A program made the position numbers and the translations under genes. A stretch of 64,000 nucleotides of DNA, taken from the NCBI GenBank assembly GCA_018402525.1, contig JAGYIR010000011.1:434001-498000 (forward strand). Reading direction: 5' to 3'. The stretch comes from Crocinitomicaceae bacterium. Lineage in GTDB: Bacteria > Bacteroidota > Bacteroidia > Flavobacteriales_D > Crocinitomicaceae. Positions 1 to 64,000 of the stretch are shown here, piece by piece. Below the pieces are notes generated by a model. That model ran no database searches. It worked only from the letters and a program-made list of their open reading frames with translations, and had not been told where the DNA came from. Within the stretch, counting starts at the first letter, position 1; each line of letters opens with the position of its first letter.

Positions 1-92
1 CGCAGAACGTGATACTGTGGGCGGAGTGCTTCACCTACCAAATTAATTTAAAGCCTGTTCAAAATTCTTTTTGAAAAGTACAAAGCACGATG

Positions 93-121
93 TTGGTGGA
101 TTAAATACTTTATTAACTTTG
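93..121 (+). promoter_or_regulatory. Bacteroidota-type promoter for the dehydrogenase gene
   Basis: TTG at 93-95, an 18-base spacer and TAACTTTG at 114-121 match the Bacteroidota -33/-7 consensus. The start codon lies 33 bases downstream, so the leader is short. Bases 1-92 hold nothing I can identify. Confidence 0.6.
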
Positions 122-153
122 TTGACTTGTACTAAAATTTACATGTTGATCTA

Positions 154-1383
154 ATGAAGGATTTATTAGAAAAGTTTGAGAACAAACGACCGGAAATTGT
201 TTTTGAATGGAAGGATTCAGAAACAGAAGCAGAAGGTTGGGTTGTCATCAATTCATTGAGAGGTGGAGCCGCTGGAGGAGGAACAAGAATGAGAGTTGGA
301 TTGGACAAGCGAGAAGTCGAGTCGCTTGCAAAAACCATGGAAGTGAAGTTTACGGTTGCAGGTCCCGCTATTGGTGGAGCTAAATCAGGTATCAACTTCG
401 ACCCTAATGATCCAAGAAAGAAAGATGTATTAAGACGCTGGTACGCAGCTGTTACTCCATTGTTGAAGCATTATTATGGCACTGGGGGTGACTTAAACGT
501 TGACGAAATACATGAAGTGATTCCTATCACAGAAGATTGTGGTGTTTGGCATCCTCAAGAAGGCGTTTTTAATGGTCATTTTCAGCCAAGAGAAGCTCAA
601 AAAATACACCGAATTGGTCAATTGAGACAAGGTGTATTAAAAGTTATAGAAGACGAAAACTATTCCCCTAAAGTAGCCAACAAATACGTGATTGCAGATA
701 TGATCACTGGTTATGGTGTTGCAGAATCTGTAAAGCATTATTACTCTATCTGGGGTGGAAACGTAGAGGGCAAAAGAGTAATCGTTCAAGGCTGGGGGAA
801 TGTTGGCTCAGCGGCGACGTATTATTTGGCTCAACAAGGTGCTATTATTGTTGGAATAATTGACCGTGTTGGTGGATTAATCAATGAGAATGGTTTTTCA
901 ATGGAAGAAATTCGCGAGCTATTCTTGACCAAAGATGGCAATAAGCTGAATTGCGCTAATATGCTGCCGTATGAAGAAGTAAATGCGCGTATATGGGACT
1001 TAACAGCGGACGTATTTTTACCTTGTGCTGGTTCTAGAATGATCACTGAAGAGCAGTTGGATCGCATGATTCAAAATGGAGTTCAAGTCATTTCGGCTGG
1101 CGCAAATGTTCCTTTTGCAGACCCTGAAATTTTCTTTGGTAAGATTGCCGAAAAAGCCGATAATAACATTTCAATCATTCCCGACTTTATTTCCAACTGT
1201 GGAATGGCAAGGGTTTTCGCCTATTTAATGAGTAATGATCTAGGTGTTTTAACCGAGCAAGGTATCTTCGAAGATACGAGCGAAACGATCAAAAAAGCTT
1301 TACAAAACACCTATAATACGAATAATTCAAAAACTGGAATAGCCAAAACGGCATTCGAAATTGCACTTAAACAACTAATTTAA
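154..1383 (+). CDS. Glu/Leu/Phe/Val family amino-acid dehydrogenase
   Basis: This 409-residue protein belongs to the Glu/Leu/Phe/Val dehydrogenase family, which performs NAD(P)-dependent reversible oxidative deamination of an amino acid in the cytoplasm. The N-terminal substrate domain carries PAIGGAKSGI (residues 71-80), whose Lys77 is the expected catalytic or substrate lysine. The Rossmann domain carries GWGNVGS near residues 214-220. Length is slightly under typical hexameric glutamate dehydrogenases (about 420-450). The ATG is the first in frame after a clear promoter. Only 22 bases separate it from nhaD, so the two may be co-transcribed. Substrate (glutamate versus a branched-chain amino acid) cannot be settled by eye. 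Confidence 0.85.
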   Translation: MKDLLEKFENKRPEIVFEWKDSETEAEGWVVINSLRGGAAGGGTRMRVGLDKREVESLAKTMEVKFTVAGPAIGGAKSGINFDPNDPRKKDVLRRWYAAVTPLLKHYYGTGGDLNVDEIHEVIPITEDCGVWHPQEGVFNGHFQPREAQKIHRIGQLRQGVLKVIEDENYSPKVANKYVIADMITGYGVAESVKHYYSIWGGNVEGKRVIVQGWGNVGSAATYYLAQQGAIIVGIIDRVGGLINENGFSMEEIRELFLTKDGNKLNCANMLPYEEVNARIWDLTADVFLPCAGSRMITEEQLDRMIQNGVQVISAGANVPFADPEIFFGKIAEKADNNISIIPDFISNCGMARVFAYLMSNDLGVLTEQGIFEDTSETIKKALQNTYNTNNSKTGIAKTAFEIALKQLI

Positions 1384-1405
1384 ACTCAAGCTAAACTTTT
1401 AAACC

Positions 1406-2767
1406 ATGGAAATTTTTATCGTTTCTGTTTTCATTTTAGGATACCTTGCGATTACGCTAGAACACACGCTTAAAATTGATAAACTTATACCAGCACTTGT
1501 CATGATGGCGCTTGCTTGGGCTGGAATTGCTTTTGGATTGGATAATTTCACGACGTGGTTTGATAGTCACAATGCACACTTGATCAATGATTTTGCCAAC
1601 CTTCCTTTAGCCAATGAAATTGGCGACCATTCGGTTAAATCGAAGTCCATGTGGATGGAAGAAACACTGCTGCACCATTTTGGTAAAACATGTGAGATTT
1701 TAATCTTCCTAGTAGGAGCAATGACAATTGTAGAAATTGTCGATCACTTCAATGGATTTCAAACGATTAAAAGTATTATTAAAACAAAGAGAAAAACATA
1801 CCTTCTTTGGATCGTATGTATTTTGGCATTCATTCTATCTGCAATTATAGATAATTTAACCGCGACGATCGTGCTAATTACCATCTTGAGAAAACTTGTG
1901 AGTGATAAATCACTTCGCATGTGGTACGCTGGTCTTATTATCATTGCTGCAAATGCTGGTGGCGCTTGGTCACCGATTGGTGATGTCACCACGACAATGC
2001 TCTGGATGGCAAATAAGGTTTCTGCTAGTCACTTGATTCAACACCTGCTAATACCTTCGTTGGTTTGTATGATAATACCTACACTAATTGCTACATTCCT
2101 TCCTGTTTTCAAGGGAGAAATCGAAACAATCGACGTCGAAGAAAAAGTAAGCAAGAACAGTACACTTATGCTTGTCCTAGGATTGGGAATGATTGTTTTC
2201 GTGCCGATTTTTAAAACTGTTACCCACCTTCCTCCATACGTTGGTATGATGCTCTCTCTTGGAATCGTTTCACTTGTTGCTGAGTTTATTAGCAATCGAA
2301 ACTTTAGTATGTCCAATGTTGGACAAGAAACGCACGACCATGGTCCAACCTTCAAAGCGTTAAGTAAAATAGAAATGCCGTCAATATTATTCTTCTTGGG
2401 AATCTTAATGACCGTAGCTGCGTTAGAATCTCTAGGATTAATCTATATTTTCGGTCAAGACGTACTAACATCAGGTATTGATTTAGATTTCTTTGTGATT
2501 CTTCTAGGAGCTGGATCGGCACTCATTGACAACGTACCTTTAGTTGCGGCATCTATGGGAATGTTCCAAGAGCCAATGGATGCAGGACTTTGGCACTTTA
2601 TCGCTTATGCTGCTGGAACAGGTGGAAGTATGTTGATCATCGGATCTGCTGCCGGAGTGGTTGCAATGGGAATGGAGAAAATCTCTTTCTTCTGGTATTT
2701 AAAAAATATCGCACTTTTAGCTTTAATTGGTTACCTTGCAGGAGCTGGAGTGTTCTTATTGATTTAA
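1406..2767 (+). CDS. nhaD: NhaD-type Na+/H+ antiporter
   Basis: This 453-residue polytopic inner-membrane protein resembles NhaD sodium/proton antiporters, which export Na+ in exchange for protons. Family-like segments are HHFGKTCEILIFLVGAMT, DNLTATIVLITILRKL, ANAGGAWSPIGDVTTTMLW and, near the C-terminus, a second intramembrane Asp-Asn segment (ALIDNVPLVAASMGM). About eleven or twelve hydrophobic stretches are visible. It follows the dehydrogenase by 22 bases and precedes exbB by 33 bases. It is one of three different Nha families in the window (NhaA remnant and NhaC further on), which fits a saline or alkaline habitat. Confidence 0.88.
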   Translation: MEIFIVSVFILGYLAITLEHTLKIDKLIPALVMMALAWAGIAFGLDNFTTWFDSHNAHLINDFANLPLANEIGDHSVKSKSMWMEETLLHHFGKTCEILIFLVGAMTIVEIVDHFNGFQTIKSIIKTKRKTYLLWIVCILAFILSAIIDNLTATIVLITILRKLVSDKSLRMWYAGLIIIAANAGGAWSPIGDVTTTMLWMANKVSASHLIQHLLIPSLVCMIIPTLIATFLPVFKGEIETIDVEEKVSKNSTLMLVLGLGMIVFVPIFKTVTHLPPYVGMMLSLGIVSLVAEFISNRNFSMSNVGQETHDHGPTFKALSKIEMPSILFFLGILMTVAALESLGLIYIFGQDVLTSGIDLDFFVILLGAGSALIDNVPLVAASMGMFQEPMDAGLWHFIAYAAGTGGSMLIIGSAAGVVAMGMEKISFFWYLKNIALLALIGYLAGAGVFLLI

Positions 2768-2800
2768 TAATAATTAATCTTTCTAAACGTTATAGAAATT

Positions 2801-3493
2801 ATGAGTGTTTCTTTTTTATTACAGCTTGATATTGTCGGTGAAACAAACACTGGTGTTAAAGATGTTCCATTGTGGGATATCATCAGTGGTGCAAGTCAAG
2901 GATTCGGACTTGTGATTAACGTCATCCTTGCCCTGATGCTTGGTTACGCGATTTTCATTTTTGTTGAACGCTATTTGGCATTGAGAAAAGCAACAAAGGA
3001 AGAAAAAGGATTTATTTCAAAAATCAAGGATTACATCATGGATGGTAAGATTGATTCTGCAAAGGACTACTGTTCGCGATCTAATTCACCATCTGCTCGA
3101 ATGATTGAAAAAGGAATTTCACGTCTTGGTCGACCAATAGAAACTATTTCTGCATCCATTGAAAATGCTGCGAAACTGGAAATTTTACGTTTGGAACAAC
3201 GATTGAGCTTTTTAGCGACGGCTGCGGGTGCTGCACCAATGATTGGGTTCTTAGGAACAACAGTTGGTATGGTAATGGTATTTATCGATTTACAGAATGC
3301 GACTTCTTTAGAGTTAAAAATTATCGCACCAGGGATTATGACTGCAATGATTACAACCGTTGCAGGTCTGATTGTAGGTATCGTTGCGTACGTTGGATAT
3401 AACTTTTTAGTCGCTCGAATCGGGCGTGTTGTGTACCAAATGGAAAATGACGCGTTAGACTTTATGGATTTATTACACCAACCAGGTAAATAG
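2801..3493 (+). CDS. exbB: ExbB/TolQ/MotA-family proton channel subunit
   Basis: This 230-residue inner-membrane protein is the ExbB/TolQ-type stator that, with ExbD, couples proton flow to TonB. The first transmembrane segment lies near residues 34-54, followed by a cytoplasmic helical domain (55-135). Two further membrane segments contain GFLGTTVGMVMVF and the PGIMTAMITTVAGL stretch typical of the family. It is the first of four tightly packed genes (exbB, exbD, a TonB-like protein, folC); the exbB-exbD gap is 5 bases. No TonB-dependent receptor lies in the window, so the complex presumably serves receptors encoded elsewhere. Confidence 0.9.
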   Translation: MSVSFLLQLDIVGETNTGVKDVPLWDIISGASQGFGLVINVILALMLGYAIFIFVERYLALRKATKEEKGFISKIKDYIMDGKIDSAKDYCSRSNSPSARMIEKGISRLGRPIETISASIENAAKLEILRLEQRLSFLATAAGAAPMIGFLGTTVGMVMVFIDLQNATSLELKIIAPGIMTAMITTVAGLIVGIVAYVGYNFLVARIGRVVYQMENDALDFMDLLHQPGK

Positions 3494-3498
3494 AAAAA

Positions 3499-3906
3499 AT
3501 GAATTTAGGAACAAAAAATAAAGTCAAAATTGAAGGTGGAATGGCTTCCATGACTGATTTGGTGTTCTTGCTATTGATCTTCTTCATTATCATGAGTTTG
3601 ATGAGTAACAATCAAACACCTATCGATTTACCTGAAGCAAGCGATTTACCACCTGTTCAAGACCCCGTAACGGCCACTGTTATTATTACTGAGGATAATC
3701 AATATGTTGTTTTACCAGGAGGGACCATGGAGCAGCCATTGGAGTTTGAAGACATTAAGGAAATGACAGCTGCGGCGGTAGAAAGTTCTGGTGCAATGAA
3801 ACTTAAAATAGCTGGCCATCGTAAAGCTAGTTATGAAGCAATCTTTAACGTACTTGCTTTGTCACAAGCTAACGGCTGGGATCCAGTCCTTGCTTACAAT
3901 AAATAA
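3499..3906 (+). CDS. exbD: ExbD/TolR-family biopolymer transport protein
   Basis: This 135-residue protein has a short cytoplasmic N-terminus, one transmembrane helix (about residues 20-41) and a periplasmic domain, the ExbD/TolR layout. Asp20, in MTDLVFLLLIFFII at the start of the helix, matches the protonatable aspartate that ExbD needs to use the proton gradient. The gene is 5 bases after exbB and 3 bases before the TonB-like gene, so the three products are almost certainly made together as one energising complex. Confidence 0.9.
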   Translation: MNLGTKNKVKIEGGMASMTDLVFLLLIFFIIMSLMSNNQTPIDLPEASDLPPVQDPVTATVIITEDNQYVVLPGGTMEQPLEFEDIKEMTAAAVESSGAMKLKIAGHRKASYEAIFNVLALSQANGWDPVLAYNK

Positions 3907-3909
3907 GTT

Positions 3910-4647
3910 ATGGCAACAATTCCAATAGTAGATACCATCGACAAGCGTAAAGGGGCAATTGCCGCTACGGTTGTGATGCTGTTGCTGTTGATTTATTTGT
4001 TGCTAACTACGTTCGAGATGGCTGACCCACCACCAAAAGATCCTGTTTTAAAAACTGAGACTGTCATTCCCGACGAACTCATATTAAAAGAGCTCAAGGT
4101 TGAAGGTGGAGCAGGTTCAGGAAGTCCCTCCGATGATCCCATTGACGATCCAAAACCTGTGACGCAGGAAATAATTACAAAAACAAGTAATCCAGATACC
4201 AAAGTCAATACGGGCAAAGGTAAAACTACAACCACTGAAAACTCCAAGGAAACGAGCACGACCAAGGAGCAATCGAATGATCCATTTGCCCCAGGAGGAA
4301 AAGGCGGAGAAAATGGTGGTGGTGAAGGTGATAAGTTTGGAAAGGATAGTGGTAATGGAAAAGATGGGAAAACTGGCAGCGGAAATGGCGAAGGTCGTAT
4401 CCGAATAAAAGATCCCTCTATCCCTGATTTGAAATCGAATGTGGATGTGGTCATTCACTTGAAATTAACTATTGATGCACAAGGAAATGTTGTGAGTGCG
4501 CAAAACATTGCAGCCAAAACGACTACTACAGATCAAATTTTGATCAATAAAGTTATTCATGAAGTTAAAAAACAGGTGAAGTACAACAAAGAACCTGGAG
4601 CTGCACTTGCCAATGTCTACATGCCAGTCAATATCAAAGCACAATAA
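3910..4647 (+). CDS. TonB-family energy transducer
   Basis: This 245-residue protein has one N-terminal membrane anchor (residues about 16-34), a long Pro/Gly/Lys/Thr-rich periplasmic spacer (about 40-165) and a folded C-terminal region (about 178-245). The C-terminal region includes VVIHLKLTIDAQGNVVSAQ, which resembles the beta-strand pattern of TonB C-terminal domains. It should reach across the periplasm and pass ExbB/ExbD energy to outer-membrane receptors. The C-terminal domain is short and divergent, so a TolA-like role is possible. Its 3' end overlaps the predicted folC start by 35 bases. Confidence 0.8.
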   Translation: MATIPIVDTIDKRKGAIAATVVMLLLLIYLLLTTFEMADPPPKDPVLKTETVIPDELILKELKVEGGAGSGSPSDDPIDDPKPVTQEIITKTSNPDTKVNTGKGKTTTTENSKETSTTKEQSNDPFAPGGKGGENGGGEGDKFGKDSGNGKDGKTGSGNGEGRIRIKDPSIPDLKSNVDVVIHLKLTIDAQGNVVSAQNIAAKTTTTDQILINKVIHEVKKQVKYNKEPGAALANVYMPVNIKAQ

Positions 4648-5869
4648 CGACTACCAAAGGGAGATTGAATGGCTTTTTCAGCAATTCCCATCCTACCAAA
4701 ACATTGGAGCTAAAGCATTCAAACCAACGTTAGCAAACAGTCGCGCCATTTGTGAATTTCTTGGAAATCCTGAACGTCAACTTAAGTTTATACACGTCGC
4801 TGGGAGCAATGGAAAAGGATCGACAAGTAGTATGCTAGCTTCCATTTTAACCGAAGCTGGATATAAAGTCGGATTGTTTACTTCTCCCCATATTAAAGAT
4901 TTCAGAGAGCGCATTCGAATCAATGGAATACAGATTACGGAAGAGAAAGTCATTGAATTTATCCAAAAGATCAAACAAGCAACACTTTCATTTGAACCTT
5001 CCTTTTTTGAAATTACTTTTGGTTTAGCACTGGAATATTTCAACGAAGAGAAGTGTGATTATTGTGTCATCGAAACAGGACTAGGTGGGCGACTTGACGC
5101 AACAAACATTATTACTCCCCTGCTCAGTATTATTACAAACATCAGTCTGGAACATACAGCAATACTTGGGGATACCTTGGAGGAAATCGCAGTTGAAAAG
5201 GCAGGGATTATTAAGGAGAATATACCAGTGGTTGCTGGTGAAACGGCACCTCACCTCTACCCCATTTTTGAGCGAATCGCTAAAGAAAGAAATGCGCGGA
5301 TGATAAGAAGCATTTCGGTTGCCGATATCGATAATTTTAAAACTCCACTACTGGGTTATTATCAATTGGAAAATTTGAGAACAGTTCTTTGTTCCTGTCA
5401 ACTGCTTGCAGAACAAGGTATACATCTAAATCCGACGATTATCCAGAAGGGATTAGACAATTTATTCACGAACTCCGGTTTTTCAGGGCGTCTACAAATT
5501 GTATCAGAATCCCCGTTGACGATTTTTGATGTCTCGCACAATCCCGCTGGAATAGAAGCGTCATTTCTTACCATTTCTAGCCTCAATAAAGGACAATTGC
5601 ACATTGTGTATGGAACCAGTGGAGACAAAGACGTGGATAGCATCCTTGAAGTACTGCCGAAACATGCCAATTATTATTTTACTGCTTTCAAAAGTGAACG
5701 TAGCATACGTCTCGAAGACCTCACCTCAACTACACAGTCATTTAACCCAATTTCGAAAACTTTTTTTTCAGATCCACATCTCGCACTGAAATCGGCACAA
5801 AACAATGCAAATCATGCAGATACAATTGTGGTTATTGGTAGCTTTTTTTTAATCTCCGATTTTTTTTAA
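4613..5869 (+). CDS. folC: Bifunctional folylpolyglutamate/dihydrofolate synthase
   Basis: FolC ligates glutamate to dihydropteroate and to reduced folates in the cytoplasm. Visible motifs are the nucleotide loop HVAGSNGKGSTSS (near residue 62), TSPHIKDFRERI, ETGLGGRLDATN, the SLEHTAILGDTLEEIAVEKAG segment and DVSHNPAG. Length (418) is normal. The ATG at 4613 lies inside the end of the TonB-like gene (35-base overlap). A TTG six bases earlier is possible, but no start exists closer to the family's usual N-terminus. The unusual overlap implies translational coupling. The gene ends in a T-rich tract without an obvious hairpin. Confidence 0.9.
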   Translation: MSTCQSISKHNNDYQREIEWLFQQFPSYQNIGAKAFKPTLANSRAICEFLGNPERQLKFIHVAGSNGKGSTSSMLASILTEAGYKVGLFTSPHIKDFRERIRINGIQITEEKVIEFIQKIKQATLSFEPSFFEITFGLALEYFNEEKCDYCVIETGLGGRLDATNIITPLLSIITNISLEHTAILGDTLEEIAVEKAGIIKENIPVVAGETAPHLYPIFERIAKERNARMIRSISVADIDNFKTPLLGYYQLENLRTVLCSCQLLAEQGIHLNPTIIQKGLDNLFTNSGFSGRLQIVSESPLTIFDVSHNPAGIEASFLTISSLNKGQLHIVYGTSGDKDVDSILEVLPKHANYYFTAFKSERSIRLEDLTSTTQSFNPISKTFFSDPHLALKSAQNNANHADTIVVIGSFFLISDFF

Positions 5870-5887
5870 TTTTTTTCTTTTAACGAC

Positions 5888-5917
5888 TTGTTTTTATAAA
5901 ATAATCACTTACATTTG
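5888..5917 (+). promoter_or_regulatory. Promoter of the tRNA-Val locus
   Basis: TTG (5888-5890), 19 bases, then TACATTTG (5910-5917) is a full Bacteroidota -33/-7 match. It sits about 100 bases before the intact tRNA and about 40 before a tRNA-like fragment. Confidence 0.6.
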
Positions 5918-5953
5918 CACACGCTTTTGGTAAACGAACCAAAAAGAGCAGTA

Positions 5954-6012
5954 CAATTTGGGGGATTGACTTCGTCGCTGCTTACGCGGTAGCTCAGTTG
6001 GTTTAACAAGTA
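5954..6012 (+). pseudogene. tRNA fragment duplicated upstream of tRNA-Val
   Basis: The stretch ATTTGGGGGATT at 5956-5967 reappears at the start of the intact tRNA (6015-6026), with 15 of 17 surrounding bases shared. AGCTCAGTTGGTTTA at 5991-6005 equals the D-arm of the intact gene. No anticodon or T-arm follows, so this is a truncated copy and cannot fold as a tRNA. Confidence 0.55.
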
Positions 6013-6018
6013 TGATTT

Positions 6019-6093
6019 GGGGGATTAGCTCAGTTGGTTTAGAGCACCTGCCTTACAAGCAGGGGGTCACTGGTTCGAATCCAGTATTCCCCA
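6019..6093 (+). tRNA. tRNA-Val (anticodon UAC)
   Basis: A complete 75-base cloverleaf can be drawn by eye. The acceptor GGGGGAT pairs with ATTCCCC (one G-T), then come T8-A9 and the D-arm GCTC...GAGC. The anticodon arm is CCTGC-CTTACAA-GCAGG with anticodon TAC, and the T-arm is ACTGG-TTCGAAT-CCAGT. The discriminator base is A, and the 3' CCA is not encoded (CAA follows). The gene reads valine codons GUA/GUG and is followed by a strong terminator. Confidence 0.93.
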
Positions 6094-6098
6094 CAATG

Positions 6099-6128
6099 AA
6101 AAGCTTCACTTTTAGTGAGGCTTTTTTT
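6099..6128 (+). terminator. Intrinsic terminator of tRNA-Val
   Basis: The stem AAGCTTCAC / GTGAGGCTT (9 bp, one G-T) closes a TTTTA loop and is followed by a run of T, six bases after the tRNA. Confidence 0.75.
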
Positions 6129-6130
6129 AT

Positions 6131-6220
6131 TCCCATTAGTTGTGGTTGGTTTGGAGAACAGTAAGTAAAAAGGTCACTGGCACCCTGCTTAGCAGCAGAC
6201 AGGGAATCCAGTATTCCCCA
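6131..6220 (+). pseudogene. Degenerate full-length tRNA-Val copy
   Basis: ATTAGTTGTGGTTGGTTTGG (6135-6154) resembles the D-arm region of the intact tRNA. GGTCACTGG (6172-6180) and AATCCAGTATTCCCCA (6205-6220) match its variable loop, T-stem and acceptor 3' strand. The T-loop is replaced by about 22 unrelated bases and no anticodon stem remains. It is a decayed tandem copy. Confidence 0.6.
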
Positions 6221-6227
6221 ATCATAG

Positions 6228-6260
6228 AAGCATTTGCCGTTGGTAAGTGCTTTTTTTTTG
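6228..6260 (+). terminator. Terminator remnant after the decayed tRNA copy
   Basis: AGCATTT / AAGTGCT (7 bp with one G-T) closes a 9-base loop and is followed by nine T. It occupies the same place relative to the decayed copy as the terminator does after the intact tRNA. Confidence 0.6.
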
Positions 6261-6274
6261 CACACTAATTCCAT

Positions 6275-6320
6275 TGATAAGCTCAGTTGGTTTTAGAGCA
6301 TCCCGTCGCACAGGAGATCA
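6275..6320 (+). pseudogene. 5' half of another tRNA copy
   Basis: GATAAGCTCAGTTGGTTTTAGAGCA matches the D-arm of the tRNA-Val gene with one substitution and one inserted T. It then diverges into a different anticodon-arm-like stretch (CCCGTCGCACAGG) and stops at an A-run. No T-arm or acceptor 3' strand follows. Confidence 0.5.
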
Positions 6321-6383
6321 AAAAAATCATCCGTGAATAATCCACACTTTTTCTTACCTTCGGTAAAACAATTCTGCCCAAGC

Positions 6384-8012
6384 ATGAAGTATATTTTCCT
6401 TGTAGCCATCATAGGTTCTCTCTTCTTTACAGCAAAAAGTCAGGAAGATAATAGTCTGTATTGCGGTCAAAATCACTACCGAAGCTGGTGGGATGTTCAG
6501 CACTATACGTTGAAAATGGAATTGAGTGCAGAAAGCAAATCACTCAAGGGCAGTAATACCATTCTTGCTAACGTTGTCACAGCTCCAAGCGATACGCTTC
6601 AAATCGATCTTCAAGAACCCTTGAAAATCAAATGCATTCGTTACAAGGGGAAAAAACTAAAATATACCAGAAACGGGACAGTAAATCTAGTCGTTGGGAA
6701 GTTTTCCAGTTTGGTGATTGGTGATGCGTTTGAATTAGAAATCAGCTACTCTGGAAAACCAACAGTCGCTTTCAATCCCCCATGGGACGGTGGCGTTGTA
6801 TTTAAAAAAGATACGAATAAAAATCCGTGGATGGCGGTTGCCTGTCAAGGAATTGGTGCGAGCGTCTGGTGGCCGTGTAAAGATGATCCTAGCGATGAAC
6901 CCAACAAAGGAATCGATATGTATTATACGACATCTAGCGATCTGACAGCCATCGGAAATGGTCGATTGATCAACAAAAAAACTATTTCAAAGAAAAAAAC
7001 GGAATGGCACTGGAAAACTTCAGAACCTATCAACTTATACGACGTTACTTTCTATATCGGCGACTACGTTCATTGGTCGGATTCAATGCCTGGAGAAAAT
7101 GGAACACTGACCTTAGATTACTACGTACTGAGAAAAAATTTAGAGAAAGCAAAAAAACAGTTTGTAGTCGTGCGACCGATGATTGATTGTTTCGAAGACT
7201 GGTTCGGGCCCTACCCTTTTTATGCAGACGGTTTTAAATTGGTTGAATCTCCTTATTTGGGAATGGAGCACCAAAGTGCCATTGCGTATGGAAACGAATA
7301 CCGTATGGGTTACTTAGGCATGGACAGAAGTATGACAGGAGTCGGTTTGTTGTTCGACTTCATCATCGTACATGAATCGGGACACGAATGGTTTGGAAAT
7401 AATATTTCAATCGAAGATGTTGCCTACATGTGGATTCACGAAGGGTTTACAACCTATTCAGAAACGATTTTTGCTGAATGCCAATTTGGAAAAGAAAAGG
7501 CATACCAGTACCAACGTGGCTTGTGGAATAACATTCAAAACGATGCTCCCATGGAAGGTACTCCTGAGCATTGCGATGGAGGAAGCAACGACCATTACGA
7601 CAAAGGTGCTGCCATGATTCACATGATTCGCATGGTGATGAACGATGATCTTAAATTCAAATCACTTTTACGAGGTTTAAACACGGAATTTGGAAAGGGA
7701 ACCGTCAACGGAAAAGATGTTGAAACATACATAAATACTTTTGCTAGCAAAGACTTCACTCCTCTTTTTGATCAGTACTTAAGAACGAACCAAATTCCGG
7801 AATTGGTGCTAGAAAAAACCGATAATGGTACAATTGCCTATCGCTGGGAAAATTGCATCGCTGGATTTAATCTTCCTATATTGGTAGATCTGCAAGGAAC
7901 AGAAATGTGGCTTTATCCAACTCCAGAATGGCAATCATTTGACACGGAACTCGACTTAGAAAATAACATCACCGTCGACAAAAACTATTACATCTCAGTC
8001 ACGAAAAAGTGA
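6384..8012 (+). CDS. Secreted M1-family zinc aminopeptidase
   Basis: This 542-residue M1 metallopeptidase should trim N-terminal residues from peptides outside the cytoplasm. Zinc ligands H330, H334 and E353 are seen in HESGHEWFG and 18 residues later in WIHEGF. The substrate-binding GMEHQ motif stands in for the family's GAMEN. The protein ends soon after the thermolysin-like domain and lacks the long C-terminal helical domain of PepN. I chose the ATG at 6384 because it begins a signal peptide (MKYIFLVAIIGSLFFTAKS, then Gln); a GTG at 6333 only adds a non-hydrophobic tail. It is likely monocistronic. Confidence 0.88.
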   Translation: MKYIFLVAIIGSLFFTAKSQEDNSLYCGQNHYRSWWDVQHYTLKMELSAESKSLKGSNTILANVVTAPSDTLQIDLQEPLKIKCIRYKGKKLKYTRNGTVNLVVGKFSSLVIGDAFELEISYSGKPTVAFNPPWDGGVVFKKDTNKNPWMAVACQGIGASVWWPCKDDPSDEPNKGIDMYYTTSSDLTAIGNGRLINKKTISKKKTEWHWKTSEPINLYDVTFYIGDYVHWSDSMPGENGTLTLDYYVLRKNLEKAKKQFVVVRPMIDCFEDWFGPYPFYADGFKLVESPYLGMEHQSAIAYGNEYRMGYLGMDRSMTGVGLLFDFIIVHESGHEWFGNNISIEDVAYMWIHEGFTTYSETIFAECQFGKEKAYQYQRGLWNNIQNDAPMEGTPEHCDGGSNDHYDKGAAMIHMIRMVMNDDLKFKSLLRGLNTEFGKGTVNGKDVETYINTFASKDFTPLFDQYLRTNQIPELVLEKTDNGTIAYRWENCIAGFNLPILVDLQGTEMWLYPTPEWQSFDTELDLENNITVDKNYYISVTKK

Positions 8013-8032
8013 TTTAGAATCGTTCTAAACCG

Positions 8033-8059
8033 TTGTTTCTTTGAATTTCACTATCTTTG
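8033..8059 (+). promoter_or_regulatory. Promoter of trhO
   Basis: TTG (8033-8035), a 16-base spacer and TATCTTTG (8052-8059); the start codon is 31 bases downstream. Confidence 0.5.
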
Positions 8060-8089
8060 CTCCACTATCGAATTTAATTAAAATATAGC

Positions 8090-9121
8090 ATGCAACTGTA
8101 TAATAAATTAAGTGCGAAAGAAAGAGCAGATATGATCGATCAGGCGGGAGAAGACCGTTTGACCATCTCTTTCTATCAATACCACAAGATTGGTAATCCG
8201 CACGTTTTCAGAGATCATTTGTTTTTAACATGGAATGAATTGGACGTACTCGGTCGAATTTACGTTTCCTACGAAGGAATTAACGCCCAACTTTCTGTCC
8301 CCGCTCCAAAATTTGAAGCATTCAAGGCGCATTTGGACAGTATTTCTTTTCTCGAAGGAATTCGATTAAATATCGCCATCGAACAATACGATAAATCGTT
8401 TTTGAAGTTAAAAATCAAGGTGCGTGACAAAATTGTTGCGGATGGTTTAAACGACGATACATTTGATGTCACTGATATTGGTGTGCATTTAAAAGCCAAA
8501 GATTTCAACGAAATTATCGCCGATGAAAACACCGTTCTTGTCGATATGCGGAACCACTACGAAAGTGAAATCGGTCACTTTGAAGGTGCCATTACTCCAG
8601 ATGTCGACACCTTTCGTGATTCTTTGCCAATTATCGAAGAAGATTTAAAAGACTACAAAGAGGATAAAAACCTTGTGATGTATTGCACAGGTGGGATTCG
8701 CTGTGAAAAGGCGAGTGCCTATTTCAAACACCGTGGATTTAAGAACGTCTACCAGTTAGAAGGTGGAATCATTGAATACACGCGTCAGGTGCAAGCTGAA
8801 AATCTTGAAAATAAATTCAAAGGAAAGAATTTTGTCTTTGATGAACGTCGCTCTGAAAAAATATCCGATGATGTAATCGCTGTTTGTCACCAATGCGGAG
8901 GAACGTGTGATACGCATACAAACTGCGCCAATGAGGGCTGTCACTTGTTATTCATTCAATGTGAAAATTGTCGTTCAGAAATGAACAATTGCTGTTCTAC
9001 GGAATGTAAGGATATCATTGCGCTTCCTCTAGATGTGCAAAAGGAATTACGTCGTGGAAAGGCTGAAAGCAATAAAATCTTCAAGAAAGGGAGATCTGAA
9101 GCGTTGAAGTTTAAGGAATAG
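8090..9121 (+). CDS. trhO: tRNA uridine(34) hydroxylase, rhodanese family
   Basis: This 343-residue cytoplasmic protein matches the TrhO (YceA) family, which makes 5-hydroxyuridine at position 34 of certain tRNAs using molecular oxygen. It has the N-terminal acylphosphatase-like domain (about 1-100) and a rhodanese domain (about 120-215) with catalytic Cys199 in YCTGGIRC. A C-terminal Cys-rich zinc-like segment follows (CHQCGGTCDTHTNCANEGC and CENC). Length and motif order are as in the family. It stands alone, with its own promoter and an M1 peptidase upstream. Confidence 0.9.
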   Translation: MQLYNKLSAKERADMIDQAGEDRLTISFYQYHKIGNPHVFRDHLFLTWNELDVLGRIYVSYEGINAQLSVPAPKFEAFKAHLDSISFLEGIRLNIAIEQYDKSFLKLKIKVRDKIVADGLNDDTFDVTDIGVHLKAKDFNEIIADENTVLVDMRNHYESEIGHFEGAITPDVDTFRDSLPIIEEDLKDYKEDKNLVMYCTGGIRCEKASAYFKHRGFKNVYQLEGGIIEYTRQVQAENLENKFKGKNFVFDERRSEKISDDVIAVCHQCGGTCDTHTNCANEGCHLLFIQCENCRSEMNNCCSTECKDIIALPLDVQKELRRGKAESNKIFKKGRSEALKFKE

Positions 9122-9223
9122 TTACGCTTCAAATATCGTGAAAAATAGACTGGAAAAAACCGTCTGATTCTAATGTAATCCTAAGAGTTTGGCACGATGA
9201 CTTAAGAATAAAAATTTCCTATT

Positions 9224-9231
9224 TAATTTTG
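9224..9231 (+). promoter_or_regulatory. Possible -7 element for carbonic anhydrase
   Basis: TAATTTTG matches TAnnTTTG, 28 bases before the start codon. No good -33 element is seen at the expected distance. Confidence 0.35.
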
Positions 9232-9259
9232 TTATTTTTAAGCAAATAAATGGAACAGG

Positions 9260-9904
9260 ATGAAAACACTTACCAAAGAAATGCAAGCTGCGATTACGCC
9301 TTCAAAAGCAATAGAGTTATTGAAAGAAGGGAATAAGCGATTTGTTAGCAACTTAAAAATCAATCGAAATTTACTCCAACAAGCGAACGAAACATCTGAT
9401 GGCCAACATCCCTTTGCTGTTACTTTGAGTTGTATTGACAGTCGCACCTCTGCCGAACTTATTTTTGACCAAGGATTGGGAGATATTTTTAGCGTGCGTA
9501 TCGCAGGAAATATAATTAACGAAGATATTCTAGGGAGTATGGAATTTGCTTGTAAAGTGGCAGGGTCGAAAATCATAGTTGTACTTGGACATTCTAAATG
9601 TGGTGCAGTTAAAGGTGCATGTGACCATGTTGAAATGGGTAACTTAACAGCATTGTTAAGCAAACTTCGACCTGCAGTTGATGATGAATCTGAGACCAAA
9701 GAAAACCGTAATTCAAGCAATCCTGAATTCGTGGAAAACGTTTCTATAATCAACGTAAAGAGAACGGTAAAAGCCATAATGGAAAGAAGCCCTATTCTCA
9801 AGGAAATGATCTCATATGGAGAAATTGGCATCATTGGTGGATATCATGATATAACAACTGGCGAGGTACTATTCTATTCTGACACAATGAACTTAGAAGC
9901 ATAA
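9260..9904 (+). CDS. Beta-class carbonic anhydrase
   Basis: This 214-residue enzyme should interconvert CO2 and bicarbonate in the cytoplasm. Zinc ligands of the beta class are visible: Cys58 in CIDSR (with the Asp60-Arg62 dyad), His111 and Cys114 in GHSKCGAVKGA. The RIAGNIINEDILGSMEFA segment is also typical. No signal peptide is seen. The gene stands alone, with about 119 bases of featureless sequence before the next gene. Confidence 0.92.
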   Translation: MKTLTKEMQAAITPSKAIELLKEGNKRFVSNLKINRNLLQQANETSDGQHPFAVTLSCIDSRTSAELIFDQGLGDIFSVRIAGNIINEDILGSMEFACKVAGSKIIVVLGHSKCGAVKGACDHVEMGNLTALLSKLRPAVDDESETKENRNSSNPEFVENVSIINVKRTVKAIMERSPILKEMISYGEIGIIGGYHDITTGEVLFYSDTMNLEA

Positions 9905-10022
9905 GTCAGGTTTGTGCAAGTGATCAAAAAGGGATTTGCAGTAGATAACTATTATCCAATTACAAAGTATGGTTGTACTTGTAAAAATCTATGTAAATTA
10001 GTGAGCTAAAAACCACTATATT

Positions 10023-10361
10023 ATGAAAATAAACACTACAAATCCTGGGATAAGCTACCCAGAAGTGCAACAAAAATTGGAAAATAAATTTCCGAACTAC
10101 ACGTTCAAAATGAGAGGCAGACAGATGTTGATTGGAAGCCAGTCTTCAACTGTTGGAGCGAACATCATTATTCGAAAAAACAAAATTATTGTCGCAGGAA
10201 ACTTTCCGACATTAGGCGGAACAATGCTGTTTGCAGTCTCGTTAGTCCTTTTGGGTATTTTAATTCCATTGATCATTTACTTCGCAGCATTTCACTCAAA
10301 CTTAAAAAAGTTCGAGAAGGAAATTGGTGAGTATTTACAAGAGGAATACGGCACTATTTAA
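10023..10361 (+). CDS. Small membrane protein of unknown function
   Basis: I do not recognise this 112-residue protein. Residues 1-60 are polar and beta-rich (NYTFKMRGRQMLIGSQSSTVGANIIIRKNKIIVAG). Residues about 64-92 form a strongly hydrophobic segment long enough for one or two membrane passes, and the tail is charged. The layout suggests a small cytoplasmic domain tethered to the inner membrane. Neighbours (carbonic anhydrase before, small lipoprotein after) do not indicate a role. Composition and start look normal for a real gene. Confidence 0.6.
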   Translation: MKINTTNPGISYPEVQQKLENKFPNYTFKMRGRQMLIGSQSSTVGANIIIRKNKIIVAGNFPTLGGTMLFAVSLVLLGILIPLIIYFAAFHSNLKKFEKEIGEYLQEEYGTI

Positions 10362-10417
10362 AAAAATCTCATTTCGTCTTAATAAAAAATTGTAATTTCA
10401 CAAAAAAAAAACGACCT

Positions 10418-10642
10418 ATGAAAACGATTAAAATATTTGCATTAACAGTGTTTGGAACGATTGCTCTGGCTTCATGTAAGAAAGACTATACGTGTAACTG
10501 TTCTTCGGGTGGATTTACTGTAGTTGCAGAAACGTATACAAGTGTTACAAAAAGTGATGCTGAAAGTAAATGTGCAGATTACGAGACTGACGCTAATGCC
10601 CTTTTTGGTGGCGGAGTGTCTTGCTCAATCGCAAAGAAATAA
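10418..10642 (+). CDS. Small cysteine-rich lipoprotein
   Basis: This 74-residue protein begins with a lipoprotein signal peptide (MKTIKIFALTVFGTIALASC, lipobox LASC), so the mature form is about 55 residues on a lipidated Cys20. The mature part has four more cysteines (positions about 26, 28, 52 and 69), which could form two disulfides. I know no function. The gene ends at a strong hairpin shared with the nhaA remnant on the other strand. It resembles the many short Lys-Lys-Asp-Tyr-Thr-Cys lipoproteins found in Flavobacteriia. Confidence 0.7.
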   Translation: MKTIKIFALTVFGTIALASCKKDYTCNCSSGGFTVVAETYTSVTKSDAESKCADYETDANALFGGGVSCSIAKK

Positions 10643-10663
10643 GGAATTATTTTCAAATTAAAG

Positions 10664-10697
10664 ATCCCATTCGTTTTATTCGGATGGGATTTTTTTA
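10664..10697 (+). terminator. Terminator shared by convergent genes
   Basis: A 10-bp stem ATCCCATTCG / CGGATGGGAT (one G-T) with a 7-base loop is followed by seven T. The stop codon of nhaA on the minus strand (10676-10678) falls inside the loop and its last codons lie in the stem. Confidence 0.8.
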
Positions 10698-12004
10698 TTC
10701 GCCCAACGAATAATGAAAAATCCAACGAAACCTGACAAGACAGAAGCAACCAAAATGCCCAATTTTGCTTGCGATTGAAGTTCAGGAGACACGAACGCTA
10801 ATCCAGCAATGAAAAGTGACATCGTAAATCCAATGGCAGCTAGAAATCCAGCACCAACTAAATGTCCCATATTCATTCCTCTTGGCAGCGTTGCCCATTT
10901 TAATTTGATCAACACATAGGCGAATCCCACGACACCAAATACTTTCCCGAAAATCAATCCTACAATGATACCGATGGTCACGGGGCTTTGAAATTGCGTA
11001 GCTAAATCTCCAGTCAAATCGACTCCAGCATTCGACAGCGCAAAAATCGGCATAATAACAAATGCAACTAGCGGATGCATGGCATGTTCAAGTCGCTGCA
11101 ATGGGGTTAAGGCTGATTTGGTTGTATTTCTAATAGATTCCAAGAGGTGAGATTGCTTTGGTGTCACGGTTGGAACATTGTTCGGCTCTGTTGCTCTGAA
11201 TTTATCAAGTAGAATGTTCAATCGCTCAGAAAATGCCCTTTCGCTAATTTTTACATTTGCAGGAATGGTAAACGCAGCAAGTACAGCAGCAATGGTTGCG
11301 TGCACGCCTGACATCAGAAATGCCAGCCATAATCCACCTATTCCAATAATTGCGTAATACACGGTATTTCTGACACCAATTAGATTAGAAACAATTAGGA
11401 CCGCCATGAAGGCAGCTCCTGTGAGTAAACTGCTCCAATCAATTTCAGAGGTATAAAAGATGGCAATTACCAATACAGCACCTAAATCGTCAGCGATGGC
11501 AAGTACAGTTAAAAATATTTTTAACGACAATGGGACTTTATCACCAAGCAAATACAAAATACCTAGCGCGAAGGCTATATCCGTGGCCATTGGAATCCCC
11601 CAACCATTAGATGCCTCGCCACTACTATTGATCACAAAATAAAGTAACGCTGGAACTAACATCCCTCCTACTGCTGAAATCAATGGCAAAACAGCATTTT
11701 TAGGTTGACTCAGTTCACCACCAATAATTTCCCGCTTTAGCTCAAGTCCAACGACAAAGAAAAATACAGCCATTAAACCATCATTGATCCAGTGATGTAA
11801 AGCTTTTACTAATGACCGATTCACCAAAACCAATGGAGAACTCTATTTCCCAAAATGCATTAAACCCTTCTGCCCATGGTGTATTTGCAATCACCAGCGC
11901 AACAAATACAGCAGAAAACAAAACCAACACCACTCATGGCGTGTATTGTTCATAAAGCGCTTTATGGGATTAATCAAAAGTTTATCTATGGGTTGTTCCT
12001 TCAT
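10676..12004 (-). pseudogene. nhaA: NhaA Na+/H+ antiporter, interrupted by frameshifts
   Basis: NhaA is an inner-membrane antiporter exporting Na+ for protons. The 3' part (10676-11833) is intact and contains the essential Asp pair in LAIADDLGAVLVIAIF. A downstream ATG at 11833 would give only 385 residues and would lose the first helix. Upstream sequence continues the gene in other frames: MKEQPIDKLLINPIKRFMNN from 12004, then AMSGV, then FSAVFVALVIANTPWAEGF and EIEFSIGFGE, then the intact frame at LHHWINDG. Removing one extra base at each of three points (near 11938, 11922 and 11810) restores a normal N-terminus. This is either a decayed gene or consensus error. Confidence 0.8.
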
Positions 12005-12027
12005 GAATGCTAGCTTTTTGGCTGCTA

Positions 12028-12035
12028 CAAATCTA
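12028..12035 (-). promoter_or_regulatory. -7 element upstream of nhaA
   Basis: The minus strand reads TAGATTTG, a perfect TAnnTTTG, 24 bases before the original nhaA ATG (12004). This supports the full-length start. No clear -33 element is seen. Confidence 0.4.
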
Positions 12036-12230
12036 CCAAAACTAATCGCCTAAAGCTGGCAATTATTGTGTTTTATCAGTTTAAAATCCATTTAGCCGAT
12101 TATCTGATAAATGAGTTTAGTTAAAAATGTATAATTGATATTGATTTAGAATCATTCTAAGCCTTTTACAGCTTCATTTTGGGCTTAATTGAGTAGCTTG
12201 CAACACACCAAATCAAAAATTGAAATAGAC

Positions 12231-13298
12231 ATGAATGAGTTATTTAAAAAAGTAAAAGACATCTATGAAGATGGATGTGTTACAATCATCTTAAAAACGC
12301 ACAGAACAAAACCAGACAGCAATAAAGATGCAATCAATCTAAAGAACCTCATCGATGATGCAGAGAAAAGACTTTACGCAGATTTTGAAAAACGTTTTGT
12401 TTGGCCCATCATGGAAAACATCAATAAACTAGCTGAAGCCATTGACCACAGTCAAAACCTAGAAGGACTTGTGTTAGTAGCAAATCAATCTATGGCCGAC
12501 GTCACTCGAATTCCTATAGAAGTGACGAGTAGAGTTGTCATCGATAAAACCTTCGCTACACGGGATTTAATCCGATCGATGCATAGTGACTCGTCGTATT
12601 ATGTCCTTGCGATAAATAGAACACAGGCAAGATTAATTGAAGCGTATAATGATCGAGTTGTAAAGGAATTTAAAGGTGAGTTTCCCTATGAGGATCATCT
12701 GCACACCACAAACAAAGCTAAATCTTCTACCAACAAAGGACAGGATAATCTCATTGAAGAATTTTTTAACCGAGTGGACAAGATTGTTATTGAAACAACG
12801 AAAGATAATCCTAAACCGATTGTACTGGCTACAGAAGATAGAAATTTCGATTATTACCTAAAAATCGCAGATCAGAAAGACCGAATCATTGGCTCCATTA
12901 ACCGTGATCAAAAAGACGAAAGTGCACATGACTTGGTGCAGCATGCATGGGAAGAAGTATTTAAGCTCGTGAAGCAAAAAAATGCGAACCGCATCACCGA
13001 GTTAAGCGAAGCCGTAGGAAAAAACCAATTTGTATCTGATTTTAATGAAATCTGGAACGCCATAAAAGAAGGAAAGGGAAAAACACTGTTTGTTAAAAGA
13101 GGTTTTTACCAACCTGCATTGATCGATGGAAATGTAATTACTTTAGTCGGTGATGACCGTCGAATGGAAAAGAATGTTGTCGATGACATCGTTGATGAGA
13201 TGATTGAGCATAATCTGGCATTTGGAGGCGACATTGTATTCGTTGAAGGTGAGGAACTTGAAGGTTTCCAGCAACTTGCATTAACTACAAGGTACTAG
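12231..13298 (+). CDS. baeRF3-domain protein, Balon-like ribosome-associated factor
   Basis: This 355-residue protein resembles the bacterial archaeo-eukaryotic release-factor (baeRF) group, specifically baeRF3, to which the hibernation factor Balon belongs. Family-like features are the N-terminal ILKTHRTKPDSNKDAINLKN stretch, a central SYYVLAINRTQARLIEAY segment, the eRF1 domain-2-like PIVLATEDRNFDYYLKIAD, and a C-terminal segment (EIWNAIKEGKGKTLFVKRGF) like eRF1 domain 3. I see no GGQ motif, so peptide release is not expected. The ATG at 12231 fits the family better than a TTG at 12189. It lies 45 bases before a DAACS transporter gene. The family call is from memory of sequence patterns. 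Confidence 0.72.
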   Translation: MNELFKKVKDIYEDGCVTIILKTHRTKPDSNKDAINLKNLIDDAEKRLYADFEKRFVWPIMENINKLAEAIDHSQNLEGLVLVANQSMADVTRIPIEVTSRVVIDKTFATRDLIRSMHSDSSYYVLAINRTQARLIEAYNDRVVKEFKGEFPYEDHLHTTNKAKSSTNKGQDNLIEEFFNRVDKIVIETTKDNPKPIVLATEDRNFDYYLKIADQKDRIIGSINRDQKDESAHDLVQHAWEEVFKLVKQKNANRITELSEAVGKNQFVSDFNEIWNAIKEGKGKTLFVKRGFYQPALIDGNVITLVGDDRRMEKNVVDDIVDEMIEHNLAFGGDIVFVEGEELEGFQQLALTTRY

Positions 13299-13343
13299 AT
13301 TTAGTTTCATAGTTTTTATAATTAACCGAATTTAGTACAATTC

Positions 13344-14663
13344 ATGGTAGACATTAAACCATTAAACGACTTAAGTTCGTACTTACTAAGACTGATTAAG
13401 GGTAAACTTTGGCTTCAGGTAATCATTGCGCTTATTTTAGGGTCGATTTTGGGAGTTGCTTTAAATCCTTCTTCGGGTAATATTTCTGTCAAGCTGAGTG
13501 AGCAGTTAGCAGTGTGGTTTGATTTACCAGGAATAGTTTTCCTTAAGATCGTGCAAATGGTAATGATACCATTGATTTTTAGCTCGATTATTTCAGGAAT
13601 CATAAGTAATACAAGTAATAATCTCAAATCAATGGGATTAAAACTCCTTTTGTATTTTATTGTTACCACAATCGTAGCCATTACGATAGGAATTCTTCTG
13701 GCAACTTGGTTAAAACCGGGCGAATATGTGCAGCAACTTGGTGGGCTTTCAGGTGGTGAGGTAGTTGACATAACAACAAGTAGCCAAATGGTGAATTTTG
13801 ACAACATTCCAGATGTTATCGCTGATTTAATACCTCACAACCCTCTAGAAGCTATGCTTACAGGAGAGATGCTCGGTGTAGTGATTTTTACCATTATTAT
13901 CGGAATAGCTATAACTCAATTGAAGGATAGCACTATCCAGCCTATCATTAAAGGCGTCGAAGCATTACAGAAAATATGCATGATTGTCGTTTCGTGGGCC
14001 ATGTTACTGGTACCATACGCCGTATTTGGAATGATGGTAGCACTGCTCTCTAGAATTGGCTTCGAAGTGGTCATTGGACTAGGTTATTTTATTGTCGTGG
14101 TACTTTTTGGACTTCTAATTTTACTGGTGTTTTACTTGTTGGTACTATTCTTTACCACTGGTACTCCACCCTTTAGTTTTTTGAAGAAAATAAAAGATGC
14201 TCAGCTCTTGGCATTTTCAACAGCAAGTTCTGCCGCAGTCATGCCGATTTCAATGAAAGTTGCCGACGAAAAACTTAATATTCGATCCAGTATAAGCGAC
14301 TTTGTAATACCTATCGGTGCAACGATCAACATGGACGGAACAGCTTTATTTCAGTGTGTTACAACACTGTTTATCGCTCAATCTTACGGCATTGACTTAT
14401 CAACAGTGAATCTTGTGCTTATCACACTGGTGATCGTTGGAGCTTCCATCGGTACCCCATCCATTCCAGGTGGAGGTGTCATCGTTCTTGCAGCAGTTCT
14501 GCAAAGCACCGGTTTGCCAACGGAGGGTATTATCATTATCATTGGTATCGATAGAATTCTAGGGATGTTTCGAGCCGCTGTTAACGTTACTGGAGATTTA
14601 GTGGCCTGCGTTGTTTTTAATAAATGGATTCCTGAAAAACAATTTGAGGTTAGAAAAATATAA
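13344..14663 (+). CDS. Dicarboxylate/amino acid:cation symporter (DAACS)
   Basis: This 439-residue inner-membrane transporter belongs to the glutamate/C4-dicarboxylate symporter family (GltP/DctA type). The serine-rich re-entrant motif appears as FSTASSAAVMPISM (about residues 290-303), the NMDGTALFQ substrate/Na+ motif near residue 330, and GASIGTPSIPGGG in the second hairpin. About eight membrane helices are visible. It should import glutamate, aspartate or C4-dicarboxylates with Na+ or H+. It follows the baeRF3 gene closely, so both may be on one transcript, and ends at a hairpin. Confidence 0.9.
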   Translation: MVDIKPLNDLSSYLLRLIKGKLWLQVIIALILGSILGVALNPSSGNISVKLSEQLAVWFDLPGIVFLKIVQMVMIPLIFSSIISGIISNTSNNLKSMGLKLLLYFIVTTIVAITIGILLATWLKPGEYVQQLGGLSGGEVVDITTSSQMVNFDNIPDVIADLIPHNPLEAMLTGEMLGVVIFTIIIGIAITQLKDSTIQPIIKGVEALQKICMIVVSWAMLLVPYAVFGMMVALLSRIGFEVVIGLGYFIVVVLFGLLILLVFYLLVLFFTTGTPPFSFLKKIKDAQLLAFSTASSAAVMPISMKVADEKLNIRSSISDFVIPIGATINMDGTALFQCVTTLFIAQSYGIDLSTVNLVLITLVIVGASIGTPSIPGGGVIVLAAVLQSTGLPTEGIIIIIGIDRILGMFRAAVNVTGDLVACVVFNKWIPEKQFEVRKI

Positions 14664-14664
14664 A

Positions 14665-14701
14665 AAGTGCGCTCTAGAGTAAATTCTCAAGGAGCGCACT
14701 T
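14665..14701 (-). terminator. Bidirectional terminator between convergent genes
   Basis: A perfect 10-bp stem AAGTGCGCTC / GAGCGCACTT encloses a 17-base loop with a small inner stem. The T-rich tract is on the minus strand (TTTTTATATTTTT), so it mainly serves the barrel gene ending at 14717, and probably also the symporter gene. Confidence 0.7.
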
Positions 14702-14716
14702 CGTTATTTCTTGCTT

Positions 14717-15286
14717 CTATTTCTTTCGAATCAAATTCACATTATACCCCAATCCCGCAGAAATCATAATTTCATCCGACTTGGCATCTGGTGATGCTAG
14801 ACCTCTCACCGAAGAGTTAAAATAAGAAACGTTTCCAAAAAAGTGAAAGAACTTCCACACGTAATACGAAACGCCCAAATTGATTCCAAACGACGGGACC
14901 ACTCTCAATGTCCTGTTTCCAAACATGTCGCGGTCATTGTTGACCTCCATTAATGCTACTCCTGGCAAAAATCCAAGGTGTGCGTCAAAATTATTTTTCG
15001 ACAAGTGGTATTGGATTCCAAAGTGAGTTCTAAAATTACTCTTGAAATAATTAAAATCATTGTTTCCATCTACAAAATAGTGCGATTCTCCTCTAAAACT
15101 AAGATGATCATCCAATCGACCTTCCAAAAATCCCGAAACATAGTAATTGGATTCAGCTCTATTCAGCATCATTGTAGGAGAAATAGTGGCCGAAGCACTA
15201 ATCAATCCCGGTCGAACGTATATATCCTTCTGTGCATTTACTGTAAATCCCAGTAAAACCATCACAAATCCTATTTTCTTCCCCAT
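14717..15286 (-). CDS. Probable outer-membrane beta-barrel protein
   Basis: This 189-residue protein has a short signal peptide (MGKKIGFVMVLLGFTVNA, then Gln) and alternating aromatic/polar strands such as HLSFRGESHYFVDG and FGINLGVSYYVW, suggesting a small eight-strand outer-membrane barrel. Specific function is unknown. Its start overlaps the end of the preceding barrel gene by 16 bases, so the pair is translationally coupled and may act together. The protein ends with charged LIRKK rather than the terminal aromatic residue common in barrels. Confidence 0.65.
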   Translation of the reverse strand: MGKKIGFVMVLLGFTVNAQKDIYVRPGLISASATISPTMMLNRAESNYYVSGFLEGRLDDHLSFRGESHYFVDGNNDFNYFKSNFRTHFGIQYHLSKNNFDAHLGFLPGVALMEVNNDRDMFGNRTLRVVPSFGINLGVSYYVWKFFHFFGNVSYFNSSVRGLASPDAKSDEIMISAGLGYNVNLIRKK

Positions 15287-15894
15287 AAGTCAGCAATTTT
15301 ATAGTTAATACCAATGTGAAAAAGCAAGTGGCCTTCCAATGCTGAACCTTTGTGCTTTTCAAATTCTAATACACCGTTGTGCTCATGTGCGTGAATGTCC
15401 TCCCCAAGGTGAATCATGTATTGAGCCACAAACGACACATCCATGCGTTCAGAAAGATTGAGGTGAAATCCTGCACCTGCTTGAACTGCTGAACTTCCAC
15501 GAGTGACTCTGTTTTGAGGATTCCTGTGTTCTTGCAATTCTGTATAATCGAAACAGTGACCCGCTATAATATATGGCTTGATTAAAGGTGTTTGTTTATC
15601 CGTAAAGTAGTACATCACGCTCCAACCAATGTGATAATCCGTTCTTGTTCCTAAATCGTCTATTGGCGAAGTAATATAATCAAAAAACCAATCGGTGTTC
15701 AATCGGTTTGCAAATTGTAGGCGAAATTGACCACCAGCACCCAGTCCATTACTACCAAAACCACCGTGGTTAAATGTACTAAATGTTGTACGTACTCCCA
15801 ACGAGAAAATTCCACTCTGGTTTTTTTTGATTGCGAGTGGCTGACTATACCCCAAAAATGGTACAAGCAGCAATGAAATAATGAAATGTCTCAT
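15271..15894 (-). CDS. Probable outer-membrane beta-barrel protein
   Basis: This 207-residue protein starts with a signal peptide (MRHFIISLLLVPFLGYS, then Gln) and continues in amphipathic strands (GAGGQFRLQF, IGWSVMYYFTD, MDVSFVAQYMIHLG, HLLFHIGINYKIAD). It looks like an OmpX/OmpW-sized barrel. A His-rich loop (HLGEDIHAHEHNG, about residues 165-177) could bind metal, which is an inference only. It is the first gene of a two-gene unit with the following barrel gene and lies downstream of fabI, separated by a terminator. Confidence 0.65.
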   Translation of the reverse strand: MRHFIISLLLVPFLGYSQPLAIKKNQSGIFSLGVRTTFSTFNHGGFGSNGLGAGGQFRLQFANRLNTDWFFDYITSPIDDLGTRTDYHIGWSVMYYFTDKQTPLIKPYIIAGHCFDYTELQEHRNPQNRVTRGSSAVQAGAGFHLNLSERMDVSFVAQYMIHLGEDIHAHEHNGVLEFEKHKGSALEGHLLFHIGINYKIADLWGRK

Positions 15895-15979
15895 AGATCA
15901 GTTTGTTATTTGGTTTCCTTCTTAACGATTACAGGCTGCAATTTATTATGCATACATATAATTTATTGATTCGTAGAAG

Positions 15980-16009
15980 CAAAAAAAAAATGCGACAGAT
16001 GCCGCATTC
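15980..16009 (-). terminator. Terminator of fabI
   Basis: On the minus strand the stem AATGCG / CGCATT (6 bp, 8-base loop) is followed by about twelve T, 22 bases after the fabI stop codon. Confidence 0.65.
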
Positions 16010-16030
16010 TTCTACTATCAGTATCTCTTG

Positions 16031-16843
16031 TTATTCTGCAAAACGATCCATCACTTCTTGAGTAACCCCAGTATTGGAGAATCCACCGTCGTGAAATAAG
16101 TTCTGCATGGTGACGTATTTTGTATAATCGGAGAACATAGTGATGCAATAATTCGCACAATCGAGCGCATCAGCATTTCCAAGAGGCGACATTTTTTCAG
16201 AATAGTTAATGAACGAATCAAACCCTTTCACACCACTTCCCGCTGTTGTCATCGTTGGAGACTGAGAAATCGTGTTGACACGCACTTTCTTCGCAATTCC
16301 GTAATGGTAACCAAAACTTCTTGCAATAGACTCCAAATATGATTTATTGTCAGCCATGTCATTGTAATCAGGGAACACGCGTTGTGCCGCAATGTAGGTC
16401 AATGCAACAACTGAACCCCATTCGTTCATGGCATCCAATTTCATTGCAGATTGCAACACCTTATGAAATGACAACGCCGATACGTCCAATCCTTTCATTG
16501 TGAACTCATAATTCTCATCGGTATAGTGACGACCTTTACGCACGTTGATTGACATTCCAATCGAATGAAGTATAAAATCAATTTTACCTCCCAGAATTTC
16601 CATAGATTGCGAAATCAAATTCTCAAGATCCTCAACGCTTGTTGCATCGGCTGCAATCACCTTACTGTTAGTTTTATCAGCAAGGGCATTAATTTCTCCC
16701 ATTCGCATTGCTATCGGCGCGTTGGTCAGGACAAAAGTCGCTCCCTCAGCGTGCGCTTGTTCAGCTACCTTCCAAGCTATGGATTGCTCATTCAAAGCAC
16801 CAAAAATAATTCCTCTTTTCCCTTTAAGTATTCCGTTTGTCAT
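16031..16843 (-). CDS. fabI: Enoyl-[acyl-carrier-protein] reductase (NADH)
   Basis: FabI performs the last reduction of each fatty-acid elongation cycle (type II FAS, cytoplasm). The 270-residue protein has the atypical short-chain-dehydrogenase signature: a nucleotide-binding start (GIIFGALNEQSIAWKVA), IDFILHSIG and the catalytic Tyr-x6-Lys in DYNDMADNKSYLES. VRVNTISQSPTMTTAG follows. Length is as in E. coli FabI (262). It is transcribed alone from its own promoter between two minus-strand neighbours. Confidence 0.93.
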   Translation of the reverse strand: MTNGILKGKRGIIFGALNEQSIAWKVAEQAHAEGATFVLTNAPIAMRMGEINALADKTNSKVIAADATSVEDLENLISQSMEILGGKIDFILHSIGMSINVRKGRHYTDENYEFTMKGLDVSALSFHKVLQSAMKLDAMNEWGSVVALTYIAAQRVFPDYNDMADNKSYLESIARSFGYHYGIAKKVRVNTISQSPTMTTAGSGVKGFDSFINYSEKMSPLGNADALDCANYCITMFSDYTKYVTMQNLFHDGGFSNTGVTQEVMDRFAE

Positions 16844-16865
16844 AATTGTGCTAGTTTGGATGCTA

Positions 16866-16892
16866 CAAATTTAGAATAATCTAACAATTCAA
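16866..16892 (-). promoter_or_regulatory. Promoter of fabI
   Basis: The minus strand has TTG at 16892-16890, a 16-base spacer and TAAATTTG at 16873-16866, 23 bases before the fabI ATG. The -33 element touches the 3' end of the upstream gene. Confidence 0.5.
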
Positions 16893-17674
16893 GCATCAAT
16901 TTCTATCTTTAATCCATCGTAGGCGACAAACACATTCTCTGGAAGCAAACGTTCAATATCCTCATGTTTCCCAAATAGATGCGAAATGTGCGTTAAATAA
17001 GCGCGTTCAGGACTTATTTCTTTAATGAATTCTAGTGCCTCTGCCAAGTTGAAATGCGATAGATGCGTTTGCTCTCTCAGTGCATTCACAATCAATATTT
17101 TTGTGCCTTTCACTTTTTGTTTTTCTTCCTCCGAAATTGTTTTAGCATCGGTGATGTAAGTGAAGTTTCCTATTCGAAATCCCAACACAGGTAAATTAAA
17201 ATGTTTGACTTCAATGGGCTGTACAACCGCACCGTTAGAAATAACAAAAGGCTCATCTTTATGAATTCGGTTCAGCTTAAGTTTAGGCACACCTGGGTAT
17301 TTATCAGCATCAAAAACATAATGGAATTCTCTGCGTAAAGCGTCTTCCACTCGAGCTGTGCAATAAACTTGCATATCACGTTTCTCAACGAAATTAAATG
17401 CGCGTACATCATCCAAACCGGCTAAATGATCTTTGTGTTCATGCGTAAAGATCACTGCTTCTAAGGTTTTAACTTGTTCACGAAGCATTTGCTGACGGAA
17501 ATCAGGTCCGCTGTCAATGATATAATTTACACTTCCAAAAGAAAGAAGAACAGAACAGCGTAATCGTTTATCTTTCACATCTTCTGAAGCACAAACCCCA
17601 CATTCGCACGCAATGACGGGAACTCCTTGCGAGGTTCCTGAACCTAATACGGTGACTGCGAATTTTTCACTCAT
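16889..17674 (-). CDS. MBL-fold phosphodiesterase, PhnP-like
   Basis: This 261-residue metallo-beta-lactamase-fold hydrolase resembles PhnP-type phosphodiesterases. The HxHxDH metal motif (His78, His80, Asp82, His83) is in FTHEHKDHLAG. An N-terminal Cys cluster (CECGVC, residues 23-28) resembles the structural zinc site of PhnP. Further His residues lie in LREQTHLSHFNL and THISHLFG. No phn operon is nearby, so the substrate is probably a nucleotide or cyclic phosphate rather than a phosphonate intermediate. It is last in the radC-wecB operon, overlapping the previous gene by 4 bases. Confidence 0.82.
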   Translation of the reverse strand: MSEKFAVTVLGSGTSQGVPVIACECGVCASEDVKDKRLRCSVLLSFGSVNYIIDSGPDFRQQMLREQVKTLEAVIFTHEHKDHLAGLDDVRAFNFVEKRDMQVYCTARVEDALRREFHYVFDADKYPGVPKLKLNRIHKDEPFVISNGAVVQPIEVKHFNLPVLGFRIGNFTYITDAKTISEEEKQKVKGTKILIVNALREQTHLSHFNLAEALEFIKEISPERAYLTHISHLFGKHEDIERLLPENVFVAYDGLKIEIDA

Positions 17675-18063
17675 GATTGCTTCTTAGATTTTATCAATTG
17701 AATCAATAAAACGGACCATGCGCAAATCAACAATACACCACCTAGTGGCGTTATAGGACCTAAAAACCGAAAGGATAGACCTAAAACATCTTGGGTTGCG
17801 AGTAAATAAATTGAGCCACTAAACAAAACAACTCCGAACAACATTAGACCAAAGATCCATGTCAACGAAAAACTGAACTTCTCTGCGCTTAAACCAATTA
17901 GCAGGAGCCCCAACCCATGATACATCTGATAGCGAACACCCGTTTCAAATGAGGTAAGCTGATTTGCATCCAGCACTTCTTTCAGTGCGTGAGCAGCAAA
18001 AGCACCAAGTACAATTGCAACAACGATCAAAACTACACCTGTGATGACTATTTTCTTATTCAT
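17671..18063 (-). CDS. DUF423 membrane protein
   Basis: This 130-residue protein has four hydrophobic helices (about 5-25, 50-62, 68-88, 100-123) and the DUF423 N-terminal pattern VLGAFAAHALKEVL, followed by FETGVRYQMYHGLGLL. DUF423 (YgdD-like) proteins are small inner-membrane proteins of unknown function. It overlaps the gene before it by 8 bases and the gene after it by 4 (ATGA), so it is translated as part of the same operon. Confidence 0.85.
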   Translation of the reverse strand: MNKKIVITGVVLIVVAIVLGAFAAHALKEVLDANQLTSFETGVRYQMYHGLGLLLIGLSAEKFSFSLTWIFGLMLFGVVLFSGSIYLLATQDVLGLSFRFLGPITPLGGVLLICAWSVLLIQLIKSKKQS

Positions 18064-19321
18064 TATTCAAATTTAAGGTAGATACTAGAACGGCATCCCA
18101 TCCCTTCCAATGCTTGTAACCTCCGATGGTTTCATTATGCCATATAAAGACGAAATATCCGCCATAAGTTGCTACCTCATGGTACAATTGTTCGACTTTC
18201 TTTTGGCTTTCCTCAATGCTCAATTTCATATACTCGTTCAGCGTTCCGTCCATGTACGCAAATGGATGAACGGTTAAATTCGTTACTACGTTCGTTAATA
18301 AATCGTACCATTCGTGTGCACGAGCTGTTCCAGCGCGAAATCCAACATGCTCAGCAAATCCCATAGAGTACTCGTGGGTAAAACCACAAGCTATCAAAGC
18401 TCTGTAGGTCTTTGGAAGCTCAAAACGTAAAAAATGCTGACGGGAACATTGTATTGTTGCACCAGTTAAATTTTCCAAACGAACTTTCTCTTTTCTTAAC
18501 GCTTGTTTATCACTGTTCGAAGCGTAGCTCGGATGCAAATTCACTTCTACTTTCTGCGACATCTCACGAATAATCTTTTGATGATCTGGATGTTCGGCAG
18601 AAATGTTTCTATCACGTTTTGCACTATCCCCCACTAACCAAAATAATTTGGTGTTTTTATATTGCTTACCAATTTCTAAAATTCGATCAAAGGTATCGTA
18701 GGGATCTTTCTCTCCTCTAGCTACTGCCTTTCTCTCTCTAAGCCTCATAAAATCCAACTTGATTGCATCTTTACACCTAGAAAAGAACTTGCGTCGTGCG
18801 TCTTTAAACTTGTAAGCGTAGGTGTTATCGATGTCAAATGTTGGGACAAGCGTCGGTTTTCCAGTGCTCGCATTGACTTCCAAACCAGTAAACTGAATGA
18901 TTTCATGTGCAATACGGTCACATATACATTGTTCTATCCAACCAAATTTCTTCAAGATACTTGCTGAATAAGGAAATCGTCCATGCTCGTCCTTATCCGA
19001 AGTAATGTACTCTTCATACCGCGTCAAAACGTAAAAAATAGACGCACAAGGATCAGTAATACCGTCCACTGAAAGGCATTCAGCATTTTCAAAGTTCGAT
19101 TTTTTAATTTCGGGAGTTGAAATTCCTTCTTCAAAAAGTAATGTACTTGGCACAATGGTAGGAACATCAATTCTGTGACTGGAATAATTCAATTTAATTC
19201 CTTCGAAATTCTGGAACTTATCAACATCTGCGATTAGTGTATAATCTATCTGGCGAGATTTGAATACAAAATCAAGGGTATACACCAAACGATTTGTAAT
19301 CTTATCTGCTAGAATATACAT
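18056..19321 (-). CDS. Polysaccharide deacetylase-like protein
   Basis: This roughly 421-residue protein resembles the Bacteroidota polysaccharide-deacetylase-like family with an extra N-terminal domain. The C-terminal half has NodB-like elements: PTFDIDNTYAYKF (Asp pair), VEVNLHPSYASN and FVFIWHNETIGG, which could supply the metal-binding Asp and His. It presumably removes acetyl groups from a surface polysaccharide, in keeping with wecB immediately upstream. I chose the ATG at 19321, one base after the wecB stop region; a start at 19402 would overlap wecB by 80 bases and add a non-conserved tail. Confidence 0.72.
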   Translation of the reverse strand: MYILADKITNRLVYTLDFVFKSRQIDYTLIADVDKFQNFEGIKLNYSSHRIDVPTIVPSTLLFEEGISTPEIKKSNFENAECLSVDGITDPCASIFYVLTRYEEYITSDKDEHGRFPYSASILKKFGWIEQCICDRIAHEIIQFTGLEVNASTGKPTLVPTFDIDNTYAYKFKDARRKFFSRCKDAIKLDFMRLRERKAVARGEKDPYDTFDRILEIGKQYKNTKLFWLVGDSAKRDRNISAEHPDHQKIIREMSQKVEVNLHPSYASNSDKQALRKEKVRLENLTGATIQCSRQHFLRFELPKTYRALIACGFTHEYSMGFAEHVGFRAGTARAHEWYDLLTNVVTNLTVHPFAYMDGTLNEYMKLSIEESQKKVEQLYHEVATYGGYFVFIWHNETIGGYKHWKGWDAVLVSTLNLNNE

Positions 19322-19322
19322 A

Positions 19323-20468
19323 CTACAACTGATCAATGATTTTTTGGCAAATAAATTCAGCCGCCTTTCCATCACCGTAATAGGTCGGATAGGTGTAATC
19401 ATCTTTCATCAATAATTGATTGAACCCATCAACAATGCGATCGTAGTCGGCATCAGCCAATAGTGCGTTTCCGTTCTCTACAATCTCCACCCACTCGGTT
19501 TGAGGTCGCAAAATAACACAAGGTTTTTGAAAGAAATAGGACTCCTTTTGAAGTCCACCTGAATCGGTAACAATCATGCGCGCATTTTTCTCCAAAGCAA
19601 TGATATCCAAAAATCCAGCTGGGGGAATTATCAATAGATCCTCGCTTTCTTCAATGGACTTATACAACTCATCGCTCAATTGATCTTTCATCTTATGCTT
19701 CGTGCGTGGATGCAATGGCAGAACGATTTTTAATCCCGAATTTTCTCCAATCGCTAACAATGCAGAGAAAATTTGTTCCATATTCTCTTTAATATCGGTG
19801 TTCGAATCCCGGTGAACGGTGCACAAAACGAACTGATCGGCGGCTAAACCGAGTTCATTCAAAATGGTTGACTTCTCTTCAGAAACGTATGAAAAATGTA
19901 GGCTATTGTCGTACATGATATCTCCACAGTGGTAGACATGCGGTTGATTCACCGATGCCCTTTCGCTCGTATCCATGGAAAACCCTTCCTTTTTTAGATT
20001 GGTAATACCTGACAAGGTTGGGGTAAATAACAATGTCGACATATGATCGCACGCAATACGGTTTACTTCTTCAGGCATGGCTTTGTTGTAACTTCTCAAC
20101 CCTGCTTCTACGTGAATCACGGGAATAAAAATCTTAATCGCTGCCAACGCCCCTGCCACAGTGGAATTTGTATCACCGTACACTAAAACCGCTGCTGGTT
20201 CTTCTTTTTGAAAAATTTCTTCCAATCCTTCTAACATTTTTGCAGTCTGTTTTCCATGCGATCCGCTTCCTACATTCAGGTTATAATCTGGAAAAGGAAT
20301 GGCCATTTCTTCAAAAAAAACATGCGACATATTCTCATCGTAATGCTGACCAGTGTGCACGATAACCTCTTTCAACTCGTCTTTAAAATGCGTCGAAATT
20401 GCCCTACTAATTGCAGAAGATTTTATGATTTGAGGTCGGGCCCCAACAATTGTGATGATTTTTTTCAT
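19323..20468 (-). CDS. wecB: UDP-N-acetylglucosamine 2-epimerase (non-hydrolysing)
   Basis: This 381-residue cytoplasmic enzyme interconverts UDP-GlcNAc and UDP-ManNAc for surface polysaccharide synthesis. Family motifs are GARPQIIKSSAISRAI at the N-terminus, HTGQHYDENMS, VYGDTNSTVAGALAA, HVEAGLRS followed by PEEVNRIACDH, and VTDSGGLQKES near residue 290. It sits 9 bases after radC and directly before the deacetylase-like gene, so epimerisation and sugar modification are probably co-expressed. Confidence 0.92.
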   Translation of the reverse strand: MKKIITIVGARPQIIKSSAISRAISTHFKDELKEVIVHTGQHYDENMSHVFFEEMAIPFPDYNLNVGSGSHGKQTAKMLEGLEEIFQKEEPAAVLVYGDTNSTVAGALAAIKIFIPVIHVEAGLRSYNKAMPEEVNRIACDHMSTLLFTPTLSGITNLKKEGFSMDTSERASVNQPHVYHCGDIMYDNSLHFSYVSEEKSTILNELGLAADQFVLCTVHRDSNTDIKENMEQIFSALLAIGENSGLKIVLPLHPRTKHKMKDQLSDELYKSIEESEDLLIIPPAGFLDIIALEKNARMIVTDSGGLQKESYFFQKPCVILRPQTEWVEIVENGNALLADADYDRIVDGFNQLLMKDDYTYPTYYGDGKAAEFICQKIIDQL

Positions 20469-20477
20469 TTAACCGTG

Positions 20478-21173
20478 TTACATTAAACCGTCGTCTGCAA
20501 AACTATAATAATTATCGTCAGCAATAATGAGATGATCCAAAATATGCAAATCGATGTACTTACCAAAGGTAATATACGATTTTGTTAACTTTTTGTCCTC
20601 TTCACTTGGTTTTAACTGGCCGCTCGGATGGTTATGGGCGAGAATAAGCGCACTTGATTTCAACTCCAACGCCTTACTGAAAATGACCTTCCCATCGGCA
20701 ACAGTTCCAGAAAGTCCTCCTTTTGAAATTTGTGATTTTCCGATGATCTCATTTGCACGGTTCAATAAAATGATATAAAATTCTTCGTGTTTTAAATCGC
20801 TCAAATCCGCCTTGATATAGTTAAAAGCATCTCTCGAAGAACGCACCTTGAAACGAGCCACATCGCCACTCGAGGATCTTCTGCGTGCAATTTCCATGGC
20901 GGCAAACAAGGTAATGGCCTTTGCCTCTCCAATCCCCTTAAACTTCATAAAATCTGAAACGGATTTCCTTGAAAGTTCTGCTAAACTATGTTGGGAATTT
21001 GCTAAAATTTCTCTGGACAATTCCACCGCAGAAACATCTCGGGTTCCAGAGCCAATTAAGATAGCCAATAGTTCAGCGTCTGAAAGTGCATTTCTTCCTT
21101 TGCGCAACATTTTTTCTCTTGGACGGTCCTCTTCCGCCCAAGATTTAATCGTTGTAATTGGTAGGTTATTCAT
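20478..21173 (-). CDS. radC: RadC-family JAB domain protein
   Basis: This 231-residue protein has an N-terminal helix-hairpin-helix-like region (FKGIGEAKAITLFAAMEIARR) and a C-terminal JAMM metal site: His180, His182 and Asp193 in AHNHPSGQLKPSEED. RadC was named for DNA repair, but its molecular function is not settled. It is the first gene of a minus-strand operon with wecB and is divergent from the plus-strand gene at 21307 across 133 bases. Confidence 0.92.
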   Translation of the reverse strand: MNNLPITTIKSWAEEDRPREKMLRKGRNALSDAELLAILIGSGTRDVSAVELSREILANSQHSLAELSRKSVSDFMKFKGIGEAKAITLFAAMEIARRRSSSGDVARFKVRSSRDAFNYIKADLSDLKHEEFYIILLNRANEIIGKSQISKGGLSGTVADGKVIFSKALELKSSALILAHNHPSGQLKPSEEDKKLTKSYITFGKYIDLHILDHLIIADDNYYSFADDGLM

Positions 21174-21306
21174 TTGATTTGTAATTAATTAAACTCTTAT
21201 TATTGAAGCTAAATTTCCACATTTCCATTTAAGATAAGAAAAATTATCATTTCAAAACGAAACTTTAAAACCATTTCTTTACATCTTTACGCTTCGAAAA
21301 AAAGCA

Positions 21307-22326
21307 ATGGATTCACTTACACAAATCATACTCGGAGCGGCAATTGGAGAAGCTGTTGGAGGCAAAAAAATGGGAAACAAAGCTGCCATGTGGGGAGCCA
21401 TTGGCGGGACCATTCCCGATTTAGATGTAATTTCACGCGCATGGACAAACCCCGTTGACGGTGCATTGCTTCATCGTGGATTTTCTCACTCCATCGTTTT
21501 TGCCATTCTAGTTGCCCCTATTCTAGGATTCCTCATCTATCGATTGTACAAAAAACGTTTCGAGTACAGAACATGGTTTTGGCTGTTTTTCGGAAGTATC
21601 ATTACACATCCCATGCTGGATGTTTTCACCAATTACGGAACTCAATTTTTCTGGCCGTTCGATCTTAGATTGACATTTAATAGCGTTTTTGTTGTCGATC
21701 CGCTGTATACGCTTCCATTTGGATTCCTATTGCTCATCGTACTGTTTTTAAAAAGAGATAATATCTGGCGAAAACGACTTAATTATTCAGGCATCATGTA
21801 CTCGAGTCTCTATTTAGTCTGGTGTGTAATCGTTAAATTGACCATTCTGAATAAGTCCGATGAATACTTCAAATCGGCGGGACTAGAAAGCAAAAACACA
21901 ATCGTTACACCTATGCCATTCACCTCATTTTACTGGATGATGCTCACGGAAAGCGATTCGAATTATTACATTGGATACAAATCACTGTTTTATGATTTTA
22001 ATCCTAACGATATTGAAATTATTCAAAAAAATCAAAAATCACTTGATGAACTCAGTTGGAAATATGAAAACCATGCAGAAACGTTTAAGTTTTTGACCAA
22101 CGGATACTACACAACTCAATGGAAAGGTGACACCTTAGAGCTATTCGATTTGCGCTTCGGGACTACAACAATGTTTACCGAAAAAAAATTATCGCTACCC
22201 GTTTTTGGCTATGGTATGATTGTTGACAAACATCGTGTTGTGAACAAAACGATAGCGCTTAGAAAAGAAGACATGTGGGAACATGTTAATTTTGAAAGCT
22301 ATTTTGATAAAATATTCAAACCATGA
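21307..22326 (+). CDS. YdjM-type membrane-bound metal-dependent hydrolase
   Basis: This 339-residue protein starts with the DUF457/YdjM pattern: MDSLTQIILGAAIGEA, GGTIPDLDV, HRGFSHSIVF and THPMLDVFTNYGTQ. The conserved Asp and His residues are thought to bind metal in this family of predicted membrane hydrolases. Four or five hydrophobic segments occupy residues about 55-185. The remaining 150 residues form a soluble domain of unknown role. Its stop overlaps the start of the GH3 gene by 4 bases (ATGA), so the two are coupled. Confidence 0.8.
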   Translation: MDSLTQIILGAAIGEAVGGKKMGNKAAMWGAIGGTIPDLDVISRAWTNPVDGALLHRGFSHSIVFAILVAPILGFLIYRLYKKRFEYRTWFWLFFGSIITHPMLDVFTNYGTQFFWPFDLRLTFNSVFVVDPLYTLPFGFLLLIVLFLKRDNIWRKRLNYSGIMYSSLYLVWCVIVKLTILNKSDEYFKSAGLESKNTIVTPMPFTSFYWMMLTESDSNYYIGYKSLFYDFNPNDIEIIQKNQKSLDELSWKYENHAETFKFLTNGYYTTQWKGDTLELFDLRFGTTTMFTEKKLSLPVFGYGMIVDKHRVVNKTIALRKEDMWEHVNFESYFDKIFKP

Positions 22327-23456
22327 GAATTCTTTTCTGTATCATTTTCTTTCAACTTATCATTTTTGGTGCTTTAGCACAACAATCAGCAATTCGCATT
22401 GAAGCAGATCCAGTTGAAAGACTAGCGCCGATTAATCTGGACGCGTTTCTAACAGAGCATTCAATGTTAGATCAGAAAGTAGATAGCGTTTTTAGCGGCT
22501 TGACGGATCAGCAAATTGTTGCACAGTTAATTATGCCAGCTGCAGGAAGATTAGGCTTGAGTGAGGACAGTATACGCGCATTAATCAACGATCATCAGAT
22601 TGGTGGAGTTTTGTTATTGAATGGAACGAAAGATCAGTTTACTTATTGGGTAAAAAAATACGAGCAATTGAATGAAAAAGTTGGAAATCTTCCTTTTCTC
22701 TATTCAGCCGATGCTGAGCCAAGTCTCGTAAACCGAAAAATTACAGGTTCGGCAATTGTCCCAAAAGCGAATACGCTCACAACCGAACAAGAAGTGATTG
22801 ACGTTGCCAAAAGTATTTCGAATGACTTGAATGATATTGGGATCAATTATAACTTTTCGCCTGTTGTGGACATGTCGCCTAACAAAACGGTTGGTTACCG
22901 TGGATTTGGAAATGATCCAGCGAACATAATTCCATTTTCAAATGCGTTTATTCAACAATCACAACAACAAAATATCATTGCGACTGCTAAGCATTTTCCT
23001 GGCCATGGATTGGTAACGGGCGACACACATAAATCACTACAAACGATTAATGGTGAACTGAAGGAAATTGGAAATTATCCCGCGTTGATTGAAAAAGGCG
23101 TTTTATCGATCATGGTTGCACACATTGCCGTTCAAAACAATAAAAAGTACAACACCAATGGTCTCCCTGCTACGACATCAAAAGTAATTGTTACCGAGCT
23201 CCTCAGAGATAGCCTACAATTTAAAGGGTTGATTGTGACAGATGCTATGAATATGGGAGGTGTTGTGAATGTGCCAAACGCTTCGGTAAAAGCAATTGAT
23301 GCAGGATGTGATATTCTTCTCATGCCCAAGGACACTCGACTGGCGCATCGACAAATTTTAAAGGAATATACTGAAAACGAAATCTTTAAACAAAAGGTCG
23401 AAACGGCAGCAAAACGCATTATTAGAATGAAGCTATGCCTAGGAATATTAGAGTAA
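22323..23456 (+). CDS. Glycoside hydrolase family 3, NagZ-like beta-N-acetylhexosaminidase
   Basis: This 377-residue enzyme has the NagZ-type GH3 barrel, with KHFPGHG (about residues 223-229), a downstream DTHKS and the nucleophile Asp near 307 in IVTDAMNMGG. NagZ proteins remove GlcNAc from peptidoglycan fragments. Unlike cytoplasmic NagZ of Gram-negative model species, this protein has a signal peptide (MRILFCIIFFQLIIFGALA, then Gln), so it acts in the periplasm or outside. It lacks the C-terminal serine-hydrolase domain often fused to this family in Bacteroidota. Confidence 0.87.
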   Translation: MRILFCIIFFQLIIFGALAQQSAIRIEADPVERLAPINLDAFLTEHSMLDQKVDSVFSGLTDQQIVAQLIMPAAGRLGLSEDSIRALINDHQIGGVLLLNGTKDQFTYWVKKYEQLNEKVGNLPFLYSADAEPSLVNRKITGSAIVPKANTLTTEQEVIDVAKSISNDLNDIGINYNFSPVVDMSPNKTVGYRGFGNDPANIIPFSNAFIQQSQQQNIIATAKHFPGHGLVTGDTHKSLQTINGELKEIGNYPALIEKGVLSIMVAHIAVQNNKKYNTNGLPATTSKVIVTELLRDSLQFKGLIVTDAMNMGGVVNVPNASVKAIDAGCDILLMPKDTRLAHRQILKEYTENEIFKQKVETAAKRIIRMKLCLGILE

Positions 23457-23523
23457 TCACACCTCTTTTACATTGATCGCTCTTTTTTAATTATCATTTT
23501 TTAATATAATTAAAACATTCTCT

Positions 23524-23531
23524 TAACTTTG
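23524..23531 (+). promoter_or_regulatory. -7 element very close to the VTC-gene start
   Basis: TAACTTTG matches TAnnTTTG and ends 5 bases before the ATG at 23537, so the mRNA would be almost leaderless. Confidence 0.4.
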
Positions 23532-23536
23532 GAGAC

Positions 23537-24298
23537 ATGTCAACGTCAAACGTAAACGATTTAGTCGCTCAATTCGAAACCATTGGTTTAGAAGAAATGG
23601 ATGCTGTCCAGTTAATGAATCGTGTTGACACAAAATTCACCTTCAATCAAGATAAGTTACCTGATTTCTTGCAAGAATTAATGGAAGATTACCGCGTTTT
23701 AAGTGTTGATGGCGATACAATTACGAACTATGAAAGCTTGTATTTCGATGACAAGGAGTTAAGTTCGTTTGGTGACCATCAACGAAAAAAAATAAACCGT
23801 TTTAAGGTGCGTTTTAGAAAATACTTGAACTCCGGTATTTCATTTTTAGAGGTGAAACACAAGATAAACGGTCGAACAGAAAAGATCAGGATTCCAGCCA
23901 CTGAAATAACGCAAGAACTATCGGATTCGCAGAAAGATTTTGTCAAGGAAACAGGGGTTTTGGGTGATTTAAAACCAAGTCTAATGAATCGCTTCAGTCG
24001 CATTACCTTTGTTAACAAGCATATCCCAGAAAGATTAACATTGGATGTCAACATTGCTTATCAATGGGAAGGAAGCGAGCAAAACATGTCGAATATTGTG
24101 ATCGCTGAACTAAAACAACACAAAGCAAAACGAAATTCAGTCTTCTACCAATTGATGAAAAAGCACATGATTCGACCTTTACGCATCAGTAAATACTGTA
24201 TCGGAATTGTTAACATGTACGGCAAAGACAATGTAAAATACAATCGATTTAAAAAGAAATTAATTACGCTAAAAAAAATACAAACCAATGCTGCTTGA
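23537..24298 (+). CDS. VTC-domain protein (polyphosphate polymerase-like)
   Basis: This 253-residue cytoplasmic protein has the VTC catalytic-tunnel pattern: LMNRVDTKFTF (residues about 26-36), ITNYESLYFDD, RFKVRFRKYLNSG, FLEVKHKINGRTEK and a late VIAELKQHKAKR. Alternating Arg/Lys and Glu residues match the tunnel that polymerises phosphate from ATP in yeast Vtc4. The bacterial versions are predicted polyphosphate polymerases. Its end overlaps the DUF4956 membrane gene by 11 bases, so the two products are probably one membrane-associated complex. Confidence 0.85.
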   Translation: MSTSNVNDLVAQFETIGLEEMDAVQLMNRVDTKFTFNQDKLPDFLQELMEDYRVLSVDGDTITNYESLYFDDKELSSFGDHQRKKINRFKVRFRKYLNSGISFLEVKHKINGRTEKIRIPATEITQELSDSQKDFVKETGVLGDLKPSLMNRFSRITFVNKHIPERLTLDVNIAYQWEGSEQNMSNIVIAELKQHKAKRNSVFYQLMKKHMIRPLRISKYCIGIVNMYGKDNVKYNRFKKKLITLKKIQTNAA

Positions 24299-24953
24299 TT
24301 TTATACTCGCTCCAAAACCATCTCCAGATTTCTTAGACTTCTTTTGGTTTAAAGAAGACATCTATTCGTTACTTATTCGATTAGGTGTGAACTTATTTTT
24401 TATGACGATCATCATTCGTTATTTGTACTATCCAATTACGACGCGAAAAGATTACCTATTTACCTATTACCTCATTGGTATAATTACCTTCTTCATCTGC
24501 TTCAGTTTGCGGAAATTGGATATTGACACAGGAATGGGATTAGGATTGTTCGCCATTTTTGGAATTATTCGCTATCGTACAGATGCCATTGAAATTAAGG
24601 AAATGACGTATTTGTTTCTCATCATCGGATTAAGTGTAATCAATTCCTTAGCCTCCAAAAAAATAAGTTTAATAGAATTAGGAACAATTAACATAAGTGT
24701 TGTAGCTTTAACGTATGGATTGGAATATTTGTGGTTGGTAAAACACTTAACGCGAAAAACAATCGTTTATGAGCGTATTGATTTAATCGTACCAGATAAA
24801 TACGAAGAAATGAAAACTGATTTAGAGTCAAGAACAGGTTTAAGCATTAAAAAATTCGATATTGGAAGGATTGATTTTCTCAATGATACTGCTCAAGTAC
24901 GCATCTACTACTACGACGATGAACAAGCATTTTCAGATTACCACAACGAATAA
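24288..24953 (+). CDS. DUF4956 membrane protein, partner of the VTC protein
   Basis: This 221-residue protein has four hydrophobic segments (about 35-52, 60-78, 83-98, 105-150) containing the DUF4956 hallmark GLFAIFGIIRYRTDAIEIKE, then a soluble C-terminal ferredoxin-like domain (about 165-221). DUF4956 genes commonly accompany VTC-domain genes. The 11-base overlap here supports a physical partnership, perhaps a membrane anchor or polyphosphate channel (inference). Confidence 0.83.
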   Translation: MLLDFILAPKPSPDFLDFFWFKEDIYSLLIRLGVNLFFMTIIIRYLYYPITTRKDYLFTYYLIGIITFFICFSLRKLDIDTGMGLGLFAIFGIIRYRTDAIEIKEMTYLFLIIGLSVINSLASKKISLIELGTINISVVALTYGLEYLWLVKHLTRKTIVYERIDLIVPDKYEEMKTDLESRTGLSIKKFDIGRIDFLNDTAQVRIYYYDDEQAFSDYHNE

Positions 24954-24968
24954 AACCCGTTTTCATTT

Positions 24969-26000
24969 ATGAAAATAATTCGATTGCTCCTTCTCCCCTT
25001 TAGCTTGATTTACGGGAGTATTGGTGCAGTCAGAAATTTCTTCTACGACAATGGGATTTTTGCAACGTATACCATTCCAACCAAATCCATCTGCGTTGGA
25101 AATTTATCGGTGGGAGGCACTGGAAAAACACCACACGTCGACTTAATCGCTCAACATTTTATTTCAAAGCAGGTCTCAACTGCAATTTTAAGTCGTGGAT
25201 ACGGCAGAAAAACTCAGGGAGTTCTTGAAGTCAACACGGATTCAACCGCAGAAAACGTGGGTGACGAGCCACTGTCGTATAAATTAAGACATCGAGATTC
25301 GATAACCGCAGTAGTTGCTGAAAAACGAAAATTCGGAGTGGAATTCATCCTTCAAAAACATCCGAAAACGCAGTTAATTATTCTAGACGATGCGTTTCAG
25401 CACAGGGCGGTAAAAGCAGGATTGAACATTTTAATTACCGATTATTCAGACTTGTTTTCCACTGATTTTGTGCTTCCCGCTGGAAATCTAAGAGAATTTC
25501 GATGTGGAAAAAATCGTGCAGATTACATCATCGTAAGTAAATGTCCTGCTAACGTTTCAGAAAGTGAAAAGCGAAAAATTGTGAATCAACTTAAGGTTAG
25601 GCGCGACAAAGTGTTCTTTTCAAAAATCGTATATGGTGACTTATTTCCTTTCTTTAAGGGGCAATCAAGGGCAATCAAAAAAGTACTGCTCGTGACTGGA
25701 ATTGGAAATCCAAAACCACTACTAGAGCAATTAAACAAAACCTACAGTGTTGAACACATTAAATTCAGCGATCACCATCATTTTACTTCGGCAGATATTG
25801 ACCAAATTCATCAAAAATTTGATACTTTTGCACGGGAAGATGGAATTATAGTGACGACCGAAAAAGATTTCATGCGCTTAAAGGACATGACTGAAATTCG
25901 CTCTGAAAAATACCATTGGTATTATCAATCTATCACCACAAAAATTGATGAACAGGAAAAATTTAACCTCCTTTTAGAAAATTATGTTGACAAAATTTAA
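24969..26000 (+). CDS. lpxK: Tetraacyldisaccharide 4'-kinase
   Basis: LpxK phosphorylates the lipid A disaccharide precursor at the 4' position on the inner face of the cytoplasmic membrane. The 343-residue protein has an N-terminal hydrophobic segment (1-20), the P-loop VGGTGKTPHVDLIA (about 50-63), ILSRGYGRK, DAFQHRAV and a C-terminal HHHFT...TTEKDFMRL pattern, all typical. It overlaps the purine phosphorylase gene by 17 bases. lpxH lies 4.5 kb downstream on the same strand. Confidence 0.93.
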   Translation: MKIIRLLLLPFSLIYGSIGAVRNFFYDNGIFATYTIPTKSICVGNLSVGGTGKTPHVDLIAQHFISKQVSTAILSRGYGRKTQGVLEVNTDSTAENVGDEPLSYKLRHRDSITAVVAEKRKFGVEFILQKHPKTQLIILDDAFQHRAVKAGLNILITDYSDLFSTDFVLPAGNLREFRCGKNRADYIIVSKCPANVSESEKRKIVNQLKVRRDKVFFSKIVYGDLFPFFKGQSRAIKKVLLVTGIGNPKPLLEQLNKTYSVEHIKFSDHHHFTSADIDQIHQKFDTFAREDGIIVTTEKDFMRLKDMTEIRSEKYHWYYQSITTKIDEQEKFNLLLENYVDKI

Positions 26001-26796
26001 AGAATCTTACGCGTACATTCAATCAAAAACTAACGTAAAGCCAACGGTTGGAATCATTTTAGGAACTGGACTTGGTGGATTGGTGAAAGAAATCAATATC
26101 ATTGATGAAATTCCTTACAAAGACATTCCGCACTTTCCGTTATCAACTGTTCAAAGTCACTCTGGGAAACTAATTTTCGGTGAACTAGGTGGAAAACATG
26201 TCGTTGCTATGCAAGGTCGATTCCATTTTTACGAAGGCTATACGATGCAAGAAGTGACGTTCCCTGTTCGTGTTATGAAGTTGATGGGAATTGAACGTTT
26301 GTTTCTTTCCAATGCTTCTGGTGGAGTAAATCCAGATTACGAAGTAGGTGAAATCATGATCATTGACGATCACATCAATCTCTTTCCTGCACATCCACTG
26401 ATTGGAAAAAATTTCGATGATCTAGGTCCTCGCTTTCCTGATATGTCACAACCGTATTGCAAAAAAATGATTGCATTAGCACAAGATATTGCCAAAGAAA
26501 ATAATATCAGAGTCGCACAAGGTGTGTATGCTGGATTAACAGGTCCAACTTTGGAAACTCCTGCAGAATACAAATATGTTCGTGTTATCGGTGCTGATAC
26601 AGTTGGAATGTCAACCGTGCCAGAAGTTATTGTTGCGCGACACATGGATATTCCTTGTTTTGCAATTTCCATCATTACTGACTTAGGTGTTCCTGGGAAA
26701 ATTCAAGAAACAAGCGTGGAAGACGTTATCGAAGTCGCAAACCAGCAAGAACCGAAGATGACCAAAATTATGAAAGAACTTATTTCTCGTGTGTAG
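25984..26796 (+). CDS. Purine-nucleoside phosphorylase
   Basis: This 270-residue enzyme belongs to the trimeric PNP family (PunA/DeoD2-like), which splits purine nucleosides with phosphate. Seen are GIILGTGLGGL at the N-terminus, HSGKLIFGELGGK, QGRFHFYEGY, SNASGGVNPDYEVG, GLTGPTLETPAEYKY and VGMSTVPEVIVARH near the active site. The ATG lies within the 3' end of lpxK and its stop abuts gatB directly, so the three are co-translated. Confidence 0.92.
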   Translation: MLTKFKESYAYIQSKTNVKPTVGIILGTGLGGLVKEINIIDEIPYKDIPHFPLSTVQSHSGKLIFGELGGKHVVAMQGRFHFYEGYTMQEVTFPVRVMKLMGIERLFLSNASGGVNPDYEVGEIMIIDDHINLFPAHPLIGKNFDDLGPRFPDMSQPYCKKMIALAQDIAKENNIRVAQGVYAGLTGPTLETPAEYKYVRVIGADTVGMSTVPEVIVARHMDIPCFAISIITDLGVPGKIQETSVEDVIEVANQQEPKMTKIMKELISRV

Positions 26797-28260
26797 ATGA
26801 TGACTCCAGAAATCAGATCAAAATACGAAGTGGTAATTGGATTGGAGGTCCATGCCCAAATGCTTACGAAAAGTAAAGCGTACTCCTCTGACGTCAATGA
26901 ATTTGGTGCAACGCCGAATACGAACGTGAGTGTTGTGACGCTTGGTCATCCTGGGACATTGCCCAAAATGAATAAAAAAACGATTGAGTTTGCCATCAAA
27001 TTGGGCATTGCTTGTGAATCTGACATTACAGAATACCAACACTTCGATCGCAAAAATTACTTCTACCCTGATTTACCGAAAGGATATCAAATCACGCAGG
27101 ACAAACATCCGATTTGCACCAATGGTAAAATCTACATCAAAGACGATGAAGGTAACGAAAAAGCAATAGGATTGACACGGATCCACATGGAGGAAGATGC
27201 TGGAAAAAGCATACACGACGTTGATATATACGATACTTTGGTGGATTTGAACCGTGCTGGAGTGCCTCTTTTAGAAATCGTTTCTGAACCAGACATTCGC
27301 TCCTCCACAGAAGCATACAACTATGTGACGGAAGTCCGAAAACTAGTACGTTACATCGATATTTGCGATGGAAACATGGAAGAAAGTTCTTTGCGTTGCG
27401 ACGCCAATATTTCAGTGATGTTGAAAGGGGCCAAGGAATTTGGAACGAAGGTCGAAGTGAAGAACATGAACTCCATGCGTAATGTGCAAAAAGCAATTGA
27501 TTTTGAAATCGAGCGCCAGATTCTTGCCATCGAAAATGGAGAAACCATTGTCGCAGAAACTCGATCTTTCGATGCATTGCACGGGACAACGATTTCTATG
27601 CGTTCGAAAGAAGCTGCCAACGATTATCGTTTTTTTCCAGAGCCAGATTTACAGCCTTTGGTGATTGACCAAAAGCAAATTGAGAGCATTAAAAAAGAAA
27701 TGCCTGCTTTACCACGTGAACTTTTTGCTAAATACACGAAAGAATTGAATCTATCTCCTTACGATGCCTACAATTTAACGGACATCAAAGAGATTGCGCT
27801 TTATTTTGAAGAAGTAATTCAACATACCTCCAATTACAAAGCTGCGGCGAATTGGATGATGGGAGATGTTAAATCCTACTTAAATCACCACGGAATTGAA
27901 ATTGAACAATTCCCTTTGAAACCAGCAAAAATTGCCGACTTGATTGAAGTCATTGCTTCAGGGAAAATTTCCTCTTCGATTGCTTCTCAGAAGGTGTTTC
28001 CAGAAATGCTTCAACATCCTGAGCTTTCAGCTATTCAAATCGCAGAGGCGAACAATTTGATTCAAGACTCCAACGAAGATTCGATTTTAACATTTATTGA
28101 GGACGTGATAAAGCAACATCCAGCCGAGGTTGAACGTTATAAGAACGGAGAAAAACAATTGGTCGGATTTTTCATGGGACAATTGATGAAAATCTCTCAA
28201 GGAAAAGCAGATCCCAAGGCAGCAAATCAATTGATGCGTCAAACGTTAGAAAAACTATGA
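26797..28260 (+). CDS. gatB: Asp-tRNA(Asn)/Glu-tRNA(Gln) amidotransferase subunit B
   Basis: GatB is the kinase and tRNA-binding subunit of GatCAB, which amidates misacylated Glu-tRNA(Gln) or Asp-tRNA(Asn). The 487-residue protein has the hallmark YEVVIGLEVHAQM, LGHPGTLPKMN, DLPKGYQITQ, RIHMEEDAGKS, SSLRCDANIS and a C-terminal helical YqeY-like tail. ATGATG begins immediately after the PNP stop; the second ATG is also possible. gatA and gatC are not in the window. Confidence 0.95.
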   Translation: MMTPEIRSKYEVVIGLEVHAQMLTKSKAYSSDVNEFGATPNTNVSVVTLGHPGTLPKMNKKTIEFAIKLGIACESDITEYQHFDRKNYFYPDLPKGYQITQDKHPICTNGKIYIKDDEGNEKAIGLTRIHMEEDAGKSIHDVDIYDTLVDLNRAGVPLLEIVSEPDIRSSTEAYNYVTEVRKLVRYIDICDGNMEESSLRCDANISVMLKGAKEFGTKVEVKNMNSMRNVQKAIDFEIERQILAIENGETIVAETRSFDALHGTTISMRSKEAANDYRFFPEPDLQPLVIDQKQIESIKKEMPALPRELFAKYTKELNLSPYDAYNLTDIKEIALYFEEVIQHTSNYKAAANWMMGDVKSYLNHHGIEIEQFPLKPAKIADLIEVIASGKISSSIASQKVFPEMLQHPELSAIQIAEANNLIQDSNEDSILTFIEDVIKQHPAEVERYKNGEKQLVGFFMGQLMKISQGKADPKAANQLMRQTLEKL

Positions 28261-29432
28261 AATACTATTTAATCATCTTCTTGCTTCCATTATTGTTATT
28301 AGCGTCTTGTGACGATACAACCACTGATACAGTAGAAGATACAGATGAATTGGAAGATAATTTTGTCATCAATGGAGAAGTTCAAGGTGCACAAAATACG
28401 ACTTTCTACCTCGAAGCGATCAGTCAACAAGGCAATATTGATGTCGCACATGCAAAAGCAGATAGCAAAGGTAAATTCACCATTGTCGGAAACATTCCTG
28501 GTTTTGGATTGTATCAACTTCGTTTAGGAGAATCAAATGATAAAATTATTCCTGTTACTCTTGTTCCAAACGATAAAGTAGAGATATCAGGAAATTTTGC
28601 AACGTTCGAAACAGCGCCAGAAGTGAAAGGTACGAAATGGGCAAAAGTGATGACGGAATACATGAAAGTCTACTCAAAATTCCACATTGAACAATTGGAC
28701 CTCATGCAATTGCGGGGTAAAATTAGTGATGATGAACTTAGCGAACGCTTCATGAAATTAAAAAGTTCAGTCGACGCCTTTGCAATTGAAAACATGGAGA
28801 AAGATCCTGGAAATCCCTTTAACCTTGTTTTATCATCTTCTGCAACACCAGCAATGGGATTTGAAGGTTGGGATCCAAAGAACTTAGATGTACTCAGAAA
28901 AGTATCTGATGCTTATTTAAGTAAGTATCCAGATTCACCGATGGCGACAAATATGTCGAATCAAGTATATCAAATTGAAATTGCTTACAACGATTATAGA
29001 GCCAACAACTCTGGTGAACGTCAAGCTCCAGAAATTGCTCTAAATACGCCGGAAGGAAAAGAATTGCGACTTTCTTCCTTGCGGGGAAAATATGTGCTTA
29101 TCGATTTTTGGGCGGCGTGGTGCGGACCATGTCGAAAGGAAAATCCGAATGTTGTGCGTTTGTACAACAAGTATAAAAACAAAGGGTTTACAATCTTTTC
29201 TGTTTCTTTGGATAACAATGCTGAAGATTGGAAGGCGGCAATTGCAGCCGACGGATTGATTTGGCCAAATCATGTCAGTGACTTGCTTCAATGGAAATCT
29301 CCCATGCCACAATTGTACGGCTTCAGTGGTATTCCTCACACGGTATTGGTCGATCCGGAAGGAAAAATCATGGCAACAGGTTTGCGAGGTAGTACTTTGG
29401 AACAGAAATTGATTGAAATCTTCGAAAAATAA
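28257..29432 (+). CDS. TlpA-like thiol-disulfide lipoprotein with DUF4369 domain
   Basis: This 391-residue lipoprotein (signal MKYYLIIFLLPLLLLASC) has an N-terminal DUF4369 beta domain (about 35-115), a helical linker and a TlpA/ResA thioredoxin domain (about 250-391). The redox pair is Cys289/Cys292 in WAAWCGPCRKEN, with a cis-Pro-containing SGIPHTVLVD. It should reduce or rearrange disulfides in the periplasm, anchored to a membrane. It overlaps gatB by 4 bases and is followed 6 bases later by a paralogue with the same architecture, which suggests tandem duplication. Confidence 0.85.
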   Translation: MKYYLIIFLLPLLLLASCDDTTTDTVEDTDELEDNFVINGEVQGAQNTTFYLEAISQQGNIDVAHAKADSKGKFTIVGNIPGFGLYQLRLGESNDKIIPVTLVPNDKVEISGNFATFETAPEVKGTKWAKVMTEYMKVYSKFHIEQLDLMQLRGKISDDELSERFMKLKSSVDAFAIENMEKDPGNPFNLVLSSSATPAMGFEGWDPKNLDVLRKVSDAYLSKYPDSPMATNMSNQVYQIEIAYNDYRANNSGERQAPEIALNTPEGKELRLSSLRGKYVLIDFWAAWCGPCRKENPNVVRLYNKYKNKGFTIFSVSLDNNAEDWKAAIAADGLIWPNHVSDLLQWKSPMPQLYGFSGIPHTVLVDPEGKIMATGLRGSTLEQKLIEIFEK

Positions 29433-29438
29433 ACAATT

Positions 29439-30545
29439 ATGAGAATTATTACATTCGTTACTTTGGTATGTGTTTCATTATTTACACAAGCACAAATTAA
29501 GGTAAAAGTATCTGGAAACATTTTTAACGCTCCATCAGAAACAGCTATTTTATCCAAGTTTCAAGGACAACAAATCACTGATTTACTAACAGTAAAATTT
29601 CAAAAAGACGGAACTTTTGAGATCAAGGGAGAAGTCCCTCATCCAGATTATTACGTGTTACGCGTTGGTGAAACAAACATCAATCTTATCCTGAAAGAAG
29701 GTGCTGACATTAAGGTCTATGGAGACGGAAAAAACTTAGACGCTTTCGTAAACATTGTAAATTCAGAGGAATCCTCAAACATGTACAAATTTTTACAAAT
29801 GTCGCAAGCATGGCAGAACAAAAGTGATTCTGCTACGGCAGTTATCAAAGTAAATCCTGATAAGGCAGGAGAGGTGACCAACATTATGCGTAGTGAATAT
29901 CAGAAATTTCAGGGAGACCAACGTTCATTTATAGCAACAAACCCCAATTCTCCAGCCTTGATTGCGGTGTTGAGTACGATAGACATCCAAAACGACTTTG
30001 CGAGCTATGAAAATGTCGTAAATCAATTAGTCGCGTCGTTCGGTGAATCTCCAACAATTCAGTCACTACAAAAGAATTTTGAAGCAATCCAGCAGCAACG
30101 TTTTGCGAATGATAAAATGGCACCTGGAAAAGAAGCTCCTGACTTTGAAGAACTCATGGTGGATCAAAAGACGACCATGAAACTTTCTGATTTAAGAGGA
30201 AAAATTGTCTTGTTAGATTTTTGGGCTTCATGGTGTGGACCTTGTCGTAGGGAAAATCCACATGTGGTTGAATTGTACGAAAAGTACAAAGACAAAGGAT
30301 TTACAGTAATGAGTGTTTCACTTGACAAAAGTTATGACAATTGGGTAGCAGCCATAGAAAAAGACAATCTTTCTTGGCCTTACCATGTTAGCGATCTGCA
30401 ACAGTGGTCGAGTAAAGTAGGTCGTTTGTACGGCGTTTCAGGAATTCCATTCACAGTCTTGATTGATCAAGAGGGCAAGATTATTAAAACAAAATTAAGA
30501 GGGGCTGAACTTACAGCTGAACTCGAGCGATTATTGGGTAAATAA
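29439..30545 (+). CDS. TlpA-like thiol-disulfide protein, secreted paralogue
   Basis: This 368-residue protein repeats the architecture of its upstream neighbour: DUF4369-type domain (about 22-100), helical linker, thioredoxin domain (about 230-368) with Cys266/Cys269 in WASWCGPCRREN. The C-terminal block (YHVSDLQQW, YGVSGIPFTVLID) aligns closely with the neighbour's. It differs in its signal: a Sec peptide (MRIITFVTLVCVSLFTQA, then Gln) with no lipobox. The pair may therefore work as one membrane-tethered and one soluble partner. Its stop overlaps the lpxH start by one base. Confidence 0.85.
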   Translation: MRIITFVTLVCVSLFTQAQIKVKVSGNIFNAPSETAILSKFQGQQITDLLTVKFQKDGTFEIKGEVPHPDYYVLRVGETNINLILKEGADIKVYGDGKNLDAFVNIVNSEESSNMYKFLQMSQAWQNKSDSATAVIKVNPDKAGEVTNIMRSEYQKFQGDQRSFIATNPNSPALIAVLSTIDIQNDFASYENVVNQLVASFGESPTIQSLQKNFEAIQQQRFANDKMAPGKEAPDFEELMVDQKTTMKLSDLRGKIVLLDFWASWCGPCRRENPHVVELYEKYKDKGFTVMSVSLDKSYDNWVAAIEKDNLSWPYHVSDLQQWSSKVGRLYGVSGIPFTVLIDQEGKIIKTKLRGAELTAELERLLGK

Positions 30546-31300
30546 TGAGTGACAAGCCTGCAAAAAAAATCTACTTCGCTTCAGACTTTCATTTAGGAGC
30601 TCCTGATTATGCTTCAAGTTTAACGCGCGAAAAAAAGATTGTTGCTTGGCTAAACAAAATTGAACCCACGGCAGAAGAAATCTTTCTAGTTGGCGATCTT
30701 TTTGATTTTTGGTTCGAATACAAGCGCGCCATTCCAAGAGGTTTTGCACGGATCCAAGGTAAAATTGCAGAATTGACCGATAAAGGTATTCCTGTTCACG
30801 TGTTTACTGGAAATCACGACATGTGGATCTTTGACTACCTTCCGAAAGAATTAGGTGTACAACTCTACCGAGAACCCATCGAACGTGAGTTTTTTGGAAA
30901 GAGGTATTTCATTGGACATGGCGATGGACTCGGACCTGGCGACAAAGGTTATAAGTTTCTAAAAAAAGTATTTGCGAATAAATTCTGTCAATGGTGTTTC
31001 GCACGACTTCATCCGAATTTTGGAATATGGTTGGCGGATAAATCGTCGAAAACGAGTCGTGCTAAAACTGGCAGTTCTGATGAGAAATTTCTAGGCGATG
31101 AGAATGAGTGGTTGGTGCAATACTGCAAGGAAAAACTAAAGACTAAGCATTACGATTATTTCATTTTTGGTCACCGCCACCTGCCATTGGAGATTAAAGT
31201 CGGTGAGAATTCCACTTATTTCAATTTGGGTGAATGGATCAATTACAACACCTATTTGGAAGTTTCAGAAGACGGTGTGGAATTGAAGACGTATAGTTAA
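30545..31300 (+). CDS. lpxH: UDP-2,3-diacylglucosamine diphosphatase
   Basis: This 251-residue calcineurin-like phosphoesterase should cleave UDP-2,3-diacylglucosamine to lipid X in lipid A synthesis. The metal motifs DFHLGAP, GDLFDFWFE, GNHDMW, GHGDGLGPGD and FGHRHLP are all present in order. FANKFCQWCFARLHP is typical of the Bacteroidota version. The ATG overlaps the previous stop (TAATG). It converges with the next gene, the stop codons overlapping by 4 bases. Confidence 0.88.
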   Translation: MSDKPAKKIYFASDFHLGAPDYASSLTREKKIVAWLNKIEPTAEEIFLVGDLFDFWFEYKRAIPRGFARIQGKIAELTDKGIPVHVFTGNHDMWIFDYLPKELGVQLYREPIEREFFGKRYFIGHGDGLGPGDKGYKFLKKVFANKFCQWCFARLHPNFGIWLADKSSKTSRAKTGSSDEKFLGDENEWLVQYCKEKLKTKHYDYFIFGHRHLPLEIKVGENSTYFNLGEWINYNTYLEVSEDGVELKTYS

Positions 31301-31836
31301 CGATACTCCAATCGCTCTACCGTTGTTACACCATCCAGCGAGTGATACAAAAAACTAATCAAGTGCAGCATTTGATCTCTTCCCTTCCGTTGTCCAATTT
31401 TTGAAGTCACAAATACAGAAAGTGTTAGTAAAATCCCCACAGGAATGGTCCACAACCATAAAGCATCACCTGAGCTTTGATACTTCACAATGCCATAAAT
31501 TCCAGCAAAGGTTGAGGCGAAAAATATCGTTGCGTACAAAAACATGAACATTGCCCACACCGATTGTTTTGGACCGAGTAAACAAAAAACAGTGGTGTAA
31601 TCTGTAAATTCTTCTTTTTCTATGCGCACAGTAAGCTCTGGTGACCAGTAATGTTGAAGCGATTTCGGAAGTCGCAAAAAAACATAACTATTCGATTTTT
31701 CCCCAGACACCCTTGGTTCAGTAGGAATACTCGCTTCGATATGATTCAGCGCCTCTTCCGCATCCAGCTCAATTTTTAATTGAAAACGCGGTCGTATTTC
31801 CCCCAAAATAGAATGATCAAAACGATTAAATGGCAT
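31297..31836 (-). CDS. Membrane protein of unknown function
   Basis: I do not recognise this protein of about 179 residues. Residues 1-95 are soluble and include a strand-rich segment (RPRFQLKIELDAEEALNHIE). Two transmembrane helices follow (about 96-122 and 127-149), then a basic C-terminal tail. An ATG at 31875 would add 13 residues; I prefer 31836 (MPFNRFDHSILG). It faces lpxH convergently and overlaps it by 4 bases. Confidence 0.55.
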   Translation of the reverse strand: MPFNRFDHSILGEIRPRFQLKIELDAEEALNHIEASIPTEPRVSGEKSNSYVFLRLPKSLQHYWSPELTVRIEKEEFTDYTTVFCLLGPKQSVWAMFMFLYATIFFASTFAGIYGIVKYQSSGDALWLWTIPVGILLTLSVFVTSKIGQRKGRDQMLHLISFLYHSLDGVTTVERLEYR

Positions 31837-31920
31837 CGGTCGAATTTTTAGTGTTAAACAAGCGAATTTAAACAATGGAAACTCAAGGATTTATGATATT
31901 TATCAGGTTTTAGATCGTAA

Positions 31921-31981
31921 AATTTAGAGTTTAGGATTTAGAGTTCAGAATGATCCCACTCTAAATTCTACACTCTAAACT
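31921..31981. repeat. Imperfect palindrome of TTTAGAGTTTAG type
   Basis: Arms 31921-31944 and 31958-31981 are complementary at 21 of 24 positions around a 13-base centre. Each arm itself contains two TTTAGAGT words. It lies in the 150-base gap between two divergent genes and is likely an interspersed repeat family member or an RNA hairpin. Confidence 0.7.
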
Positions 31982-32029
31982 CAAAACTTTCAGCTAAATC
32001 TTCTATCTTAGTAACTATAAACAGACATC

Positions 32030-32374
32030 ATGGAAGAGTTTAACACCAACTGGACAAAAGAAGAATTCAAGGCGTATTTGTTAATGCATGCGGCTGAGGC
32101 AGATTATATAAAAACAGAAGAAGAGCGCGCATTTATTCGGACGCTGGTGACAAATGAATCGTATAGTAAGGTGCACAAAGAGCTGCAGGGTGACAATGAT
32201 TATCAGCGCATTCAGAAAATACTTTTCAATCTAGAGAAATTCGATTATTCTAAATCCGATGTACAATCGCTTGTCAAGGATATAAAACGCTTGTTTGACG
32301 CCGATGGTGGTATGGATTTATTGGAAGAAAACATGATGTATGGACTCACTCGCTTGTTTAAAGCGATCGACTAA
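32030..32374 (+). CDS. Small conserved helical protein of unknown function
   Basis: This 114-residue soluble protein is predicted to be mostly helical and is acidic at both ends. It has the look of TerB-like small helical proteins (AYLLMHAAEADYIKTEEERA, then GGMDLLEENMMYGLTRLF), but I cannot assign it. No signal peptide or membrane segment is present. Its stop is 3 bases from the stop of ffh on the other strand. A palindromic repeat lies about 50 bases upstream. Confidence 0.65.
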   Translation: MEEFNTNWTKEEFKAYLLMHAAEADYIKTEEERAFIRTLVTNESYSKVHKELQGDNDYQRIQKILFNLEKFDYSKSDVQSLVKDIKRLFDADGGMDLLEENMMYGLTRLFKAID

Positions 32375-32377
32375 GAT

Positions 32378-33727
32378 TTACATCCCAGGCATTCCACCGC
32401 CCATTCCTTTCATTTGCTTCATCATCTGACGCATCTTGGCAGGATTGCTCATCATTTTCATCATCTTTTTCGTGTCTTCAAATTGTTTCATCAACTTGTT
32501 CACTTCTTGGATGTTTGTTCCACTTCCTTTCGCAATTCTGATTTTTCGTGGACCATTGATTAAGTCTGGATTTTCTCTTTCAGCAGCTGTCATGGAATAA
32601 ATAATCGCTTCAATGTATTTGAATGCATCGTCTTCAATTTCGACATCTTTCAACGCTTTTCCCATTCCAGGCATCATTCCCATCAAGTCTTTCACGTTCC
32701 CCATTTTTTTGACTTGTTGCAATTGCCCCAAGAAATCATTGAAATCGAATTGGTTTTTCTTGATACGTTTTTGAAGCTTACGCGCCTCTTCTTCGTCAAA
32801 TTGTTCTTGGGCACGCTCAACTAAGGAAACGATGTCTCCCTTTCCAAGAATACGGTCTGCCATACGTGCTGGATAGAAAACATCCAAGGCATCCATTTTC
32901 TCTCCTGTACCGACAAATTTAATTGGCTTGTTGACCACCGATTTAATCGACAGAGCAGCTCCACCGCGGGTATCACCGTCTAGTTTTGTAAGTACGACAC
33001 CATCAAAATTGATGCGCTCGTCAAATGCTTTTGCTGTGTTGACCGCATCTTGCCCCGTCATGGCATCTACTACAAATAATGTCTCTGTTGGTTGAATTGC
33101 ATTCTTCACGTCCGCAATCTCATTCATCATTTGCTCATCCACCGCCAAACGACCGGCCGTATCAATAATTACGACGTTAAATCCTTTGCTTTTCGCATAT
33201 TGAACTGCTGCTTGCGCGATTTTAACTGGATTCTTTTCTTCTTTGTTTGAAAAGACTTCGATACCCAGTTGTTCTCCAAGTACATGTAACTGGTCAATCG
33301 CTGCGGGACGGTACACATCACACGCCACCAAAAGTGGATTTTTACCTTTCTTATTCTTGAGGTAACTTCCTAATTTTCCCGAAAAAGTCGTTTTACCAGA
33401 ACCTTGAAGTCCTGACATTAAAATGATTCCAGGATTTCCTTTGATGTTGATGTCAACTTCATTTCCTCCCATCAATTCCACCAATTCTTCATGGCAGATT
33501 TTAATCATCAACTGACCCGGTGAAATCGACGTCAATACATTTTGACCAATGGCTTTTTCTTTAACAGTCGTTGTAAATTCCTTTGCCGTTTTAAAATTGA
33601 CATCGGCATCCAACAGTGCACGTCTTACTTCTTTGAGTGTTTCAGCGACATTGATTTCAGAAATTTGTCCTTGTCCTTTTAAGACTTTAAACGCTCTTTC
33701 AAACTTTTCCGTTAAATTTTCAAACAT
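32378..33727 (-). CDS. ffh: Signal recognition particle protein
   Basis: Ffh binds signal sequences and 4.5S RNA for co-translational membrane targeting. The 449-residue protein has the N domain, a G domain with P-loop GLQGSGKTTFSGKLG (about 107-121), DVYRPAAIDQL, DTAGRLAVD and TKLDGDTRGG. The M domain is methionine-rich and ends in KQMKGMGGGMPGM, with the RNA-binding GSGT near GPRKIRIAKGSGTN. Length is normal. It has a -7 promoter element just upstream. Confidence 0.97.
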   Translation of the reverse strand: MFENLTEKFERAFKVLKGQGQISEINVAETLKEVRRALLDADVNFKTAKEFTTTVKEKAIGQNVLTSISPGQLMIKICHEELVELMGGNEVDINIKGNPGIILMSGLQGSGKTTFSGKLGSYLKNKKGKNPLLVACDVYRPAAIDQLHVLGEQLGIEVFSNKEEKNPVKIAQAAVQYAKSKGFNVVIIDTAGRLAVDEQMMNEIADVKNAIQPTETLFVVDAMTGQDAVNTAKAFDERINFDGVVLTKLDGDTRGGAALSIKSVVNKPIKFVGTGEKMDALDVFYPARMADRILGKGDIVSLVERAQEQFDEEEARKLQKRIKKNQFDFNDFLGQLQQVKKMGNVKDLMGMMPGMGKALKDVEIEDDAFKYIEAIIYSMTAAERENPDLINGPRKIRIAKGSGTNIQEVNKLMKQFEDTKKMMKMMSNPAKMRQMMKQMKGMGGGMPGM

Positions 33728-33748
33728 ATTTATTCAGATTTCGGGATA

Positions 33749-33756
33749 CAAAAGTA
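33749..33756 (-). promoter_or_regulatory. -7 element upstream of ffh
   Basis: The minus strand reads TACTTTTG, a TAnnTTTG match, 22 bases before the ffh ATG. The -33 region is not convincing. Confidence 0.4.
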
Positions 33757-33818
33757 AGAAAACTCGGACGAATTCGGAAGTTTACTGTGCAGTAATCTAC
33801 AGCAATCAGTTCTTTGGT

Positions 33819-35264
33819 TTACTTAGCCGTTGGAAGTCGCTTAATTCCAATGTTGAAATAGCCGAAGAACACCGTCATTACCGGGCTGATTAAGTTGAAG
33901 AAACAGTACATCCAGTATTCACCTGTTGCAACATGCAAAATAGAGGATTGTGCCGCACCACATGTATTCCATGGGAATAAAACAGAAGTCACCGTGCCAG
34001 CATCTTCCAGTGTTCGACTTAAGTTCTCGGGCGCTAAGCCACGTTCTTCGTACGTGTCAGCAAACATTCTCCCAGGAACAACAATTGCTAAGTACTGATC
34101 TGAAGCCGTGGCATTGAAAAAAACGCACGTTCCAGCTGTTGTTGCAATGAGTGAACCTGTTGATTTAGCGATGGAAACCACTGATTTAGTGATTTTCTGA
34201 AGTAATCCACACGCTTCCATAACGCCACCAAACGCCATTGCACAAATGATCAACCAAATCGTGTTCATCATTCCTTCCATTCCTCGCGTAGTCAACAACC
34301 GCTCCATGCTGTTTCCTTCTTCCAATACACTAACACTGCCAAACATAGCATCTACTGAAGCTTTGTAGGAAGCAAAAAGATAATCACCAGTAACGCCTGA
34401 TACTTTTTGAATCAATTCAGGCTGAAAAATAACGGCTACAATTGCTCCCAAAAAAGTACCGATAAGAAGTGCTGGAACTGCACTCACCTTTTTGATGATG
34501 AGAAAAATTACAACAACTGGAACGAGTAAAAGCAAAGGAGAAATATAAAATTCTGTTTCAATCGTGTCTAAAATGTACTGAACATCTGCAGCGTTTGAAT
34601 TGGAAGAAGTTGTAAAACCAAGTATCAAGAAAATGATCAACGCAATGGAAATCGAAGGAATGGTTGTTTTTGACATGTAGCGAATATGCGTAAACAAATC
34701 TGTTCCTGCCATTGCTGGCGCAAGGTTGGTGGTGTCGGAGAGTGGTGACATTTTATCTCCGAAATACGCTCCTGAAATAATTGCTCCTGCGACCAACGGA
34801 AGATGAAACCCAAGGGCCTCACCTACTCCAATCAATGCTAAACCGACCGTCGCAATGGTGCTCCATGAACTTCCTGTCGCTACTGAAACAATGGCGCTGA
34901 CAACACATGCTGCGACCAGAAAAATAGTCGGATTCAAAATCTTTAATCCGTAAAAAATCATTGTAGGAACTACGCCGGAAATCATCCAGGTCCCAGCAAG
35001 AGCACCAATTAACAACAATATCAATATGGCAGGAAGTGCTGACTTAATGCTCTTAACAATTCCCTTTTCGAGTTCTTTCCATTTAAATCCGAGGCTAATT
35101 CCCACCGCGGCGGCCACCGCTGTAGCAATAATTAACGCAATTTGATTAGAACCATAAGTGGCATCCTCGCCATAAATTTTAACATTGAAAACCAACAAAA
35201 TTACAAGAACCACAATGGGTACGAGTGCTAAAATAAATGATGGTTTCTTCGTCAATTTTGTCAT
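33819..35264 (-). CDS. nhaC: NhaC-family Na+/H+ antiporter
   Basis: This 481-residue inner-membrane protein resembles NhaC antiporters. Recognisable stretches are VATGSSWSTIATVGLALIG, AGAIISGAYFGDKMSPLSDT, the TNLAPAMAGTDLFTHIRY loop, and a C-terminal FPWNTCGAAQSSILHVATGEY. About eleven hydrophobic helices are visible. It probably exports Na+ in exchange for H+, possibly with malate/lactate-like variants known in the family. It has its own -7 element and is separated from ffh by 91 bases. Confidence 0.88.
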   Translation of the reverse strand: MTKLTKKPSFILALVPIVVLVILLVFNVKIYGEDATYGSNQIALIIATAVAAAVGISLGFKWKELEKGIVKSIKSALPAILILLLIGALAGTWMISGVVPTMIFYGLKILNPTIFLVAACVVSAIVSVATGSSWSTIATVGLALIGVGEALGFHLPLVAGAIISGAYFGDKMSPLSDTTNLAPAMAGTDLFTHIRYMSKTTIPSISIALIIFLILGFTTSSNSNAADVQYILDTIETEFYISPLLLLVPVVVIFLIIKKVSAVPALLIGTFLGAIVAVIFQPELIQKVSGVTGDYLFASYKASVDAMFGSVSVLEEGNSMERLLTTRGMEGMMNTIWLIICAMAFGGVMEACGLLQKITKSVVSIAKSTGSLIATTAGTCVFFNATASDQYLAIVVPGRMFADTYEERGLAPENLSRTLEDAGTVTSVLFPWNTCGAAQSSILHVATGEYWMYCFFNLISPVMTVFFGYFNIGIKRLPTAK

Positions 35265-35295
35265 ATCGTGGTTGTGTTTCGTAGCCTAAAGAGCT

Positions 35296-35303
35296 CAAAG
35301 TTA
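35296..35303 (-). promoter_or_regulatory. -7 element upstream of nhaC
   Basis: The minus strand reads TAACTTTG (TAnnTTTG), 32 bases before the nhaC ATG and just beyond the stop of the RND gene. Confidence 0.4.
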
Positions 35304-35308
35304 AAAAA

Positions 35309-37594
35309 TTAATTTTGGGTACTCTTTGGCGTTTGTTCTTTGTATAAAATTAGCAACAATACTGGTAGTAATGTCAAATCTGCAATCAGTGCTACAAGGA
35401 ACGTGATGCATAATAGAAGTCCCATGTAAAACGTGCCTAAAAAACTTGAAAAGACCAGTAGTAAAAACCCCGAGCTTAGAATCAACGTCGTTAAGATCAT
35501 CGCCTTACCTGTTGTCATGTACGTGCGTTTCAGCGCATACAATTTTCCTTTTCCTTTCATAAGTTCATACTTAAATTTACCCAGGAAGTGAATGGTGTCA
35601 TCGACTGCGATTCCAAAGGCGATGGTGAAAATAATGGAAGTACTGGTTTTTAGTTCTATCCCCACAAATCCCATAAAACCGGCAATGAACAACAAGGGCA
35701 ATACATTGGCAATGACGCTAATGAGCATAATTATCCATGAACGATGGACCAAGGCGATAATTAATGCGACGATTAATATTGAGATACCAAGACCTTTGAC
35801 CAAACTCACTGCCAAATAACGCATATTCTTATCCAACAAGTACGCTGTACCGGTCGTTTTATACTCAATAACACCGTTTAAATCATGTTGCTTGAGAAAT
35901 TCTCTAAACGCCCTGTCCTTTTCTGCAACCTCTTGATTTCCTATATCTCCTATTCCACCGCTGATTCGCGTAATCTGTTCCGTTGAATCGACGAACATTC
36001 GTAAAAATTGACCTTGATTTGCGATCCGCAAACTTCTCCTAAACGATCTTATCTTACTTGACGAATTTGGTAATTGATACTCGCTAGGGTTACCTGCATG
36101 AGATGCACGATTCAAGGTTTTCATTGCCCTTACCAACGAGGTTTTTACCGTCACCCCAAACGTCTGTTCCAAATAAGTTTCTACCGTATCCAACGTTTGT
36201 AACACCTCCTTGTCCCATACATTCCTTGTGCTATCTTTAATCGTTATGGATAATTCATACGGTCGAATTCCTCCAAAATTTTCATCAAAAAACACGAAGT
36301 CTTTTTTGAGTTGAACTGTAGGTTTCAAATCGTCCATCATCAAGTTGTTCGTTTCCACCTTGAGCATTCCAATTATACTCACTACCGTTACTGCAAGCGA
36401 TGTTAATAGAATTGTCTTTCTTTTCCGAAGGATAAAAACAAAACTGCGCTCCAAATATTTTTTCCAAAAATGATTCTTTGAGGAATTTCGAACGTACTTT
36501 GGACCCGGAAAAAGATAAAATAGAACAGGTAAAACCAAGAACGTTAAAACGAAAGCCACAAGAACCCCAATTCCCATAATGAGACCAAAAATTTGAATCG
36601 GTTGAACACGGACAAAATACAAGGAGAAAAAACCGATGGAAGTCGTGATGGATGTCAACAAGGTCGCAAATCCAACTTCCCTAACAGCAACTTTTATAGA
36701 CGTTAGGACATCTTTTTCTTCCCGCAAGGCATCAAGGTATCTTGAAACAAGGTGAATCACATCAGACATTCCCACCACAAACATAATGGACGGTAAGACA
36801 GTCAGTATAATATTCATTGGCTCGTCAAAGAATCCCATTCCACCTACAACCCAAACCATGGAGGAGACGATCACTACCTGCGGTATCAGTACACCCCAAA
36901 CTGATTTAAATGCGATGACCAAAAAAAGAATAATTAAGAACACGCTAAGTCCAACAAACAATGTTAATTCAACGATCATTTTGTTTATATAGTAGGCTTG
37001 TCCAATGGTTCTACCTGCAATTCTAACAGTGTCCAATTGAGCTTTTTCCGTTGCCGCTTTGATATCTTTTATCAATGCGTCACTTTTACTCTTCGACAGG
37101 TAATCCTCGTGCTTTAAAAAAATACAAAGCGCCCTTCCATTGGAAGAAACAAATGTATTTATGAGTTCTGCATTCTTAAAAATCCTTATAGAATCTCGCT
37201 TTGGATCAAAATCACTGAAATCAATGTATGGTTTTGAGGACGAAGTTCCACCTGGAAAAATAAACATTTCCTCCTCATTCGTTATGGAATGTATTGATTC
37301 TACATAGTTTATTTCACTCAATTGCTGACTAAAATCCTCAACCTTGGTCAAAAATGATCGATCAAAAATTCCACCTTTCCGTTCGACAGAAATCAGTAGA
37401 AAGTCATTATCTGAAGAGAAGTTATTACGGTATTCGAAGAAAAACTCAGTGTCTTCATCGTCCGCTGGAAAGAAATTTTCAAAATTGTAATCGAAGCGAA
37501 TGTTCGAAATGTGGTAACCTAAAAATCCAGTAATGACTGTAAATACAATAATTACTGCCCAAATGTATTTTTTAATCTTGTTTTCTCCAACCAT
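35309..37594 (-). CDS. RND/MMPL-superfamily transporter
   Basis: This 761-residue protein has the duplicated RND layout: one helix (about 10-28), a large periplasmic loop (30-215), five helices (about 218-355), a short cytoplasmic stretch, then the same again (helix near 395, loop 415-600, helices 610-750). GMSDVIHLVSRYLDALRE and FGIAVDDTIHFLGKFKYEL are the paired conserved segments carrying the intramembrane Asp residues. The size fits MMPL-like lipid or hopanoid exporters rather than 1000-residue drug pumps. Cargo is unknown. Confidence 0.85.
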   Translation of the reverse strand: MVGENKIKKYIWAVIIVFTVITGFLGYHISNIRFDYNFENFFPADDEDTEFFFEYRNNFSSDNDFLLISVERKGGIFDRSFLTKVEDFSQQLSEINYVESIHSITNEEEMFIFPGGTSSSKPYIDFSDFDPKRDSIRIFKNAELINTFVSSNGRALCIFLKHEDYLSKSKSDALIKDIKAATEKAQLDTVRIAGRTIGQAYYINKMIVELTLFVGLSVFLIILFLVIAFKSVWGVLIPQVVIVSSMVWVVGGMGFFDEPMNIILTVLPSIMFVVGMSDVIHLVSRYLDALREEKDVLTSIKVAVREVGFATLLTSITTSIGFFSLYFVRVQPIQIFGLIMGIGVLVAFVLTFLVLPVLFYLFPGPKYVRNSSKNHFWKKYLERSFVFILRKRKTILLTSLAVTVVSIIGMLKVETNNLMMDDLKPTVQLKKDFVFFDENFGGIRPYELSITIKDSTRNVWDKEVLQTLDTVETYLEQTFGVTVKTSLVRAMKTLNRASHAGNPSEYQLPNSSSKIRSFRRSLRIANQGQFLRMFVDSTEQITRISGGIGDIGNQEVAEKDRAFREFLKQHDLNGVIEYKTTGTAYLLDKNMRYLAVSLVKGLGISILIVALIIALVHRSWIIMLISVIANVLPLLFIAGFMGFVGIELKTSTSIIFTIAFGIAVDDTIHFLGKFKYELMKGKGKLYALKRTYMTTGKAMILTTLILSSGFLLLVFSSFLGTFYMGLLLCITFLVALIADLTLLPVLLLILYKEQTPKSTQN

Positions 37595-37622
37595 TTTGAT
37601 GGTTCCTTCGTTTGGTGTGTGT

Positions 37623-37630
37623 CAAAGATA
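37623..37630 (-). promoter_or_regulatory. -7 element upstream of the RND gene
   Basis: The minus strand reads TATCTTTG, a perfect TAnnTTTG, 29 bases before the ATG. Confidence 0.4.
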
Positions 37631-37694
37631 TATTCTTTGTGAAATTTATAACTATTTAATGGTCACTCTTTTTTAATGAAAAAATTAAAATGAC

Positions 37695-37702
37695 TAAGTT
37701 TG
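37695..37702 (+). promoter_or_regulatory. -7 element of the T9SS cargo gene
   Basis: TAAGTTTG matches TAnnTTTG, 21 bases before the ATG at 37723, with a T-run around 37668-37674 in place of the -33 element. An upstream in-frame ATG at 37690 lies before the expected transcript start. Confidence 0.45.
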
Positions 37703-37722
37703 GCGAAACAAAACAAAAACAA

Positions 37723-38733
37723 ATGAAAAAAACTTTACTTTTTACTGCTTTAACCCTAACATTTTTTGGCAGCGCCCAAACCCTTACTCAGGCGAATGAA
37801 GGTGACATTGGATCTGATCAAACCATGTTTTTATGTGATTCGTTCATCGTTAATTATGAAAACACAACTGGTGCTGGAGTTACTTGGGATTACACTGGTT
37901 TGGCTGCCTATTTTGGTGAAACAAGAAACTATGTAATTGGCGACGCAACACTTGATCCTAACGCAGCTCAGTTTCCTACCTCTGAAAAAACAAATATATT
38001 GGGGGTAAATATTGCTACTTTTTATAATTCAACAGCTACAGAGCGTTCTTCGCAAGGTTTTGTATTCAACGAACCAACTTTAGGAGAAGTAATTGCGACA
38101 TTTGACGTGAATGAAGCAAAATTGCTTGAATACCCATTTTCGAACGGTGATTCATTTAGCGATGCATACAGTGGAAGTATCGTTACACCGTTGGGAACAT
38201 CTGCACTTTCTGGGGTAATTGATGTGACAATAGACGGTCAAGGTACATTAGAATTGCCTAACGGGGTGACGTTTACAGATGTTATTCGTTTAAAATCTTC
38301 AGATTCTTCGTACACTAGTACATTCGCTGGTGACGTTGTCATCAAAAGAACTGTGTACGAATACTATAATCTGTCTAATTCAAACTTGCCTGTTCTTATT
38401 TTGGCAACAGTTGAAATTAACTCTGCTGTGATTAACAATGCTGAAACAATCGTGTTGTATGTGAACGATCCATTACAATACGTTGGAATCAATGAAAATG
38501 AATCAATCGATTTTACGGTTTCACCAAATCCATCTTCGGATATCGTTACAATCTCAGGAGAACTAAGCAATGACGCTGTTGCTGCTATCATCGACCAAAA
38601 TGGGCGCGTGCTAGTGACATCGTCTGTATCAAATGGTTCAATAGTAGATATTTCAACATTTGAAAATGGTGTGTACTTCGTTAAGATTACTGACAACGGA
38701 ACAAGCACCACAAAAACAATTGTGAAAAAATAA
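37723..38733 (+). CDS. Secreted protein with T9SS type A sorting domain
   Basis: This 336-residue protein has a signal peptide (MKKTLLFTALTLTFFGSA, then Gln), a beta-rich passenger of unknown function (about 25-255) and a C-terminal sorting domain. The sorting domain runs from FTVSPNPSSDIVTISG through FENGVYFVKI to TTKTIVKK at the end. Type IX secretion system substrates carry this domain; it is cleaved or anchored at the outer membrane. The passenger recalls the generic surface proteins of Flavobacteriia with no catalytic motif. A strong terminator follows. Confidence 0.85.
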   Translation: MKKTLLFTALTLTFFGSAQTLTQANEGDIGSDQTMFLCDSFIVNYENTTGAGVTWDYTGLAAYFGETRNYVIGDATLDPNAAQFPTSEKTNILGVNIATFYNSTATERSSQGFVFNEPTLGEVIATFDVNEAKLLEYPFSNGDSFSDAYSGSIVTPLGTSALSGVIDVTIDGQGTLELPNGVTFTDVIRLKSSDSSYTSTFAGDVVIKRTVYEYYNLSNSNLPVLILATVEINSAVINNAETIVLYVNDPLQYVGINENESIDFTVSPNPSSDIVTISGELSNDAVAAIIDQNGRVLVTSSVSNGSIVDISTFENGVYFVKITDNGTSTTKTIVKK

Positions 38734-38760
38734 TATACATTCTCTTAACTAGAAATGTAA

Positions 38761-38800
38761 AAAGTCCCTCTTTCTTAGGAAAGGGGGGCTTTTATTTTTT
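38761..38800 (+). terminator. Strong intrinsic terminator
   Basis: A 14-bp stem (AAAGTCCCTCTTTC with GAAAGGGGGGCTTT, two G-T pairs) closes a TTAG loop and is followed by TATTTTTT. Confidence 0.88.
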
Positions 38801-38909
38801 TAAAAAACCCTTGATAAAAAAAACGCTGTTACAAAACGGTGTTTTCTTGTTATATTCGAACTGCAAAATCACATCAATTAAACAATGTTCTAACTTTCAA
38901 CTTTTATAC

Positions 38910-41189
38910 ATGAAGCATTTTTTACTCTACTTATTTTGCGCTGTTTCAATTCATTCGATTGCTCAAATCAACGAAGGACTTACACCAGAAGAACGCGCTT
39001 ACTTGTTTCATGTCGTAAAAAAAAGCCCCATTCTAAACAATAATTTTGGTCGTTTTTTTGATTATCAGGGTCCAGAAATACTCTTTCCCAACAAATCTAT
39101 CAATTACGATTCCATCGAGCTTCTAATTATCAATCAACCCGATTTGCTCATTATTCGCAAGGATGAAATTGCAAAATCAGCCAAAGGACTGATTGCTGAA
39201 GCTGCCAATAAAATGGCGGTATGGGAACTGAACAACGTTCTTCAAGCAAAAAGAGATGATCCAGACGATTTAAAACACTACAAAAACGAATACGCGTATT
39301 TCGAATCGCTGCTGATGGAGCAACTTCCTCCCAATGCAACAAAAATGAAAGGAGATGTAAATCAACCTCATCCAAAGATTCAGCAAGTAATGAATCCAAA
39401 CATGACATTGGGGGATAAAAAAATGCACTTGGAAGCATTGCGATTTCTTACCGTGAATGATCAATTGGTCACGCTCAACGCGATCAATAATGCAATTAAT
39501 ACATACGTCGAGAAACGCGCCTTCGAAATATACAAAGCGCTCGGAGGTAAAGCCGGAAAATTTACCAATGTGTTAGTCGCTGCAGGCGATGGAAGCAACA
39601 CCGAAGGCCTGTTGGACGAACGAGAAAAAGATGAAAAAGGGCGTTGGAACAGAGGTTTACCTAAAGCCGTTGGATTGTTTCCTTATCAATTGTACATTGA
39701 AAAAACGGAGGAAAAGAAAAAGGTGACGGAAGAAATTGAATCCATGCGCTACACCGTAAACAATTTCAAAACGACGGGTGAAAACAAATACACCAATCTA
39801 CATTTTGATGTGTGGGGATATAACTCCGAGAAACAAACAACGGTTGTCATTGAGAAAAATGGTTTGAATTATCACCTCTTCGGAGCACGAGACACGCGGT
39901 TTTTATCACCAGATTCTTCTTTTGCCGAAGGAACAACTTTTCAGGCAATTATCAATGATTTAGAATTCAATAAAATTGCCAAACTCCATGAAATGATTTA
40001 TGGAAAAAAGGGGTTTGACTATTGGATTGACTACAATACCAAGAAAAAAGACGCTACCGAATTAAAAATCGAAAAGCGGGAAAAAGAATACAGCGATTTG
40101 GGATATTCACCCATCACCACTTCTTCAAAACCATCGCGAAATGTAAAAAAATCGAAAAAGAAGGCGATAAAGGCGAACACTGGATCGTTTGATGGAACAC
40201 CCACAACAAGTTCAAACCGTAAAGAACGTAAGAAACTCCAGAACACTATTGTGGGTCTGTACGATTTATTTGAAGCTTACAAAAAGAAAATAGCTGAACT
40301 GGAAGCACAAAAAGCGGAAGCAATTGATTTAATGGCCATATACCAGCGAAGATTGGATAACTTCAAGCAAATCATGGGATTGCGTTGGGCGACGTACACC
40401 GAAAATGAAGGACTGTACACCTTTGAAGATTCAACGACTTTTGATATTCTCACCCAAGAGTTCAAATTCCCCCCATCTGCTACACAAGAAGATTTTGAAG
40501 TTCGTCTGATTGCCATTCCAGAATCGTGCCTGTCAAAACTAGCCGATGAAGTGATGCTTCACATTAACTTGATGGATGCTGCGCCCAATTATGACGCTCG
40601 AATTAATCTAGAGCTCTATGATGTTTTTGAGTCGGATAAATGGGACTTGCCTAGGAAACTATTTCAAGAAGGTGACAGTGTTGCCTTGCGTGTTTTCTTT
40701 GAAGGAATGTTGGACAAAAAAATCCCATTCGAGATCGTTGCTCGTGGTCAAGGCATTGGTAAATGGAATGGAGTACAAACCATGAAGGATGAAAAACCGA
40801 ATGAACTGGCACGCTATCCTGGAAATCCTTCCGAAAGCAAAATGGACAGTACATTCTTGCGTTTGCGAAAATCGGAAGTACTCATCCACATCGATCGTAC
40901 GATTTTGTTGGAAGTGAACTCATTTACTGATCCGGTTGCTTCTTCGATACAAGTCACCAACGAGGAATTGGCAAGTGCGATGACGAAATACGGTCTCTCC
41001 AAAAACGATGCCCTGAGTGCTTACCGCACAGCTGCTATTCTCAATGCGCTGAAATCAGAATTAAACGTCTTAGCTGGACAGTATTTAACTCGGGAAGAAG
41101 CGAAAATTGTAATAGATCGATTCAACAAAGAATGGCTGAAAGCAAAAATATCGTTGGGTAGGACTTCTGTTCGATTGTCTAGTTTTTAG
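38910..41189 (+). CDS. Large secreted protein of unknown function
   Basis: I do not recognise this 759-residue protein. The ATG at 38910 begins a signal peptide (MKHFLLYLFCAVSIHSIA, then Gln); an earlier in-frame start would add 33 residues that spoil it. Residues about 20-380 are mixed helix/strand. A Lys/Ser-rich linker (about 395-440) precedes a coiled-coil helix (LYDLFEAYKKKIAELEAQKA). A beta-rich domain follows (about 500-640), then a helical C-terminus. No cysteine pair, metal motif or sorting domain is evident. A TAACTTTC near 38891 may be its -7 element. It converges with the helicase gene, 4 bases apart. Confidence 0.7.
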   Translation: MKHFLLYLFCAVSIHSIAQINEGLTPEERAYLFHVVKKSPILNNNFGRFFDYQGPEILFPNKSINYDSIELLIINQPDLLIIRKDEIAKSAKGLIAEAANKMAVWELNNVLQAKRDDPDDLKHYKNEYAYFESLLMEQLPPNATKMKGDVNQPHPKIQQVMNPNMTLGDKKMHLEALRFLTVNDQLVTLNAINNAINTYVEKRAFEIYKALGGKAGKFTNVLVAAGDGSNTEGLLDEREKDEKGRWNRGLPKAVGLFPYQLYIEKTEEKKKVTEEIESMRYTVNNFKTTGENKYTNLHFDVWGYNSEKQTTVVIEKNGLNYHLFGARDTRFLSPDSSFAEGTTFQAIINDLEFNKIAKLHEMIYGKKGFDYWIDYNTKKKDATELKIEKREKEYSDLGYSPITTSSKPSRNVKKSKKKAIKANTGSFDGTPTTSSNRKERKKLQNTIVGLYDLFEAYKKKIAELEAQKAEAIDLMAIYQRRLDNFKQIMGLRWATYTENEGLYTFEDSTTFDILTQEFKFPPSATQEDFEVRLIAIPESCLSKLADEVMLHINLMDAAPNYDARINLELYDVFESDKWDLPRKLFQEGDSVALRVFFEGMLDKKIPFEIVARGQGIGKWNGVQTMKDEKPNELARYPGNPSESKMDSTFLRLRKSEVLIHIDRTILLEVNSFTDPVASSIQVTNEELASAMTKYGLSKNDALSAYRTAAILNALKSELNVLAGQYLTREEAKIVIDRFNKEWLKAKISLGRTSVRLSSF

Positions 41190-41193
41190 TGAA

Positions 41194-42609
41194 TCACTCA
41201 AAAAATTCATCTGAAAAATTGACTAAGTACACCCGATTCGTCGCACGCGTTAACGCTGTGTACAACCATCGGTAATAATCGGCATTGAGCGTTTCTTCGG
41301 TAATATATCCTTGATCGATAAATACATCGCTCCACTGTCCACCTTGCGATTTATGACAGGTCACCGCATACGCATACTTCACCTGTAACGCATTGAAATA
41401 TGGATCAGCGAGAATAGCTTCGTAGCGCTTTTTCTTTTCACGTATGTGACCGTAATCTCTTTCCACCGAGAAGAACAATTCCTTCATTCGCTCTCGTGAC
41501 AAGGAGGGTGCATCGACAGTAAGCGATTCTGTATGAATAATCACCTCTACTTCCCCCAGCTCTTCGTAATCGACAAAGCGGACAATCAAGTGTGCAAACT
41601 CAAATCCGTGCAAGTGCTCCATTTTCTGAACACGCACAATGCGCACCATTTCTCCGTTTGCAATAAATCCAATTTTTGTATCCTCTCCCAACCAATAATA
41701 GTTGTTTTTGACAATCATAAGGATATCACCTGAACAGAGCGCTTCTTCGTACCACAAAATTCGACCTCGAATTTGTTGATTGTACGCATTCGCCTGTTTG
41801 TTGGAACGGGTAATCAATATCGTTTCCTCTCCTCCGACATTGGAATAACTCGATTCTAACTGGTCTTGCAATTCCAACCCATTCAAGCGAATCAAATCTC
41901 CACCTGGTTTAATATCAAATTTTGGATAATCTACCCAATCCGTATTTCTCAAGAGCGTTGCATTTCTAAGGACTTCCGAATCTTCCGCTTGGCGCAATAC
42001 CTCTGTCAATCGACATTCCGTGACAGCAATCATCGGAAAGTGATTTTCCAAATATTCCTTGTTCAATGCGGGAGAGAAATCGCTTCCCACAGGTGGTAAC
42101 TGACCTTCATCCCCCATCATCACCAATCGACAATTTTCGCCAGAAAACACATATTCAATAATGTCTTCTAATAAATTCCGTTGATTCACTTCGCCTTTGG
42201 AGAGGGTATAATCGCCAATCATAGAAGCCTCATCGATAAAAAAAACAGTATGCTTGAATAGGTTTTTTCGTAATCCCAGTCCTGCACCTAAATCCACCTT
42301 CGATTTACGCTGATAGATATGTTTATGAATGGTAAATGCGTCCTTCTTTGCTTTCAAACTGAATACTTTTGCTGCCCTTCCTGTTGGCGCTAATAAAATG
42401 GTTTGAATATTAAAAGTTTGAAGCGATTGAACAAATGCAGATAAAACAGAAGTCTTTCCAGTTCCAGCATACCCCTTAATTAGAAATAACTCCTTTGAAT
42501 TATGCTTATACATGAATTTTTCCAACTCGCTGTAAAGTGTAGTTTGACTCGGAGTTGGCGTCTGATCGAAATGTGCTAAAAACGTTGTATAAAAAGACTC
42601 TTGTATCAT
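41194..42609 (-). CDS. RecD-like superfamily 1B DNA helicase
   Basis: This 471-residue protein has superfamily 1B helicase motifs: Walker A IKGYAGTGKTS (about 45-54), LAPTGRAAKVFS (motif Ia), Walker B VFFIDEASMIGD, GDEGQLPPVGSDFSPAL (motif III region) and C-terminal YAVTCHKSQGGQWSDVFID (motif V/VI area). It is shorter than RecD2 (about 700) because the long N-terminal domain is absent. Such short RecD-like helicases are common in Bacteroidota and are presumed to act 5'-3' in DNA repair or recombination. A repeat locus starts about 50 bases upstream. Confidence 0.85.
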   Translation of the reverse strand: MIQESFYTTFLAHFDQTPTPSQTTLYSELEKFMYKHNSKELFLIKGYAGTGKTSVLSAFVQSLQTFNIQTILLAPTGRAAKVFSLKAKKDAFTIHKHIYQRKSKVDLGAGLGLRKNLFKHTVFFIDEASMIGDYTLSKGEVNQRNLLEDIIEYVFSGENCRLVMMGDEGQLPPVGSDFSPALNKEYLENHFPMIAVTECRLTEVLRQAEDSEVLRNATLLRNTDWVDYPKFDIKPGGDLIRLNGLELQDQLESSYSNVGGEETILITRSNKQANAYNQQIRGRILWYEEALCSGDILMIVKNNYYWLGEDTKIGFIANGEMVRIVRVQKMEHLHGFEFAHLIVRFVDYEELGEVEVIIHTESLTVDAPSLSRERMKELFFSVERDYGHIREKKKRYEAILADPYFNALQVKYAYAVTCHKSQGGQWSDVFIDQGYITEETLNADYYRWLYTALTRATNRVYLVNFSDEFFE

Positions 42610-42654
42610 TCAATTTATTCTAAAGCGAAGTTAGACTTTGTAAAGAAATAAACT

Positions 42655-42815
42655 GTACTTTTTGGTTCGTTCTTTTTCACCGCAGACGCAGAGGAGTTAC
42701 GTGTCATTTGTTTAAAGCTTTGGTTGTTGTATTTTTTACCGCAGAGGCGCAGAGTGTTTAAGTGGTTTGTCATAAGCTTTGTTGTAATTTACCCCGCAGA
42801 TATGCAGAGGGCGTA
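42655..42815. repeat. About three degenerate tandem repeats of 55-59 bp
   Basis: The core CCGCAGAnGCGCAGAG occurs at about 42680, 42739 and 42794, and the sequence between cores is also related (AAGCTTTGGTTGTTGTATTTTTTACC versus AAGCTTTGTTGTAATTTACC). The spacing is therefore a true tandem repeat rather than isolated motifs. The copies are divergent, the middle one being closest to the inverted copy at 43334. Confidence 0.75.
42733..42754 (+). repeat. Left arm of a 22-bp inverted repeat
   Basis: This copy (core ACCGCAGAGGCGCAGAG preceded by five T) is an exact reverse complement of 43334-43355. The two arms bracket the GxxExxY remnant in a 623-bp interval. Confidence 0.85.
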
Positions 42816-42821
42816 GGTAGT

Positions 42822-43200
42822 TTATAAGTCATTTGCAATTCGTTTTATTCCATCTGTCAGTTTTGCTACGTTGAAGTTAATCAACAAGCCTAATCGGTGA
42901 TTCGATAGTTTTAAATACGTTAGCAGTTGAGCAGTGTGAACGGGAAGAAGTTCTTTGACGGATTTCAATTCGACAACTACCTTGTTTTGAACCAATAAAT
43001 CTAACCGATAACCGACCTCCAGCTCAACTTCTTTATAGGTTACAGGTAAAGCCACTTGCTTGTTTACCCAAAGTCCTCTTTGTTCAAGCTCATAAAAAAA
43101 GACAAGCTTCATAAGTGCTCTCCAAAAGTCCTGGACCGAGCGCTCTGTGAACATCGATTGATGCCCCAATAATTATTTCAGTTACTTGATTTTCTGTCAT
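42822..43200 (-). pseudogene. GxxExxY-family protein, frameshifted
   Basis: The family name comes from the Gly-x-x-Glu-x-x-Tyr motif, seen here as GLLESTY in the N-terminal part ([20 protein letters not shown] from the ATG at 43200). The C-terminal part (43100 to 42822) has [19 protein letters not shown], the Asp...Glu-x-Lys core of a PD-(D/E)xK nuclease-like fold, and ends in [10 protein letters not shown]. The parts are in different frames: a run of seven T on the coding strand (43094-43100), where six would give [11 protein letters not shown]. Restored length is about 125 residues, normal for the family. Function of the family is unknown. Confidence 0.85.
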
Positions 43201-43254
43201 TTTAATTTTCTTTTTAACTAATCTAGTGAAATTGGTTCTATTCTCATATGGTTT

Positions 43255-43325
43255 CTAAATTATTTGCACTTCGTTTTACTGTATATTTTAAGCGAAGAGA
43301 ATCAACACAAAATCTGCAATTCGAT
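43255..43325 (-). pseudogene. Two possible 3'-end remnants of further GxxExxY copies
   Basis: 43262-43279 matches the 3' end of the GxxExxY gene (42831-42848) at 16 of 18 bases and would encode VKRSANNL, like IKRIANDL. A second stretch, 43312-43330 (TGCAATTCGATTAAAAT), is a weaker match. Both lie between the gene and the right inverted repeat arm. They are short and could be coincidental. Confidence 0.4.
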
Positions 43326-43333
43326 TAAAATTT

Positions 43334-43355
43334 CTCTGCGCCTCTGCGGTAAAAA
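43334..43355 (-). repeat. Right arm of a 22-bp inverted repeat
   Basis: CTCTGCGCCTCTGCGGTAAA and two more A are the exact reverse complement of 42733-42754. The rest of the interval 43201-43524, about 320 bases without an intact gene, holds only the remnants above and a -7 element at 43488. Confidence 0.85.
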
Positions 43356-43487
43356 GAATGAAATTCTGGAGTAATTCTGTAAGCATTATTTGGTTTCGAA
43401 GCCTCATTTAAGAATTAGATATAGCAACCATTGATTAAAAGGTTTAAAAAAACTACTCAATGACAGTCCATGAAATCGAAAAAATTG

Positions 43488-43495
43488 TAGTTTTG
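43488..43495 (+). promoter_or_regulatory. -7 element of the 43525 operon
   Basis: TAGTTTTG matches TAnnTTTG, 30 bases before the start codon. The -33 element is not clear. Confidence 0.4.
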
Positions 43496-43524
43496 TTGAA
43501 ATCAATTTGTAAAACGATAATAGT

Positions 43525-44433
43525 ATGACCAGCAATCTTTCAGTCTTATTGAAAAAATATTCAGTTCCAGTTATCTTTTTTGTTCTTGGATTATTTATTC
43601 TAATTTTTGGAGCAATGAACGGACAAGGTACCATGTTCATGATGGCCTCTGTCTTAATGTTTGTTGCCGGAGCTTTAAGTATTATCTACAGTACTGGATC
43701 GATTAAATCTGGAATGGTTTACATATTTGGTATTGCCGCTGGTATAGCTGGAATTGTAACGCTGATTATGTCCTACCAAAGTGTAAATGATACTGCAACC
43801 TACAATGCGAATTACAAGCAATGTAAAAGTCAAGCAAAACAAAATTTAGAAGATATCAGATTTATCCAAAAGGCATACGCTTCTGAAAATGGTAAGTACA
43901 TTGGGGATTGGGACGAATTGATCGATTTCGCAAAAAACGGAACTATTCCATTTGTAGATGCTCAAGGTGTTGTTCCCTCAAGAAAAATTACTCCTGAGGA
44001 AAATAAATTTTTGTATACGAACAACCCTCCAATTGACAACAATATGACGGAGAAAGAGGCTTTCCTTTTATCAAAATGGAAAGAAGGCCCAAATTGGGAG
44101 AAAGATTTCAAAAGCTTTAAGAGAGATACGGTACGTGTGAGCTTGTACAAAAGTAAATTTGAAGGTAAAGCTTATGTTGAAAGTAGAGAGAAGGCTGGTT
44201 TTAAAAGATTTTCAGCTGATTCATTACCTTACATTCCTTTCACAGGAGGAAAGAAAAAATGGACGTTGGAAATCAAAGACTCGGTTCAAGTGGGAGAAAC
44301 ATTCTATCCAGCGATTCACGTGTCAGGCATGATTCCATTTGCTGATATTCAAGGTAAAAACGATGATCAAGAGGAAATGTCCTTCGGTTCATTAACGACC
44401 AACGATACTTCTGGTTCTTGGGAAAATGAATAA
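43525..44433 (+). CDS. Membrane protein with three N-terminal helices, unknown function
   Basis: I do not recognise this 302-residue protein. Three hydrophobic helices (about 13-31, 37-54, 62-82) are followed by a soluble C-terminal domain. Residues about 95-130 (LEDIRFIQKAYASENGKYIG, then DWDELIDFAKNG) resemble a pattern seen after the helix of pilin-like proteins, but there is no pilin leader. It starts a plus-strand run: DUF3822 begins 7 bases later, then rsmD and coaD. Confidence 0.65.
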   Translation: MTSNLSVLLKKYSVPVIFFVLGLFILIFGAMNGQGTMFMMASVLMFVAGALSIIYSTGSIKSGMVYIFGIAAGIAGIVTLIMSYQSVNDTATYNANYKQCKSQAKQNLEDIRFIQKAYASENGKYIGDWDELIDFAKNGTIPFVDAQGVVPSRKITPEENKFLYTNNPPIDNNMTEKEAFLLSKWKEGPNWEKDFKSFKRDTVRVSLYKSKFEGKAYVESREKAGFKRFSADSLPYIPFTGGKKKWTLEIKDSVQVGETFYPAIHVSGMIPFADIQGKNDDQEEMSFGSLTTNDTSGSWENE

Positions 44434-44439
44434 ATTGTA

Positions 44440-45195
44440 ATGGGGAATCACCTCGCTATACAAGTAGCTGCTGATGGTCTTCATTGCGTTGTTTCTAAAA
44501 ACGGAATTTTTTCAACGAGTTGCTCGCTTTCTTTCAATTCGTCGGATGAAGCTTCAATAAAGGATCAAATTACAAACGAATTTGAAACTCGTGGTTTCTT
44601 CACAACGGATTTTGACGACATTTCTTTATCGTGGTCATCCAATAAAACGACGCTCATTCCAAACGTAGTATTCAGTGAGTCCGACTCTAAAAGCCTTTTT
44701 GAATTGTGTTTTGGAGCGTCTGAGCACGGTATCGATTACAACCGAATTTCGGAATTAAGTATTGTGAATGTGTACGAAATACCCGATTGGGTCAAGCGCT
44801 ATTTTGTCCTAAAATTTCCGCGAATTATTGTTCAACACGAGGGGTCTTTCCTTTTGAGAAATGTAATGAACGAAAACAGTTTCAAACTGAAATTGTCCAT
44901 TGTGACCTACAACTCATTCTTTTTATTGATGATTTCAAAACACAATGAATTAATTTTCTATTCAACATTCGATTATCAGTCCCACGACGATATTCTTTAC
45001 CACACATCATTTGTGCTTCAACAAAAGGAGTTGCTGAATGAAAAAGGAAACATCGATTTAATTGCTGGTGTCGGTTCAATGCCAGAAGTACTGACAAGAT
45101 TCACTGAGAATGCAAAACGAATCTCTGAACTAAAATTGTTTGAGGTAAACAACCCAGACAATTACATAATAAAAGCTCACCAACTGTGCGTATAA
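44440..45195 (+). CDS. DUF3822 family protein
   Basis: This 251-residue cytoplasmic protein looks like DUF3822, a Bacteroidota family with an actin/ASKHA-like double fold. The regularly spaced strands (FKLKLSIVTYNSFFLLMISK, ELIFYSTFDYQSHDDILYHT) and the C-terminal IDLIAGVGSM pattern agree. It commonly precedes rsmD and coaD, as here, and overlaps rsmD by 10 bases. Function is unknown; the fixed neighbourhood hints at a link to rRNA methylation or CoA synthesis. Confidence 0.75.
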   Translation: MGNHLAIQVAADGLHCVVSKNGIFSTSCSLSFNSSDEASIKDQITNEFETRGFFTTDFDDISLSWSSNKTTLIPNVVFSESDSKSLFELCFGASEHGIDYNRISELSIVNVYEIPDWVKRYFVLKFPRIIVQHEGSFLLRNVMNENSFKLKLSIVTYNSFFLLMISKHNELIFYSTFDYQSHDDILYHTSFVLQQKELLNEKGNIDLIAGVGSMPEVLTRFTENAKRISELKLFEVNNPDNYIIKAHQLCV

Positions 45196-45734
45196 TTAAA
45201 GGACTTTACAAAACTCGACGGTATAAATTTCCGAAAGGTTTTCCATCACGTCCGACAACCGATTTTGCCAAAGAGGGCTTGTTCAATGTGCTCGATCATC
45301 ATTACCAAATGTTCGATTTAAAAATATTGGATCTGTGCGCTGGGACAGGAAACATCTCGATTGAATTTTTATCACAAGAATGTGGTGAAGTCATCGCTGT
45401 TGATTCCAACTACAACTGCGTTCGACACATAAAAACAGTAGCCAAAGATTTAGGCTGTTTGGATAAATTGACAGTCATTAAATCGGATATTTTAAAATTT
45501 CTTGCAGGTACTGATCTTAAATTTGATATCATTTTTGCCGATCCACCATACGAGTATGAACTCCACGCTGAAATTGTGAAAATTGTCTTTGAACGACAAC
45601 TTTTGAATGAAAATGGCGTTCTTGTTATTGAACATTCTCGAGATGTCAACCTCCAAAGTATAACCCAATTCCAATTTTCACGTACATATGGTAATGTACA
45701 CTTTAGCTTTTTTGAAAACACAGTAGAGACATGA
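45186..45734 (+). CDS. rsmD: 16S rRNA (guanine(966)-N(2))-methyltransferase
   Basis: RsmD methylates G966 of 16S rRNA. The 182-residue protein has the N-terminal RIIKGLYKTRRYKFP, PTTDFAKEGLFNVL, the SAM-binding LDLCAGTGNISIEF and the catalytic NPPY-type motif as DPPYEYE. It starts with GTG at 45186, inside the end of the DUF3822 gene, which the conserved RIIKG start supports. It overlaps coaD by 4 bases (ATGA). Confidence 0.92.
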   Translation: MRIIKGLYKTRRYKFPKGFPSRPTTDFAKEGLFNVLDHHYQMFDLKILDLCAGTGNISIEFLSQECGEVIAVDSNYNCVRHIKTVAKDLGCLDKLTVIKSDILKFLAGTDLKFDIIFADPPYEYELHAEIVKIVFERQLLNENGVLVIEHSRDVNLQSITQFQFSRTYGNVHFSFFENTVET

Positions 45735-46186
45735 AGATAGGTTTATTTCCAGGCTCATTTGATCCGTTCACGAAGGGACATGAAGCGGTTGTGCATAAAA
45801 GCACGCATCTATTTGATGAAATTATCATCGGAGTTGGTGTGAATTCTAAGAAAGCGTGCATGTTCGACCTTGAAAAGAGAATCCAGCATATCGAATCGTT
45901 GTTTAAAGATTTACCGCACATTCGTGTGGAGAAATTTCAAACATTGACAGTAAATTTTTGCAAGGAAATTGGTGCCACACATATTATTCGTGGTTTGCGC
46001 GATTCGAAAGACTTTCAATACGAAAAATCAATTGCGCACATGAATTATGATATTTCTGGAATTGATACAGTCTTTTTTCTGACTGAACAACGTTATTCAG
46101 CTATTAACTCTTCCATTATTCGTGAAATTCACAGCAATGGCGGCCCAATCAACAGCTTTGTAACAAACCCTGATTTACTCGTTTAA
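45731..46186 (+). CDS. coaD: Phosphopantetheine adenylyltransferase
   Basis: CoaD transfers AMP to 4'-phosphopantetheine in CoA biosynthesis. The 151-residue enzyme has the nucleotidyltransferase start GLFPGSFDPFTKGHEAVV with the TxGH-type motif, IIRGLRDSKDFQYE, FFLTEQRYSAINSS and SSIIREI, all standard. Length is normal. Translational coupling to rsmD (ATGA overlap) is common in bacteria. Confidence 0.95.
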   Translation: MKIGLFPGSFDPFTKGHEAVVHKSTHLFDEIIIGVGVNSKKACMFDLEKRIQHIESLFKDLPHIRVEKFQTLTVNFCKEIGATHIIRGLRDSKDFQYEKSIAHMNYDISGIDTVFFLTEQRYSAINSSIIREIHSNGGPINSFVTNPDLLV

Positions 46187-46233
46187 TTGGATGTGGTACA
46201 ATATGTGCTACACTACCTGAAAAAACCAAGTGT

Positions 46234-47661
46234 ATGAAGATCCTACTTTCTTTCCTATTTGCGTTACCGTTTCTTGTACTTGCACAAAACGTTCAAATTA
46301 CTGGGGTGGCTCCAGCCTATATCGGTCAGAGCATAGAAGTCTATGAATACAAGGATTACTTAAGTAAACTGGAACGAATCATTAGCACCTCAACTGTACA
46401 AAGCGACAGTACTTTCGAACTTCAATTCAACACGAGTAAAATAAAAAAGGTAATTATTAAATCTGGGAATAATCGCGGCTTTTTATTTGTTCAACCGAAT
46501 GGCAATTACTCCATATTTTTTCCCGAAAAGGATAAGTTCGATCCCTATAGACCAGCTGGAAACAATGTAGAAGTTGCATTTTTTGATTTAGACAGTACCG
46601 ACATCAATTACAAATTACTGAGTTTCCAGCGTTGGGTAGACAATTTTGTCGGAAACAATTTTCACAAAAAGGGAACTGATGCAAAAGCATTTGTAGAGAG
46701 TTTAGATCGATTTAAATCGAATGTTGAAAAGGCCTATAAAAACGATACCAGTTATTTTTTCAAAACGTATGTAAAATTCACAATTGCTGGATTGGACAAT
46801 ATTCAGCATGCAGCCGAAAGAAACCGTTACGAGAAGTATGATTTTTACCTCAAACGAAATCCTACAGATTATGACAATGAGGCTTACATGGAATATATGC
46901 TGGGGTTTTATCAAAAGTTACTTCCACGACTATCCACTGAGACGAACCAAGCCGTTTATGAAGGTGTGCTTCAAAGTAGTCCCACCCTTGTTATGAAAGC
47001 GTTGGGTGGAGAATATACCCTGTCGAATTTACGCTTACGGGAACTTGTCATGATTCAGTCGCTTTCTGAAGAGTACGTTTCAGGCGAATTTCCAGAAACC
47101 AATATCATAACCATTCTCGATAGTCTTGGGAAACGAAGTTTGTTTAAGGAACATGAGGAGATTGCGCAAAACATCCAACGAAGAATTACCTTGTTAAACG
47201 CAGGCGGAAAAGCACCCGATTTTGTTTTAATGCAAGAAGGAAAAGCAACGAAAACCTTGTTCAACTATACGAACAAACACATCTACCTGCATTTTTTCGA
47301 TCCAGAAAGTGAGCAAATTGTAAAAGAACTTCCACTCTTAATGGAACTACAGCAGATGTATGGAAAATATGTTCAATTTGTTTCCGTGTATAAAGAAAAA
47401 ACACTTTCGGAAAAAGCCCAAAAGCAATTACAACAAGTCCCTTGGGATCTGTACAGTATTCCCAGTTCTAATTCCATTTGGAAAAATTATGCAGTGGAAA
47501 GCTTCCCACAATACACTCTAATTGATGCTGTTGGTTACATCGTTGCTAGTCCCGCGCTTGGTCCAACGCCAAACGGACAGTATCAAACTATTGGTGAAAC
47601 TTTCTACAATTTGAAAAAAGCTTGGTTAAAAGAAAACGAGCGTGATGACTCAGAACATTAA
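46234..47661 (+). CDS. TlpA-like secreted protein lacking all cysteines
   Basis: This 475-residue protein has a signal peptide (MKILLSFLFALPFLVLA, then Gln), a DUF4369-like beta domain (about 20-110), a helical middle (about 125-310) and a thioredoxin-like C-terminal domain (about 320-460). The C-terminal domain begins GKAPDFVLMQEGK and contains ESFPQYTLIDAVG, like the cis-Pro loop. Where other TlpA proteins have WCxxC, this one reads YLHFFDPESEQIV, and no Cys occurs anywhere in it. It cannot be a thiol oxidoreductase and may be a binding or scaffold protein. Confidence 0.75.
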   Translation: MKILLSFLFALPFLVLAQNVQITGVAPAYIGQSIEVYEYKDYLSKLERIISTSTVQSDSTFELQFNTSKIKKVIIKSGNNRGFLFVQPNGNYSIFFPEKDKFDPYRPAGNNVEVAFFDLDSTDINYKLLSFQRWVDNFVGNNFHKKGTDAKAFVESLDRFKSNVEKAYKNDTSYFFKTYVKFTIAGLDNIQHAAERNRYEKYDFYLKRNPTDYDNEAYMEYMLGFYQKLLPRLSTETNQAVYEGVLQSSPTLVMKALGGEYTLSNLRLRELVMIQSLSEEYVSGEFPETNIITILDSLGKRSLFKEHEEIAQNIQRRITLLNAGGKAPDFVLMQEGKATKTLFNYTNKHIYLHFFDPESEQIVKELPLLMELQQMYGKYVQFVSVYKEKTLSEKAQKQLQQVPWDLYSIPSSNSIWKNYAVESFPQYTLIDAVGYIVASPALGPTPNGQYQTIGETFYNLKKAWLKENERDDSEH

Positions 47662-47680
47662 GGGAGACTTCAACGCATTT

Positions 47681-47744
47681 AGTTTAAAGTTCAAGGTTCA
47701 AAAAGACGAAACTTTGAACTTTTTGAACTACTGAACTTTGAACT
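47681..47744. repeat. Imperfect palindrome of GTTCAAAGTTCAA type
   Basis: Arms 47681-47705 and 47719-47744 are complementary apart from about three mismatches and one bulged base, around a 13-base centre that itself contains CTTTGAAC. It lies between two plus-strand genes and could act as a hairpin terminator, though no T-run follows. It resembles the palindrome at 31921 in design but not in sequence. Confidence 0.7.
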
Positions 47745-47774
47745 GTTTACTATCTTTACGCTTAAAATCAAAGT

Positions 47775-48362
47775 ATGCGTTTCAATTTATCTGAAATAAA
47801 CGAATTAATTCGTGAGCGAAGAACAATTTATCCTGAGCAATTCAGTGACCGAAAGGTGCACCGTGAACAAATAGAAGTTATTCTTAACAACGGACAATGG
47901 GCACCAACACATGGCAATACCCAACCTTGGAGATTTAAGGTCTTCATGGAGGATGGCTTGACAACCTTGAGTGATTTTCTTGGAAAAACGTACTTGGAAT
48001 TAACTCCAACTGAACTTCAGAACGATTTAAAACTTGGAAAACTACTGTCTCGACCGTTAAAATCATCCGTGGTAATTGCAGTTTGTATGGAGCGACAACA
48101 AGAAGAAAAGATTATAGAAATAGAAGAAATAGAAGCAGTGGCCTGTGCGATACAAAACATGCACCTAACAGCAACAGCATATGGTTTAGGTGGATTCTGG
48201 TCGACACCAAAATTGATCTATTCACAACAAATGAATGATTTTCTAGCATTGAATGAAAAAGACAAATGTCTGGGATTGTTCTATCTCGGTTATCCAGCGA
48301 TAGAATGGCCAAAAGCACATAGAAAACCACTCGAATATACGACTGAATGGAAAACCCAGTAG
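47775..48362 (+). CDS. Nitroreductase-family FMN protein
   Basis: This 195-residue protein has the nitroreductase fold signature: N-terminal LIRERRTIYPEQF, then NGQWAPTHGNTQPWRFKVF (FMN contacts), a helical middle with AVACAIQNMHLTATAYGLGGFW, and CLGLFYLGYP. It should use FMN and NAD(P)H to reduce nitro, quinone or enone compounds in the cytoplasm. The physiological substrate is unknown. TATCTTTA at 47751 is a one-mismatch -7 element. It overlaps the next gene by 16 bases. Confidence 0.88.
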   Translation: MRFNLSEINELIRERRTIYPEQFSDRKVHREQIEVILNNGQWAPTHGNTQPWRFKVFMEDGLTTLSDFLGKTYLELTPTELQNDLKLGKLLSRPLKSSVVIAVCMERQQEEKIIEIEEIEAVACAIQNMHLTATAYGLGGFWSTPKLIYSQQMNDFLALNEKDKCLGLFYLGYPAIEWPKAHRKPLEYTTEWKTQ

Positions 48363-48778
48363 ACCACACCATTGATTTGGGTTTGGTAAATTACATCAAA
48401 CATCCATCCAATCCCAACTATATTGTTTACCGCTTTGTTGATCCAAAACGCGCTGAAAGTTTTGAACACGAGTTAACTGCATTGAACATCTGGTTCGAAA
48501 AAAGTGATGAGGAAAAACGGGGCAGAACGTATCTGCTGTATGGAATCCATAAGAATGACTTTAAGGTAACTGAAAAAATAAATTATCGCGTAGAAGCCAA
48601 GCATAAAAAGCCGTTCATACCAGTCAAACTAATTCGTTACCCCGTCATGATTATTTCAGCGATTTTGTTGACACTAGCAATTATGGGCTATTGCGAGCAA
48701 CAAAAAAAACTCCGTTCGTACAATAATCCTCACCAATCACACAATAATAAGGTTGGGAACACATTACTTACCGAATAA
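48347..48778 (+). CDS. Small single-pass membrane protein, unknown function
   Basis: This 143-residue protein is not recognised. Residues 1-90 form a small soluble domain (VNYIKHPSNPNYIVYRFVDP, then AESFEHELTALNIWFEKSDEE) that looks like a ligand- or partner-binding ferredoxin-type fold. One transmembrane helix covers about 100-120, and the tail is polar. The start lies inside the nitroreductase gene (16-base overlap), so the two are coupled. Confidence 0.65.
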   Translation: MENPVDHTIDLGLVNYIKHPSNPNYIVYRFVDPKRAESFEHELTALNIWFEKSDEEKRGRTYLLYGIHKNDFKVTEKINYRVEAKHKKPFIPVKLIRYPVMIISAILLTLAIMGYCEQQKKLRSYNNPHQSHNNKVGNTLLTE

Positions 48779-48804
48779 AATTACGTTATTTGCGTTCTAG
48801 TCGA

Positions 48805-49575
48805 ATGAAGAAAGCCATTGTATTAATACTAATAATGTTGACGTTTACCGCAATCGGGCAACAGAAGCGGGCAAAGGTTCCTTCTTACTTTGGTCTTCAA
48901 ATACGTCCCATATTCCCAACACAATTTATTGGTTCATCGGTGACCAATTTCTCGGAAAATGCTGAAGAAACTATTAAATATAGTTCCACACTCACCCAAA
49001 CCATTGGTTATTCATTTGGAGGGACAGTGCGTGCTGGATTGACAAAACTTATTGCGTTGGAAACAGGTATTAACTTTGTACAGCGTAACTTTGATGTATC
49101 CATGGCTATTCCTGACTCTTCCATTGAAGCCAAAAACGATCTAAGTTTTATCTCCTACAATATTCCGATTAACGCCTTGTTTTACATCAAACTTTCTGAA
49201 AAATGGTATTCAAATGCTTCTTTGGGAGTTGCTGTAAATTTCAAACCAACTGATGTCGGAATATTAACAAAACCAGGAGGTAATAATGAATTTCGTCATG
49301 CCGGAGTAGCCATGAACAAATTTGGATTTGATTTTAATGCGAATATAGGTTTTGAATTTCGAACAGAAAAGAATGGTTTTTTCTACATCGGTGGTTCTGC
49401 CAATGTTCCTTTCGCTCCACTTTTCGACATGATTGTCAGGTATGAAAATCAAGGTTATAAAAGCCAAAGCATTGAAGAAGTCGACGGTTCATTTCTCTCC
49501 ATTGATTTTAAGTATTTCTTCCCCAATATTGCTAATAAAGGTGTACAGTTCAATCAAGGACCTATTGAACAATAG
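48805..49575 (+). CDS. Outer-membrane beta-barrel protein
   Basis: This 256-residue protein has a signal peptide (MKKAIVLILIMLTFTAIG, then Gln) and repeated amphipathic strands with paired aromatic residues (SFGGTVRAGLTKLIALETG, FGFDFNANIGFEFRTE, NGFFYIGGSANVPFAPLF, FLSIDFKYFFP). This fits an eight- to ten-strand porin-like or PorT-like barrel. The ATG at 48805 is chosen; a TTG at 48790 adds five residues before the signal. Role is unknown. Confidence 0.7.
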   Translation: MKKAIVLILIMLTFTAIGQQKRAKVPSYFGLQIRPIFPTQFIGSSVTNFSENAEETIKYSSTLTQTIGYSFGGTVRAGLTKLIALETGINFVQRNFDVSMAIPDSSIEAKNDLSFISYNIPINALFYIKLSEKWYSNASLGVAVNFKPTDVGILTKPGGNNEFRHAGVAMNKFGFDFNANIGFEFRTEKNGFFYIGGSANVPFAPLFDMIVRYENQGYKSQSIEEVDGSFLSIDFKYFFPNIANKGVQFNQGPIEQ

Positions 49576-49633
49576 CTGGAAAAAACTTCCACTGAAATTC
49601 AGCTAAAACATCTGTTTCATTCCACTGAATGGC

Positions 49634-49661
49634 TTGAAGTTGATTCTAATTTTTAAATTTA
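49634..49661 (+). promoter_or_regulatory. Promoter of the S9 peptidase gene
   Basis: TTG (49634-49636), 17 bases, then TAAATTTA (49654-49661), one mismatch from TAnnTTTG, 20 bases before the ATG. Confidence 0.4.
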
Positions 49662-49680
49662 CGGACTGAACATATTAACT

Positions 49681-51594
49681 ATGAAAAATTATTTCCCCGT
49701 TGTTTTTATTGGTGTAGTACTGTTATTAAGTACTGCGGTTGTTGCACAAGACACCATGAATCCTTTAACATTGTTAGAACTAAGTCGGGTTTCGCCCATA
49801 GGAATTTCTGAAGATCAACAGAATGTGGTTTATTCGATAACCAATGTAGATGTGGTAGAGAACACCAAGTCGACCAAATTATATGTTTTACCAATTGTTG
49901 GAGGAATTCCTAAAGAAATTAGTGACTTCTCCGATTTCATTATTCATGATCCTAAGATTTCGCCAGATGGAAAATGGAAACTGATTACAGAAAATGTGAA
50001 AATGCAGAAAATTAGTGGCCAAGATTATTACCCCTTCCTAGAAAAATCGAATGTGCAAATTTACAACGACCTAAATTATCGGCATTGGGATACGTGGGAA
50101 GATGGCAATTTCAGTCACGTGTTTATTGAAAACACTAACACCAAAGAACGCATCGATTTAATGCCAAACGAGCCTTACAATTGTCCACAACAACCATTTG
50201 GAGGTGATGAGGATTATATTTGGAGTCCTGACGGTGTGCATGTACTTTACGTTGCAAAAAAGAAAGTAGGAAAAGCTTATGCAACCAGTACCAATACAGA
50301 TATTTACAGCTATAACATTAAGACAAAAGCCACCTCCAACATAACTTCTGAAAATCCAGGTTACGATACCCAACCAGCCTTTTCTTCGACTGGCACGTTG
50401 GCTTGGCTTCAAATGAAACGCGATGGCTACGAATCGGACAAAAACGATATCATCATATATGTTGATGGTAAAAAAACGAATCTCACAGAACACTGGGACG
50501 GCACTGTCAATAGTTTTCACTGGTCGAACGATGGAAAAAAAATCTACTTTATTGCGCCCGTCGACGGAACGGTTCAGTTGTTTGAAGTTGAACTGCCGAA
50601 ATCAGACAAAAAGCCAATCACAATCAAGCAAATTACAAACGGTCAATTCGATGTGAATGGAATTGTTGGTCACACGAAAACGACAATGGTTGTCACTCGT
50701 CAGGACATGAATCACGCTACAGAACTTTACACAGTTGAGCTTAAAGATGGTTCAATGAAACAATTGACACATGCCAACGACGCTATTTACGATAATATGA
50801 GTCTGAGTAAAGTCGAAAAACGCATGATAAAAACAACAGATGGTAAAGAAATGTTGACATGGGTTATCTATCCACCAGACTTTGATTCTACAAAAGTGTA
50901 TCCTACCCTGCTCTATTGTCAAGGTGGACCGCAGGGAGCATTGAGTCAATTTTACTCATATCGCTGGAATTTTCAATTGATGGCAGCACATGGTTACATT
51001 GTTGTTGCCCCAAACCGAAGAGGAATGCCTGGACATGGTGTTGAATGGAACGAACAAATCAGCAAGGATTATGGTGGACAAAACATGCACGATTATTTAA
51101 GCGCTATTGATGCGTTAGCTCAAGAACCTTATGTTGACAGCAGACGAATGGGTTGTATTGGCGCTAGTTATGGAGGCTATTCAGCGTTTTATTTGGCAGC
51201 GATACACGAAAAACGTTTTAAGTCCTTCATTGCGCATGACGGAATCTTTAACTGGAAAAGCATGTACGGGACGACAGAAGAACTTTTCTTCGTGAATTGG
51301 GATTTGGGTGGACCTTATTGGGAGAAGGGCAATGAAACAGCTCAAAAAGCATACACCGTATTTAATCCTGCTGAACGAGTGCAAGATTGGGATACACCCA
51401 TTTTAATTATTCAAGGTGGAAAAGATTACCGCGTTCCAATTGGTCAAGGATTGGAAGCATTTCAGGCAGCTCAGTTGCTTGGATTAAAAAGTCGTTTGTT
51501 GTATTTTCCAGAGGAAAACCACTGGGTATTGGATTACCAAAACAGCGTGATCTGGCATTCAGAATTCTTTAAATGGCTAAAGGAAACATTGTAA
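49681..51594 (+). CDS. Secreted S9-family prolyl oligopeptidase-like serine peptidase
   Basis: This 637-residue enzyme has a signal peptide (ending VVA, then Gln), an N-terminal beta-propeller (about 25-370) and a C-terminal alpha/beta-hydrolase. The catalytic triad is Ser496 in IGASYGGYSAFY, Asp582 in GGKDYRVP and His614 in EENHWVLD. The order Ser-Asp-His and the propeller place it with DPP-IV/acylaminoacyl-peptidase relatives. It should cut small peptides in the periplasm or at the cell surface. Confidence 0.92.
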   Translation: MKNYFPVVFIGVVLLLSTAVVAQDTMNPLTLLELSRVSPIGISEDQQNVVYSITNVDVVENTKSTKLYVLPIVGGIPKEISDFSDFIIHDPKISPDGKWKLITENVKMQKISGQDYYPFLEKSNVQIYNDLNYRHWDTWEDGNFSHVFIENTNTKERIDLMPNEPYNCPQQPFGGDEDYIWSPDGVHVLYVAKKKVGKAYATSTNTDIYSYNIKTKATSNITSENPGYDTQPAFSSTGTLAWLQMKRDGYESDKNDIIIYVDGKKTNLTEHWDGTVNSFHWSNDGKKIYFIAPVDGTVQLFEVELPKSDKKPITIKQITNGQFDVNGIVGHTKTTMVVTRQDMNHATELYTVELKDGSMKQLTHANDAIYDNMSLSKVEKRMIKTTDGKEMLTWVIYPPDFDSTKVYPTLLYCQGGPQGALSQFYSYRWNFQLMAAHGYIVVAPNRRGMPGHGVEWNEQISKDYGGQNMHDYLSAIDALAQEPYVDSRRMGCIGASYGGYSAFYLAAIHEKRFKSFIAHDGIFNWKSMYGTTEELFFVNWDLGGPYWEKGNETAQKAYTVFNPAERVQDWDTPILIIQGGKDYRVPIGQGLEAFQAAQLLGLKSRLLYFPEENHWVLDYQNSVIWHSEFFKWLKETL

Positions 51595-51706
51595 AATCGA
51601 TTCTCACGTTTGAAATCAATTAGAAGCTAAGTTTTTTCATTCCGATTGTCACTTTTTTTGATTTCACCACACTTACTAGTTAAGGAGTGGCAATTTACAC
51701 ACAAGT

Positions 51707-52225
51707 ATGAAATCGAAACAAGACGTTTTTCTAGAACTCTACGAACCAATTCATGATAGGTTCGAACGCTTCTGCAGGGCAAGGGTTTATGGAACGATGG
51801 AACATTCCGATTTAATGAATGACACGCTATTGATTGCTTTTGAAAAAATGGAAACATTGCAGTCAAAAGAGGCATTTCTTTCATTCTTGTTTGGAATTTG
51901 TGTGCGTGTTTTAAGTAATCACAACCAGAAAACGAGAGAAGAACGGTTTTCAAACGATGACAATTCATCGGTAGTAGATCAATCGCAAAATACTGACTTG
52001 GATACAGATATTCACTATTTGTATAAATCATTGAGTCAATTGAGCGATGACCAACGTGAAAGTATCATTCTCTTCGAAATTTCTGGATTCAGTATCAAGG
52101 AAATTGCAACCATTCAAAATGCAAGTGAAGATGCTGTAAAACAACGTTTAAAACGCGGTCGTGAAAAGTTAACAAGAATAATGACATTTGAGTCAGTACG
52201 TAAAACGGGAGGTGAAAATGAATAA
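51707..52225 (+). CDS. RNA polymerase sigma factor, ECF-like
   Basis: This 172-residue protein has sigma region 2 (about 10-70: LYEPIHDRFERFCRARVYG, HSDLMNDTLLIAFEKM) and region 4 (about 110-160: LSQLSDDQRESIILFEISG, IKEIATIQNASEDAVKQRLK). Regions 1 and 3 are absent, so it is an ECF-type factor. It lies 8 bases into the next gene, which encodes a membrane-anchored SUMF1-fold protein rather than a standard anti-sigma factor. I see no matching ECF promoter in front of it. Confidence 0.85.
   Translation: MKSKQDVFLELYEPIHDRFERFCRARVYGTMEHSDLMNDTLLIAFEKMETLQSKEAFLSFLFGICVRVLSNHNQKTREERFSNDDNSSVVDQSQNTDLDTDIHYLYKSLSQLSDDQRESIILFEISGFSIKEIATIQNASEDAVKQRLKRGREKLTRIMTFESVRKTGGENE
52207..52214 (+). 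promoter_or_regulatory. Unusual strong Shine-Dalgarno site
   Basis: GGGAGGTG with core GGAGG (52208-52212) lies 5 bases before the ATG at 52218. Bacteroidota genes usually lack such sites. It supports this start and suggests independent ribosome entry inside the end of the sigma gene. Confidence 0.6.
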
Positions 52226-53579
52226 GCAAACACACATCGATCAGCTTTTTCAAAAAGCAAAAACACAACCTGTTGCCATCTCCTTTGAGACAACGAAAAA
52301 TGAATTTTTAAAGCGACTTCCAACGAATTCAGGAAAACCCAATTCAACTGGAAACAGTGCTTTATTTAACTTAAAAAATTTGACGATTATGTTCGCAACA
52401 GTAGGTATTATCAGCAGTATGATTTTTCTATTTTATTCACCCAACGAATTGGCAACGTCGTTGGAGAAAAATCAGCCAAAAAAAGTAAAGCAAGAAGTCG
52501 AAACTATGAATTCCAGAGAGGAAATTCAATTTGTAATTAAAGAGGAGGAAGTTCCAAAATCGACCAAATTTGTGTGGCCAGTGATGGAAACAAAATCAAT
52601 AGAGAAAATTCACTCATTTCGACCAAAGGAGATTTTTTTCCCAATCGTTCTAAAAAAAGCAGACAACCACGAGAAAAAACTGGCTTCAACCGAATACAAG
52701 TACTATCCTAAATTAACGCCAGAAGAAATCGCCAACAACCATAAGCAAAAAAAGAAGATGGTGAAAGCACTTTCCAAGTATGACAAGAAATTCTATTCAT
52801 ACATTCCGGCAGGCAGTTTTGATTACAAAGGGACGTTAATCTCCACTCAAGCATTTTTTATGCAAGTCAATGAAGTCACAAATTTGGAGTACCGCACGTT
52901 TTTGTTTGACCTCTTAATTCAAGGTAAAAAAACGGAATTCGATTTGGCCAAGCCGGCGCAAGAAAATTGGACATTACTTTTCGGTGACGACATGCAACCC
53001 ATGCAGGACCAATACTTCTCACATGAAGCATTCAATGAGTATCCAGTATGCAATGTTTCGAGAGCAGGAGCGGAGTTGTACTGTAAATGGTTGACAGAAT
53101 CAGTTAATGCGAGCTCAAACAACGAGATTAAGATTAATGATGTGCGCATTCCTACACGTGTTGAATGGTACAAAGCGGCTAGCATCGAAGGAAAACAGTT
53201 GCCATTTCCATGGGGAACAGCGTCCTTAAAAAACGAAAGCAACTGTTACCTTGCCAATTTCGATGCTAAAACGACTAAAACTGAAGCAACGCAGCTTGAT
53301 ACAATTTCTGGAGATGGCGCGTTAATCACAGCGAAAACTGGAACGTACAATCCAAACGACTATGGACTATACAACCTTAGTGGCAATGTTGCCGAAATGG
53401 TATACAATGAACAGAATGTAGATGGTAAGATGATTTGGGTTGGATTTGGTACCGCTGGTGGAAGCTGGTTGAACTCTGAAGCCGAGCTAAAAATTAACGG
53501 CCCAGATCCTTACAATGGCGTGGTAGAAGGTCACCCTGGAATTGGATTTAGAGTAGTGATTACACATCTTAAAAAGTAA
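52218..53579 (+). CDS. Membrane-anchored SUMF1/FGE-fold protein, possible anti-sigma partner
   Basis: This 453-residue protein has a cytoplasmic N-terminus (1-52), one transmembrane helix (about 54-73), a charged periplasmic linker (75-185) and a C-terminal formylglycine-generating-enzyme-type domain (about 190-453). Domain motifs are MQVNEVTNLEYRTFL, YPVCNVSRAGAELYCKWL, RIPTRVEWYKAAS, YGLYNLSGNVAEMVYN, GGSW and GIGFRVV. The segment after GGSW has no Cys, so formylglycine synthesis is unlikely, as in GldJ/GldK. Coupling to an ECF sigma gene suggests the short N-terminal part controls the sigma factor (inference). Confidence 0.78.
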   Translation: MNKQTHIDQLFQKAKTQPVAISFETTKNEFLKRLPTNSGKPNSTGNSALFNLKNLTIMFATVGIISSMIFLFYSPNELATSLEKNQPKKVKQEVETMNSREEIQFVIKEEEVPKSTKFVWPVMETKSIEKIHSFRPKEIFFPIVLKKADNHEKKLASTEYKYYPKLTPEEIANNHKQKKKMVKALSKYDKKFYSYIPAGSFDYKGTLISTQAFFMQVNEVTNLEYRTFLFDLLIQGKKTEFDLAKPAQENWTLLFGDDMQPMQDQYFSHEAFNEYPVCNVSRAGAELYCKWLTESVNASSNNEIKINDVRIPTRVEWYKAASIEGKQLPFPWGTASLKNESNCYLANFDAKTTKTEATQLDTISGDGALITAKTGTYNPNDYGLYNLSGNVAEMVYNEQNVDGKMIWVGFGTAGGSWLNSEAELKINGPDPYNGVVEGHPGIGFRVVITHLKK

Positions 53580-53589
53580 GCATTCGAGT

Positions 53590-53627
53590 GAGGTGTGTTC
53601 AAGTCAACGTAACACACCTCTATTTCT
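53590..53627 (+). terminator. Hairpin after the sigma/SUMF1 operon
   Basis: A perfect 10-bp stem GAGGTGTGTT / AACACACCTC with an 11-base loop lies 11 bases after the stop. Only a weak T-rich tract (TATTTCT) follows. Confidence 0.65.
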
Positions 53628-53640
53628 AAAAAAATCGGAC

Positions 53641-53670
53641 TTTGAACTGAGTAAATTTGTGCTACTTTTG
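53641..53670 (+). promoter_or_regulatory. Promoter of the acyltransferase gene
   Basis: TTTG (53641-53644), 18 bases, then TACTTTTG (53663-53670), a full consensus match. The ATG at 53689 is 19 bases downstream, which rules out longer in-frame starts from 53593. Confidence 0.65.
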
Positions 53671-53688
53671 TTTCTAGAAGAGATAAGG

Positions 53689-54942
53689 ATGCGAAAGGAA
53701 ATTAGCTTAAGTCACAGCGATCATTTACAGTTACTTTTTGATTACAAAATCAAACGAGATGGAGGAACGGCAAATACGAGCCAACTTTTGATTGAACTGT
53801 CCTCCTCTATTTCCGCTGACGAACTTAAAAGTTATTTGCTTTCAAACGCATATTTCAAGCAATTGGTGAATACAACCGTTGTAAGGCCTTTTTTCAAGAA
53901 AGAACGCTATCATTTTGGTGAAAACGAAGAACTTCTATTTTCCGAAATAACTGCTGAAAACATCGTCTATTCAACCGTTTTTAAAGATGACGATTTAGGA
54001 GCGAAGCCATTAAAGGTAACACTCCTTCATTTAAAAGATTCATGCGCACTATTAATACAAGTGAATCATGTGTATATTGACAACAATGGCGTAAAAAATC
54101 TATTACGTTCATTCCACAACGAGAAATTTGATTTCCACAGAACCATTAAACCTGATGCTAATTCCTATTTCAAACGACTAAAACATGGCTTTGAATTCAC
54201 CAAAATAATGTTGAAAAAATGGAGAGAGCCCATCTCCAATATCTCAAGCTCAAAAAAACTTCCTGTTCAAAAAGATTACCTCATGCATGGCTTTTCAAGT
54301 GAGGAAACTGAGTTCATAAAATCGAAGGTTGTCCGCTCGTACCACATTCAATCCATGAGCTCGTTACTGATGGCGACCTACTGCACCGTGATCAAAGATT
54401 TTATTCTTCAAAAAAATGGGAAACTTGGAAAGTTCTCCTTTCAGCAACCGTTTGATTTGACAGCAAAAAAAGAACCGAAGTATATCTTAGGGAATCGATT
54501 CTCTTTTCTTCATTATCGATTGAAAGCCGATCAAGTAACGAATATTGAGGAAATTCAAGATGAGTTGAACAAACAAACGATGCAGCAAATGAAAGCCAAT
54601 GTTGCACCAAAATCACTTGAATTACAATCGATTTTACGTTTTCTTCCTTTACCAATTCATTATTGGATGATTAACCTGCCGGCAAGAGGAAAAATGTCAA
54701 CCTTTGCGCATACATTTATTGGCGAATCGAAGATAATTGACGAATTTGCAGGTCGTAAGATTAAAAATATCATCAATATTCCGCCTGTAATGAAGAATCC
54801 TCCCATTACTTTTGGAAGTTTGTTTTACGACGGGAAATTGCGCGTTAAAATATGCTTTGACACAAATAGTATCACAAGGGAAGAAGCTGTGACTCTGCTC
54901 AGTTCGTTGAAACAGCGTTTACTCCAACCAAAGAATCAATAA
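53689..54942 (+). CDS. Condensation-domain-like acyltransferase
   Basis: This 417-residue protein has the size and core motif of the chloramphenicol-acetyltransferase/condensation superfamily (PapA5, wax-ester synthase, NRPS condensation). The motif is His127-x3-Asp131-x2-Gly134, in VNHVYIDNNG, followed about 150 residues later by strand and loop elements (KFSFQQPFDL, ILGNRFSFLHYRL). No carrier domain or signal peptide is present. It probably joins an acyl group to a hydroxyl or amine on a lipid or secondary metabolite. Convergent with a sulfotransferase gene and overlapping it by 7 bases. Confidence 0.7.
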   Translation: MRKEISLSHSDHLQLLFDYKIKRDGGTANTSQLLIELSSSISADELKSYLLSNAYFKQLVNTTVVRPFFKKERYHFGENEELLFSEITAENIVYSTVFKDDDLGAKPLKVTLLHLKDSCALLIQVNHVYIDNNGVKNLLRSFHNEKFDFHRTIKPDANSYFKRLKHGFEFTKIMLKKWREPISNISSSKKLPVQKDYLMHGFSSEETEFIKSKVVRSYHIQSMSSLLMATYCTVIKDFILQKNGKLGKFSFQQPFDLTAKKEPKYILGNRFSFLHYRLKADQVTNIEEIQDELNKQTMQQMKANVAPKSLELQSILRFLPLPIHYWMINLPARGKMSTFAHTFIGESKIIDEFAGRKIKNIINIPPVMKNPPITFGSLFYDGKLRVKICFDTNSITREEAVTLLSSLKQRLLQPKNQ

Positions 54943-56015
54943 CCGTATTCCTTAATGACTGGCGCGCAACGCTGTTGAAATCCCTCTGTCTTCTCCTGCA
55001 TCAACTTAAAATCATTGCGCTTAAAATTCTTTCGTGCAGCAAAAAATGCTGTTAAATCGTCGATGGGTAAATTCAAATTCAACGGCTTCAATACGTTTGT
55101 TAACACCTGGATTGGGGCTTCAACAAATTCCTCGTATTTTAATTCAACCAATTGCGAAGAAGGAATATCGAATTTTGTTTGCAGATATTTATCCATCACT
55201 TTCTCATAAAAATTGATTACATATTCGTTCAAATCAATATCCGATGCATCTTGTAGACTGAATTCAGGAAGAATTTTAGTGTACAAATGAAGTGTAGAGG
55301 GAATAACATCTTTTGGGTTTCGAACAATGTGTATGAACTTTGCATCCGGATAAATTTCCAATAATTCCTTCACTCGCGCTGTGTTCGAGGGACTTTTAAA
55401 AACCAATGTTTTCCCTTTATTCATTGACTGAAGTTTTCGAGCAAACTTTAAATGCGCCTTAAGCCATTTAGTTTTTACCTTTTCTTCATTTAGTAAAATT
55501 GAATCATTCAATTGCTTAAAATTCGCATTGGGAGCATACAAAAAACTCACTGAAGTATCAAAGGTCATAAGTGATAAAGCGAATTCTTCTTCCTGAGGTG
55601 AATCCCAGGTCACTTTCATTTTATCCATCAAACGCTCTTCCGGCAAGGCTTTTTTTAGAATCGGAACCAACATAAATTGAAAGTACTTATTCATGTATGG
55701 ATAAAGACAATCAATCATCCTAGGCGCAACCACATCACCCAGTTCATTTAAGGCATCATGTAAAAACGTCGTTCCACTTCTGAAATGGCCAATTATGAAA
55801 ATGGGCTGTTTGACTTCTTCCTTTTTAGCGAAAAAATAAAGTACCGCTTCCATAAATCGAAACGGGGTGAATAACATTAAAATAAAAAAGGAAACGAACA
55901 ATCGCCCTATTGACGCTCCTTTGATACTGAAATTCAACTTCAAAATAACACGAAAGAATTGGATCAAATTTGATCCCATCAAAATGTGCGGTTGAAGAAA
56001 GTTTGAATTTCTCAT
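54936..56015 (-). CDS. PAPS-dependent sulfotransferase family protein
   Basis: This 359-residue protein has the 5'-phosphosulfate loop IGHFRSGTTFLHDAL (about 75-89) and the 3'-phosphate motif IHIVRNPKDVIPSTLHLY (about 230), in the order used by sulfotransferases that take PAPS as donor. An N-terminal hydrophobic stretch (about 37-62) may anchor it to the inner membrane, as in lipid or glycan sulfotransferases. The acceptor is unknown. Its convergent neighbour is a condensation-type acyltransferase. Confidence 0.85.
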   Translation of the reverse strand: MRNSNFLQPHILMGSNLIQFFRVILKLNFSIKGASIGRLFVSFFILMLFTPFRFMEAVLYFFAKKEEVKQPIFIIGHFRSGTTFLHDALNELGDVVAPRMIDCLYPYMNKYFQFMLVPILKKALPEERLMDKMKVTWDSPQEEEFALSLMTFDTSVSFLYAPNANFKQLNDSILLNEEKVKTKWLKAHLKFARKLQSMNKGKTLVFKSPSNTARVKELLEIYPDAKFIHIVRNPKDVIPSTLHLYTKILPEFSLQDASDIDLNEYVINFYEKVMDKYLQTKFDIPSSQLVELKYEEFVEAPIQVLTNVLKPLNLNLPIDDLTAFFAARKNFKRNDFKLMQEKTEGFQQRCAPVIKEYGY

Positions 56016-56019
56016 TTTT

Positions 56020-56051
56020 CAAAAATAGATTAATTTGAAGACTTACAGCAA
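56020..56051 (-). promoter_or_regulatory. Promoter of the sulfotransferase gene
   Basis: The minus strand has TTG at 56051-56049, 21 bases, then TATTTTTG at 56027-56020, only a few bases before the ATG (56015), giving an almost leaderless message. Confidence 0.4.
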
Positions 56052-56097
56052 TCATTAGGACTTCAAATAATCAATCCCTTCATCCGAAAAGATTGAT

Positions 56098-56105
56098 TAT
56101 TTTTG
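56098..56105 (+). promoter_or_regulatory. -7 element of the DUF5686 gene
   Basis: TATTTTTG matches TAnnTTTG and ends 7 bases before the GTG start at 56113. No clear -33 element is seen. Confidence 0.35.
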
Positions 56106-56112
56106 CTCATAC

Positions 56113-58611
56113 GTGACACGGTTGACATCTAATTCCATATTGATCCTTTTTCTAACGCTATTTTCTCACTTGTCATGGGGACAAACAACTGTCGTTCGTG
56201 GAATTGTAACAGAAGATAATACTGCTCGTCCCGTTAGTTTCGCTAAAGTTTATTTTATGGGGACTCAAGTAGGAACAACCACAGATACATCTGGCTACTT
56301 TAGTTTGAAAATCCCTGATAAGTCACTTTTGTACGATACGCTTGTCATTTCATTTTTAGGTTTTAACACGGAGCGAAGAGCAGTCACGAAAGGAATTGAA
56401 CAAGAATTCACTATTCAATTGAAATCGAGTTTATTTTTAGAAATGGACGAAGTTACAGTAGTGGCTGGAGAAAATGTTGCATGGCGTTACATGCGAAAAA
56501 TCATCGAGAACAAGCCGAAAAACAATCCAAACAACCTCTCTTCTTATTCCTCCAATGAATATTCAAAGATTCGATTTGATCTAAACAACTTCACTGACAA
56601 TATCAAAAAAAACATCATTCTAAAACCTTTTGATTACATCTGGGACAACACTCAAAAAACTGAGGACGGAATATCCTATTTACCGACACTGTTGACAGAG
56701 AAAGCGACTGACCATTACTATGTTGGAAATCCACGCGATGAAAAACACATTATAGTCGGAGAGAAATCAACTGGATTAGCAGGACCAAACTTGGTAAAAT
56801 TCACGGATGATCTATACCTTACACCAAATATTTATGAAAATTACCTTACGATATTAGGGAAATCGTTTCCTAGTCCGTTAAATGACAATTACAAAAGTAA
56901 CTACAAGTTCTACATCATGGACAGTCTGTACGTCAATGGTAGAATGACATACAAAATTCGTTTTCGTCCTAAATTTGAACGAGATTTGGCGTTCACAGGA
57001 GAAATGTCTTTTGATTCAGCAAGCTATGCGATTACTGAGATTAATTTGCGGTTTGATATTCAAGCCAACGTCAATTTTGTTCGAAGTTATTACATCTCGC
57101 AATTTTATAGTGAAGTAGAACCCAATCACTGGATGTTGACCGAATCTCAAGTTCTTGGAGATTTTACAGTTATTGAGAATTCGAGTGATTTAACCGGATT
57201 TTTTGGACGAAAAAAGTCCATATTTTCCAATTACAAAATCAATCAAGAAATAGACCAGGCGCTGTTGAAAGGAGTTGAAATTGTAACTTATTCGGACAGC
57301 GCCCACAATCAGAGCGAAGACTTCTGGCAAAGCAAGCGCACAACTGAATTTTCAGAAGAAGAAAAGAAACTGATTGACGTCACCCAACGTGTTCTAGATG
57401 ATCCCGCTTTCAAATTTCGAAAGAATTTATTCTATTCAATTGGAACAGGGTATATCCCACTAAATGGAATACAGATAGGAAATGTATACACGTTTTACAG
57501 TTACAACCAAGTTGAGTTCTCAAGGGTGAAATTCGGGTTACGCACCGATCCTAACAATAAATTTCCCGTCCACTTTGATGGTTATTTAGCCTACGGAACA
57601 CGAGATAACGAATGGAAATACCGAACTGGGACTTTTTCAAACCTAACACCAAAACACAAAGCGACTCGAATTGGCGCAAGTTATCAGTATGATATTGAAC
57701 AACTAGGCCGCAGTTTCAATCAAATTGCTTTAGACCATATCGTTGGTTCACTTACTCAAATTGGCAGTTCAAATTCTCGCAATTATGTCCATCAATTTGA
57801 AGCGTTTTTTGAAAAGGAAATCGCAGTAGGATTGATTGGAAGAGTGACGTATTTCAATCGAAAAATCACACCCACCCTAGGCAATACTTTTGGTCGCTGG
57901 AATGATAACGGTGGTATTACGCTTGAAGATAATTACATCACAACAGGGTTCAATGCAACCCTTAAATTCAGTTATTTGTACAAGGAAATAAAAGGGACTT
58001 TTTATGACAAAAAGGACTTTTTCAGAGAAGCGCGCAAATATCCAGACGTGGCTGTCAGTTACGAATTTGTCGATAAAGCAACTTTCAAATCAGATTACGG
58101 CTATCAAAAAATTAGATTGAACATCCATCAGCGCGTTAATGCGAAGAAATTGGGGTACTTCAACTATTCAATCGAAGGTGGACAAACGATAGGAACAGTT
58201 CCACACATCTCGCTTGATATTCCGTTTGGAAATCAATTGATTTTTAATGATGCTGCGGCATTTAACCTAATGCGGTTTATGGAGTTTGGTGCTGACCAAT
58301 ACATTGCACTTCATTTCGACCATCATTTTGATGGCTTATTGTTGGACAGAATTCCTTTAATTAACAAGTTAAAATGGCGCACATATGTTTTTGGAAAGTC
58401 TTTTATTGGAAATCTATCTGCGAAAAACGATCAAGAAACATATCTTTTTCCAGCAGGAATCCAAGCCATGAACAACGCATACGTTGAGGTAGGATTCGGA
58501 ATAGAGAACATTTTAAAAATCGCATCTATGGATTTCACATGGCGTTTAACTCCAGGAGTCGGCGAATACTACACCTTCTTGGTAAAACCTTCGTTTAAAT
58601 TAAGTTTTTAG
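56113..58611 (+). CDS. DUF5686 outer-membrane protein with carboxypeptidase-like regulatory domain
   Basis: This 832-residue protein has a signal peptide (ending HLSWG, then Gln), a carboxypeptidase-regulatory-like beta domain (about 25-115: RGIVTEDNTARPVSFAKVYF, TDTSGYFSLKIP, ISFLGFNTE) and the DUF5686 region. The latter starts MDEVTVVAGENVAWRYMRKI and continues into C-terminal barrel strands ending VKPSFKLSF with terminal Phe. Such proteins are TonB-receptor-like outer-membrane proteins without a plug, of unknown role. It starts with GTG; no better in-frame ATG keeps the signal peptide. Confidence 0.82.
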   Translation: MTRLTSNSILILFLTLFSHLSWGQTTVVRGIVTEDNTARPVSFAKVYFMGTQVGTTTDTSGYFSLKIPDKSLLYDTLVISFLGFNTERRAVTKGIEQEFTIQLKSSLFLEMDEVTVVAGENVAWRYMRKIIENKPKNNPNNLSSYSSNEYSKIRFDLNNFTDNIKKNIILKPFDYIWDNTQKTEDGISYLPTLLTEKATDHYYVGNPRDEKHIIVGEKSTGLAGPNLVKFTDDLYLTPNIYENYLTILGKSFPSPLNDNYKSNYKFYIMDSLYVNGRMTYKIRFRPKFERDLAFTGEMSFDSASYAITEINLRFDIQANVNFVRSYYISQFYSEVEPNHWMLTESQVLGDFTVIENSSDLTGFFGRKKSIFSNYKINQEIDQALLKGVEIVTYSDSAHNQSEDFWQSKRTTEFSEEEKKLIDVTQRVLDDPAFKFRKNLFYSIGTGYIPLNGIQIGNVYTFYSYNQVEFSRVKFGLRTDPNNKFPVHFDGYLAYGTRDNEWKYRTGTFSNLTPKHKATRIGASYQYDIEQLGRSFNQIALDHIVGSLTQIGSSNSRNYVHQFEAFFEKEIAVGLIGRVTYFNRKITPTLGNTFGRWNDNGGITLEDNYITTGFNATLKFSYLYKEIKGTFYDKKDFFREARKYPDVAVSYEFVDKATFKSDYGYQKIRLNIHQRVNAKKLGYFNYSIEGGQTIGTVPHISLDIPFGNQLIFNDAAAFNLMRFMEFGADQYIALHFDHHFDGLLLDRIPLINKLKWRTYVFGKSFIGNLSAKNDQETYLFPAGIQAMNNAYVEVGFGIENILKIASMDFTWRLTPGVGEYYTFLVKPSFKLSF

Positions 58612-58701
58612 ATTAGTTTAAAGAAGATGGTTCTATGATCACGACCATTTCTGAAATAAATTCGACAACAAAAGCACTCACGTCCTTACCCCTTATCACA
58701 A

Positions 58702-59978
58702 TTATCCAATCCGCTTTCTACTCTGTACTCTAATCGCAATCAATAGACAAACGGTAAAGAATGCTGCCAATTTAAGGAAATGAGGAAGTATATCAACGAA
58801 TCCCTCTCCGCGCAAGAAAAGTCCGTAGAATCCATCCATTGCCCATTTTAAAGGAGATATTTCACTAATCGTACGCATAATGGATGGCATAATATAAGCG
58901 GGAACCCAAATTCCACCAATCGCCGAAAAGATCAAGATTGAAAGTGAACCAAGTATTGCACCCTGTTGCTGAGTTGTAGCCAAGGAACCCACAAGAACAC
59001 CAAATCCAGCTGCAGCCATAGCACACCCAAGCGCCATTATTAGAATTCCAAAATGGCTATTCCCCAATTGTAAAACTGGAAGTCCTAGCATTGGAAGGAG
59101 CACTAAACCAATCAACAACATCAAAAAGAATTGGATTAAACAGATGATAATAAAAACGATCAACTTCGCATTGATTTGCAGAAAGTATGATACTGGAATG
59201 GTGTGAAAACGAAATACGCTTCCCTCCTCCTTTTCTTTCATGATACTACTCACCAACGGAAGCACTATGAAAAACATCGCGAAGATGGTCCAGGCCGGCA
59301 CATTGTGTTGTACAGCATTTGGCTGAATTTCACCAGCTATTTCTGAAGCGTAAACCTCTTTGTAGGACACCGCTTGGCGATTGGAATACTCCCCTGCTCT
59401 ACCCTCATGTCTTCAGGCATTAATTCGTTAATTTGGGCATTAAAAGTCTCGAACATCACCCTTGTTTTAACGCTAGAAATAAATTCTCTCAATTGACTTG
59501 TAATCGACGTTACAAACGATTTAGATGCGATAGGATCTATCACCAGCTCAATTTCTGTGGTAGTTGACTTTAATTGGGAAACATCTTCACCTAAACTTTC
59601 ACCTACCAATCGCTTTACGTCTTCTTGGATTGTTTTAGTTGTTCCTGTTGGAATTACGATCCCAATTAAAAACTTTCCTTCTTTGACCGCTTGGTACAAC
59701 TCATCTCTGGTTGCTCGCTTCCCGTTAATTTCATTGTGAAACGCCACCAAATCAGAACTCTTTAGTCCATTCTCAATTCTAAAACCAAGGGAATCCTGAT
59801 CTTCGTTGACAACTAGTACAGGAATCCCTTCTTCATTCAGCGTCCTAAGTGCAGCGTCTTGAATTAGGGTCATAATGAAAATCAACAGCATCGGCATGAT
59901 GAACAAAATGGACAATCCCAACTTGTCACGAATCAGGAGTATAAACTCCTTTCTCATTGCGGCCAATAGCTTCCTCAT
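58702..59978 (-). pseudogene. ABC-2 type transporter permease, frameshifted
   Basis: The 5' part (59978-59337) encodes a normal N-terminus (MRKLLAAMRKEFILLIRDKL, helix 23-40) and the periplasmic domain. The 3' part (58702-59370 and just upstream) encodes five helices starting at PAWTIFAMFFIVLPLV. The frames differ by one base near a run of four C at 59391-59394; one more base there would give a continuous reading, VEQGEYSNRQAVSYKEVYA, and a permease of about 425 residues, normal for DrrB/YhhJ-like exporters. It is either a null mutation or a consensus error. Its ATPase partner is the next gene. Confidence 0.8.
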
Positions 59979-59979
59979 C

Positions 59980-60732
59980 CTAACTTGGAATTTTAGTTTG
60001 CGTTAATTTCAAAAATAGTTCTTCCAAGTTTCGGCAATCGGTATGTTGCGCAATCAACTCATCTGGATTTCCTCTGGCAATGATCTTTCCTTCATCAATA
60101 ATGGCGACAACTGTACAAAACTGCTGTGCTTCTTCCAAGTGATGCGAGGTGTACACAATCGTCATTCCATCCGCATTCATTTCCTTCAAATGGTGCATAA
60201 TATCTGCGCGTGACTGAACATCTACTCCAACAGTGGGTTCATCTAAAAACAAAATTTCAGGTTGATGTAGAATTCCCGCAATCAAATTGATCCGGCGCTT
60301 CATTCCACCTGAATAACTCGAAACACGCTTGTGTGCTATCTTTTCCATGTCGAATTTCTTCAACCACGTGTGAATTCTATCGTTCAAAACGACCTTTGGA
60401 ACACCGTACATGGCCCCATAGAACTCCAAGTTCTCTCTTCCTGTGAGCGTTGGATAGAGTGCGATGTCTTGTGGTACAACACCGATCATTTGTTTCAGGC
60501 GTGATAGGTCACTTGCTAAATCAATGCTGTTAATTCTCACTTCACCTGAAGTTGGTTGCACCAAACCGCACAGCATGGAAATCGTCGTGGTTTTACCAGC
60601 ACCGTTTGGACCCAGCAATCCAAAGATTTCATTCTGGCGAATGGCAAGGTTCAATGCATCCACAGCAGGAAGTTCATTTCCCTTGTAGGATTTAGTGGCA
60701 TTGATAATTTCAATAAAAGCTGGTTTGCTCAT
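59980..60732 (-). CDS. ABC transporter ATP-binding protein
   Basis: This 250-residue ATPase has Walker A LLGPNGAGKTTTISM (about 36-50), Q-loop VVPQDIALYPTLTG, the signature SSYSGGMKRRINLI, Walker B ILFLDEPTVGVD and the H-loop TSHHLEEAQQF. It belongs to the DrrA/CcmA/NatA-like exporters that pair with ABC-2 permeases. It is one base away from both neighbours: the M61 peptidase gene upstream and the permease downstream, so all three form one operon. Substrate is unknown. Confidence 0.92.
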   Translation of the reverse strand: MSKPAFIEIINATKSYKGNELPAVDALNLAIRQNEIFGLLGPNGAGKTTTISMLCGLVQPTSGEVRINSIDLASDLSRLKQMIGVVPQDIALYPTLTGRENLEFYGAMYGVPKVVLNDRIHTWLKKFDMEKIAHKRVSSYSGGMKRRINLIAGILHQPEILFLDEPTVGVDVQSRADIMHHLKEMNADGMTIVYTSHHLEEAQQFCTVVAIIDEGKIIARGNPDELIAQHTDCRNLEELFLKLTQTKIPS

Positions 60733-60733
60733 C

Positions 60734-62521
60734 TTAATTTATTCTCAGCCAGTAATTGTATAACTTGTTTTTCGTGGTCGCTTTGCTGATTTCGTAGTCA
60801 AACCGTGGTTGTTCATAGGTTGTGACTTTTACTTCGGTTGAAAAGAGTTGATCTTCTCTTGCGAACAATAGATCAATTATCTCACCAGTTCTCAAATTGG
60901 AGAAATAACTTTCGAGAGAGGCCTTATCCGCTCTGATGCCGTTGCAACCAATGATTTCATCGTTCACGCTAATTCCTGCTTCTTCTGCTGCTGAGCCACT
61001 TCGAACGCTCGTTACAATGGTTTTTCCTCCGCTGTCCTTCATTCCAATTCCAATACTTGGTAATGGTTGACCTGCGTATTTCACATCCAATCCGATCTTA
61101 GCAAACAATGCCTTGTAATCGGGAATTTCTGTCCCATCAATATACTTGTGGTAAAATTCATCCATGTTTTGACCTAGAAAATTCGCCAATTCATCTTTAA
61201 ACTCAGTTTCAGAGAATCCACGGTTTTTCTCCTTGTAGTATTTCTGATACAAGACGCGCATAAAGTCATCCAAGCACTTTTCACCGTTGTATTTTTCAAT
61301 GATCATAATGTCCAGCATCATCGCTTTAATCGATCCTCCAGAGTAATAACTCATTGTTGTATTGCTACTATTTTCGTTTGGACGATACGCTTTAATCCAT
61401 GCATCAAAACTCGCATGCGATACAGGTTGAACTCGTGCACCTACACTTCCTTCGATGTAATTTAAACTACTGAACATGGAAGCAAGAAATTTCTCAGGAG
61501 TATAGATTCCTTCCCGCATCAAAATTAATTTTTCGTAATACGATGTGAATCCTTCCATCACCCATAACAAGGACGTATAATTTTCTTCATCGTAATTAAA
61601 CGGTCCCAATTCAACTGGGCGAATTCGTTTAACGTTCCACAAGTGAAAGTATTCATGCGCAACTAACTTTAAGAAATCCGAATATTTCGGTCCAGAGTAC
61701 GTCCAGCGGTTTACGCTCAACACAGTTGAATTTGAATGTTCCAATCCCCCTTGTCCATCAACTACATTGTGAATGATAAACGTATAATCCTGGTTTGGAT
61801 TTTCACCAAATACCTTTGTCGAACCTTCAACCACCTTCGCCATGTCAATTTTTAGCTGTTCCACATCAAAGTTTCCGTAAGAATACATGGCAACCGTATG
61901 TTTAATTCCAGAAGCTGTAAAAGAAAATACCGATTGATTTCCAATCTCAAGTGGACAATCGACCAAATGGTCGTAATTATCAAACTCAAACACCGTTGAA
62001 ACATCGGCAGTTACCCCTTCACCCTTTTCCTTTAACGCTGTCGTAATGACTCCAAACGTTTTATAAGGAAATACTTCAAGCGTTCCACCTTTCTCTTTGA
62101 AACCGTCTACGTACATAAAAACACCAGATCCGCTAACAAATCCATGTGTTAAATCCAAAAAACTCGTCCGAACTGTTAATTCGAACGCGTAGACTTCATA
62201 GTTTACTTTGACCTTCTTGGCGTTGCCTTTCGTGATTTTCCACGTATTTTTATTTGTCTTTTTGACAGCTAGTTCTTTTCCATTCTCATCGTAGGCAAGT
62301 ACAAGATTGACATTCTTTGCAAACTCTCGTGCTAAATACGACCCTGGTGCCCAGATTGGCATTTTTACATCAATTTCTTCGCTTGGAAAATCATTCAATT
62401 CCATCTCCACTTGGAAGTAGTGGTTTTGAGGTTTTTCCATCTTCAAATTATACTTGATGGTCTGTCCCCAAGAGATAAATGCAAAAAAGGAAATAAGCGT
62501 GTAGATTGAATATTTAAGCAT
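60734..62521 (-). CDS. M61-family glycyl aminopeptidase-like protease with PDZ domain
   Basis: This 595-residue secreted protein has a signal peptide (ending FISWG, then Gln), an N-terminal beta domain (about 20-185), and the M61 zinc site His289/His293 in VAHEYFHLWNVKRIRP with the downstream Glu in MEGFTSYYEKL. A C-terminal PDZ domain (about 495-575) contains GIGMKDSGGKTIVTSVRSGS and ISVNDEIIGCNG. M61 enzymes release N-terminal Gly/Ala. It is the first gene of an operon with the ABC exporter, whose link to a peptidase is unexplained. Confidence 0.9.
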   Translation of the reverse strand: MLKYSIYTLISFFAFISWGQTIKYNLKMEKPQNHYFQVEMELNDFPSEEIDVKMPIWAPGSYLAREFAKNVNLVLAYDENGKELAVKKTNKNTWKITKGNAKKVKVNYEVYAFELTVRTSFLDLTHGFVSGSGVFMYVDGFKEKGGTLEVFPYKTFGVITTALKEKGEGVTADVSTVFEFDNYDHLVDCPLEIGNQSVFSFTASGIKHTVAMYSYGNFDVEQLKIDMAKVVEGSTKVFGENPNQDYTFIIHNVVDGQGGLEHSNSTVLSVNRWTYSGPKYSDFLKLVAHEYFHLWNVKRIRPVELGPFNYDEENYTSLLWVMEGFTSYYEKLILMREGIYTPEKFLASMFSSLNYIEGSVGARVQPVSHASFDAWIKAYRPNENSSNTTMSYYSGGSIKAMMLDIMIIEKYNGEKCLDDFMRVLYQKYYKEKNRGFSETEFKDELANFLGQNMDEFYHKYIDGTEIPDYKALFAKIGLDVKYAGQPLPSIGIGMKDSGGKTIVTSVRSGSAAEEAGISVNDEIIGCNGIRADKASLESYFSNLRTGEIIDLLFAREDQLFSTEVKVTTYEQPRFDYEISKATTKNKLYNYWLRIN

Positions 62522-62540
62522 AAATTTGTATTTTATCCTC

Positions 62541-62548
62541 CAAAGATA
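62541..62548 (-). promoter_or_regulatory. -7 element of the M61-ABC operon
   Basis: The minus strand reads TATCTTTG (TAnnTTTG), 20 bases before the M61 ATG. Confidence 0.45.
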
Positions 62549-62583
62549 AGATTTGTATTAATATTCATATAAAAACCAAAGTA

Positions 62584-63441
62584 ATGTCAAAATTGATTTC
62601 CTTTTCATTCATCGTTCTACTCTTTGCAAGCTGTGTTCAAGACCCTGAAAATGAGAACACTTCAACAGATCCAGCAACAATTGAACTTGAAAACAAGATT
62701 AAACAACTTGAATTGGATAATGCATTAAAGGATTCTGTAATCAATGAATCGCTTTCGTTTTTTAATGAAATCAAAGAAAATTTAGAGGCCATTGGCATTC
62801 GAAAAGATGAGATTCGGGCCATTTCAGATAACAAAGAAATTTCAAACAACGAGAAGCAATGGATATTAGAAGAGATTAAGCACATCAATTACTTGCGTGA
62901 AGAAAATGCAGGGAAAGTGAAGCAAATTCAAGATCAACTGAAGAAAAACGGATTGAAGATTAAGGAGTTAGAAGTCATGATTGCTTCTTTGATGAAGGAC
63001 ATTCAATGGAAAGATGAACAGATTTCCTTACTTCAAAATGAGTTGAACAATTTGGACAAAGAATATACGGCCTTGTTTGATGCCTATCAAAAGCAATCGC
63101 TTGACATGGATGAAATGGAGCATGAAATGAATACGGTCTACTATGCTTATGGTACCAGCAAAGAATTGCAAGAGAACAAAGTGATTGAGAAGAAAAATGG
63201 TTTCTTGGGCATTGGTAAATCGACGGAATTGAAAGCCAATATGAACGACGATTACTTCACGAAAGTTAACCTGAAGAAAACCAAAAAGATCACCATCGAA
63301 GGGAAAGAGACACAGTTCATCACGTATCACCCGAAAGCGTCATATACAGTTGAAGCAACTGGAAACCGAACTGTTGTTCAAATTATTGATCCTTCGGAAT
63401 TTTGGAAAATTTCTAAGTATTTAGTCGTTGTAACGGAATAA
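62584..63441 (+). CDS. Coiled-coil lipoprotein
   Basis: This 285-residue protein has a lipoprotein signal (MSKLISFSFIVLLFASC), an acidic N-terminus and long heptad-rich helices (about residues 30-190, e.g. LREENAGKVKQIQDQLKKNG and LQNELNNLDKEYTALFDAYQ). A C-terminal beta-rich domain follows (about 195-285, with TKVNLKKTKKITIEGKETQF). It looks like a periplasmic scaffold or spacer protein anchored to a membrane. I know no function. The next gene starts 3 bases after its stop, so the two are probably co-expressed. Confidence 0.75.
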   Translation: MSKLISFSFIVLLFASCVQDPENENTSTDPATIELENKIKQLELDNALKDSVINESLSFFNEIKENLEAIGIRKDEIRAISDNKEISNNEKQWILEEIKHINYLREENAGKVKQIQDQLKKNGLKIKELEVMIASLMKDIQWKDEQISLLQNELNNLDKEYTALFDAYQKQSLDMDEMEHEMNTVYYAYGTSKELQENKVIEKKNGFLGIGKSTELKANMNDDYFTKVNLKKTKKITIEGKETQFITYHPKASYTVEATGNRTVVQIIDPSEFWKISKYLVVVTE

Positions 63442-63444
63442 ATC

Positions 63445-64000
63445 ATGACAGCAACCAATGAAGTCGAAGTGAAAAAATCGACCAAATTTCAAAGTCCTCT
63501 GCCTTTTTTAATCCAGTTGAGGAACCTGATTTTTGGGAAGCAGAAACCTGATATTTTTACACGTCTCACTTTTTATATCAATTTGTGGATTTGGTTGACG
63601 TTTACTGTTTGGAGTATTATCAGCTACATCTCCATTTCAGCACGTGATTTTATTTTACAGCAGAAGGGAATTTCAGTAGCAAATATTATTGAAGAAAGAG
63701 GCGTCGAATTAGGTTTTGAAGGTGACGAATTTTTGAATCGATTATTGACCTTTCACAGTATTTCTTTCATTTGCTGGATGCTGGTATTTGTCGGATTGAT
63801 TCTACTCTACCGCAAGAAAGTCCAGTTTATTTACTTCGTGTTGGGAGCAACGCTATTCTACATTGGAATGCATATTTTCTACCTTAGCTTCGCCTATTTC
63901 GTTGAAGACACCACCTTGTATGATAAAATTTCCTTATTGATTATAGTAACAGGCAGTCTAATTCACCTTTATTTGCTAAAGAATGAGAAAGCAGGTGGAA
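63445..64000 (+). CDS. Polytopic membrane protein, partial (runs off the window)
   Basis: An ATG at 63445 opens a frame that stays open to the end of the window (185 codons). The N-terminus is polar (MTATNEVEVKKSTKFQSPLP). Four hydrophobic segments follow: near residues 48-66 (YINLWIWLTFTVWSIISYIS), 110-128 (HSISFICWMLVFVGLILLY), 133-153 and 162-180. No recognisable domain is seen. Being 3 bases after the coiled-coil lipoprotein gene, it is likely its operon partner. Confidence 0.7.
   Translation, partial: MTATNEVEVKKSTKFQSPLPFLIQLRNLIFGKQKPDIFTRLTFYINLWIWLTFTVWSIISYISISARDFILQQKGISVANIIEERGVELGFEGDEFLNRLLTFHSISFICWMLVFVGLILLYRKKVQFIYFVLGATLFYIGMHIFYLSFAYFVEDTTLYDKISLLIIVTGSLIHLYLLKNEKAGG

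Follow-up and report, generated by a model that had tools for sequence, protein, structure and literature searches.

The window analysed here is a stretch of 64,000 nucleotides from contig JAGYIR010000011.1 of a Crocinitomicaceae bacterium. On its forward strand a gene for an ECF sigma factor overlaps a second gene, which encodes a single-pass membrane protein with a SUMF1-fold domain. The locus contains the following features:

51647..51676, + strand: predicted ECF promoter for autoregulation, TGTCAC-N18-ACTTAC, some 30 nt 5' of the sigma ATG
51707..52225, + strand: ECF sigma factor gene, 172 aa
52207..52214, + strand: Shine-Dalgarno-like GGGAGGTG for the overlapping gene
52218..53579, + strand: gene for a single-pass anti-sigma candidate with a periplasmic SUMF1 (PorK-like) module, 453 aa
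52218..52358, + strand: predicted two-helix cytoplasmic anti-sigma tail, residues 1-47
52359..52433, + strand: transmembrane helix, residues 48-72
52434..52706, + strand: disordered tether, residues 73-163
52707..53576, + strand: SUMF1-fold module (PorK-like) without the FGE cysteines, residues 164-453
53590..53620, + strand: hairpin with a 10-nt inverted repeat, just past the stop

The first open reading frame (ORF) matched Sigma70_r4_2 of Pfam at 50.5 bits (cut-off 25.7) and the sigma70-ECF model TIGR02937 at 54.9 bits (cut-off 42.9), while its match to Sigma70_r2, at 21.5 bits, lay below the cut-off of 24. It has a clear region 4, a region 2 match and no large region 3, which is the make-up of an ECF factor. 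Against NF058625, the NCBIfam model of GFO_1088-type ECF factors, it scored 54.2 bits, with a cut-off of 130. The ATG of the second gene (52218) lies inside the end of the sigma gene (52225), giving the 8-nt overlap ATGAATAA that the first-pass annotation had described. The same annotation had called the ribosome-binding site of this gene unusually strong, which holds as one case of a family trend: GGAG, GAGG or AGGA stood 5' of 36 of 100 anti-sigma starts in the family. The corresponding figures were 3 of 100 for sigma starts, 4 of 46 for long ORFs in the window and about 10% for random stretches taken within sigma genes. Among members with a SUMF1 module, a Shine-Dalgarno-like sequence preceded 19 of 40 anti-sigma starts.

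A structure model of the 453-aa protein was built from 46 sequences and had a mean pLDDT of 79.6. It comprises a tail of about 47 residues with a conserved F11 and helices at 5-16 and 23-33, a transmembrane helix at 48-72 (the top Kyte-Doolittle window is at residues 55-73), a mostly disordered stretch at 76-157 and a folded part from about 187 to 453 that is confident up to the C-terminus. The FGE-sulfatase (SUMF1) domain of Pfam covers residues 210-447 with 84.4 bits. The layout first read from the letters, a 52-residue tail followed by one helix and a periplasmic domain, was correct to within a few residues.

Over most of the tether the pLDDT is below 50, and its length is conserved while its sequence is not. 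It measured 86-105 residues in 46 of 46 sequences (standard deviation 4.7, coefficient of variation 0.05) at a mean pairwise identity of 12%. The coefficients of variation of other variable stretches were 0.069 (the tail), 0.088, 0.225 and 0.433, and two of these, both short, had smaller absolute standard deviations than the tether, 1.9 and 4.0. Because its length range is narrow despite the 12% identity, we read the tether as a length constraint, one that possibly spans the distance to the outer membrane. The 46 rows omit 35 of the 80 loci from named genomes introduced below, namely 19 long proteins, 5 broken ones, 5 short ones and 6 others (L171, L182, L190, L197, L199 and L205). By a cruder measure, in which the second motif match was used for L203, the tethers of the 19 long proteins span 89-105 residues, and those of the 46 rows themselves 80-105. 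All of these tether figures concern SUMF1 members; for members with a DUF2807 module the motif finder was unreliable and missed 11 of 29. Some anti-sigma-type proteins reach about 700-800 aa: two SUMF1 stretches are confirmed in L175, and L180, L186, L187, L200, L216 and others are grouped with it on length and score.

Conservation of the pair and of its promoter

The first-pass annotation had suggested a search for conserved sigma-SUMF1 pairs, and such pairs were found for 15 of 15 full-length proteins in the host genus and at 70 of 80 loci in named genomes. The former come from 60 searched genomes, the window's own among them; the 15 with a full-length protein all belong to one genus, in which the distribution of the pair is patchy (15 of 34 genomes, several of them incomplete). 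In every case, the window's included, the sigma gene lies directly upstream on the same strand, and in the 14 relatives its product is 55-77% identical to that of the window. With start codons picked by us, 11 of the 15 pairs overlap by 4 or 8 nt and 4 are separated by gaps of 1-5 nt. Since this order and this overlap or near-abutment recur in all 15, the arrangement is more than chance.

From the scan of named genomes, 80 of 117 relatives were retained. Here 56 loci carry the same sigma class directly upstream and 14 carry a divergent sigma-like protein; in three tested representatives of the latter, region 4 scored 16.8-22.9 bits and region 2, detected in two of the three, 16.9 and 23.8 bits, all below the Pfam cut-offs. 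A contig end cuts five loci (L190, L195, L211, L218 and L223), and five (L227, L228, L235, L236 and L237) encode short SUMF1 proteins whose N-termini look signal-like; upstream of these stands no sigma gene of this kind, although at L237 an ordinary ECF gene adjoins on the opposite strand. Named hosts of the pair include Brumimicrobium mesophilum and Fluviicola chungangensis. The pair is also carried by a record titled Glaciecola amylolytica, of the Pseudomonadota (L173), which clusters with Fluviicola in the SUMF1 tree and is probably misnamed. A further pair with the divergent sigma class occurs in another family (L023, G045, positions 1-760), where the end of a divergent sigma-like gene is followed by a tail and SUMF1 protein. 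Short SUMF1 proteins of about 300 aa (L024-L036, L227, L228, L235-L237; 426 aa for L034) are common in the host genus, and the neighbouring DNA examined held no homologue of the window's sigma factor.

The predicted promoter is conserved along with the genes. TGTMAC-N18-ACTWAC lies upstream of 12 of the 15 sigma genes of the genus (L010, L018 and L022 deviate). Among 123 distinct family upstream regions, chosen for a sigma score of at least 150 bits and at least 120 bases of sequence, 77 contain TGTMAC-N18-ACWWAC; many others are near-misses by eye. The same two boxes at spacings of 14-17 and 19-22, reversed, or on the other strand occurred in 0 of the 123. Because this motif precedes 77 of 123 family sigma genes, it suggests autoregulation. 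In the 3.16-Mb host genome, the extended motif TGTMACTTTT-N14-ACTTAC has a single site without mismatch, the pair's own promoter. The short motif has three sites, two besides the pair's own, compared with 10 for the reversed pattern, and the longer one has 12 sites at up to 2 mismatches, compared with 29 reversed. As the two other exact matches are fewer than the 10 of the reversed pattern, the promoter scan of the host genome found no wider regulon. Eight of the 13 other sites were inspected: L260, L266 and L267 lie inside ORFs, two stand before genes, and L258, L261 and L263 fall in neither class by a rough check. The two before genes are of the TGTAACTTTT type and carry a TCTTA box: L264 (G000:C6:294335) lies 19 nt ahead of a further ECF sigma gene, and L262 (G000:C15:22938) precedes a gene whose product looks outer-membrane-bound by eye. 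Sites of this type are likely the promoter of a different ECF factor. A similar -35 box there precedes an ECF gene whose -10 box differs, so this box is not confined to the family.

Downstream, the stretch 53582-53645 folds at -16.7 kcal/mol (z -2.56), and the hairpin within it is a possible end of the two-gene transcript, while a consensus scanner called no terminator after the SUMF1 gene. Across 77 loci, no third gene is shared on the same strand by more than 5 (by up to 13 on the opposite strand), so the unit looks like a two-gene switch.

A tail common to many periplasmic modules

A profile of the tail (A2, 26 rows) matched in at least 68 of 299 genomes of the same order and in at least 5 of 394 genomes from across the phylum, three of the latter being weak matches outside the order. 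The tail is common to at least 102 distinct proteins, and 100 of the 102 are encoded directly downstream of a related sigma gene, at spacings of -14 to +12 nt. We do not count the other two against this link, because one is fused to its sigma factor and one (L146) has no DNA upstream in its record. The fusion (L142; G273:C87, 543-2831, - strand) joins the sigma factor (N-terminal; Sigma70_r4_2 at 38.7 bits, above the cut-off), the tail and the periplasmic module in one ORF of 763 aa; it comes from one genome, and a sequencing frameshift could explain it. The profile was built from 26 of the 102 proteins, and 2 others came to notice through a neighbouring sigma gene, which leaves about 74 that the profile alone detected.

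Behind most paralogues of the sigma gene in the genus and the order stands a protein that shares the tail but differs in its periplasmic part (L058 and L059 were broken off in this survey). The periplasmic parts of the 102 proteins form clusters of 40 (SUMF1), 29, 14, 6, 4, 2 and 2, plus five singles; in the clusters of 29 and 6, 29 of the 35 members match DUF2807 and 7 match DUF4097. On a quick tree of the sigma factors, module type changes 12 times, compared with 51.4 times in shuffles. The periplasmic modules are interchangeable, while the tail and the sigma factor persist. Sequence comparison also indicates that one SUMF1 module serves two sigma systems, because the modules of both pair classes fall in one clade (see below) while their tails have no detectable homology (hhalign probability 7.6%).

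One family member (L091, protein 265-1740, - strand) carries a CHU_C type IX secretion signal domain at 52.6 bits. We rejected CHU_C as a theme of the family: the Pfam match comes from the only member of that cluster scanned, and a motif check gave 1 of 14.

Kinship of the SUMF1 module and what it may read

The best structural matches of the module were PorK chains (Z 23.5-29.2 in four entries, superposed over 257-258 residues at an rmsd of 2.3-2.4), compared with Z 22.4 for the best FGE structure; Foldseek TM-scores of the whole model were modest, at about 0.4. Profile comparison gave the same order, with E-values of 1e-51 for PorK and 3e-13 for FGE. The best NCBIfam model was that of GldK, at 138.6 bits against a cut-off of 350, while the true GldK of the host genome reached 551.6 bits on this model. 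In a quick tree of 60 SUMF1 domains, modules linked to a sigma gene fell in one clade (branch value 95) whichever their pair class, with the short secreted proteins beside it, separate from the clades of GldK (99) and GldJ (100). The tree held 9 GldK and 7 GldJ rows, of which 4 and 3 were checked against their own models and all passed the cut-offs. On the score and the separate clade we reject the module as a GldK. PHROGs returned one weak match over the SUMF1 part, to a 'kinase' family at 48.1 bits. The first-pass annotation had stated that SUMF1 domains of this phylum are otherwise known from GldJ and GldK; the module is indeed nearest to PorK/GldK, yet it stands in a clade of its own, and this group has a family of short secreted SUMF1 proteins as well.

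In 46 of 46 relatives, the column aligned with FGE C336 holds S, N or D, and the fifth column after it, a position extrapolated past the end of the alignment, holds I, L or V. We take these two columns to be those of the FGE catalytic cysteine pair, and the earlier description of an FGE-type domain that lacks a catalytic Cys agrees with them. Planctomycetes may have ECF groups with FGE-type partners.

Because its outer part resembles a component of a protein-secretion ring, the pair may read the state of the envelope, the role that the first-pass annotation had assigned to the SUMF1 domain. What the module would bind can be read in more than one way. It may be a generic, C-type-lectin-like binder of a glycan, a peptide or an envelope lipid, unlinked to secretion, which we find plausible, with doubt slightly prevailing. 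The fold also matches Treponema denticola variable protein 1 (Z 21.2) and the phage Major Tropism Determinant (Z 11), both of which bind ligands and are non-enzymatic; the sister modules DUF2807 and DUF4097 suggest assorted cues; and the closest relatives in sequence are the short secreted SUMF1 proteins, not GldK. That PorK is the closest solved structure speaks against such a general role.

That structural kinship points instead to the type IX secretion and gliding machinery. The module would dock on PorN/GldN or another part of the ring at the outer membrane by way of its fixed-length tether, and the sigma factor would be released when free partner is lost or in excess. We consider this unlikely, though deserving of attention. 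PorK chains of the PorKN ring are the nearest solved structures, the PorK profile far outscores that of FGE, GldK is the best NCBIfam model, and a tether held at 86-105 residues despite its low identity would span about 34 nm if stretched. ECF control of type IX secretion genes exists in Porphyromonas, through PorXY-SigP (excerpts of PMC7712824), and has been suggested in Flavobacterium psychrophilum (excerpts of PMC9723704). However, the GldK score lies far below its cut-off, the module is in a clade apart from GldK and GldJ, no promoter site with up to 2 mismatches was found on the gldK contig or within 38 kb of gldJ in the host genome, and other family members bear modules without a known link to type IX secretion. 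The Porphyromonas gingivalis system resembles such a circuit in that an ECF factor is tied to the state of the secretion system (excerpts of PMC7712824); it differs in that the response regulator PorX binds SigP and activates it, where the circuit proposed here would free the sigma factor from a SUMF1-bearing anti-sigma factor. Going further, the module could be a PorK-related 'decoy ring subunit' that reports assembly or load of the type IX ring to the sigma factor from its fixed-length tether, and belong to an undescribed Flavobacteriales family of class II-like anti-sigma factors with an interchangeable periplasmic sensor. We hold this combined proposal to be improbable.

Predicted contact between tail and sigma factor and the proposed switch

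In the class II anti-sigma factor CnrY, a cytoplasmic part of fewer than 50 residues forms two helices, of which helix 1 binds region 4 and helix 2 region 2 of the sigma factor (excerpts of PMC7406223). The short cytoplasmic domain with two helices is also present in our model. We computed direct-coupling scores for 124 sigma-tail pairs (Neff 83) in four helix-by-region blocks, with 100 within-cluster shuffles, and tested the topology after a first look at the data. Pairs joining helix 1 to region 4 or helix 2 to region 2 made up 8 of the 10, 16 of the 20, 21 of the 30, 39 of the 50 and 66 of the 100 strongest block pairs, counts that were reached by 2, 1, 3, 0 and 0 of the 100 shuffles, respectively; the set is small and the margin thin at the smaller cuts. 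When transmembrane columns were included, 9 of 10, 14 of 20, 22 of 30 and 36 of 50 pairs were concordant, but the largest score of all (2.55) fell on a transmembrane column and shuffles reached a maximum of 15 or 16 of 20, so part of the coupling signal is phylogenetic. Covariation thus favours binding of the tail in a class II, CnrY-like topology, as support and not as proof. The likeness to CnrY/CnrH, drawn by description, lies in the short two-helix cytoplasmic part and in the predicted assignment of helices to regions (excerpts of PMC7406223); the difference is the large folded periplasmic module that follows the tail here.

By analogy, the closest known systems appear to be the Dma/Das systems of Bacteroides thetaiotaomicron, with dual membrane-spanning anti-sigma factors (Dma) and ECF21 partners. 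Both kinds of system have an adjacent ECF sigma gene, an N-terminal sigma-binding part (predicted here), one transmembrane helix, a long disordered tether and a C-terminal folded domain, and Dma3 bears its own sigma factor as an N-terminal domain, as the 763-aa fusion does here (excerpts of PMC13088901). They are likened by described layout and not by sequence, and the C-terminal domain is an outer-membrane barrel in Dma and a SUMF1 fold here. Three other ECF sigma genes in the window's own genome (L245, L246 and L248) are followed by genes for long proteins that combine a short tail with a transmembrane-like stretch, possibly in a Dma-like layout. The sign of the tail's effect rests on analogy, and the tail could instead activate or merely localise the sigma factor without inhibiting it; this seems quite doubtful, since the ECF partners of similar layout, Dma1 and Dma2, inhibit, and the effects of their deletion need the sigma factor (excerpts of PMC13088901). 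Weakest is the notion of an enzyme operon, with a sulfatase-maturing (FGE-like) or EgtB-like enzyme behind the sigma gene by chance: the 84.4-bit Pfam match is in its favour, but the FGE cysteines are missing in 46 of 46 relatives, the module is paired with two divergent sigma classes and the same tail occurs on unrelated modules, which makes it extremely improbable.

Within the open-access full texts searched, we found no paper linking SUMF1 to ECF sigma factors, and none on anti-sigma factors with DUF2807 in Bacteroidetes or with toastrack. Searches there for anti-sigma together with FGE-sulfatase or formylglycine-generating terms gave matches unrelated by title, and the match for GldK with anti-sigma concerns loss of flagella.

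Altogether, the computation supports the architecture, the conserved pairing, the swapping of modules, the conservation of the promoter and a PorK-like fold without the FGE cysteines. The reading as an anti-sigma/sensor fusion, put forward in the first-pass annotation, gains support from the conserved pairing, from the tail common to 102 proteins and from covariation in the class II topology, and we consider it very probable that the two genes form a self-contained ECF sigma/anti-sigma switch. For sigma binding, inhibition, the signal, the mechanism of release and any wider regulon, we infer the following course. The product of the overlapping gene would use its short cytoplasmic tail to keep the sigma factor inactive at the inner membrane, helix 1 of the tail contacting region 4 and helix 2 contacting region 2. 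The transmembrane helix and a flexible tether of about 91-94 residues would carry the non-catalytic SUMF1 domain, of PorK/GldK type, into the periplasm, where it would read a ligand or a partner. Loss or gain of that partner, or proteolysis near the membrane, would then release the sigma factor, which would transcribe at least its own two-gene unit from TGTMAC-N18-ACWWAC, while the overlap and the re-initiation-type ribosome-binding site would keep the two products matched.

The conserved promoter ahead of the sigma gene offers a simple reporter test of such a switch, and the tail family is a ready set of natural domain swaps. Modules of unassigned purpose (SUMF1, DUF2807, DUF4097 and others) gain a likely role as sensors, and if the SUMF1 module reads the type IX ring, the pair would give these bacteria a direct route for sensing the state of their secretion.
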